The position numbers and the translations under genes were made by a program. A model generated the notes under the pieces. That model was not told the DNA's origin and searched no databases. It was given only the letters and a program-made list of their open reading frames with translations. Below, piece after piece: positions 1 to 37,793 of a DNA stretch of 37,793 bases (within the stretch, counting starts at the first letter, position 1; each line of letters starts with the position of its first letter). Origin of the DNA: Bacteroidales bacterium (GTDB taxonomy: Bacteria; Bacteroidota; Bacteroidia; Bacteroidales; Muribaculaceae); the NCBI GenBank assembly GCA_014800515.1, contig JAAVFY010000026.1, forward strand, positions 5,331 to 43,123. The letters are read 5' to 3'.

Positions 1-1647
1 CAAATAGATTTGGGAAGGTATTCGCTTGATAATGTCGACGACCTGACACTCATCGTTGGCGACAACAACGATATATTCACCTCCGCCCGTGCCTCCGCCT
101 CGGCAGCCACAGTGGTGGTCAACACCGGGTCGGTGCCCGCCACGGCCGATTCGATATGGCACTTTTCCGGACAGTTGCGGGTAGGTTCCTTCGGGCTTGT
201 GAATCCTTATATAAAGGTGGGAAAGGCACTCAACCGGAGATTCTCATTTTCGGCGGTAGGGGAGTATACTTACGGAAAGAACGACTATCCCTATACTCTG
301 CGCAACGGCATTCAGGTCACACGAGAGAAGAGACAGAACAGCCGCATGAGTTCAGGCCACGGAGAACTGAACTTCAGTTGGATGCCTGCATCTTTTAGAA
401 TACTGAACGGAAAGGTGTATTATTACGACAACGACCGTCAGTTACCCGGGCCGGTGGTGCTATATAATCCCACGGCTGATGATACTCTTCATGACAGAAA
501 TTTTTTCGGTCAGCTCACATATACTGACGCATCTGTGGATAAATGGAAATTCCGCGTGACATCGAAGTTCAACTGGGATGCCACTTTCTATCATGAAGTA
601 GACGGCAAATACTCCGCCGGGTTTCAGAATGAGAGCTATATACAGAGGGAGATGTATGTGGCTGGAGCCGCCCTCTTCAATCCGATAAAGAGTCTTTCTG
701 TAAGTTATGCGATTGATTATTTCTACAACAATCTCACGAGCAATGACCCTACGACCGTCGGCCCATCCCGCAATTCGCTGTTGCAGGCACTCTCGGTCAA
801 TTTCAAATGTGAGAGAGTGCAGCTTACGGGAAGGCTGCTCTATTCCATATATCTTAATGACGTTAAGGCCGGGGAGAGCGCGGCCGACCGCAGAAAGATG
901 TCGCCCTCTCTGAGTGTTGCCGTGCAACCCTTCTCGGGACGGCTCTTCTTCCTGAGAGCTTCCTATAAGAATATATTCAGAATGCCGACATTCAATGAGA
1001 GCTACTACTACAGACTCGGAAGCATAGCCCTGAAACCGGAGACCACCGACCAGTGGAACCTCGGCGCGACATGGCAGCGAGGCAAGACCGGACCGCTGAC
1101 GATGCTGGCAGTCACCGGCGACGTATTCTATAACAGGGTGCATGACAAGATTGTAGGCATACCGATGAATATGTTTGTCTGGACAATGATGAATCTTGAG
1201 AAAGTGAGAGCTATAGGAGCTGATCTGACCCTTGATGCCACTTTCAGCCTTGCGCGGCGGCAGACCCTTGTTCTGACCGGTAGTTACAGTTGGCAGAGAG
1301 TGCAGCCACGCACGGCCAAGAGCGATCCGGATTATAACAAGCAGGTGGCATATACACCGGTGCATTCCGGAGCCGCCTCTCTGACATGGCAGAATCCCTG
1401 GGTGGATATAGTGGCGAAACTCACCGGATGTGGCGAACGTTACGGCACAAACTCCAATCTCCCCGTAAGTCGGGTAAAAGGATATGTGGAGACGGGAGTG
1501 TCATTGATGAGAGAACTGACGGTGAGAACCCATAAGGTGAATCTGAGATTAGATGTACTCAATATCTTCGACTGTCAATACGAGATAGTGGCTTCCTATC
1601 CGATGCCCGGAAGATCCTTCAGATTGACAGCCGGATTTTCACTCTGA
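1..1647 (+). CDS. btuB: TonB-dependent outer-membrane receptor, BtuB-type (5' truncated by window edge)
   Basis: Frame is open to base 1; the listed start at 10 is a TTG inside the gene. Beta-barrel-like repeats, 'SYKNIFRMPTFNESYYYRLGSIALKPETTDQWNLG' typical of TonB receptors, C-term 'RSFRLTAGFSL'. Followed by BtuG/BtuF/BtuC/BtuD-like genes. Confidence 0.85.
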   Translation, partial: QIDLGRYSLDNVDDLTLIVGDNNDIFTSARASASAATVVVNTGSVPATADSIWHFSGQLRVGSFGLVNPYIKVGKALNRRFSFSAVGEYTYGKNDYPYTLRNGIQVTREKRQNSRMSSGHGELNFSWMPASFRILNGKVYYYDNDRQLPGPVVLYNPTADDTLHDRNFFGQLTYTDASVDKWKFRVTSKFNWDATFYHEVDGKYSAGFQNESYIQREMYVAGAALFNPIKSLSVSYAIDYFYNNLTSNDPTTVGPSRNSLLQALSVNFKCERVQLTGRLLYSIYLNDVKAGESAADRRKMSPSLSVAVQPFSGRLFFLRASYKNIFRMPTFNESYYYRLGSIALKPETTDQWNLGATWQRGKTGPLTMLAVTGDVFYNRVHDKIVGIPMNMFVWTMMNLEKVRAIGADLTLDATFSLARRQTLVLTGSYSWQRVQPRTAKSDPDYNKQVAYTPVHSGAASLTWQNPWVDIVAKLTGCGERYGTNSNLPVSRVKGYVETGVSLMRELTVRTHKVNLRLDVLNIFDCQYEIVASYPMPGRSFRLTAGFSL

Positions 1648-1700
1648 CAAATAGAGACATGATTTATTCAAGAAATATAAAAAACAGACAAAAAGACAAG

Positions 1701-2825
1701 ATGAAAAAGATTGCTTATCTTCTGTCGGCCATGCTTATGGCCGGATGTATGGCGTCATGCAGTGATGATAACGAGGGTCCGGAAATCACGACAGTAGAGA
1801 CCCTCAGCGGTTTCTACACCATCAATAGCGGCAATATGTCGGGAAAGATTCCCTCCTCCATCACTTCATACGACTATTCCACCTCCACAGCTACTCCCGC
1901 ACTTCAGGATGCTTTCATGAATGCCAACGGTGTGGCTCTCGGCGAGGGAGCGCAACCCGCCATAGTGTATGGTTCCAAGATGTATATCCCGGTGAATAGC
2001 TCCAATCTGATCTGGGTCGTGGATCCCGTCACACTCAAGATCAAGGACTCCATCAAACCAACAGGTGATGCCACAGGCCCGCGTGCGCTTGCAAGTGCCA
2101 ACGGTAAGGTATATGCCTCCATGTTCTCCGGCTATGTATGTCAGATTGACACAGCCACTCTGGAGATAGAGAAAACACTGAAGACAGATCCCAACACCGA
2201 GCAGATGGCTGTGGCCGGCGGCAAACTCTATGTGGCCAATTCCGACGGATACAACTCAAAGAACGGATATGCCGACTGTTCGATATCAATCATTGACCTG
2301 GCTTCCTTCTCGCAGACAAAGATAAAGGACATCTCCAAAGTGATGAATCCTACCGACATCGTGTCCAACGGCACAGATGTATTCGTGATCTGCAAGGGTA
2401 ATTATGCCGATGTGCCCAGTATGGTGAAGAAGATTGTGGGTAGTGACGTTAAGGATGTCGCCCCCGGCAACTATATGGCCATAAACGGCAACAAGCTTTA
2501 TGTCATCAATGCCGTCTACGGCGAACCCCGTGAGAAAATGGGTTTCAATGTTTATGATGTGAATACACTCGAGAAGACCGGCGTGATAGCCAAACAGACG
2601 TCCGGCACCGACTCCTGGGTGGATAGTCCCAGCTGTGTGGCAGCCGACCCCGTGAGTGGCGACATCGTGATTCTGTCATATACGCTCAGCGAGGCCGGCT
2701 ACAGCCAGTATCGCGAACCCTGCTATGCCAACATCTACGATAAGGACGGTAATTTCAAGAACCGTATCGAGTGTGGAGTGGGGGCATTAGGAGTGACATT
2801 CATTCACAAAACCACTGTTAAATGA
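1701..2825 (+). CDS. BtuG-like surface lipoprotein (DUF5074/YncE-like beta-propeller)
   Basis: MKKIAYLLSAMLMAGCMASCSDDNEGPE: signal peptide and lipobox Cys followed by acidic residues (Bacteroidetes surface export-like). Repeated propeller-like blades (IWVVDPVTLKIKDSI, VCQIDTATLEIEKTL, ISIIDLASFSQTKI). Next to btuB and btuFCD. Start chosen at ATG 1701 rather than 1659. Confidence 0.8.
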   Translation: MKKIAYLLSAMLMAGCMASCSDDNEGPEITTVETLSGFYTINSGNMSGKIPSSITSYDYSTSTATPALQDAFMNANGVALGEGAQPAIVYGSKMYIPVNSSNLIWVVDPVTLKIKDSIKPTGDATGPRALASANGKVYASMFSGYVCQIDTATLEIEKTLKTDPNTEQMAVAGGKLYVANSDGYNSKNGYADCSISIIDLASFSQTKIKDISKVMNPTDIVSNGTDVFVICKGNYADVPSMVKKIVGSDVKDVAPGNYMAINGNKLYVINAVYGEPREKMGFNVYDVNTLEKTGVIAKQTSGTDSWVDSPSCVAADPVSGDIVILSYTLSEAGYSQYREPCYANIYDKDGNFKNRIECGVGALGVTFIHKTTVK

Positions 2826-3985
2826 GACTGTTCCCAAGTCGGAACTATATGAATAGGATTGCGATCTATATCGCAGTCACGGCAATGACTTGTGTGGCTT
2901 TCCTCGCTTCATGCGGGGGGAGCCATTCCGGTCAGACAGCGACCGGGGGTAAGCCGATAGAGATGCGTTATTCCGAGCATCTCACAATCAATGAGCATGA
3001 GGGGTATACGGAGGTGACGGTGCGTAATCCCTGGGACACTGTAAGAACCCTGCAGCGGTATATTCTCGTGCCGCGTGACAGTGTGGTGCCCCAAAATCTG
3101 CCGGAGGGCACGATGATACGCATTCCGGTGGATAAGGCATTGGTCTATTCCACTGTGCATAATGGCCTTATCGCCGAATTGGGAGCGATCGACGCCATAG
3201 GGGGTGTATGCAATTCCGAATATATCAATGATTCTGAAATAAGGAAAAGAATAGAGTCCGGCAGGATAATCGACTGCGGGATAAGCACTGCGCCCGATTT
3301 AGAGAATATAATAAAACTGCGTCCACAGGCGATATTGCTTTCTCCCTTCGAGAACAACGATAAATATGCCAAGGTCGGTGAGCTGGGCATACCGATAATA
3401 GAATGTGCCGACTATATGGAGACATCCCCGTTAGGCCGGGCGGAGTGGATACGATTCTACGGGCTTCTTTTCGGGGTAAGAGAAAGGTCAGAGAGTCTTT
3501 TTGCATCCACAGAGAAGGAATATCTGAGACTGAAGGAGCTTGCAGCCGGAGCAAAGACAAAACCGAAAGTAATCATTGACCAGAGATACGGACAGGTGTG
3601 GAACGTGCCGGCCGGGAAGTCTACCATGGGACGTCTGATCGAGGATGCGGGCGGTGTCAACCCCTTCTCCGGATTTTCGCAGAGCGGGAGTGTGGCTCTT
3701 GCTCCTGAGAAAGTGCTCGGGGAGGCTCATGATGCCGATATATGGTTTGTGAGATATAATCAGGAGACGGATAAAAGTATGTCGGAACTCGCGTCGGATT
3801 CGCCGGTCAATTCCCGCTTCAAGGCCTATAGGGATGGAAACGTCTACGGATGCAACACCCGGTATGTGAATTTTTATGAGGAGACTCCCTTTCATCCGGA
3901 TCGACTGTTGCATGATATGATTACGGCCATGCATCCGGAATTGGAGGAAAACGGACAGCTCCTTTATTACCATCGGCTGAAATGA
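2822..3985 (+). CDS. btuF: Corrinoid ABC transporter substrate-binding lipoprotein, BtuF-like
   Basis: Lipobox FLASCGGS; periplasmic binding fold motifs (DAIGGVCNSEYINDSEIRKRIESGRIIDCG; NLE-IIKLRPQAILLSP; AGKSTMGRLIEDAGGVNPF). ATGA overlap with upstream gene; followed by permease and ATPase. Confidence 0.85.
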   Translation: MRLFPSRNYMNRIAIYIAVTAMTCVAFLASCGGSHSGQTATGGKPIEMRYSEHLTINEHEGYTEVTVRNPWDTVRTLQRYILVPRDSVVPQNLPEGTMIRIPVDKALVYSTVHNGLIAELGAIDAIGGVCNSEYINDSEIRKRIESGRIIDCGISTAPDLENIIKLRPQAILLSPFENNDKYAKVGELGIPIIECADYMETSPLGRAEWIRFYGLLFGVRERSESLFASTEKEYLRLKELAAGAKTKPKVIIDQRYGQVWNVPAGKSTMGRLIEDAGGVNPFSGFSQSGSVALAPEKVLGEAHDADIWFVRYNQETDKSMSELASDSPVNSRFKAYRDGNVYGCNTRYVNFYEETPFHPDRLLHDMITAMHPELEENGQLLYYHRLK

Positions 3986-5001
3986 CTACAATAAGATTCG
4001 CCGTCACGCTGCTCCTGACAGGAGTGTTGTTTGTACTTAACATCTACATAGGGTCGGTTGACATTCCTATTGAAACGGTCAACGACATCCTCTTCAGAGG
4101 AGGGGATGCCGAAGGCCCCTTACGGTTTATAGTGATAGGAAGCCGTCTGCCCCAGGCCATTACGGCCCTGCTGGCCGGGGCCGGACTGACAGTGGCCGGA
4201 CTGATGCTGCAGACGGCTTTCAGAAATCCGCTTGCCGGGCCGTCGATACTTGGCATTACATCCGGAGCAAGTCTGGGTGTGGCGTTCGTCATACTTTTCC
4301 TCGGAGGGTCCATATCTCTGGCCGGATACACATGGGGAGGATATCTGGCTGTGCTGCTCGGAGCCTTCCTGGGCAGTCTCGCAATCATGGCTCTCCTTCT
4401 CCTGTTCTCCGTGTGGCTTAAGAATGATCTTATGTTGCTTATTACCGGTGTCATGGTGGGTTATCTCACCTCCTCCGTGATCACAATTCTCAATTATCTC
4501 TCCACAGCCGAAGGGGTGCATGGCTATGTGGCCTGGGGGATGGGAAACTTCAACGGTGTCTCACTCGGGCAGTTGCCTGTTTTCGCGGCCACAGTGTGTG
4601 CCGGGCTGCTTATGGCGATACTGCTTGCCAAACCGCTGAACGTGATTCTCCTCGGCGAGAACTATGCCCATAACCTCGGAGTCAATATGATGTGGGTGCG
4701 AAATATTTTGCTTTTGGCCACGGGGCTGCTGACTGCGGTCGTGACGGCTTTCTGCGGACCTGTCTCTTTCATCGGGCTTGCAGTGCCGCACATCGTGAGA
4801 ATGATATTCAGAGTGGCTGACCATCGCTTAATCATACCGGCATGTATAGTGACCGGAGGGGGAATAGGGCTGCTCTGCAATCTTCTTTGCATACTGCCGC
4901 GGAACATCATGTTGCCCCTCAACGGAGTGACCCCGCTGATAGGCGTCCCCGTCATTCTTTACGTAATATTCAAGGAACGTCTGACAAGGAAATCGAGATG
5001 A
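3982..5001 (+). CDS. btuC: FecCD/BtuC-type ABC transporter permease
   Basis: GSRLPQAITALLAGAGLTVAGLMLQTAFRNPLAGPSILGITSGASLG and FCGPVSFIGLAVPHIVRMIF are hallmark FecCD motifs. Overlaps btuF stop by 4 nt. Confidence 0.92.
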   Translation: MTTIRFAVTLLLTGVLFVLNIYIGSVDIPIETVNDILFRGGDAEGPLRFIVIGSRLPQAITALLAGAGLTVAGLMLQTAFRNPLAGPSILGITSGASLGVAFVILFLGGSISLAGYTWGGYLAVLLGAFLGSLAIMALLLLFSVWLKNDLMLLITGVMVGYLTSSVITILNYLSTAEGVHGYVAWGMGNFNGVSLGQLPVFAATVCAGLLMAILLAKPLNVILLGENYAHNLGVNMMWVRNILLLATGLLTAVVTAFCGPVSFIGLAVPHIVRMIFRVADHRLIIPACIVTGGGIGLLCNLLCILPRNIMLPLNGVTPLIGVPVILYVIFKERLTRKSR

Positions 5002-5789
5002 ATCGGAAAGCAAGTATAAAGACCGAGAATCTCACGACCGGATATGAGGCCGGGCGTGAGCGTGTGGAGGTGACACGCGGTCTGGACGCGACCCTCTACA
5101 GCGGACAGTTTGTCTGTCTGCTTGGTCCGAATGGAGCCGGAAAATCCACATTGTTGCGCACATTGGCGGGCTTTCAGAAACCATTGGGTGGAGATGTGAA
5201 GATAGCCGGGCGGTCATTGCGCTCCTACAATCCGAAAGAGCTTGCCAAGGCTATGAGTGTGGTATTGACGGAGAAGCCTATGCTTGAGAATATGGATGTC
5301 GAGACTCTCGTGTCACTCGGAAGGACTCCCTATACCGGTTTCTGGGGACGTATGGACGCATCGGATCATGAAGCTGTGGAGGAGGCTATCAGCCTCACGG
5401 GGATAGAGACACTCCGCCACAGGCAGGTGCAGACACTCAGTGACGGAGAGCGGCAGAAGACGATGATTGCTAAGGCACTCGCACAGGCCACTCCTGTGAT
5501 TTTTCTGGATGAGCCCACCGCTTTTCTCGACTATCCGAGCAAGGTGGAGATAATGCTTCTCCTATATTCGCTTGCACACAAGCAAGACAAGACCATATTC
5601 ATGTCGACCCACGACCTTGACCTCGCGTTGCAACTCTCCGACGTGATATGGTTGATAGATAAGAAATATGGAATCAGAACCGGAACTCACCGTGAACTGA
5701 CAGAGTCGGGCGATCTCGAAAGATACTTCGTCAGGGAGGGCATAATATTCGATCATACGGATGGGTTATTTAAAGTGGATAAAAGGTAA
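4998..5789 (+). CDS. btuD: ABC transporter ATP-binding protein, BtuD/FecE type
   Basis: Walker A GPNGAGKS, signature LSDGERQK, Walker B VIFLDEPTAFLD, STHD. ATG 4998 overlaps the btuC stop (ATGA) and is preferred to the 4842 start in the ORF track. Confidence 0.9.
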   Translation: MNRKASIKTENLTTGYEAGRERVEVTRGLDATLYSGQFVCLLGPNGAGKSTLLRTLAGFQKPLGGDVKIAGRSLRSYNPKELAKAMSVVLTEKPMLENMDVETLVSLGRTPYTGFWGRMDASDHEAVEEAISLTGIETLRHRQVQTLSDGERQKTMIAKALAQATPVIFLDEPTAFLDYPSKVEIMLLLYSLAHKQDKTIFMSTHDLDLALQLSDVIWLIDKKYGIRTGTHRELTESGDLERYFVREGIIFDHTDGLFKVDKR

Positions 5790-5886
5790 GTAGCCGGTCA
5801 AATTAAACGCATAATATGCGAGATATGCGCTGCCTATCTTGACTTTTATCATATCGTTTTCATTTGAACAGCTATTTATAATTGAA

Positions 5887-7377
5887 GTGAAAAGATTGCG
5901 ACCGATAATGTTGGGGGGCACCGGCAGTGATGTCGGTAAGAGTCTGCTCGTGGCCGGGTTATGCCGTATCTTTCTTCAGGACGGATATTCCCCGGCTCCC
6001 TTCAAGGCCCAGAATATGGCTTTGAATTCCTACGTCACACCCGACGGACTCGAAATAGGAAGGGCACAGGCTGTGCAAGCGGCAGCGGCGGGACTGGAAT
6101 GTATGGTGGAGATGAATCCGGTGCTATTGAAGCCGTCGGGACAGAAGAGGGCACAGGTCATAGTCAACGGCCGTCCTGCCGGTGACCGGGAGGCGAGTGA
6201 ATACTTTAATATCCGCAGTCAGCTTCCTCTGAAAGAGACTGCGATAAAAGCCTTCAGGACACTTTCCGCCGGATTTAACCCCATTGTCATGGAAGGCGCT
6301 GGCAGTGTGGCTGAGATTAATCTTCTTGACAGGGACTTTGTGAATATGCCGATGGCCGAAGCCGCCGATGCGGCTGTGATACTTGTCGGTGATATCAACC
6401 GTGGAGGAGTTTTTGCTCAGATATATGGCTCGATAATGCTTCTTCCGGAACACTATCGCAAGAGAATAAAAGGAGTTATCATCAATAAATTCAGAGGGGA
6501 TATTGATTTATTCCGTGAGGGGCGCAGTATGCTTGAGAACCTTTGCGGTGTTCCTGTGCTTGGAGTCGTTCCTTTTTTTCATGACATAGACATAGAGGAG
6601 GAAGATTCTCTGTCGAAGGAGAAATATTCAAGAAGCGCCGTGAAGGGAGAGGTGGTCAATGTAGCCGTGGTGGATGTGCCGCAGATGTCTAATTTCACGG
6701 ATTTCGATTTTCTCTCACGTGACAGCCGGGTTCATCTCTACTTCAGCCATGAACCGGAGGAACTTGAGAAAGCCGACGTGATATTGCTTCCCGGCTCTAA
6801 AAATACAATCTCCGATTTAAGAACGATTTGCGAACGCGGATGCGACAAAGTGATACTTGACGCTCCCGGACGAGGGGTGACTGTGGCCGGGATATGCGGG
6901 GGGTATCAGATGTTGGGTCAAAGTATTTCAGATCCTTACGGAGTGGAGGGGGATATAAGCGAGGTGGAAGGACTCGGGCTGCTCCCGGTCAGAACAACAC
7001 TTAACCGGGATAAGACCCTCACGAGAAGCAGCGTCCGCCTTCCGGGAGAGGATAAGCCGCTTGATGGATACGAGATACATGTAGGAGCCACTGTCCTGGG
7101 CGAGGGATGTTCAAGTATGTTTCTGCGAGAGGATGGAAGTGGTGAGGGTTGCCGGGTTTCTGAAAGGGTGTGGGGTACGTATATGCATGGTATTCTTGAT
7201 AATCCGCGTGTGGTGGATATGCTGTTGCAACCATATCTGGAGGCCCGCTCCCTACCCCTGGAGTGCGATCGCGAGTCACTTTCGCATTACAGAGAAAGAC
7301 AGTACGATATGCTTGCCGATAAGCTGAGAGAGTGTATTGATATGCAATGGCTTTATAAAATCATGAATTATGATTGA
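5887..7377 (+). CDS. cobQ: Cobyric acid synthase (CobQ/CbiP)
   Basis: N-term GTGSDVGKS; GGVFAQIYGS; VILLPGSKNTISDL; GATase motif AGICGGYQMLG; YEIHVG; GTYMHGILDN. GTG at 5887 (VKRLRPIMLGGTGSDVGKS) preferred to TTG 5839. Confidence 0.92.
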   Translation: MKRLRPIMLGGTGSDVGKSLLVAGLCRIFLQDGYSPAPFKAQNMALNSYVTPDGLEIGRAQAVQAAAAGLECMVEMNPVLLKPSGQKRAQVIVNGRPAGDREASEYFNIRSQLPLKETAIKAFRTLSAGFNPIVMEGAGSVAEINLLDRDFVNMPMAEAADAAVILVGDINRGGVFAQIYGSIMLLPEHYRKRIKGVIINKFRGDIDLFREGRSMLENLCGVPVLGVVPFFHDIDIEEEDSLSKEKYSRSAVKGEVVNVAVVDVPQMSNFTDFDFLSRDSRVHLYFSHEPEELEKADVILLPGSKNTISDLRTICERGCDKVILDAPGRGVTVAGICGGYQMLGQSISDPYGVEGDISEVEGLGLLPVRTTLNRDKTLTRSSVRLPGEDKPLDGYEIHVGATVLGEGCSSMFLREDGSGEGCRVSERVWGTYMHGILDNPRVVDMLLQPYLEARSLPLECDRESLSHYRERQYDMLADKLRECIDMQWLYKIMNYD

Positions 7378-8383
7378 GGGACACGGCGATGACCTGTACC
7401 GCTACAAAGGAAAAGTGGCGCATAATTTCAGCACTAATATCATATCCGACAGAAATCATGACGGCCTGCTGTATGAGTTGAGACGCGAATTGCCATGTAT
7501 CGGGAGCTATCCCGAACCGTGGCCCCTCTCGCTCGAGAACAAACTTGGCGGTATCTTGGGCTGCTCGCGCGAGAATATAGTCGTGACGAGCGGTGCCACT
7601 GATGCCGTTTACCGTATAGCCCTCATTCATCATGGGGGACGGTCGGCGGTGTGCCGTCCGACATTCAGAGAATATCAGGATGCCTGCGCGCTTCATGATC
7701 ACTCGGTCTCATTTTTCGACGCCATTGAAGGAGTCCCGGAAGAGTCCGATCTCGTATGGCTCTGCAATCCCAATAATCCTACCGGGAAGACGTGGGATAA
7801 ACGGGAATTGCTCTGCCTGGCAGAGAGAATGCCCTCGGCATGGATAGTCGTGGACCAGGCATATTCCGATTATTCGGTTGTCCCCGTATTGACAGTGGAA
7901 GAGGCGTTGAGTCATCGGAATATTATTTTGCTGAGCTCTTTGACGAAGAGGTATTCGGTGCCCGGTCTGAGAGTGGGATATCTCACAGCCTCCGAAGAAA
8001 TATGCGAGGCGATACGTTCCCACGGGTTGCCGTGGGCGGTGAGTTCGCCGGCCATATCCGGAGCTTCCTATCTGCTTGATCATTCCGGGGACTATCCGAT
8101 AAGAAAGGAATGGCTTCACGCGGAGATTATGCGTATTGCGGAAGGATTTAGGGAGATGGGGATAAGCACGTCAGAGACCGATTGCAATTTCATCTTATGC
8201 CGGTTGCCCGAAGGGCGTAAGGCCTCGGATCTTAAGGAATATCTTGTGGCGGAGAAGAATATCCTGATTCGGGATGCCTCCAATTTCGAGGGGCTGGGCA
8301 GCGGCTATTTTCGTGTGGCGGCGCAGGATGAAGCTGCCAATGACTTACTTCTAAAAGGAATAAGGGAATGGATACTTGGATGA
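7370..8383 (+). CDS. cobD: L-threonine-O-3-phosphate decarboxylase-like, PLP aminotransferase fold (CobD)
   Basis: GHGDDLYRYKGKVAHNFSTNI; CNPNNPTGKTW; SSLTKRYSVPGLRVGYL (PLP Lys motif). Located between cobQ and cbiB, overlapping cobQ by 8 nt. Confidence 0.85.
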   Translation: MIEGHGDDLYRYKGKVAHNFSTNIISDRNHDGLLYELRRELPCIGSYPEPWPLSLENKLGGILGCSRENIVVTSGATDAVYRIALIHHGGRSAVCRPTFREYQDACALHDHSVSFFDAIEGVPEESDLVWLCNPNNPTGKTWDKRELLCLAERMPSAWIVVDQAYSDYSVVPVLTVEEALSHRNIILLSSLTKRYSVPGLRVGYLTASEEICEAIRSHGLPWAVSSPAISGASYLLDHSGDYPIRKEWLHAEIMRIAEGFREMGISTSETDCNFILCRLPEGRKASDLKEYLVAEKNILIRDASNFEGLGSGYFRVAAQDEAANDLLLKGIREWILG

Positions 8384-9333
8384 ATATTCTATGGGGCGGA
8401 TGGCTATATTCGGTAGTACCCCTGATTGGAGGCTGGGTGCTCGACCGGATTTTTGCAGATCCCGCATGGTTGCCACATCCCGTGGTGGGATTCGGAAAGA
8501 TTATTTCATCCCTTGAGCATAAGCTGAACAGGGGTAATCACCGGATGTTTAAGGGCGAAATCACGTCATGCGGACTGATTCTGACGGTCTTTATACTGAC
8601 CTGGGGAGTGATGTATTTTGTAAGTCCGAAGCCTGTGGTCCGTATATGTCTGGGAACAATCGGGGTGTTTTATTGTCTTGCGGGCACGACTCTTGTCCGC
8701 GAGGTGAGAGGTGTGTTTAAGGCGTGTGACGAAAGTCTTGAGGCCGGGCGGCGGCAGGTAGGACGAATTGTAGGCCGCGACACCGGCGAGTTGACAATGA
8801 ATGAAGTCCGGACAGCGGCGCTCGAGACATTGGCCGAGAATCTTAGTGACGGCGTCGTGGCTCCGCTGTTTTGGTATATGGTGGCCGGCCTGCCCGGCAT
8901 GATGGCCTATAAGATGATAAATACGCTTGACTCAATGATCGGCTATCGCAACGAACGCTATCGGGAGTTCGGGTGTGTGGCCGCGCGGATAGACGATGCC
9001 GCCAATTTTATTCCGGCGCGCCTGACGGCGGCTCTTATGATATTATTGTCAGGCAAGTGGTCTTTAGGCAGCTTCGTCAGACGTTATGGCCGTTGCCATG
9101 CCAGTCCGAATTCCGGCTATCCGGAAGCGGCCTTGGCCGGGATTCTCGACTGTCGCTTCGGAGGTACGCACGATTATTTCGGACAAGCAGTTGTCAAGCC
9201 TTATATAGGGAGCAACCTCCGGGAAATAGATGCTTCGGATTTGATGCCTTCCGTGATTATCTGTGTATGCGTCGAGATATGGGCGGTTGTCCTGACTGCT
9301 GTTGTCTCGGTTATGACGGGTAGTTTATTCTGA
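8368..9333 (+). CDS. cbiB: Adenosylcobinamide-phosphate synthase (CbiB/CobD)
   Basis: LDRIFADPAWLPHPVVGFGKII; ETLAENLSDGVVAPLFWYMVAGLPGMMAYKMINTLDSMIGY; PNSGYPEAALAG. Confidence 0.92.
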   Translation: MDTWMNILWGGWLYSVVPLIGGWVLDRIFADPAWLPHPVVGFGKIISSLEHKLNRGNHRMFKGEITSCGLILTVFILTWGVMYFVSPKPVVRICLGTIGVFYCLAGTTLVREVRGVFKACDESLEAGRRQVGRIVGRDTGELTMNEVRTAALETLAENLSDGVVAPLFWYMVAGLPGMMAYKMINTLDSMIGYRNERYREFGCVAARIDDAANFIPARLTAALMILLSGKWSLGSFVRRYGRCHASPNSGYPEAALAGILDCRFGGTHDYFGQAVVKPYIGSNLREIDASDLMPSVIICVCVEIWAVVLTAVVSVMTGSLF

Positions 9334-9859
9334 TGATATCACCGTATGGGGGAAGACTGTCGAAGAGGTGATCGAGTGCTATTCTCTCTACGAGCAATAA
9401 AGCGCAAAGAATGACACCTCCATGAGTGAAGAGGAGTATATTTTCTTTTCCTTCGGAGGCGCAACGGTTGAGAAAAGCTTTGACCCTCTCATATTGATCA
9501 GCCATTGATTCGCCTCCTCCCGCCGGGAAAGAAAACCAGTCGTCAAACCATAACTGTAACTCCGGATCTGATATTTCCTCAAACCGCTGCATTTCCCACC
9601 GGCCGAAATTCAGTTCCTTAAGAGAGTCCTCGATTTCCGCCTGAGGATAACCACACCACTTTGCAAGACGTCTGCACCGGGAGAGTGGACTGGTGTAGAC
9701 CGCGTCGAAAGATTCGTCGGAGAATGGGGATGATTCCAATCGTTGAGCCACAGTGCGGGCCTCCTCTTCAAAGGTGTCGTTGAGCGGCACGTCCGTGTGT
9801 CCGTAGCATGTGCCGGGAGCGACGTTGACAGATGTGTGTCGAATGAGAGTAACTTTCAT
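9311..9859 (-). CDS. cobC: Histidine phosphatase, alpha-ribazole phosphatase-like (CobC)
   Basis: MKVTLIRHTSV (RHT motif), VYTSPLSRCRRLA, ELNFGRWE, FTHGGV; followed by cobS. Confidence 0.8.
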   Translation of the reverse strand: MKVTLIRHTSVNVAPGTCYGHTDVPLNDTFEEEARTVAQRLESSPFSDESFDAVYTSPLSRCRRLAKWCGYPQAEIEDSLKELNFGRWEMQRFEEISDPELQLWFDDWFSFPAGGGESMADQYERVKAFLNRCASEGKENILLFTHGGVILCALLLVERIALDHLFDSLPPYGDIIRINYPS

Positions 9860-10605
9860 ATCAATCCGGAGATTATGGTGGCTGAGAGAATGTAAGCAAG
9901 TTCACAGCATAAGAAGACGGCACCGCAGCAGTCGCCCGTATATCCTCCGATGCGTTTCTTCATCCAGATGACAAGAGATAAAGATGTGAGTAGCGGAGGA
10001 ATTAGAGAAAGCCAAAAAAGGTAGGGAAGAAGCAGACCCGGGAGGCCCGCCACGACAGCTCCGAGTAGCAGGATAGAGGTGGAAATCTGCAAATAGACCG
10101 TCTTGTTTTTAGCATTCTCCTTATTACGTGCGTAAGGGAGTGCCTTCACTATCAGTTCGCCGCAGAACTTTCCCCACGGGTCGGCGGCAAAGACTATGAC
10201 AGGCATTAGGGAGACGGGAAGAGACGCGACGCAGCAAATCAGAATGCCGTAATAGCATATCAGTCCGATGACACCGTAGGAACCGATGTGAGAGTCTTTC
10301 ATAATCTCGAGTATGCGGTCGCGGGAGCGGCCTCCCCCCATGCCGTCTATAAAATCGGCCAGTCCATCTTCGTGCAGTGCGCCGGTGAGAATCAGTCTGC
10401 AGACGTATGCTCCTATAACGGCAACAGGGATAGGCAGGATTTTCAGCAGGAGGAGCAGCACTAATGCTGTCACTCCTCCTGTGAGCCAACCTACGGCAGG
10501 CCAGAACTCCACGACTCGCGCATAGCATTGCGCCGGGATGTCTGCAGGTCGCCAGAAGGGCAGGCGGGTGAAGAAGCTGAATGAAGCGAGCAGGGTTCTG
10601 AACAT
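9856..10605 (-). CDS. cobS: Adenosylcobinamide-GDP ribazoletransferase (cobalamin synthase)
   Basis: FTRLPFWRPADIP; LTGALHEDGLADFIDGMGGGRSRDRILEIMKDSHIGSYGV; GYTGDCCGA. Confidence 0.92.
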   Translation of the reverse strand: MFRTLLASFSFFTRLPFWRPADIPAQCYARVVEFWPAVGWLTGGVTALVLLLLLKILPIPVAVIGAYVCRLILTGALHEDGLADFIDGMGGGRSRDRILEIMKDSHIGSYGVIGLICYYGILICCVASLPVSLMPVIVFAADPWGKFCGELIVKALPYARNKENAKNKTVYLQISTSILLLGAVVAGLPGLLLPYLFWLSLIPPLLTSLSLVIWMKKRIGGYTGDCCGAVFLCCELAYILSATIISGLI

Positions 10606-10637
10606 ATATCGTGAGTTGGTGTCTAAGTAGCTGCTTG

Positions 10638-11672
10638 TCAGAAATATTTTATTACGCCGACGGATGCGAAATCGTCCATCTCATTGATCATTCTGACGGC
10701 AGAATCAATGATAGGATAAGCGCAGACCGCTCCGGAACCCTCTCCAAGACGCAGCCCGAGGTGGAGAATAGGATCGGCATCCAAGGCTTCAAGCATCTTT
10801 TTATGCCCGGATTCATCTCCCTGATGACCGAATATGGTGTATTCCAGAACTTCAGGATATAGCTTCGAGGCTGCCAATATGCAGGAAGTCATGATGAAGC
10901 CGTCGACAATAATCACCATGCCGAGTTCAGCCGCTTTGAGCATGCCTCCCACAGCCATTACCATCTCATAACCGCCAAACCAGGACATTATATCCTCCGG
11001 AGAACCGTCACCCGCGTAATTGGCGGCTGCTCGGGTCAGGACGTCAAGCTTATGACGTATGCCCGGAGAGTCAAGGCCGGCACCGGCTCCAACGCAGTCG
11101 GCAAGAGGAATGCCGGTGAAGAAGTGCATCCACATTGATGAAGAGGACGTGTTGCCGCTTCCCATCTCGCCGAAGCTTACCACATTACATCCGGTTGCCG
11201 CCACATCTTCCACTATTCCGGCACCACGTTCTATGGCCAGATGGAATTCGTCACGGGTCATTGCCGGTTCGTGGAGGAAATTACGGGTGGATTTTCTGAT
11301 TTTGCGGTCAATGATGCCTTTTCCCTCCGGAATATCATAATCTACACCCGCATCCACCAGTGTCAGCCGGAATCCGTGCTGATTACAGAGAAAATTGATG
11401 CCGGCTCCTCCATGTGAAAAGTGGGCCAGCTGCTGCCATGTCACATCTTTAGGCGACACACTCACGCCCTCTTCAATGATGCCGTGGTCGGCGGCGAATA
11501 GAATATTATGTGGATTGGAGAGTCTCGGAGTCAGGGTCTGTTGGATAAGGCCTATGCGGCGTGCAAGGGTCTCAAGCTTTCCTAAAGAGCCCTTCGGTTT
11601 GGTGAGAAAGTCGATTTTCTCCGTAAGAAGAGGTTCAATCTCGCGAGAGGGAGTAGTGATATTGAAGTTCAT
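10638..11672 (-). CDS. cobT: Nicotinate-nucleotide--dimethylbenzimidazole phosphoribosyltransferase
   Basis: [73 protein letters not shown]. Confidence 0.93.
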
Positions 11673-11722
11673 GGTAGTGAGCGATTTACTGTTTGAACTT
11701 GTCGTAAAAAGGTATGATTGGG

Positions 11723-12244
11723 TTATTTGAGTTTCATGGGGATACCGGCTACAGTGAGGTAAACTTCATCAGCCCGGGCTGCGATATATTGGTTAAACCA
11801 ACCCTGGAGATCTGTAAAGGCCCTTTGCATGGCATTGGGAGCTATTCCGCCTGAGCCTATTTCATTACTGACTAAGATATAGACGCCCGGCCGGGAGACT
11901 AAAGTGTCGAAATAAAATTTAAGCTTTTCGAGAGCAGCTCTTGTATCCTCCTGAAGATGAAAGAACATATTCGTGGCCCACATGGTGACGCAATCAAGAA
12001 GAACCGTGCGGCCGGTGAGATTCAGACTATCCGGACGGAGAGTCTCCTCGAACGTGGTCCATTGCGGACCGCGTCTCCGGCGATGCAGACGCACCCTCTC
12101 TTCAAATTCATTATCGCGCACTTGAGCTGTGGCGATATACACCGGACTGTCAGAATATTCGAGAGCCAGTCGTTCGGACAAGGTACTCTTTCCGGAACGT
12201 TGACCTCCGGTGATAAGTATCACTTTGGACTTAGACTTTTCCAT
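11723..12244 (-). CDS. cobU: Adenosylcobinamide kinase/guanylyltransferase
   Basis: [64 protein letters not shown]. Confidence 0.93.
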
Positions 12245-13211
12245 ACAATCGATATAGAGGATTCAAGTTGCGTATTGTTCCCTTTGAGGCTTCCTTTTCG
12301 GAATAAGCTGTCACGTTGTCGGGCGACAGGCAAGGGTCATAGATAATGACCGGTACCGGAGAGTCATTGTGTTTCCCCGTTTCCCATAAAGCACGATGAT
12401 CCGGAAGCAGAGCTATTGCAGTAGGCTCTACATAATCCTTTGCAAACTCCAAGATGGGATGCACTACGTGCCGGTCGATTTTTTCGATAGCATCCTTTTT
12501 TAGGTTGAAGTCGCGTAAGTGAGAGGCTGTGTCGCACGCTTCAATGTGGAGGATAACAATATCGTATTTTTTGAGAGCTTCGATGGCGGCACTTGATTTT
12601 TCGGAATAGTCGGTGTCGAGGTTTCCGGTGGCGTGCGGTGGAGAGATGAATCTCATGCCTGCGAGCTTCGCGATACCCTTAAGTAGCGGCACGGCTCCGA
12701 TAATCACTCCTTCCCTGCGACATCCATCCGTAGGCATGGGCGGAAATTCCGACAGGGAGTGTGGACACGAGTGACTCCAGAAGCGTGTATTATGCTCCTC
12801 ACCGACCGGTATGTCGCATCCCGCCCCGATCACTATGCCGGCGTGAGAAGAGACAGGATGAAAGCGGAGCTCAGGATAGAGAGCTGTGAGTGATGAAATA
12901 GATTCTTCTTCCGGCAGTTGGTTATAGCGTGCCACGGTGTCATGTTCCGACACGTATATATCCGAGCCCACTGCTTCAAGAAATCCACGTCCTCCGGGTA
13001 TTTCCGATGATGGGTAACCGAGAATTGACAGTATACCGACTTCACTCCCGGCATAGAATCCGTCGGGAATGGTGTTGACAAGTCCGCAACGGGAGATAGC
13101 GGCGAGACGATCCATAGCCGGGGTGCAGGCGGCCTCGAGAGGAGTGAGCCCACCGGCAGATTCAGACGGTTCGTCAGCCATTCCGTCGCATATTATCACG
13201 CAGCATTTCAT
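12231..13211 (-). CDS. ApgM-type (archaeal-type 2,3-BPG-independent phosphoglycerate mutase/alkaline phosphatase superfamily) protein
   Basis: MKCCVIICDGMADEPSESAGGLTPLEAA; AGSEVGILSILGYP; HIEACDTASHLRDFNLKKDAIEKID; LLPDHRALWETGKHNDSPVPVII. Start moved to ATG at 13211; the longer ORF (to 13544) overlaps the upstream gene. About 326 aa. Confidence 0.8.
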   Translation of the reverse strand: MKCCVIICDGMADEPSESAGGLTPLEAACTPAMDRLAAISRCGLVNTIPDGFYAGSEVGILSILGYPSSEIPGGRGFLEAVGSDIYVSEHDTVARYNQLPEEESISSLTALYPELRFHPVSSHAGIVIGAGCDIPVGEEHNTRFWSHSCPHSLSEFPPMPTDGCRREGVIIGAVPLLKGIAKLAGMRFISPPHATGNLDTDYSEKSSAAIEALKKYDIVILHIEACDTASHLRDFNLKKDAIEKIDRHVVHPILEFAKDYVEPTAIALLPDHRALWETGKHNDSPVPVIIYDPCLSPDNVTAYSEKEASKGTIRNLNPLYRLYGKV

Positions 13212-13218
13212 ATTTGCC

Positions 13219-14337
13219 TTAATCATTAATAGGAGTCGGGAGATATATTTCAGCCAATTGAGAGGAGAATCGTTGCCAGTCAAGAGAACGCGCGAAAGAT
13301 TTATGCGCTTCACGGCCCATCCGGAGTCGGAGTTGAGGATCTGAAGTGAGGCGAATGAGAGCGTCAGCAATACTTGTGGTGTCTCCCGGCAGGACAATGA
13401 AAGCCTCACGTCCGTCGGTAAGATATTCCTGCTGAGCTCCCCGTGCCGTGCATATCTGAGGACGTCCGGCGGCCATATACTCTGTGTTCGAGAGACCGAA
13501 CGGTTCTTCATTGACCGTGGGCAGCACACCGATATGCACCTCATTTATAAGAGAAATTGAGTTTATAGGATGCTTTCGCCAATCGATCATCTCCATCACA
13601 TTTCTTGCCTGAGCCCGGCGACGCAGAGAGTCTACATAATCCGGATCGCCGTTGCCGGCTATGCGGAGCCGGAGGCGCAGCGGTTTCAGTCGAGGCAGTG
13701 CGTCAATAAGATATTCAAGTCCTTTGCCCGGAGCAATCGTGCCATGGTACATGGCAATGACGGGCCCTTTTTCCGGGGGAGGAACCGGGCCGGAAAAATC
13801 GGGGAGATACAGAGAATTGTGGAGAATATGGATACGATCGGGGGGGATGGGCGACAAGCCTTCGGACCATGTGGAAAGGAATCGTGAGGCCACTGTCTGC
13901 GACACGAATATAATTGCATCCAGGTTTCGGAAGATACGCCGAGAGAGACGGTTGTCACGACCTTTACGGATGGAATGAACCGTAAGGATAATCCTCACAT
14001 CCTTGCGTTTCGCTATTTTGCGGGCGAGCAAAGCCATAAAGGCATCCCGAATATGATGCACATGAACCACACCACGCGACTGCGGCATGAGACGCATCAT
14101 TCGGGAGAGGCTCAATGCCGAGGGAATATCAAAAGCACCTCCGAGCGGAGCATGACGCAGGCGTATCCTGTAGTCGCGGAACACGGAGTCCACCGCTTTT
14201 GCATCACGAGTGAAAGCCGTCACTTTCCAGCCGGAGACTGAGAAATGACGGCTTATATCAAGTGCATATCGTTCCGGGCCTCCGAAACGTATGGAACTGA
14301 CCACTTGTATCAATTCATTCCTTGATGACATGGCCAC
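13219..14337 (-). CDS. GT4-family glycosyltransferase
   Basis: RFGGPERYALDISRHFSVSGWKVTAFT; YHGTIAPGKGLEYLIDALPRL; EEPFGLSNTEYMAAGRPQI (GT4 EPFG...EAMA-like motif). Confidence 0.85.
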   Translation of the reverse strand: MAMSSRNELIQVVSSIRFGGPERYALDISRHFSVSGWKVTAFTRDAKAVDSVFRDYRIRLRHAPLGGAFDIPSALSLSRMMRLMPQSRGVVHVHHIRDAFMALLARKIAKRKDVRIILTVHSIRKGRDNRLSRRIFRNLDAIIFVSQTVASRFLSTWSEGLSPIPPDRIHILHNSLYLPDFSGPVPPPEKGPVIAMYHGTIAPGKGLEYLIDALPRLKPLRLRLRIAGNGDPDYVDSLRRRAQARNVMEMIDWRKHPINSISLINEVHIGVLPTVNEEPFGLSNTEYMAAGRPQICTARGAQQEYLTDGREAFIVLPGDTTSIADALIRLTSDPQLRLRMGREAHKSFARSLDWQRFSSQLAEIYLPTPIND

Positions 14338-14350
14338 GTTCTGAGTGAAG

Positions 14351-15454
14351 TCAGTTGGCTGCGGTGAGCATTACGCTTATATCTACGGAGGGGAGATTAA
14401 GGAAAGAGCCGATGAGTTTGTCGACGAGACGGCCTTCGTAGGTGACGATGCCGGCTTGCACACCCGGAGTGGAGGCGAGCATACCATCGAAACCATTTTT
14501 AATAATCATCTCATCGAAGAAGTTGACAAGCACATTGCTCAGCGACATGGCGACAGTGCGTGGCACTGACATGGAGGGATGGGACTCCTCAAAGTCAAGC
14601 AGATAAACCGATTCCTTCATTGCCACTGAAAGCTTCTTGGGGAATTCGAAAGCGCGGGTGGTGGTGCCGATGAAGATGACATCCGCAGTCTTCACTTTGT
14701 TGAAGAGTACTCTCGGATGAATGGCGATAGTGTTGAGCATATCGCCGCAGCACTGTTTTGCCATCTGAAGGGCGGATATGTCATTATTCATCAAGGTCAC
14801 GTATGCACCGGATGCAATGGCGGCTTTGCAAGCTGCATATACATCGTTGCCATCACCTATCACAAGCACCTCGCAAGGATTGAGTCCGGCCACACTGCCG
14901 AGCAAGACGCCCTTGCCTCCTCCGAGGAAGGAGAGATGATCCTGAGCGTACATCACGGCCGCCCGTCCGTTGATTTCGTCAATAATATTGGCAAAGACAG
15001 GCTCATCGTTGAAGCTATACATATTGTCAAGACAACCAGCTGTGATTCCTCTTTCAAGGAGAGCTGCGATATGCGACATCTCAAACAGACAGTTGTCCAT
15101 CATTGTAAGAAGCACGGATCCGGGACGCATCTCCATGATTTCCTCCGATTTCGGGGGGAGGTAGGATAACACAATGTCGCATTTCAGAGCCTCGCGGCGA
15201 GTCACAATCTCCACACCGAACTCCGCATACTGCTCGTCGGAGAAGGAAATGTCGACAGCGGCGCCGCTTTCCATACGGATATGTATTCCTGAGGCTGTCA
15301 GCAGTCCGCACGCTTCCGGAGTCAGAAGGAAGCGAGTCTCATCGTTATCGGGGTTATTGCCCAGCAAGCCGATATTTAATTCTCCACCAATTTCTTCGAG
15401 TATTACTTGCTCCGTCTCAGTTTGGAGATCTATATGTCTATTGTCTTCTGCCAT
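14351..15454 (-). CDS. Alanine dehydrogenase/PNT-fold protein, catalytic motifs apparently degenerate
   Basis: TRFLLTPEACGLLTASGIHIRMESGAAVDISFSDEQYAEFG resembles the AlaDH/PNT N-domain; GGGKGVLLGSVAGLNPCEVLVIGDGNDVYAACKAAIASGAYVTLMNND resembles the NAD domain; PGVQAGIVTYEGRLV. Start MAEDNRHID at 15454, not 15565. Confidence 0.7.
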   Translation of the reverse strand: MAEDNRHIDLQTETEQVILEEIGGELNIGLLGNNPDNDETRFLLTPEACGLLTASGIHIRMESGAAVDISFSDEQYAEFGVEIVTRREALKCDIVLSYLPPKSEEIMEMRPGSVLLTMMDNCLFEMSHIAALLERGITAGCLDNMYSFNDEPVFANIIDEINGRAAVMYAQDHLSFLGGGKGVLLGSVAGLNPCEVLVIGDGNDVYAACKAAIASGAYVTLMNNDISALQMAKQCCGDMLNTIAIHPRVLFNKVKTADVIFIGTTTRAFEFPKKLSVAMKESVYLLDFEESHPSMSVPRTVAMSLSNVLVNFFDEMIIKNGFDGMLASTPGVQAGIVTYEGRLVDKLIGSFLNLPSVDISVMLTAAN

Positions 15455-15534
15455 AATTGTTTGATTTATGTCCTGCCGGCCTCCGGGAGAGTGCCATAAG
15501 GTGGTTTCGATATGTCGACGGAATGTCTCACCGA

Positions 15535-15565
15535 CAAAATTAGTAAAATTTTCGTGAGTTGACAA
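15535..15565 (-). promoter_or_regulatory. Bacteroidetes-type promoter for the AlaDH-like/GT/cob transcription direction
   Basis: On - strand TTG (15565-15563), 20-nt spacer, TAATTTTG (15542-15535), about 80 nt upstream of ATG 15454. Confidence 0.65.
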
Positions 15566-15642
15566 TTCTAAGACCCCATCTCACAAAAATGTTCTATCCA
15601 ATCCGGTAAGAAATAACTGTTTTCTTGAATGAAAAAAGGGGC

Positions 15643-16671
15643 TTATTCGCCTGCGGCTTCCTTGAAGGCGTCCATTATGACTGTAGGACGTCCGTTGCTG
15701 AAGGCTCCGAGGTGATAGGCAGCCTCTGCATCCGTTTCAGGAGCCCAGTAGAATACGCCGCGGCAAGCTCCGTCGGTGAGAGTACGGGAGGCTTTGATGA
15801 GTGCGGCGATAAATTCCTTCCCGGGTTCGGGGTCGCGTGCGTCAACACCGGTCTCCACTATCATGATATCGGTGCCATATTTTTCTTTCAGATGCTTTAT
15901 ATTAGCCATGGTGTCCACCAGAGTCATGATTGCACCGGGTTCGGATCCTCCTTCTATAGCCCAGAAGGGGTAGACACTCATTCCAATCATATCCCACTCC
16001 ACACCGTCGGCTTTCAGAAGGTCGAACACACGGTCATAAAGTTCTTGGTCGAATCCGTTGTCGAGATGCACAATGACCGCAGCCTCTGGAAATACTTCCT
16101 TTGCGGCTGTCGCTCCCGCCTTGGTCAGCATCGTGTAGTTGTGAGGATTCTCGTGGATATTGGCCATGGGCCAAAGGAATCCGTGGGTCGTTTCGTTGCC
16201 GATTTGTACCCATCTCACGTCAACATCGGCGTCTTTCAATTTGCGAAGAGTCTGACGGGTATGATCGGCAAGGGCTTCTGCGGTCTGCTCCGGAGTGAGA
16301 TCAAGCCATGCGGCGGGAGGATTCTGTTTGCCGGGATCGGCCCACCAGTCAGAGTAGTGGAAATCTATCATAACCGGCATTCCGAGGTCGCGGGCACGGG
16401 ATGCCATTTCCAGAACATCCCCCGGAGATGAGAATCCATCTTTGGGGTCTACCCACACGCGAAGTCTGATGGCGTTTATCCCATAGTCTTTCATAAGGCG
16501 TGTTGTCTCCACACGTATGGAATCTGAATTCATCGTGTAGTGTCCGCGGGCCTCGTCGGCTGTGGTGCCCGAGATGTCAGCTCCTAACCAGAATGGTTCC
16601 TCGCTCTTTGCGGTGGAGAAAATTGTCATGGCGAGCATGACCAGGGACATGGTTCTATACTTAGCTTTCAT
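15643..16671 (-). CDS. Secreted arabinogalactan endo-beta-1,4-galactanase, GH53
   Basis: Signal peptide; FWLGADISG; NAIRLRVWVDP; MIDFHYSDWWADPGKQNPPAAW; VQIGNET (acid/base); IMIVETG (nucleophile). Confidence 0.9.
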   Translation of the reverse strand: MKAKYRTMSLVMLAMTIFSTAKSEEPFWLGADISGTTADEARGHYTMNSDSIRVETTRLMKDYGINAIRLRVWVDPKDGFSSPGDVLEMASRARDLGMPVMIDFHYSDWWADPGKQNPPAAWLDLTPEQTAEALADHTRQTLRKLKDADVDVRWVQIGNETTHGFLWPMANIHENPHNYTMLTKAGATAAKEVFPEAAVIVHLDNGFDQELYDRVFDLLKADGVEWDMIGMSVYPFWAIEGGSEPGAIMTLVDTMANIKHLKEKYGTDIMIVETGVDARDPEPGKEFIAALIKASRTLTDGACRGVFYWAPETDAEAAYHLGAFSNGRPTVIMDAFKEAAGE

Positions 16672-16735
16672 AGCAGGGGGGAGGAGAATACTGAAGGTGA
16701 GACTTCGAAGTCGGGGTCAAGTGGCGGTCAGAGAA

Positions 16736-17530
16736 TCAGACGGACACTTCTCCCCGTATCGTGGGCCACGGGTCATAATCTTCCAGTGAGAAATCTTCAT
16801 AACGGAAGTCAAAGATGTCATTCACGTCAGGGTTTATGACCATACGCGGCAATCGGCGCGGGGTACGCGAGAGTTGCAGTTTGACCTGGTCGAGATGGTT
16901 AAGATATATGTGGGCATCTCCAATGGTGTGGATAAACTCACCCGGTTGGAGACCGCACACCTGCGCTGTCATCATGGTCAGCAGAGCATAGCTTGCGATA
17001 TTGAAAGGAATGCCGAGGAAGGAGTCGCCGCTACGTTGATATAGTTGGAGAGACAACCTTCCGTCGGCGACATAAAACTGAAAAAGGATATGACAGGGCG
17101 GAAGATTCATCTTGTCAAGATCCGCAACATTCCAGGCATTGACTATGATGCGACGGGAATCGGGAGTCTCTTTGATCTGGCGGATGGCTTCCTTTATCTG
17201 ATCGATATGTCCGCCGTTATAATCCGGCCACGACCGCCATTGATAGCCATATATATGGCCGAGATCTCCGTCAGCGTCGGCCCACTCATTCCATATTCTA
17301 ACGCCTCTTTCCTGAAGCCAGCGGGCATTGGTGTCACCTTTCAGAAACCACAACAATTCGTAAATGATGCTTTTTAAATGAGTTTTCTTAGTGGTCACAA
17401 GCGGGAATCCTTCCGCGAGGTCAAATCGCATCTGATAGCCAAAGGTGGAAATTGTGCCTGTGCCGGTGCGATCTTCTTTCCGTATGCCTTTGTCGAGGAT
17501 TGTCTGGAGAAGGTTATGATATTGTATCAT
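16736..17530 (-). CDS. thyA: Thymidylate synthase
   Basis: [41 protein letters not shown]-like block; [42 protein letters not shown]. Start at ATG 17530. Confidence 0.96.
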
Positions 17531-17561
17531 GGGGATGTAGAGTCGAAGTGAATGGAAATTT

Positions 17562-18365
17562 TTATGATTTCTGAAGGAGAGGGTCAATTCTGCGGTTGCG
17601 TCCTGATTGAAATCGGATAGCATCATCTTCGCATACGCTCAGGCATTCAAAGCAACGAATACAGCGCGTATTGTCGACTTGTCTCGTTGTGACCTTTATG
17701 CAGCTTGCCGGGCAAATATCTTCACATTTCAGGCAGCCTGTACATTTGTCCGGGTCAATGGCTATCTGATATAAAGAGGCGTTTGAGAGAATCCCTAACC
17801 CTGTGCCGATGGGGCATGCCGTATTGCAGAAGTCTCTTCCGAAGAAGAAAGAGACGAGCAATATCAATATTAGACTCGCAATGCCGGCCAATATGCCCGT
17901 GAGACTTCCGATTCCAAGAGTGATCCATTTCGGATTGATGGCTTCAGGACGCACGGAAGCGGCGATATTGCGCATGATATTCCAGGGTTCGATAATCAGA
18001 GGGACGATAGTCACGCCGGCCAATAGGCATATAAGATATGCTGCTGCGACGAAGTATCTCACCGGAGAAGTCTTTTTCCACCGAAAGAGAGGCGAAGGAT
18101 GAAATTTTTTGCGGATAGGAAGAATCAGATCCTGAAGCGTACCGACAGGACAGACCGAAGAACAATATACTCGTCCGAATAGAAAAGTCGCCGGGAGCCA
18201 TACGAGAATGGCTCCCAGCGATATGGCTATTGCCGAGGGAATAATTTGAGTACGGGGTGCAACGACAGCCATAGGATTCACCTGCGGCCCGATGAAAAGA
18301 TAGGCCACTGCAGCCACAAAGAAAAGAGTGGCAAGAAAAATCCTTATGACTTTAAGGCGTCTCAT
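17562..18365 (-). CDS. Membrane ferredoxin-type 4Fe-4S protein (NapH-like)
   Basis: [37 protein letters not shown], then two 4Fe-4S motifs [12 protein letters not shown] and [12 protein letters not shown]; multiple TM segments. Confidence 0.85.
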
Positions 18366-20455
18366 TTTTTGCCGCCGCGCTGCTTCTGCTGCTGGCGGAG
18401 CATCTCCTGCTGCTGGCGCTGAGCCTCTTCAAGGCGAGCCATGAATCCCGATTTCTTATGGGGTTTCTTGGCATTTTCAGCCATCGCACGGCGCACATCC
18501 TCCTCTTTTACGAAGTAGCGGCAGGCGTAGGTCTGCAGAATCGTAATGAGCAGGGAGAGGAAATAATAATATGAGAGACCAGCTGCATAGTTATTGAAGA
18601 AGACCATGAAGAACACCGGCATCAGATACATCATCCACTTCATGCCGGGCATCTGTCCGGGGGAATTCTGCATGTTGATGTAGGTGTAGGCAATATTCGT
18701 CACTGTCATGAGCAGACAGAAGAGCGAGATATGATTGCCGAAGTATTCGGTGACCAGAGGAATATTGCCGCTCCAGGAGATTATCGCATCGGGTGCGGCG
18801 AGATCGTGTGCCCACAGAAAGCTCTGTCCTCTAAGTTCTATACACGAGGGGAAGAAGCTGAACATAGCGAAGAGGATAGGCATCTGGAGAAGCATCGGAA
18901 GACAGCCTGACATGGGGCTGGCTCCGGCACGGGAATAAAGCTCCATCGTCTTCTGCTGACGTTTCATGGCGTTTTCCTGACCGGGATATTTCTCGTTAAG
19001 GGCTTTGATGTCCGGTGCGAGAATACGCATCTTGGCCGAACTCTTGTAGCTTTTCCAAGTCAGAGGGAAGAGTACGAGTTTGATAAAGATGGTGAGCAGC
19101 AGGATGATTATGCCATAATTGGAGATAAAGCTTCCAAGGAAATTAAAGACGGGAATCACCACGCCGGTGTTAATCCATCGGAAGATGCTCCAGCCCAGAG
19201 GGATAAGGCGCGTCAGTTTCAGATTCTCACCGACATCGATTGTCTTGTCGAGCGATGAGAGAAGAGGGTAGAGATTCGGACCCAGATAGAGGTCGAAGGT
19301 GACGGGCTTTTCCGAGCGCCAGTCATAGTCATTGACTATGGCATCCGCTTCCATATTCTTGAGATAGTCGCTTCCTTTAAGCACTTGCGAACGGAAGTCG
19401 GCCGTGTTGAACGGACGTTTAGACACGAGCACGGAGGAGAAGAATTGGTTCTTGAATCCGATCCAGCGGATTTTTGCCTCACGCTCTTCGGAATCATCTT
19501 TTGATTCTGAGAGATTCTCGACCGAACCTCCGGCAAATTTATAGTAGAGGGCAGAGTTACGCTCCTCGAACATTCGACCCTTTTCCTGACGGCGCACCTC
19601 TTGTGTCCATTTCAGGCCAAGATTGCGATTGTTGCTCTGCACTATATCTGCCATGCCACGCTGCACGATGTTCATTCTGACTACGTAGCTGTCACCCTTG
19701 GAGAGAATATATTCAATGCCCCAATATGCATTGTCGGACATAGGGAGACTCATCAGGACGGTGGAGTCGTTGACTATGCTCGGAGTGAAATAGAGTTCGG
19801 AGGTAGATACCGACTGAGGAAGGGGGAGTTCAAAATCAAAACTGTTGGTGCCCTTTTCGAAAAGAACGACCTTGCGTTTCACATGTTCCTTCTCATCAGC
19901 ACTGTATTCTGTGTCATATTTCTTTAATTCAGCACGTGTGATGGAGCCGGAGAGGGAGCTGAGGGTGAGTTTGAGTACGTCATTCTCAAGAACCACCGTT
20001 GTGTCCGAACCCATGCGGAAACGGGCGAATTTGCCATATTTACCCATTGATACGGAGGCTTCACGCACGGCCTGGACAGCCTGACGCTGCTCGGCAAGGG
20101 TCATTCGCGAAAGATTACGGTTGCGGATATCGTTCCAATCAAGGGTGTTATCACCGACTTTGACAGTTCCGGTGACGGAGTCGCCGCGCAGCAGAAGGTC
20201 AATGCCTCCCTGACGGAAACGTATTGCGCGGGTGCTGTCAGGCATTGTGACAGTCTCGCCGTTGGCGGTGATGTTGTCGATAAGCCATCCGGTTTCTTCT
20301 GCGCTGAGGACATCAGCGTGTGCCGGGGCCGCTGTCTCCTGAGCGACAGGATCCTTCTGCGGCTCGGTGGGGTTGTCGTTCTTTGGACTCAGCCACATGA
20401 AGCCGAGGAAAACGACTGCCATGAGTAATAGGCCGTAGATGGTGTTCTTGTCCAT
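18362..20455 (-). CDS. yidC: Membrane protein insertase YidC/Oxa1
   Basis: MDKNTIYGLLLMAVVFLGFMWLSP; large periplasmic domain; YGIIILLLTIFIKLVLFPLTWKSYKSSAKM; GASPMSGCLPMLLQMPILFAMFSFFP. Confidence 0.96.
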   Translation of the reverse strand: MDKNTIYGLLLMAVVFLGFMWLSPKNDNPTEPQKDPVAQETAAPAHADVLSAEETGWLIDNITANGETVTMPDSTRAIRFRQGGIDLLLRGDSVTGTVKVGDNTLDWNDIRNRNLSRMTLAEQRQAVQAVREASVSMGKYGKFARFRMGSDTTVVLENDVLKLTLSSLSGSITRAELKKYDTEYSADEKEHVKRKVVLFEKGTNSFDFELPLPQSVSTSELYFTPSIVNDSTVLMSLPMSDNAYWGIEYILSKGDSYVVRMNIVQRGMADIVQSNNRNLGLKWTQEVRRQEKGRMFEERNSALYYKFAGGSVENLSESKDDSEEREAKIRWIGFKNQFFSSVLVSKRPFNTADFRSQVLKGSDYLKNMEADAIVNDYDWRSEKPVTFDLYLGPNLYPLLSSLDKTIDVGENLKLTRLIPLGWSIFRWINTGVVIPVFNFLGSFISNYGIIILLLTIFIKLVLFPLTWKSYKSSAKMRILAPDIKALNEKYPGQENAMKRQQKTMELYSRAGASPMSGCLPMLLQMPILFAMFSFFPSCIELRGQSFLWAHDLAAPDAIISWSGNIPLVTEYFGNHISLFCLLMTVTNIAYTYINMQNSPGQMPGMKWMMYLMPVFFMVFFNNYAAGLSYYYFLSLLITILQTYACRYFVKEEDVRRAMAENAKKPHKKSGFMARLEEAQRQQQEMLRQQQKQRGGKK

Positions 20456-20562
20456 TAATTCGTTGGTAGGTAGTTAAAAAAAAGTAGCGTTTCTGTGGGA
20501 ATGACAGCACACCGGCCCACCGCGGAAAGCGGTGTGTGGCTCCGTGTACATACTTCAAGCCG

Positions 20563-20593
20563 CAAATTTAGTAATAATTCATGAGTCGGCAAA
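20563..20593 (-). promoter_or_regulatory. Bacteroidetes-type promoter upstream of yidC
   Basis: - strand TTTG (20593-20590), 19-nt spacer, TAAATTTG (20570-20563). Confidence 0.75.
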
Positions 20594-20608
20594 GAATAAG
20601 GAAGAGGG

Positions 20609-21433
20609 TCAGAGGGAATAAGTGATTTTGCGCAATTCAGCTGCGAGAATCTCAGCCTTCTTGCCTGAAGCTGCAAGTGACGAAGCTGTGACTGGAGCTC
20701 CGAACTTTATTAGAAATTCTTTTCCCTCGGAGTGGCATAATTCCGAAGGAAGCATGATTTGTTCGAGGTTAACTTTCAGACCTATACGTTTGCGAAGCCT
20801 TGCAAGGCGATAAAACCGGGTCCTGTTGAGGCCTTCGAATTTTACGGGGACTATATCGCGCCCGTATTCGATAGCTTTAGTCACAAAGGTCTTCTGCCAC
20901 TCGAGGTCTGCGATGGAACCATCGGCTCCCATTCTCGACACGAGTCCGGCCGGAAATACGAGAATTCTCGCGTCGGAGGCATACGCTTCGTTGATAAGAC
21001 GCGCCGATTCCCGGGCCTGCGCACCGAATTTATTGACCGGCAGAAAGACGTTGCGTAGCGGTGTGACGTGCATAAGCATGTCGTTGACAATGAATTTGAC
21101 GTTGGAGTCGCCGAAAATATCGCCAAGCACCTTTATAAGGGTTATGCCGTCAAGGCCTCCAAGGGGATGGTTGGAGGCAAATGTGACGGGACGGTCGAGA
21201 GGTATATTCTCGATTCCCTCAACTTTGATTTTCAGTCCGAGCTGTTCGATGACTGAATTTGAAAATGCACTGCCTTCATTAGGGAAGGCAGTGCGCAATA
21301 TCTCGTTAAGCCGTTTCTGGCATATAATCGATTCCATGCTCCGGGTAAGGAGACGGGGGAGTATACGCGACACCTTACGGGGAAGACGCGAACGCAATAT
21401 GGAATCAAGGTCGATTTGTGTGAGTTCAGCCAT
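20609..21433 (-). CDS. Hemolysin/GlsB-like or PlsC-superfamily acyltransferase
   Basis: VTFASNHPLGGLDGITLI (acyltransferase block 1), LRNVFLPVNKFGAQ, ILVFPAGLVSRMG, VPVKFEGLN. Start MAELTQ at 21433. Confidence 0.8.
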   Translation of the reverse strand: MAELTQIDLDSILRSRLPRKVSRILPRLLTRSMESIICQKRLNEILRTAFPNEGSAFSNSVIEQLGLKIKVEGIENIPLDRPVTFASNHPLGGLDGITLIKVLGDIFGDSNVKFIVNDMLMHVTPLRNVFLPVNKFGAQARESARLINEAYASDARILVFPAGLVSRMGADGSIADLEWQKTFVTKAIEYGRDIVPVKFEGLNRTRFYRLARLRKRIGLKVNLEQIMLPSELCHSEGKEFLIKFGAPVTASSLAASGKKAEILAAELRKITYSL

Positions 21434-22598
21434 TGACAGATGTCTCTTCGTCCCAGAACTCGTCGGTCCATTCTTCGTCGGTCTCGGGCAGTGAGTATTC
21501 ATCGTCGTCGATCTCAGGCTGGTCAAAGATGAAATCGTCTTCCTCCTGCACTCGATGACGAATATCAAGCGGACGATGTGTGATAGTGGAGGGGGCGGCG
21601 TGCTCCTCACTATTGATTTCGCGCCAGAGGATATCCTTAAGTTCCGAGATACCTTCGCCTGTCACGGCAGAAATAAACAGTGTCGGGATTCCCTCAGGGA
21701 GCTCCTCTCTGAGAGCTTCGCGGAGTTCGTCGTCAAGCAGGTCACATTTTGTGATAGCGAGAACGCGAGACTTGTCGGCAAGTTCGGGATTGAACTCACG
21801 TACCTCTTTTAGAAGCACTTCATAGTCGCGACGTATGTCGGTGGTGTCTGCACTGACCATGAAGAGTAAAACCGCATTTCGTTCGATATGGCGAAGGAAC
21901 CTGAGTCCGAGTCCTTTACCTTCGGAAGCACCTTCGATAATTCCAGGGATATCCGCCATGGTGAAGGATCGGTCGCCGCGATAGCTGACGATACCAAGAG
22001 ATGGCTCCATGGTGGTGAAGGGATAATCGGCTATCTTGGGTTTGGCCGCTGAGATGGAGGAAAGCAGGGTGGATTTACCGGCATTTGGGAATCCGACAAG
22101 ACCCACGTCGCCCAGCAGCTTCAACTCAAGAACCACGGCTTTCTCAATGGCCGGTTGGCCGGGTTGGGCATAACGTGGCGCACGGTTGGTGGAGGTGGCG
22201 AAGTGCCAGTTGCCAAGTCCTCCTTTTCCACCACGAAGAAGTCGGACTTCCTCTCCGTCGCTTGTCACTTCACAAAGAAATTCTCCCGATTCGGCATCGA
22301 AAACGGCAGTGCCGACAGGCACTTCGATAATACGGTCTTCACCATCTTTGCCGAAAGAGCGACCGGCTCCGCCACTCTCACCGTCAGTGGCAAAGATGTG
22401 GCGCTGATAGCGCAGATGCAGAAGAGTCCAGAGGTTGCGGTTGCCACGAAGAATAATATGACCTCCGCGTCCGCCGTCGCCGCCGTCCGGACCTCCCTTG
22501 GGCACATATTTTGCCCTGTGGAAATGACGGCTTCCCGCTCCTCCCTTTCCGGAGCGGCAAAGTATTTTTACGTAGTCTATGAAATTAGAGTCTGCCAT
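21426..22598 (-). CDS. obg: GTPase Obg/CgtA
   Basis: Gly-rich Obg domain (GKGGAGSRHFHRAKYVPKGGPDGGDGGRGGHIILRG); GFPNAGKSTLL, DIPGIIEGASEGKGLG, TKCD. Confidence 0.96.
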   Translation of the reverse strand: MADSNFIDYVKILCRSGKGGAGSRHFHRAKYVPKGGPDGGDGGRGGHIILRGNRNLWTLLHLRYQRHIFATDGESGGAGRSFGKDGEDRIIEVPVGTAVFDAESGEFLCEVTSDGEEVRLLRGGKGGLGNWHFATSTNRAPRYAQPGQPAIEKAVVLELKLLGDVGLVGFPNAGKSTLLSSISAAKPKIADYPFTTMEPSLGIVSYRGDRSFTMADIPGIIEGASEGKGLGLRFLRHIERNAVLLFMVSADTTDIRRDYEVLLKEVREFNPELADKSRVLAITKCDLLDDELREALREELPEGIPTLFISAVTGEGISELKDILWREINSEEHAAPSTITHRPLDIRHRVQEEDDFIFDQPEIDDDEYSLPETDEEWTDEFWDEETSVNG

Positions 22599-22644
22599 GA
22601 TAAATGTGTATGTTGAAGGAGGGATGTCGGGGTGAATAAAGAGG

Positions 22645-23688
22645 TTATCGGCACAAAGAGCGGCGATCCATTAATTGATTGGCATATCTGAAATCGTCGG
22701 GCGAGCCTATGTCTACCCACAGTCCCTCAACAGGAAAATAACTTACTTTGCGACCGGAATCTATGAGGGTGAGCAGGAAATCGGGGGCATCCAGATACTC
22801 TCCCGGTGCCATCTCTTTTATGAGCCGGCGACGCAATATGTAAACGCCGGCATTGGCAAAATAGTTGAAGGTCGGTTTCTCGCTCAGACCTGTCACTCTG
22901 TCGCCGTCGGTCTGCATTATGGCGAAGGGCACTGAGACAGTATAGGGGATAGCCGCTACGGTCAATTCCGCTCCCGAACTCTCGTGATGAAGATACATCT
23001 GTTCAAAGTCGAGAGTGGTCAGCAGATCGGAGTTCATGAGAATGAGATTGTCATGACGCAGACCTTCGATGAGTGTAAGACTCCCCATTGTGCCCAGACG
23101 TCGTGGTTCTTCAACGCAGGTCACTTCCTGACAATTCCGGAAGTGTTCGATAATTTGTTCGCGGAGGTAGTTGACTGTGACGAAGATGTTGTCTATCCCG
23201 CAGGCTTTCAGTTCCTCTATATTATAATCTATTATGGGGCGTCCTCCCACTTCAAGAAGTGGTTTGGGACAGTTGAGAGTCAGTGGTCGCAGACGTTCGC
23301 CCCGCCCCCCTGCCATAAGCACGGCGTCAAGCGGAAGCGAGGAACGCAACCTGCGTAAGTCGAGGATATCTGCAAGCAACCCGTTTTCAAGAACCGGAAG
23401 CAAGTCAATGCCCCTCTTACGGGCTTCACGCATGACGTGAGGGCGAGAAGAGTTCTCGTCGATACGCATGAAGTCGCGATACATGAATTCACTGACAGGT
23501 GTATGCAGCGAGTCGCCCCGCAGCATAGCTCTGCGTATGTCGCCGTCAGTGACGGTGCCCTGCATTTTCTTTTCATCATCAAGGGCGAAAAGAGTCATGG
23601 TGTCGCCGGAGAGACGATTTATGGCCACAAGAGCATCGCGCATAGTTGCGGAGCAATCAATTATATGTCGGAGTGATTGAGTGTTCAT
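22645..23688 (-). CDS. CBS-domain nucleotidyltransferase (sugar-1-phosphate guanylyltransferase-like, PtmE-type architecture)
   Basis: N-term CBS-like pair (GTVTDGDIRRAMLRG; RGIDLLPVLENGLLADIL) plus NTP_transferase DAVLMAGGRGERLRPLTLNCPKPLLEVGGRPIIDY; VDIGSPDDFRYAN. Confidence 0.88.
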   Translation of the reverse strand: MNTQSLRHIIDCSATMRDALVAINRLSGDTMTLFALDDEKKMQGTVTDGDIRRAMLRGDSLHTPVSEFMYRDFMRIDENSSRPHVMREARKRGIDLLPVLENGLLADILDLRRLRSSLPLDAVLMAGGRGERLRPLTLNCPKPLLEVGGRPIIDYNIEELKACGIDNIFVTVNYLREQIIEHFRNCQEVTCVEEPRRLGTMGSLTLIEGLRHDNLILMNSDLLTTLDFEQMYLHHESSGAELTVAAIPYTVSVPFAIMQTDGDRVTGLSEKPTFNYFANAGVYILRRRLIKEMAPGEYLDAPDFLLTLIDSGRKVSYFPVEGLWVDIGSPDDFRYANQLMDRRSLCR

Positions 23689-24629
23689 GGAAGGTTGATG
23701 AGTCGGGAATTTGTGGGTGAATCCGTGGAAGAGGAGTCTTCATAGAGTGCAAGAGTAGAGCGCAATTCACTCTTGACCATTGTGATCAGTTCGCGTGGTT
23801 CGAGTACCTTCACGGAGTCGCCCATGCTCAGAATTTCATGTACGAGTTCGTAGTTGAGTTTGAGACGATAGGTGAAAATCGAGTGTCCGTCACCAATGAC
23901 CTCATCCTGCGACGGATGGAGCGGAAGGGCCCGGAAATATTTTGCACGTGTGCTGTCGGTCAGTAGTTTCACCGTCTTTACGGGAGCCCTTGAGGCAGTC
24001 ACGCCTATAATGTCAGCGAATATCTCGGATGGGTCATATCCCTTCGGAATCTCAAACGAGTCGTGAGTGAGGCGCATCTCCCGTACTCTGTCGAGAGCAT
24101 ACGTCCTGAGATCATTGCCTTTTTCCTTCATGCCTACCATATACCATCGTTGCTTATAACGCTTCAGCATATATGGGCTGAATAGAATATCGTGCTCTAT
24201 ACGAGCGCGATTGAAGCCGGCGTATGCGAACACTATCTTCTGGTTGTTGGTGACGGCTTCATAGACAGTCTGAAAGAACTCACGGGCGGAAGGCACATCC
24301 TCCACGTCAATTCTGGCAGATGCCTCAGGAGAAACCTTCACAGTGCTGCTGAGAGCGTGCTGTTCAAGCATCCAGTTGGTGAGGGCCCGACTTCTTCTTC
24401 CGGGGTCGGCGGGAATATAGTATTCCCCTTTGGAATTGCATAAGATGTCAATATTGAAATTCTCTTCAATAGCTCTTCGATAATGAAAGAAAGTGCGCGC
24501 CGGCATCTCCTCTCCGTCGCCTTTAGAGGAGCGTTTCCAAAGAGAACTGATTTCAGCACGTGTCAGTTTGCCGTAGCGGTTGAGGGTGTCTACGATCCAA
24601 ACGTAGCGCCCGAAGAGGTCTTTTGACAT
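23685..24629 (-). CDS. WYL-domain transcriptional regulator
   Basis: N-terminal wHTH-like region (RYGKLTRAEISSLWKRSS...MPARTFFHYRRAIEENF); WYL-like core KQRWYMVGMKEKGNDLRTYALDRVREM; 4-nt overlap with downstream gene. Confidence 0.87.
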   Translation of the reverse strand: MSKDLFGRYVWIVDTLNRYGKLTRAEISSLWKRSSKGDGEEMPARTFFHYRRAIEENFNIDILCNSKGEYYIPADPGRRSRALTNWMLEQHALSSTVKVSPEASARIDVEDVPSAREFFQTVYEAVTNNQKIVFAYAGFNRARIEHDILFSPYMLKRYKQRWYMVGMKEKGNDLRTYALDRVREMRLTHDSFEIPKGYDPSEIFADIIGVTASRAPVKTVKLLTDSTRAKYFRALPLHPSQDEVIGDGHSIFTYRLKLNYELVHEILSMGDSVKVLEPRELITMVKSELRSTLALYEDSSSTDSPTNSRLINLP

Positions 24630-24679
24630 GACGGCAAATGTAGCGAAAAATTCTGAGATTCCTATATGCGGGAAATAAA

Positions 24680-24703
24680 AAATCAGGGTGGTTGCCCTGA
24701 TTT
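24680..24703 (-). terminator. Intrinsic terminator of the SDR gene (could act in both directions)
   Basis: Perfect 9-bp stem AAATCAGGG/CCCTGATTT with 6-nt loop; on - strand followed by a T-rich tract (CCCTGATTTTTTATTT); on + followed by TTTATATTTTT. Confidence 0.8.
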
Positions 24704-24753
24704 ATATTTTTCGACTGCAATATGTTGGAGGAAAAATGTGGCGAGACATCGTG

Positions 24754-25518
24754 TTATTCCGTCTTTTTTACTCCGGTGAAATATTTCGTCAGAGGCATAC
24801 GTACCCAAAGGAAGTCGGGAATAAGGCGCCAAAGCAAGGTGACAATGTTCCATCTCCAATCGATGACGGCCACCCGGCGACGCCGGACAATAGCACGAAG
24901 CACTTGCGGCAGGACATAGTCCAGATCCATTTCGAGAGGGTATTGTGTGTTTTCATGCAATAGGGGAGTGGAAGTCCAACCGGGACGAATGTCGGTGATG
25001 CTTATCCCGGCATTTTCTGTCCGCGAAAGCTGGTCGAGGGCCACCATATAGGCTTGGTCAAAACTCTTGGAAGCCGAATAAGCCGTCATGGCACCAATTC
25101 CTTTTGTTCCCGCCACAGAAGTGATGGCCGCTATCTGTCCGCCTTTGCCACGCCCGCGAAGATAGCGGTAGGCAGTGCTCAGCATACGAGCGAAGGCTAC
25201 AGCATTGGTCTGAACTATCCGGGTCTCCATTGCAGGGTGCAGTCCGGGATTCTCGTATCCGATACCGGCGACATGGAAATAGATGTCCATTCCTCCGAGG
25301 CGTCCGATGAGGTGGAGCAGTCTTGACTCTGCATCCTCCTTGTCAATATCAATTGTCTCATATTCCACAAAGTCGGGATACCTTGACTTGAGTTCGCGCA
25401 ACTTCTCTATCCGGCGTGCTGCAATTCCAACTCTGACTCCTCTGGATGCCAAGGCTTCAGCCACAGCAAGTCCGATGCCTGATGAGGCACCCATTATCAC
25501 TATTTTTTTCATAATCAA
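24754..25518 (-). CDS. Short-chain dehydrogenase/reductase
   Basis: KIVIMGASSGIGLAVAEAL (TGxxxGIG-type); VAGIGYE (NAG-like position), AYSASKSFD (YxxxK). Confidence 0.93.
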   Translation of the reverse strand: MIMKKIVIMGASSGIGLAVAEALASRGVRVGIAARRIEKLRELKSRYPDFVEYETIDIDKEDAESRLLHLIGRLGGMDIYFHVAGIGYENPGLHPAMETRIVQTNAVAFARMLSTAYRYLRGRGKGGQIAAITSVAGTKGIGAMTAYSASKSFDQAYMVALDQLSRTENAGISITDIRPGWTSTPLLHENTQYPLEMDLDYVLPQVLRAIVRRRRVAVIDWRWNIVTLLWRLIPDFLWVRMPLTKYFTGVKKTE

Positions 25519-25708
25519 GTTAATTATAAGTTTTTAGCCAAGTATTATCAAAAATACATCGCCTCTGCGTTAATATTTTTTGTGAGATGGGATCTAAATA
25601 TCGGAAGGTGCTGACACACACCCTTATTGTTAAAACCTGTTTTATCCATAAAAAGTTAGTTTATAATAGTTGTGACATAATCGGGGATTCTAAAATTCTC
25701 GGAAGCGG

Positions 25709-25740
25709 TTTGTATATGTCGGTTGAAAGACTTACTTTTG
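25709..25740 (+). promoter_or_regulatory. Bacteroidetes-type promoter upstream of the secreted protein gene
   Basis: TTTG 25709-25712, 20-nt spacer, TACTTTTG 25733-25740; ATG at 25827. Confidence 0.75.
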
Positions 25741-25826
25741 TGGCATATAATTACTTGACGGGAGGGAATGTCGCATTAATTCTTATACATCCGACAACTC
25801 CTGTACTTTTTTGAACTGTATCAATC

Positions 25827-27329
25827 ATGAAGAAATTAGGATTGACCTTGGCCTTGGGAGTGATGTTTTTGAGTGCCGTTGAGACTCCCGTATCGGCAAA
25901 AATACGGAGTATGGCATTCGATTTTAACGGTTCTGATTTCTCCTTTGGAGCGGCTCCCTCCTCATATTCTGAAACTGCAGAGATAGATGGCGCGGAGTGG
26001 GCAGTGAAGTGTGGCAAGGGAGTGACCGCTTCAGAAGCCCTTCCGGCGTATTGTGCTGAGGGTTTTGATTCCGCCCAACGGTTTCTCCTTCCGGCAGGTA
26101 GCAGTAACTCCTCTTCTTCCTACCTGATATTGAGCACGGATGCTATGGCAGATATGACTATCAGGAAAGTTGAGGTGTATGCCTGGGTGCATGGAAGCAA
26201 TGCAGGCAACGTCCGACTGTCGGTCAATACAGCCAACGCTGCCGATATAACCAAAGAGACTCTCCGTCTGGAGGATACGACGGCGGTAGTCCAATCCGAC
26301 GGCTCTCTGGAAGCTTACAGTGCGTATCGCTCTCCTTTGTGCTTTGTGGGCGAACCTGCTCCGGAAGCTCGCCTGAAACTTTATTTTGTCAATAAATCGA
26401 CTGCTCCCACTTCGATTGCAATGTCAAGGGTGGTAGTGGAGTATGATGATGGCATCGTGGACCCCATTGACCTCTCTTTCAATATCAACGGGGAGAGTGT
26501 AGAAAGCGGATGCACCGTGCAACCCGGAGCGGTTCTTACATTGGATTATGGGGATATCTCCGATGCAGTCGTCACGTATCTGGTTGGTGATTCGTCGGCC
26601 GATGATGTTTTTCCTGCCGAGGGAATTGTGTTGGATACCCCCGGATACTATACTTATCATTTCACCGTGTCGGCTCCCGGTCGCGATACGGTTTCCGCTG
26701 ACTTTGAAGTGAATGTGGCCGATGCCGGCGACTCGCAGGACACTGTTAGCTTTGCAGATTATGAGAAATATGGGTTGACATTATATAGCCCTGAGGATGA
26801 GACAACTCAGAATGGTATGATCGAATGGGAGGCCTGTGGTCTGAAATTCACAATTCCTCAGGGAGAAAACGTGAGAATGGAGATGGATGCCGATAACACT
26901 CCTATGCTTATGTTTGCACCCGGGTCCTATATCGAACTGAACGTTACGGAAGCGGGTCAGAAGATTGTCTATGTCGAGGCGGAAGGTACAAATACCGAAG
27001 GGTTTGAGTATGAGGTGGCAGACTATCAGACGACTGAGCCGGAATCTATGGTGATGAAAGGCATTCGGAATGCTGCTAAATGGGATTCGGAGGAGGAGAC
27101 GGTGAATGCGCTTCTTCTTACCAACAGGGGGAACGTCAAGGCAGGCTTGTCTCATCTCAGAATAATGCTTGATAAAGATATTGAGACCATTATAGAAAAA
27201 CTCGCAACGGATGTAGGGGAGACTATGGAATATTATGATCTCTCCGGCCGTAGAGTGAGAGAAGTCACGACAGGGATATACGTGGAGCGTCGTGGAAGCG
27301 AGTCACGTCTTATCATAATCAAGCGATAA
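25827..27329 (+). CDS. Secreted protein of unknown function with C-terminal sorting-like domain
   Basis: Signal peptide MKKLGLTLALGVMFLSAVETPVSA; beta-rich Ig-like segments; C-term EYYDLSGRRVREVTTGIYVERRGSESRLIIIKR resembles Bacteroidetes secretion/T9SS-type C-terminal domains. Confidence 0.75.
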   Translation: MKKLGLTLALGVMFLSAVETPVSAKIRSMAFDFNGSDFSFGAAPSSYSETAEIDGAEWAVKCGKGVTASEALPAYCAEGFDSAQRFLLPAGSSNSSSSYLILSTDAMADMTIRKVEVYAWVHGSNAGNVRLSVNTANAADITKETLRLEDTTAVVQSDGSLEAYSAYRSPLCFVGEPAPEARLKLYFVNKSTAPTSIAMSRVVVEYDDGIVDPIDLSFNINGESVESGCTVQPGAVLTLDYGDISDAVVTYLVGDSSADDVFPAEGIVLDTPGYYTYHFTVSAPGRDTVSADFEVNVADAGDSQDTVSFADYEKYGLTLYSPEDETTQNGMIEWEACGLKFTIPQGENVRMEMDADNTPMLMFAPGSYIELNVTEAGQKIVYVEAEGTNTEGFEYEVADYQTTEPESMVMKGIRNAAKWDSEEETVNALLLTNRGNVKAGLSHLRIMLDKDIETIIEKLATDVGETMEYYDLSGRRVREVTTGIYVERRGSESRLIIIKR

Positions 27330-27358
27330 CAATTTTTAAGGGTTCGAGGGTGCGAGAT

Positions 27359-27390
27359 TTTGGAGATTTCAATATTAAAGTCTAATTTTG
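27359..27390 (+). promoter_or_regulatory. Bacteroidetes-type promoter upstream of the polysaccharide export operon
   Basis: TTTG 27359-27362, 20-nt spacer, TAATTTTG 27383-27390; ATG at 27473. Confidence 0.78.
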
Positions 27391-27472
27391 TACGTTAAAT
27401 CTACGGCTTGATAGGCTTTAAAGTTATAGCTTAGTGCCGGTTAAGACCTTTTAAATCGCAAAAACGTAGTAA

Positions 27473-29887
27473 ATGAATATAAGACGAATAATTCTGTCGG
27501 TTTTTATGGCAGTCTGTCTTGTGGCGGCGGCCATGACCGATGAACAGGTAATTGCTTACATTAAGTCGGCATCTGCCGCCGGAAAGTCCGACCAGCAGAT
27601 AGGCCGCGAACTGATGGCGAGGGGTGTGACCCCCGAGCAGGCACAGCGTATCAAGCTTAGACTTGAAAACCAGAGCACAGCTGAAGTGGAGGTCACTGAC
27701 CAGAGTGTGCAAGCCGCCAATATTCAGCGTAAGCATGATGCGTCCGATGATATATCTGCAGAGACACTGGTTGATATCAATCGACAGATTGACGAGGGTA
27801 CCAATGGCACAGTGTCAGCACGTCAGATATATGGTCATGATGTGTTTAATGCCCGCTCTTTGACGTTTGAACCAAGCGATAACCTCGCCACACCGCAAAA
27901 TTATCGTCTGGGTCCCGGTGATGAGGTCGTGATCGATCTATGGGGCACGTCGGAAGATCATCTGCGTCAGACCATCTCCCCCGAGGGAAGCATCATGATT
28001 TCGCAGATTGGCCCGGTATATCTCAATGGCCTTTCCATTGCCGATGCCAACAAGCATATCAGAAGTCTATTTTCCCGTAAGTATGCCGGAATGGATGACG
28101 CACAGACCGACGTGCAGCTCACTCTTGGGAAGGTGCGCACTATTCAAGTGGATATCCTCGGAGAGGTCTCTACCCCCGGCACATATCGCATGTCGCCGTT
28201 TTCTTCAGTGTTCCATGCTCTTTATCGGGCCGGAGGCATAAGCGATATAGGCACGATGCGTAATATTCAGGTGCTCCGCAACGGACGCAAGGTGGCAGGA
28301 GTGGATATTTATGAGTATCTTTTCGGCGGGAAAACCAATGGGAATATCCGTCTGCAGGAAGGTGATGTCATAATCGTGCCACCTTACGAACAGCTTGTGA
28401 GTGTGGACGGCAACGTCAAGCGTCCGATGTACTATGAGATAAAGCCCGACGAGACAATAGATGACCTTCTCCGATATGCAGGTGGTTTCACCGGTGATGC
28501 TTATTCAGGAATGGTTAGGCTCGCACGACAGGCAGGCACTGAAAATGAACTCTACAATATTGATGAGGGAGAGTTTGCCTCTTATCGTCTTAAGGATGGT
28601 GATGTGATCTCTGTAGGCACGATACTTGATAGATATTCCAATCGTGTCGAACTTAAGGGTGCGGTGACTCGTCCCGGAATGTTTGCCATAGGCAGTGATG
28701 TGAACACCATAGGCCAATTGATCCGTAAGGCGGACGGTCTGACAGATGATGCCTTCGCAGAACGCGCACTTCTATATCGTGAGGGTCCGGAATTGCAGCT
28801 TGAGATAGTGGCTGTAGACGTTAAAGGTATTCTCAACGGCACAGCGCCTGATATTGAGCTGAAGCGTAATGACATGCTGGTGGTGTCCAGTGTTCATGAA
28901 CTTGAAGCTCGCGGAGCACTTACTATTCATGGTCAGGTGACTCGTCCCGGTACATATCCCTACGCAGCAAATACCACGCTTGAAGACCTTATTATCCAGG
29001 CGGGTGGTCTTAATCAGGGAGCTTCTACTGCAAGAGTGGAGATTTCGCGGCGAATTGTAGATCCGAATTCCACAACTCAGACTCAGCGTCTTGCCGACAT
29101 CTTCACAGTTTCTATTGAGAATGGTCTTGGCGTAGGTGATGGCCAAGGGTTCCTTCTTATGCCATTCGACAGAGTTGTTGTGAGAAGCAGTCCGGGATAT
29201 GCCGAACAGGCATGGGTAACAGTAAATGGAGAGGTGTTGTTTGACGGCACATATACCCTTGAAAAGAGAAATGAAAGAATTTCAGATGTCATACGCCGCA
29301 CCGGAGGTATCCTTGAGCATGCCTATGTAAGAGGTGCTCACATGAGTCGCCGTCTTTCGGAGGATGAATATGCGGCCCGTAAGGAGGCGTTGAGATTTTC
29401 CATGCAGAATGCCAATGCGTCTGTCGGCGACTCCATTGCTCTAAGTAAAATAGATGTTGCAAGAATGTATAATGTTGGCATCGACCTCCAGAAAGCCCTT
29501 GCCAATCCCGGTTCGCATTATGATCTTGTACTTCAGGATGGTGATGAAATATTCATACCCGAGCAGCAGAGTGTTGTGAAGATCTCAGGCGATGTGATGT
29601 TCCCGAACGCCGTGATATACGAACCCGGCAAGAATTTCAAGTACTATATTGATATGGCCGGTGGTTATGGGCAGACTGCCAAGAAGAATAAGGCATATAT
29701 CGTCTATATGAACGGCACTGTGGCAAAAGCGAAGGGCAACACTCCGATAGAGCCGGGATGTGTGATAATCGTCCCGTCAAAGCCACAGTCAGACGGAACT
29801 AATTGGGATAAGATTTTGGCTATGGCTACAAGCTTCTCATCAGTAGCCGCCCTTGCTGCCACAATTACTAATATTTTCAAGAGGTAG
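27473..29887 (+). CDS. Polysaccharide export outer-membrane protein with Poly_export and about six SLBB repeats (Wza-like)
   Basis: YRLGPGDEVVIDLWG (Poly_export) then repeated 'V.G.V..PGTY......L..LI..AGG' segments. Confidence 0.92.
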   Translation: MNIRRIILSVFMAVCLVAAAMTDEQVIAYIKSASAAGKSDQQIGRELMARGVTPEQAQRIKLRLENQSTAEVEVTDQSVQAANIQRKHDASDDISAETLVDINRQIDEGTNGTVSARQIYGHDVFNARSLTFEPSDNLATPQNYRLGPGDEVVIDLWGTSEDHLRQTISPEGSIMISQIGPVYLNGLSIADANKHIRSLFSRKYAGMDDAQTDVQLTLGKVRTIQVDILGEVSTPGTYRMSPFSSVFHALYRAGGISDIGTMRNIQVLRNGRKVAGVDIYEYLFGGKTNGNIRLQEGDVIIVPPYEQLVSVDGNVKRPMYYEIKPDETIDDLLRYAGGFTGDAYSGMVRLARQAGTENELYNIDEGEFASYRLKDGDVISVGTILDRYSNRVELKGAVTRPGMFAIGSDVNTIGQLIRKADGLTDDAFAERALLYREGPELQLEIVAVDVKGILNGTAPDIELKRNDMLVVSSVHELEARGALTIHGQVTRPGTYPYAANTTLEDLIIQAGGLNQGASTARVEISRRIVDPNSTTQTQRLADIFTVSIENGLGVGDGQGFLLMPFDRVVVRSSPGYAEQAWVTVNGEVLFDGTYTLEKRNERISDVIRRTGGILEHAYVRGAHMSRRLSEDEYAARKEALRFSMQNANASVGDSIALSKIDVARMYNVGIDLQKALANPGSHYDLVLQDGDEIFIPEQQSVVKISGDVMFPNAVIYEPGKNFKYYIDMAGGYGQTAKKNKAYIVYMNGTVAKAKGNTPIEPGCVIIVPSKPQSDGTNWDKILAMATSFSSVAALAATITNIFKR

Positions 29888-29921
29888 AGAATCATTCAAT
29901 CATCATACTCAAAGGAGCGTC

Positions 29922-31055
29922 ATGTCAGAAGAGAATCAGAATAATACGGTAGAGAATCCGGAGGAGGGTACGATAGATCTTCTTGAACTCGTGCGCACAC
30001 TATGGCGTCAGCGAAAAAAACTGCTGATCTGGAGTGTGTGTGGTGCAATCGTAGGTTTGGTAGTGGCCTTCAGTATTCCCCGTGAATATACCACTTCAGT
30101 GAAACTCGCACCGGAATCTAACGATAATAAAAGAGGAGCCGCGGGGCTTGGTGCGCTTGCCTCTATGGCAGGTATCGCAGTCTCCTCTTCGGGTAGCGAT
30201 GCTGTATATCCGATGTTGTATCCCGATGTCGTAGGGTCTGTGCCGTTTCTTACAGGACTCTTCAATGTGGAGGTAAAGACAGATGGAGATGATTCCAAGG
30301 ATATAACCGTGGCCGATTATATCAAGGATGATCTGAAGAATCCGTGGTGGAGTGCTATTATGTCTCTGCCTGGCAAGATGCTTTCGATTTTCCGGTCGGG
30401 TGACGAAACTCCCGGTAATCATAAACTCGATACATTTCGACTCACACTTGAGGAGGATGCCCTTGTCACAGCCCTCCGGTCAAGAGTCTCGGCAGCTGTT
30501 GATGCCAAGACCTCGGTGGTGTCAGTGAGTGTTGTCATGCAGGATCCCCTTGTGTCAGCCATGCTGGCAGACACGGTTGTAGAGCGGCTTAAGGAATTTG
30601 TCACCGCTTATCGAACGAATAAGGCTCGTCAGGATCTTGAGTATGCTGAGACTCTCAACGAGGAAGCGCGTGTGAAATACTACAAGGCTCAGCAGGCTTA
30701 TGCCGATTATCTTGACAGAAATCAGGGTATAGTGCTGCGTTCTGCCCAGGTGGAGCGTGAGCGACTTGAGAATGAGGCGTCATTGGCATTCAATGTATAT
30801 AATTCCACAGCTCAGCTTGTGCAGCAATCTCAAGCTAAAGTACAGGAGACGATGCCCGTATATGCAGTGATCACACCAGCCACAGTGCCGATTTCCCCCT
30901 CCAAACCAAGAAAAGTCATCATTCTTATAGGCTTCACCATGCTGGGATTTGCAGCTTGTGCAGCCTGGATATTGTTTCTCAATCCCTTATACATCGATTT
31001 TAAGAACGGCGCAAAGAAGGGAGAAGAGGAGATAGTGAAGGAGAATAAATCTTAA
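29922..31055 (+). CDS. Wzz/chain-length determinant family protein
   Basis: IDLLELVRTLWRQRKKLLIWSVCGAIVGLVVAFSIPREYTTSVKLAPE; C-terminal PVYAVITPATVPISPSKPRKVIILIGFTMLGF. Start at ATG 29922 (MSEENQNN). Confidence 0.92.
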   Translation: MSEENQNNTVENPEEGTIDLLELVRTLWRQRKKLLIWSVCGAIVGLVVAFSIPREYTTSVKLAPESNDNKRGAAGLGALASMAGIAVSSSGSDAVYPMLYPDVVGSVPFLTGLFNVEVKTDGDDSKDITVADYIKDDLKNPWWSAIMSLPGKMLSIFRSGDETPGNHKLDTFRLTLEEDALVTALRSRVSAAVDAKTSVVSVSVVMQDPLVSAMLADTVVERLKEFVTAYRTNKARQDLEYAETLNEEARVKYYKAQQAYADYLDRNQGIVLRSAQVERERLENEASLAFNVYNSTAQLVQQSQAKVQETMPVYAVITPATVPISPSKPRKVIILIGFTMLGFAACAAWILFLNPLYIDFKNGAKKGEEEIVKENKS

Positions 31056-32096
31056 ATGATTAGTAGAAGAAATATATTTTTAATCTTAATTTTGATATTT
31101 AACTCGGTTGGGGTTTGCTTGGCTCAGACCGGGTCTGTCTCTTGGAATGCTCTTGATATAGTGGCCTCTTCATCTGAGAAATCCATCTCAGGAGCACTTG
31201 ATATGGTGATTGAGTCTGTCTCTCCGGGCAGTTCTTCGGTTGAATCGCGTGGGAATGTTGTCTCGGTTTTATCCTCATATACATCCAATTCAAAGTCAGT
31301 AGCCGATATGTCGCAGAGGGCAGGAAGTGTGTCTGCGGAAGCACTTGATTTTATAAGAAAGGCGCAGAATGGCACCGGCTATTATTCATCTGGAGCCTTC
31401 AATTCAGCTTCAGACTATTCTTATTCGGGTGCTAATTATTGGGGAGGACGTCAGATAGCACCCTCTTCCTGGGGAAGAATTACGTCAGGTTTCGGTTATC
31501 GTCCTCGATTCGGCCGGATGCACAAAGGGGTAGATATCGCCTTAAGCATAGGCGACACCGTGAGGGTGCCCTTGCCGGGTGTAGTCGATAGGGTGAGTTA
31601 TGAGGCCGGAGGCTACGGTAATTATATTGTTGTGAAGCATGACAATGGCTTTGAGACACGCTATGCTCATCTCTCGGCATCGATGGTGAGTGTAGGCCAA
31701 TATGTATCGGCCTACCAACCCATTGCCTTGAGTGGAAATACCGGTAATTCCACCGGCCCTCATTTACATTTTGAGACGCGCATGAACGGTGAGGCTATTG
31801 ACCCACGCAATTTTTTTGATTTCTCAGGAGGACGAATGGTGGCACGTTCAAAAGCCTCTTATTCCACTATGGGAAGCACTTCGCTTGATGGAATCGGTGC
31901 GCTTGATCAGGTAAGAGACCATTCACTGAGCGGTAAGTCTCTTGAGGAAAGACGCACTTATGTGGTGAAGGCCGGCGACACATTGCAGAAGATAGCCGGT
32001 AGAGCCGGTATCAGTGTCAAGGAGTTGTGTCGCCTTAATATGATTTCCGAAAGAGAACCTTTGAAGCCGGGCGTCATGCTTCGCCTTAAGCATTAA
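31056..32096 (+). CDS. M23 family metallopeptidase with C-terminal LysM
   Basis: GYRPRFGRMHKGVDIAL (HxxxD), GNSTGPHLHFE (HxH); LysM TYVVKAGDTLQKIAGRAGISVKELCRLNMI. Confidence 0.95.
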   Translation: MISRRNIFLILILIFNSVGVCLAQTGSVSWNALDIVASSSEKSISGALDMVIESVSPGSSSVESRGNVVSVLSSYTSNSKSVADMSQRAGSVSAEALDFIRKAQNGTGYYSSGAFNSASDYSYSGANYWGGRQIAPSSWGRITSGFGYRPRFGRMHKGVDIALSIGDTVRVPLPGVVDRVSYEAGGYGNYIVVKHDNGFETRYAHLSASMVSVGQYVSAYQPIALSGNTGNSTGPHLHFETRMNGEAIDPRNFFDFSGGRMVARSKASYSTMGSTSLDGIGALDQVRDHSLSGKSLEERRTYVVKAGDTLQKIAGRAGISVKELCRLNMISEREPLKPGVMLRLKH

Positions 32097-33112
32097 GTAG
32101 TTGTGACTTTACGGCGGGATATGGCGACATAGATAGCCGCGACTACTCCGAGTAATATCTGAGCGATGGTCTGGAATGCCCATACCACCATGGAATAAGT
32201 GGCGGCATCAGCCTGATCCACTCCATATAAGGTCAGGGCAAATATTACGGCTATGTTCCATGGGCCGAGTCCCCCTGTGGCAGGCACCGCAATGCTTAAT
32301 GAACCGAAGACAAAGACTACCAGACCGGGAAGTAGCCCGTAAGCCATTTCAGGAGTCACGAGAGCTTTTGTAAAGGGGAAGGCAAAAAAGCACAGGTAGG
32401 TCATCAGAAAATAGAATATCCATATCAGGAGAGTCATCCCCCAATATTCGAATTGATGAGGCATAGTGAACAACACCTTAAAGCCTACCCACAATCTCGA
32501 ACACTCTGTTTTGATTTTATCCACGGTCCGGTTGTCGGAATGTGTGAAGCCGAGCCAAAGTATGCCTCCGATGATAATAATCAGACCCATGAGAAACCAT
32601 GGAGACGTAAATATGGCAGAGAGTTCTCGTCCCAAAGGATAATGGTCAAAGAAGCGGTCGAGTGCCGGACGTGCCACAAAGAGTGTGCAGACCACAAGAC
32701 ACACGATTACTATCGCATCTGATATTCTGTCGCCCAGATCAGTTCCGATCACTGTGGAGAGCGAGGCCTTTTGCCGGCGTGCCACGTAGATACACCTCCA
32801 CGCTTCACCGACTCCGGTGAAGACAAGATTGAGGGCGTAGGCTCCATAGATTGAAACCATTTCTGCAAACTTCGGCATCCGTGGCACTCCGGCGGCCCGT
32901 AGTTGCAACCCCCAGCGGACGCCCCTGACAGATCGCGACAGAACCAACACAAGAATCATAAGCAATAGCCACCAATAGTCGCATCCTGCCTTGAGAGTGA
33001 AGATTACGGTTTTGATGTCTACCTTATGAAATAGCCACGCCACCAGAATCACCGACACGATTGCCGGAATAACAGTGTGTAAAATATCTTTAAGAATTTG
33101 CTTGTGTGCCAT
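32093..33112 (-). CDS. UPF0104/lysylphosphatidylglycerol synthase TM-family membrane protein
   Basis: Polytopic; LSRSVRGVRWGLQLRAAG, GAYALNLVFTGVGEAWRCIYVARRQK, GTDLGDRISDAIV, PATGGLGPWNIAVIF. Start MAHKQ at 33112. Confidence 0.85.
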   Translation of the reverse strand: MAHKQILKDILHTVIPAIVSVILVAWLFHKVDIKTVIFTLKAGCDYWWLLLMILVLVLSRSVRGVRWGLQLRAAGVPRMPKFAEMVSIYGAYALNLVFTGVGEAWRCIYVARRQKASLSTVIGTDLGDRISDAIVIVCLVVCTLFVARPALDRFFDHYPLGRELSAIFTSPWFLMGLIIIIGGILWLGFTHSDNRTVDKIKTECSRLWVGFKVLFTMPHQFEYWGMTLLIWIFYFLMTYLCFFAFPFTKALVTPEMAYGLLPGLVVFVFGSLSIAVPATGGLGPWNIAVIFALTLYGVDQADAATYSMVVWAFQTIAQILLGVVAAIYVAISRRKVTTT

Positions 33113-33308
33113 ATAATGAGAACGTAGATTGAACGGTATCAGTTTTAGCAAGTCTTCTATTTCAGTAAAATACGAGCTGGTGTTGAGTTCATGCCATATT
33201 TATTCAACCAAAGGATGGAGGCGGGAGGTAAGAAAGGAAGGAAGGTGAGGAATGATATATCGGTTGAGAACGGTAAGGGAGGCTGTTTTTTTGAATGGCG
33301 GTGTACAG

Positions 33309-33339
33309 TTAGCGTATAGTTAAATTTTTTGTAATTTTG
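33309..33339 (+). promoter_or_regulatory. Probable promoter of the prolyl oligopeptidase gene
   Basis: TTAG 33309-33312 (imperfect -33), 19-nt spacer, TAATTTTG 33332-33339. Confidence 0.55.
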
Positions 33340-33388
33340 TGGCATGGGAGAGTTCTCCCCTTCAAATAGTGAATCAACTTTTTTTAAC

Positions 33389-35530
33389 ATGAATAGAACG
33401 GCTCTAAAATCAGTTATTGTCATGGGCTTATCATTGGCGACTATTGTTCCCGGAGTGGCTTCCCCCCACGCGGAATATCCTGTGCCCCCCTCAGATCCTT
33501 CGGTGATGGATAATTATTTCGGTAAAGAGGTGGCGGATCCCTATCGTCCGTTGGAAAACGACACCGCTTCCGCCACTATGGAATGGGTGAAGGCAGAGAA
33601 CAAGGTGACAGAGGATTATCTTTCTCGAATACCCTTCCGCGAGGATATTCGCAAACGACTCACCGCACTCAATAACTATAAGAAGACCGGACTTCCTTCC
33701 AAAGAAAAAGATGGAAAGTATTACTTCTTTGCAAATGACGGGCTGCAGAGTCAGAGTGTTCTTTACAGAAGCGATCGTCCCGACGGAGAGCGAGAAATGT
33801 TTCTTGATCCCAACGCATTGTCAGAGGATGGCACGGTGGCGTTGCAGTCAATATCTTTCTCTAATGACGGACGTCTGATGGCCTACGTTATTTCACGTTC
33901 CGGTTCAGATTGGAATGAAATCTATGTGATGGACACCCGCACCGGTGAGCTGCTCGCCGATCATCTGGAATGGACTAAGTTCACGGGTGTGGACTGGGAA
34001 GGCAATGGCTTCTATTATAGTGCCTATCCGCGTCCAGAGAAGGGGAAAGAGTATTCCAATGCAAATGAAAATCATCAGATTTATTATCATCGGATAGGCC
34101 AACCGCAGGAGTTGGATATGCTGGCATACGAGGATAAGGATCACCCCCTGCACTTTCACTCAGCTTATGTGCCTGAATCTGAAGATTATCTATTTGTGAT
34201 CGGCGGCGGCGAGGGTAATGGCAATTCTCTTATGTTCAAGCCGCTGAAGAAGATCGGCGGATGGAAAGTCATCGAGCCTTCCCAGGACTATAGAATAGGA
34301 ATCATTGACGTAAAAGGTGACACTGCTATAGTTCTCACAAACTTTGGGGCGCCTAAGAACAGACTTATGGCCATAGACCTCTCCAATCCCTCCCCTGAAA
34401 ACTGGAGAGAACTGATTGGCGAAGGCGAGGGAGTCATGACCGGAGTGGAACTTGCCGGCCCCGACCGAATGATTGTGGAGTATGAGAAGGATGCCTCCAG
34501 CCATGCTGCCGTCTACGATCGCGAGGGTAAGTTTATCAGAGAAATAGAATTCCCTACATTCGGAAGCGTTGCCTTCTCTACCGACAAGAAGAGTGGCGAG
34601 ACGTATTATTCGCTGACCTCCTTCGTGTATCCCTCTGCCATATTTGCTTATAACGTAGAGACCGGAGAGAGCCGGTTTGTAAGCGCACCGGAAATTGCAG
34701 ATGTCAACATGGAGGATTATGTCACGGAACAAGTGTTCTATCCCTCAGCTGACGGCACAATGATTCCTATGTTCATTACATATAAGAAGGGACTTGAGCG
34801 CGATGGTAAAAAACCTGTATATCTTTATGGCTACGGTGGTTTCAACGTTTCGCTTCCTCCTGGATTCTCCCCAAATAGAATGCTCTGGCTTGAAAATGGA
34901 GGAATATATGCGCAGGCAAATCTTCGAGGCGGAGGGGAATATGGCGAACCCTGGCACCTTGCCGGCACGAAACTCAACAAGCTCAACGTGTTCAATGACT
35001 TTATCGCAGCAGCCGAATATATGATACGAGAGGGTTGGACTTCACCCGATATGCTTGTGATGGAGGGTGGAAGCAATGGCGGTCTGCTCGTAGGCGCCAC
35101 TGCCAACATTCGTCCCGATCTCTTCAAGGTGGCGATTCCGCGTGTGGGTGTGATGGATATGATGCGTTATCATCTTTTCACTATCGGCTGGAATTGGGCG
35201 CATGACTATGGCACGAGTGCCGATTCAGAAGAGATGGCCGACTATCTCTTAGGATATTCGCCTATCCACAATATTAAGAATGACGGGACACCATATCCTT
35301 CCATACTGGTGACAACGGCAGACCATGACGACCGAGTTGTGCCGGCCCATTCATTTAAATATGCCGCGACACTTCAGGCCGCAAATACCGGAGATGCCCC
35401 GAAACTCATTCGTATCGACAGTAAGGCAGGCCATGGAGCCGGCAAGCCCATCGGTAAAGTCATAGATGAATATACTGATATCTATTCATTCATCTACGAG
35501 AACCTTGGTCTCACTCCTAAGAAGAAATGA
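33389..35530 (+). CDS. Secreted prolyl oligopeptidase, S9A family
   Basis: WVKAENKVTEDYL, GGEYGEPWHLAGTKLNKLNVFNDFIAAAEYMI, nucleophile GGSNGGLLVG, DHDDRVVPAHSFKYAATLQ, KAGHGAGKP. Start at ATG 33389 downstream of the promoter-like TAATTTTG. Confidence 0.95.
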   Translation: MNRTALKSVIVMGLSLATIVPGVASPHAEYPVPPSDPSVMDNYFGKEVADPYRPLENDTASATMEWVKAENKVTEDYLSRIPFREDIRKRLTALNNYKKTGLPSKEKDGKYYFFANDGLQSQSVLYRSDRPDGEREMFLDPNALSEDGTVALQSISFSNDGRLMAYVISRSGSDWNEIYVMDTRTGELLADHLEWTKFTGVDWEGNGFYYSAYPRPEKGKEYSNANENHQIYYHRIGQPQELDMLAYEDKDHPLHFHSAYVPESEDYLFVIGGGEGNGNSLMFKPLKKIGGWKVIEPSQDYRIGIIDVKGDTAIVLTNFGAPKNRLMAIDLSNPSPENWRELIGEGEGVMTGVELAGPDRMIVEYEKDASSHAAVYDREGKFIREIEFPTFGSVAFSTDKKSGETYYSLTSFVYPSAIFAYNVETGESRFVSAPEIADVNMEDYVTEQVFYPSADGTMIPMFITYKKGLERDGKKPVYLYGYGGFNVSLPPGFSPNRMLWLENGGIYAQANLRGGGEYGEPWHLAGTKLNKLNVFNDFIAAAEYMIREGWTSPDMLVMEGGSNGGLLVGATANIRPDLFKVAIPRVGVMDMMRYHLFTIGWNWAHDYGTSADSEEMADYLLGYSPIHNIKNDGTPYPSILVTTADHDDRVVPAHSFKYAATLQAANTGDAPKLIRIDSKAGHGAGKPIGKVIDEYTDIYSFIYENLGLTPKKK

Positions 35531-35564
35531 ATGCAGGGTATTGATAATATTCTAATATAAAGGC

Positions 35565-35596
35565 GAAAGGGGCGCCCCTCACGGGGAGTCCCTTTC
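35565..35596 (+). terminator. Probable terminator after the prolyl oligopeptidase gene
   Basis: GAAAGGG/CCCTTTC outer stem (7 bp) with inner CCCC-TCAC-GGGG; weak T-rich tail. Confidence 0.55.
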
Positions 35597-35615
35597 TGAT
35601 TTAATCGTTTATGTT

Positions 35616-35654
35616 ATTTCTTGGAGAAAGTCTTGCAGGAAGACTTTCTGAAAT
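35616..35654. terminator. Strong hairpin at the convergent ribH 3' end (terminator or 3' stabiliser)
   Basis: Perfect 10-bp stem AGAAAGTCTT (35625-35634)/AAGACTTTCT (35640-35649), loop GCAGG, extended by ATTTC/GAAAT with a 4-nt bulge; no clear U-tract. Confidence 0.5.
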
Positions 35655-35681
35655 ATCTGTATAGTCGAGGTAGAGAAGAGA

Positions 35682-36194
35682 TCATCGAGAGGAACAACGG
35701 GTGTGGAGGTTGGCCATCTCAATGGCTGCCACCGCTGCTTCCTCGCCCTTGTTGCCGAGGCAGCCTCCGGCGCGGTCGAGAGCTTGCTGCTCATTCTCTA
35801 CTGTAAGAACGTCAAATATCACGGGGGTATTGCCTTCTGCATTCAATTGGGCTATTCCTTGGGATGCAATCAGGCATACGTAGTCGAAATGAGGTGTGTC
35901 TCCCCTTATGACGACTCCGGTGGCGATGACTGCATCATATTTATTTCCTGATTCTCCTGTAGTGGAGTGACAGAGCATGGCGCAGGCATTGACCAATTCT
36001 ACGGTTCCGGGTACGGATATGCTGGTGATATCTTCCTCCTTGAGACCGGCTTTGCGGAGCGTGTCGATCGCACCGTCGCGCAGGGCATGGGTGATATGGC
36101 TATTCCAGTCGGCTGTGACGAGAGCCACTTTCATTGCCTTCATAGGCACAGGCACTTCTCGGCGGTCGCCGTTGGTGTTCAGAATTGTTGACAT
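35682..36194 (-). CDS. ribH: 6,7-dimethyl-8-ribityllumazine synthase
   Basis: VALVTADWNSHITHALRDGA; ISVPGTVELVNACAML; YDAVIATGVVIRGDTPHFDYVCLIASQGIAQL; NTPVIFDVLTVENEQQALDRAGG. Confidence 0.95.
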   Translation of the reverse strand: MSTILNTNGDRREVPVPMKAMKVALVTADWNSHITHALRDGAIDTLRKAGLKEEDITSISVPGTVELVNACAMLCHSTTGESGNKYDAVIATGVVIRGDTPHFDYVCLIASQGIAQLNAEGNTPVIFDVLTVENEQQALDRAGGCLGNKGEEAAVAAIEMANLHTRCSSR

Positions 36195-36203
36195 AACGAG
36201 GGT

Positions 36204-37157
36204 TTAGAGTTGTGAGTCGGCATCAGCAGTCTCGGAAGTCTCGGAAGTCTCAGTCTCCTCCTCTTTAGCCTGAGAGTCTGAAGTCTCCTCTGAGGATTCG
36301 GTTGATTTTCTCTTGAGACGGGATTTGGCGGCCACTGTGAGTTTGTGAAGATATTCCTTCCACTTGGGCTCTTGCTCCACATCAGTGTCGATAATCTCCA
36401 CGAGCGCAAGAATATCCTCCTCCAGCTTAATGGTCTCAAGCGATATGGCGTGGGGGAGAATGGCATTGAGCAGACGTCGTGCACGAGGACGCATGTGGCG
36501 GACGCGAACCATGATTTCAGCCATCTCAATAGTCATCTGCACCTCCTTACGTGTCACTCTGCCGGTGCGTTTCTTTGATATTTTTATAGCTTCGGCATAG
36601 AATTTCATAGCTGCCTTGTAGTCGCCGCCTGAAGCGAGAAGCTGACCCACATTACGGAGCGATTCAACGAGTTTGTCAGTGGCGGCTACCACTCCTGAGT
36701 TGACTTTCTCATATAGATGCTCGGTATTGATCTGATGCTTTACAAGCAGATCCATAGCCTTCTTGCGTGAACGCAGAATTCTTGTGGAGAGTTCCATAGC
36801 AAGAATGTGATAGGGTCCGAACTTCTCCGGCTCTGATTTTATAAGGCCGTCGAGCAGTTTGAAAAGCACATCAAGTTCCTTTTCACTCTGCTTATAGTCC
36901 TTGAGCTGGAAGTGTATTTCCGAGAGATCGAAAAGCAGAGAAGCGAGGAGGCTTTTGAATTCGGTATTTTCAAAGTCTGGAAATTCCTTGAGAGTGCGAA
37001 GCGCAGTCACGGTTCGCTCCAGAGCGTCCATCGTGCGGTTTTCGGCCATCAGTTGTTCAGCTGCATTACGGCAGGCGAGAGTCTCGGTTATAATGGCGAG
37101 TTCCGGAGAATTTTTCTCCAGAGCTCCGAGATCAATGGGTATATCGACGAAAGTCAT
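36204..37157 (-). CDS. TPR-like helical repeat protein
   Basis: Repeating helical segments (RTVTALRTLKEFPDFENTEFKSLLASLLFDLSEIHFQLKDYKQSEKELD; GDYKAAMKFYAEAIKISKK); acidic Ser/Thr/Glu-rich tail. Confidence 0.65.
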   Translation of the reverse strand: MTFVDIPIDLGALEKNSPELAIITETLACRNAAEQLMAENRTMDALERTVTALRTLKEFPDFENTEFKSLLASLLFDLSEIHFQLKDYKQSEKELDVLFKLLDGLIKSEPEKFGPYHILAMELSTRILRSRKKAMDLLVKHQINTEHLYEKVNSGVVAATDKLVESLRNVGQLLASGGDYKAAMKFYAEAIKISKKRTGRVTRKEVQMTIEMAEIMVRVRHMRPRARRLLNAILPHAISLETIKLEEDILALVEIIDTDVEQEPKWKEYLHKLTVAAKSRLKRKSTESSEETSDSQAKEEETETSETSETADADSQL

Positions 37158-37180
37158 GATATATGTGGTTTATTTTTTCT

Positions 37181-37774
37181 TCAAAAACGAGAGGCTTCTT
37201 TTGATTTATGCCCCAGATAACCTCCATGATGGCGCTTGGCATATTCCTCTACGCGGAATCCGATAGCTTCCATAACTCCAACCACAAGCACATCACCCAT
37301 CACTGTCATGACTGTGGTGGATGTGGTGGGAGTCAGACCAAGCGGACACACTTCCGGGGCTCCTCCGGTGAAGAGAGCCACATCGGCTGTGGCCGCGAGC
37401 GGGCTGGAGGCATCTCCAGTTATAACAATCATCTTCACCTCCGGGTTCAGTATGCGTGCCAGTTCCACAAGTTCCACAATCTCGCGGGTCTTCCCAGAAT
37501 TACTGAGGAGCAGCATCACATCGTTTTTCTGCAGGATTCCGAGGTCTCCGTGCTGGGCTTCGGAGGGGTGGAGAAACACGGCGGGAGTACCGGTGGAGCA
37601 GAAGGTAGTGGCGATATTCATAGCGATCTGACCGGCTTTCCCCATGCCGGAAGTCACAAGTTTTCCGCCGCGATGATTAACCTGCTCCACAATCAAATCG
37701 ACGGCTTCCTGATATCCGTCGGTAATAGGTATGGAGGCCACTGCCTTGGCCTCGGCGTCCAGAATCTCTTTCAT
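37181..37774 (-). CDS. SIS-domain sugar-phosphate isomerase, KpsF/KdsD-like, no CBS domains (N-terminus may lie outside window)
   Basis: VTSGMGKAGQIAMNIATTFCSTGTPAVFLHPSEAQHGDLGIL; LLSNSGKTREIVEL; EVCPLGLTPTTSTTVMTVMGDVLVV; HHGGYLGHK then stop. The frame stays open upstream to the window edge. Confidence 0.85.
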   Translation of the reverse strand: MKEILDAEAKAVASIPITDGYQEAVDLIVEQVNHRGGKLVTSGMGKAGQIAMNIATTFCSTGTPAVFLHPSEAQHGDLGILQKNDVMLLLSNSGKTREIVELVELARILNPEVKMIVITGDASSPLAATADVALFTGGAPEVCPLGLTPTTSTTVMTVMGDVLVVGVMEAIGFRVEEYAKRHHGGYLGHKSKEASRF

Positions 37775-37793
37775 TCTGGTCTTTATATCTATG

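What the first reader, a model, noticed from the sequence alone, without database searches (positions are those of the whole stretch)
12231..13211. ApgM-family protein within the cob cluster: candidate for a missing phosphate-transfer step
Metal-ligand-like motifs are kept (DGMAD; AGSEVGILSILGY; HIEACDTASHLRDF; LLPDHR...HNDSPVP), but the protein is short (about 326 aa) and overlaps cobU by 14 nt. The cluster has a CobD-type threonine-phosphate decarboxylase but no PduX/BluE-type threonine kinase in the window, while a CobC-like phosphatase is already present. Some ApgM relatives have been proposed as homoserine kinase analogues. Hypothesis: this paralog supplies L-threonine-3-phosphate (or an aminopropanol phosphate), or is an alternative alpha-ribazole phosphatase.
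Basis: partly seen in the sequence, partly recalled or inferred. Interest (0 to 1): 0.65.

Follow-up and report, generated by a model that had tools for sequence, protein, structure and literature searches.

The report
Short phosphotransferase-like protein in B12 clusters
A shortened relative of phosphoglycerate mutase sits in the vitamin B12 gene cluster of this gut bacterium and its relatives, where no known enzyme makes threonine phosphate, so it is a good and testable candidate for that missing step.

Summary
In detail: an intact 326-aa ApgM-like gene (12231-13211, minus) overlaps cobU by 14 nt and keeps all alkaline-phosphatase-superfamily metal ligands. It is short because its central substrate domain is reduced. 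It is not a one-off. Orthologues (type II, 43-53% identity, six genomes, one a cultured Muribaculaceae isolate) all lie in ApgM-cobU pairs. A second short lineage (type I, seven genomes) lies directly after btuD and/or before cobIJ or cobQ. In the genus sample all nine genomes with a short ApgM have a cob cluster and none has thrC. All 13 genomes with the full-length homoserine-kinase-like ApgM (ThrB2) carry it beside thrC. In a 198-genome family sample all ten short or divergent ApgMs are in CbiB+ genomes (p about 2e-9). No PduX/ThrB-type GHMP kinase was recognised in those genomes, while CobC and the other nucleotide-loop steps are present. Best reading: it supplies L-threonine-O-3-phosphate to CobD. 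A role in cobamide assembly is well supported; the exact reaction and phosphate donor are inferred. Main counter-evidence: 11 of 31 CbiB+ genomes have neither ApgM nor a recognised GHMP threonine kinase. The phosphatase, homoserine-kinase and phosphoglycerate-mutase readings are weaker.

The parts
12231..13211 (-). short ApgM-like protein (type II), 326 aa; candidate threonine-phosphate-forming enzyme
12768..12941 (-). codons 91-148: reduced central (cap) domain, about 60-70 aa instead of about 130 in full-length ApgM/ThrB2
   Evidence: alignment, residue table, AlphaFold2 model
13185..13187 (-). Asp9, metal ligand
   Evidence: invariant in types I, II, III, ThrB2 and outgroup rows
13044..13046 (-). 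Ser56, nucleophile position (Thr in 6 of 7 type I proteins)
12519..12533 (-). Asp227 and His231, metal ligands (DTASH)
12540..12542 (-). Glu224, where archaeal ApgM rows have Lys
12396..12401 (-). Asp271-His272, metal ligands
12369..12371 (-). His281, metal ligand
11723..12244 (-). cobU, overlaps the ApgM gene by 14 nt
   Evidence: NF004469, 154 bits, just under its 161 cut-off
10638..11672 (-). cobT
   Evidence: TIGR03160 398 bits
9856..10605 (-). cobS
   Evidence: NF001277 172 bits; TIGR00317 109 bits
9311..9859 (-). cobC, alpha-ribazole phosphatase
   Evidence: TIGR03162 182.6 bits, above cut-off
8368..9333 (+). cbiB
   Evidence: TIGR00380 207.6 bits, above cut-off
7370..8383 (+). cobD-type threonine-phosphate decarboxylase, 337 aa, no fused kinase domain
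   Evidence: TIGR01140 235 bits (cut-off 290.6), best family
5839..7377 (+). cobQ
   Evidence: NF001989 602 bits
2822..5789 (+). btuF-btuC-btuD type corrinoid ABC transporter genes
   Evidence: PF01497, PF01032, PF00005; homologues lie beside cob genes in relatives

Best explanation
The gene encodes a shortened ApgM-fold phosphotransferase dedicated to cobamide nucleotide-loop assembly. It most likely phosphorylates L-threonine on its side-chain oxygen through the conserved Ser56 nucleophile and the two-metal centre, from a donor not yet known, giving L-threonine-O-3-phosphate, which CobD decarboxylates to (R)-1-aminopropan-2-ol phosphate for CbiB. It works in genomes that lack threonine biosynthesis and hence the related homoserine-kinase-like ThrB2; where ThrB2 is present, ThrB2 may do the same job as a side activity. 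Shown: gene, fold, metal ligands, conserved cob linkage, co-occurrence, no GHMP threonine kinase recognised, presence of all other steps. Inferred: substrate, direction and donor.
For: Linkage: all six type II genomes have ApgM next to cobU and all seven type I genomes have it next to btu or cob genes. Co-occurrence: genus sample of 61, short ApgM in 9 genomes, all cob+ (p about 1e-6), none with thrC; 13/13 thrC genomes have ThrB2 adjacent. Within 17 cob+ genomes short ApgM and thrC exclude each other (p 0.002). Family sample of 198: 31 CbiB+; 10/10 short or divergent ApgMs in CbiB+ genomes (p 2e-9; 7/7 without the three thrA-linked ones, p 1e-6) and none together with ThrB2 (p 0.014). Natural comparison: G352 has btuD-ApgM-cobIJ, while thrC+ G392, with closely similar cluster proteins, runs btuD straight into cobIJ. 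Elimination: no PduX/ThrB-like GHMP recognised in CbiB+ genomes or in the short-ApgM genomes inspected; CobC, CobS, CobT, CobU, CobQ, CobD, CbiB present. Chemistry: metal ligands kept; a family relative, PhpG, is named as transferring from a CMP-bound donor (family name).
Against: No activity shown for this protein, and none found published for ThrB2: BT2402 is needed for growth without threonine but did not rescue an E. coli thrB mutant (PMC7311316). Eleven of 31 CbiB+ genomes have neither ApgM nor a recognised GHMP threonine kinase, so Thr-P can come from elsewhere. Type II lost central-domain residues that type I keeps, so the two may not share a substrate. No ATP-binding motif was identified. 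BluE and non-GHMP kinases were not searched; the own genome is only 80.7% complete. The p-values ignore shared ancestry.
Confidence: 0.48

Rival explanations
1. It is another phosphate-handling enzyme of cobamide assembly: a second alpha-ribazole-5'-phosphate or adenosylcobalamin-5'-phosphate phosphatase, serving the same dephosphorylation as CobC.
For: Alkaline-phosphatase-superfamily active site complete; central substrate domain reduced, as might fit a hydrolase; type II sits with cobU-cobT-cobS-cobC, which handle these substrates.
Against: A CobC is in the window above its cut-off and in every cluster long enough to show it, so the step is already filled. Does not explain the exclusion with ThrB2/thrC.
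Confidence: 0.14
2. It phosphorylates free (R)-1-amino-2-propanol, or handles a lower-ligand or other cobamide intermediate, rather than threonine.
For: Same linkage and co-occurrence evidence; the acceptor-binding part of type II differs from ThrB2.
Against: CobD was found in nearly every cluster with a short ApgM, so Thr-P rather than free aminopropanol is the expected precursor.
Confidence: 0.18
3. It is the organism's homoserine kinase analogue (ThrB2), relocated to the cob cluster by chance.
For: Type II is 43-45% identical to thr-linked ThrB2, about as close as to its own distant orthologues; ThrB2 proteins share its Glu224.
Against: No thrC in the assembly nor in any of the nine short-ApgM genus genomes, while all 13 ThrB2 genomes have thrC beside it; far below the TIGR02535 cut-off; central domain lost.
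Confidence: 0.06
4. It is a phosphatase of a damaged or toxic intermediate (metabolite repair) that merely travels with cob genes.
For: The fold is shared with phosphatases and it is absent from 21 of 31 CbiB+ genomes in short form, so it is not essential everywhere.
Against: Two separate linkages (types I and II) and exclusion with ThrB2 point to a specific pathway role.
Confidence: 0.1
5. It is an ordinary phosphoglycerate mutase.
For: Family name; AlphaFold2 model closest to archaeal ApgM 2zkt and 3kd8.
Against: A separate PF01676 protein of 529 aa, GpmI-like, is in the genome; the Lys kept in all outgroup rows and in solved ApgM structures is Glu in all short forms; most of the substrate domain is missing.
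Confidence: 0.03

Closest known systems
ThrB2 / TIGR02535 'proposed homoserine kinase' (BT2402 type)
   Same: Same fold, same metal ligands, same Glu in HIEA, 43-45% identity over aligned parts; clade neighbour in the tree.
   Different: ThrB2 is 400-417 aa with a full central domain and lies with thrA/thrC; the cob form is 325-334 aa, lies with cobU and occurs in genomes without thrC.
Archaeal cofactor-independent phosphoglycerate mutase ApgM (TIGR00306; 2zkt, 3kd8)
   Same: Overall fold (TM-score about 0.67-0.79) and catalytic metal set.
   Different: Central domain reduced; Lys to Glu change; score under the curated cut-off.
PduX L-threonine kinase (Salmonella)
   Same: Proposed to make the same product, L-threonine-O-3-phosphate.
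   Different: PduX is a GHMP kinase (own knowledge); unrelated fold.
BluE L-threonine kinase (Rhodobacterales)
   Same: Another non-orthologous answer to the same missing step (PMC6249242, PMC8123684).
   Different: No sequence relation known to me; not tested here.
CobC alpha-ribazole phosphatase
   Same: Same pathway, phosphate chemistry, same operon.
   Different: Histidine phosphatase fold; already present at 9311-9859.

Membership tests
ApgM / TIGR00306 | score above the curated cut-off (320 bits) | tested here: not met
   272.5 bits
ApgM / TIGR00306 | alkaline-phosphatase-superfamily metal ligands and nucleophile | tested here: met
   D9, S56, D227, H231, D271, H272, H281 conserved
ApgM / TIGR00306 | complete central substrate domain (PF10143) | tested here: not met
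   62 of 170 positions matched; reduced in model and alignment
Phosphoglycerate mutase (archaeal ApgM) | Lys before the metal-ligand Asp, kept in archaeal rows and solved structures | tested here: not met
   Glu224 here
ThrB2 / TIGR02535 | score above 446.3 bits | tested here: not met
   232.9 bits
ThrB2 / TIGR02535 | linkage to thrA/thrC and a thrC in the genome | tested here: not met
   no thrC in the assembly, 80.7% complete; none in nine short-ApgM genus genomes
L-threonine kinase (function, EC 2.7.1.177) | forms L-threonine-O-3-phosphate | not testable with these tools
   needs an enzyme assay; context and elimination only
PduX | GHMP kinase domain PF00288 | tested here: not met
   P0001 matches only PF01676 and PF10143
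BluE | sequence similarity to BluE | not tested
   no BluE sequence was at hand
CobC alpha-ribazole phosphatase | histidine phosphatase fold, TIGR03162 | tested here: not met
   no match; the cluster has a separate CobC

The most novel reading that the evidence does not exclude
Muribaculaceae use a further, non-orthologous kind of threonine kinase for B12, built on the alkaline-phosphatase/phosphoglycerate-mutase fold, recruited once or twice from homoserine-kinase-like ApgM, and in threonine-prototrophic relatives the homoserine kinase analogue itself does both jobs.
Probability: 0.35. Interest if true: 0.75.

Novelty: new variant of a known kind. Interest (0 to 1): 0.57.

Why it matters
[quoted passage not shown] A cob-linked gene family with a clear on/off pattern, including a cultured mouse-gut isolate, makes the gap directly testable. 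It also bears on whether ApgM-type proteins such as BT2402 are amino-acid kinases at all.

Tried and rejected
The first tree with single P0001 placed it on a very long branch; adding five orthologues fixed this. L064 in G321 looked like a very short family member but is a broken copy with an internal deletion. G394's extra GHMP gene looked by eye like a heptose kinase rather than PduX. A cobalamin riboswitch in front of the ApgM operons was sought and not found at Rfam gathering scores; the one hit (L174) is upstream of the opposite-strand operon. A linkage of ThrB2 to CbiB as such was tested and not found (p 1.0). I+II+III as one clade is neither shown nor rejected (AU 0.37). The paper on BluE (PMC6195846) is not held. 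Literature searches found no report of cob-linked ApgM, but the library is partial.

Full report
The object. Orthologues of 325-334 aa start at the same Met, so the longer 437-aa frame is an upstream extension into the neighbouring gene. It overlaps cobU by 14 nt and begins 7 nt after a glycosyltransferase gene. Family searches place it in the ApgM branch of the alkaline phosphatase superfamily but under the curated NCBIfam cut-offs: TIGR00306 272.5 of 320, TIGR02535 232.9 of 446.3.

What is missing and what is kept. The protein matches the two ends of ApgM models and lacks most of the middle: PF10143 is matched over 62 of 170 positions. In alignment the metal ligands and nucleophile (D9, S56, D227, H231, D271, H272, H281; assigned from what is known of the family) are kept in all relatives, except that type I mostly has Thr for Ser56, while the Lys of the archaeal rows is Glu224 here and in all Bacteroidales forms (solved 2zkt and 3kd8 also have Lys). 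AlphaFold2 gives a confident model (pLDDT 86.7, pTM 0.88) with a small residual cap; the closest solved folds are archaeal ApgM 2zkt and 3kd8.

Not a one-off. Two short lineages exist. Type II (this protein): the window genome, G394=L207, G366=L208, G391=L209, L210, which is the cultured Muribaculaceae bacterium Isolate-036 (apparently the same contig as in G429), and L211. All six have ApgM directly beside cobU. Type I (345-357 aa): G321, G352, G373, G383, G389, G242, G432, directly after btuD and/or before cobIJ or cobQ. Each type is one clade with full support; type I is sister to an unlinked type III found in two CbiB+ genomes; whether I, II and III share one origin is open.

Co-occurrence. 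In 61 genomes of the genus, short ApgM occurs in nine, all with a cob cluster (eight with CobD in the assembly, the ninth with its cluster cut by contig ends), none with thrC; 13 genomes have the 400-aa ThrB2 and all 13 have thrC next to it. Fisher p is about 1e-6 for short ApgM against cob clusters, and 0.002 for exclusion with thrC inside cob+ genomes. In 198 family genomes, 31 have CbiB; all ten short or divergent ApgMs are among them (p 2e-9), three of these being thrA-linked, and without those it is seven of seven (p 1e-6). No genome has both a short form and ThrB2 (p 0.014). These p-values ignore shared ancestry. A telling pair: G352 has btuD-ApgM-cobIJ, while G392, with closely similar cluster proteins but with thrC and ThrB2, has btuD overlapping cobIJ with no ApgM.

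Elimination. The pathway from cobyric acid needs CbiB, CobD, a threonine kinase, CobU, CobT, CobS and a phosphatase. All but the kinase are in the window. The assembly's only GHMP kinase found is IspE-like, and the CbiB+ relatives show GalK-, IspE- and fucokinase-sized GHMP hits and a few of other length, none recognised as PduX or ThrB; most of these were judged by length only. CobD is 337 aa, with no fused kinase.

Mechanism. The best reading is transfer of phosphate to the threonine hydroxyl by the Ser56/two-metal site. Donor unknown. The parallel case BT2402 is needed for threonine synthesis but failed to replace E. coli ThrB (PMC7311316), so the donor may not be ATP. The pattern of one ApgM form per genome suggests that ThrB2 may act on threonine too; this is inference.

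Against. Eleven of 31 CbiB+ genomes have no ApgM of either kind and no recognised threonine kinase. So an unknown source of threonine phosphate exists in some relatives, and absence of PduX alone cannot prove the role of this gene. BluE and non-GHMP kinases were not searched. The own genome is 80.7% complete.

Verdict. Involvement in cobamide assembly is well supported (about 0.85, my estimate). Threonine phosphate formation is the leading specific role (0.48). The finding is a new short, cob-linked subfamily of a known protein family with a direct bench test in a cultured strain.

Noticed in passing
L064:8932-9522 (G321): A second btu-cob cluster in the same genome carries a broken type I ApgM with an internal deletion of well over 100 aa, while the copy in L063 is intact.
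   Followed up: partly
L275 (G402) and L069 (G299): Type III short ApgM beside dnaQ/dnaN-like genes, not cob-linked, yet only in genomes with a cob cluster.
   Followed up: partly
L067 (G250), L283 (G338), L280 (G403): Divergent 360-369 aa ApgM directly beside thrA, a shortened homoserine-kinase candidate.
   Followed up: no
L262-L272: Eleven CbiB+ genomes, six of one genus, with cobD-cbiB (mostly with cobQ) but no ApgM and no recognised PduX-like kinase: an unexplained threonine phosphate source.
   Followed up: partly
window 10-2825: TonB-dependent receptor and DUF5074 protein next to btuFCD, kept beside cob genes in several relatives; probable corrinoid uptake.
   Followed up: no
L174:19455-19648: Cobalamin riboswitch in front of a PepSY-like gene and the cobU-cobT-cobS-cobC operon.
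   Followed up: no
window 13219-15565: Glycosyltransferase and alanine-dehydrogenase-like genes directly upstream of ApgM on the same strand; not seen beside ApgM in the relatives examined.
   Followed up: no
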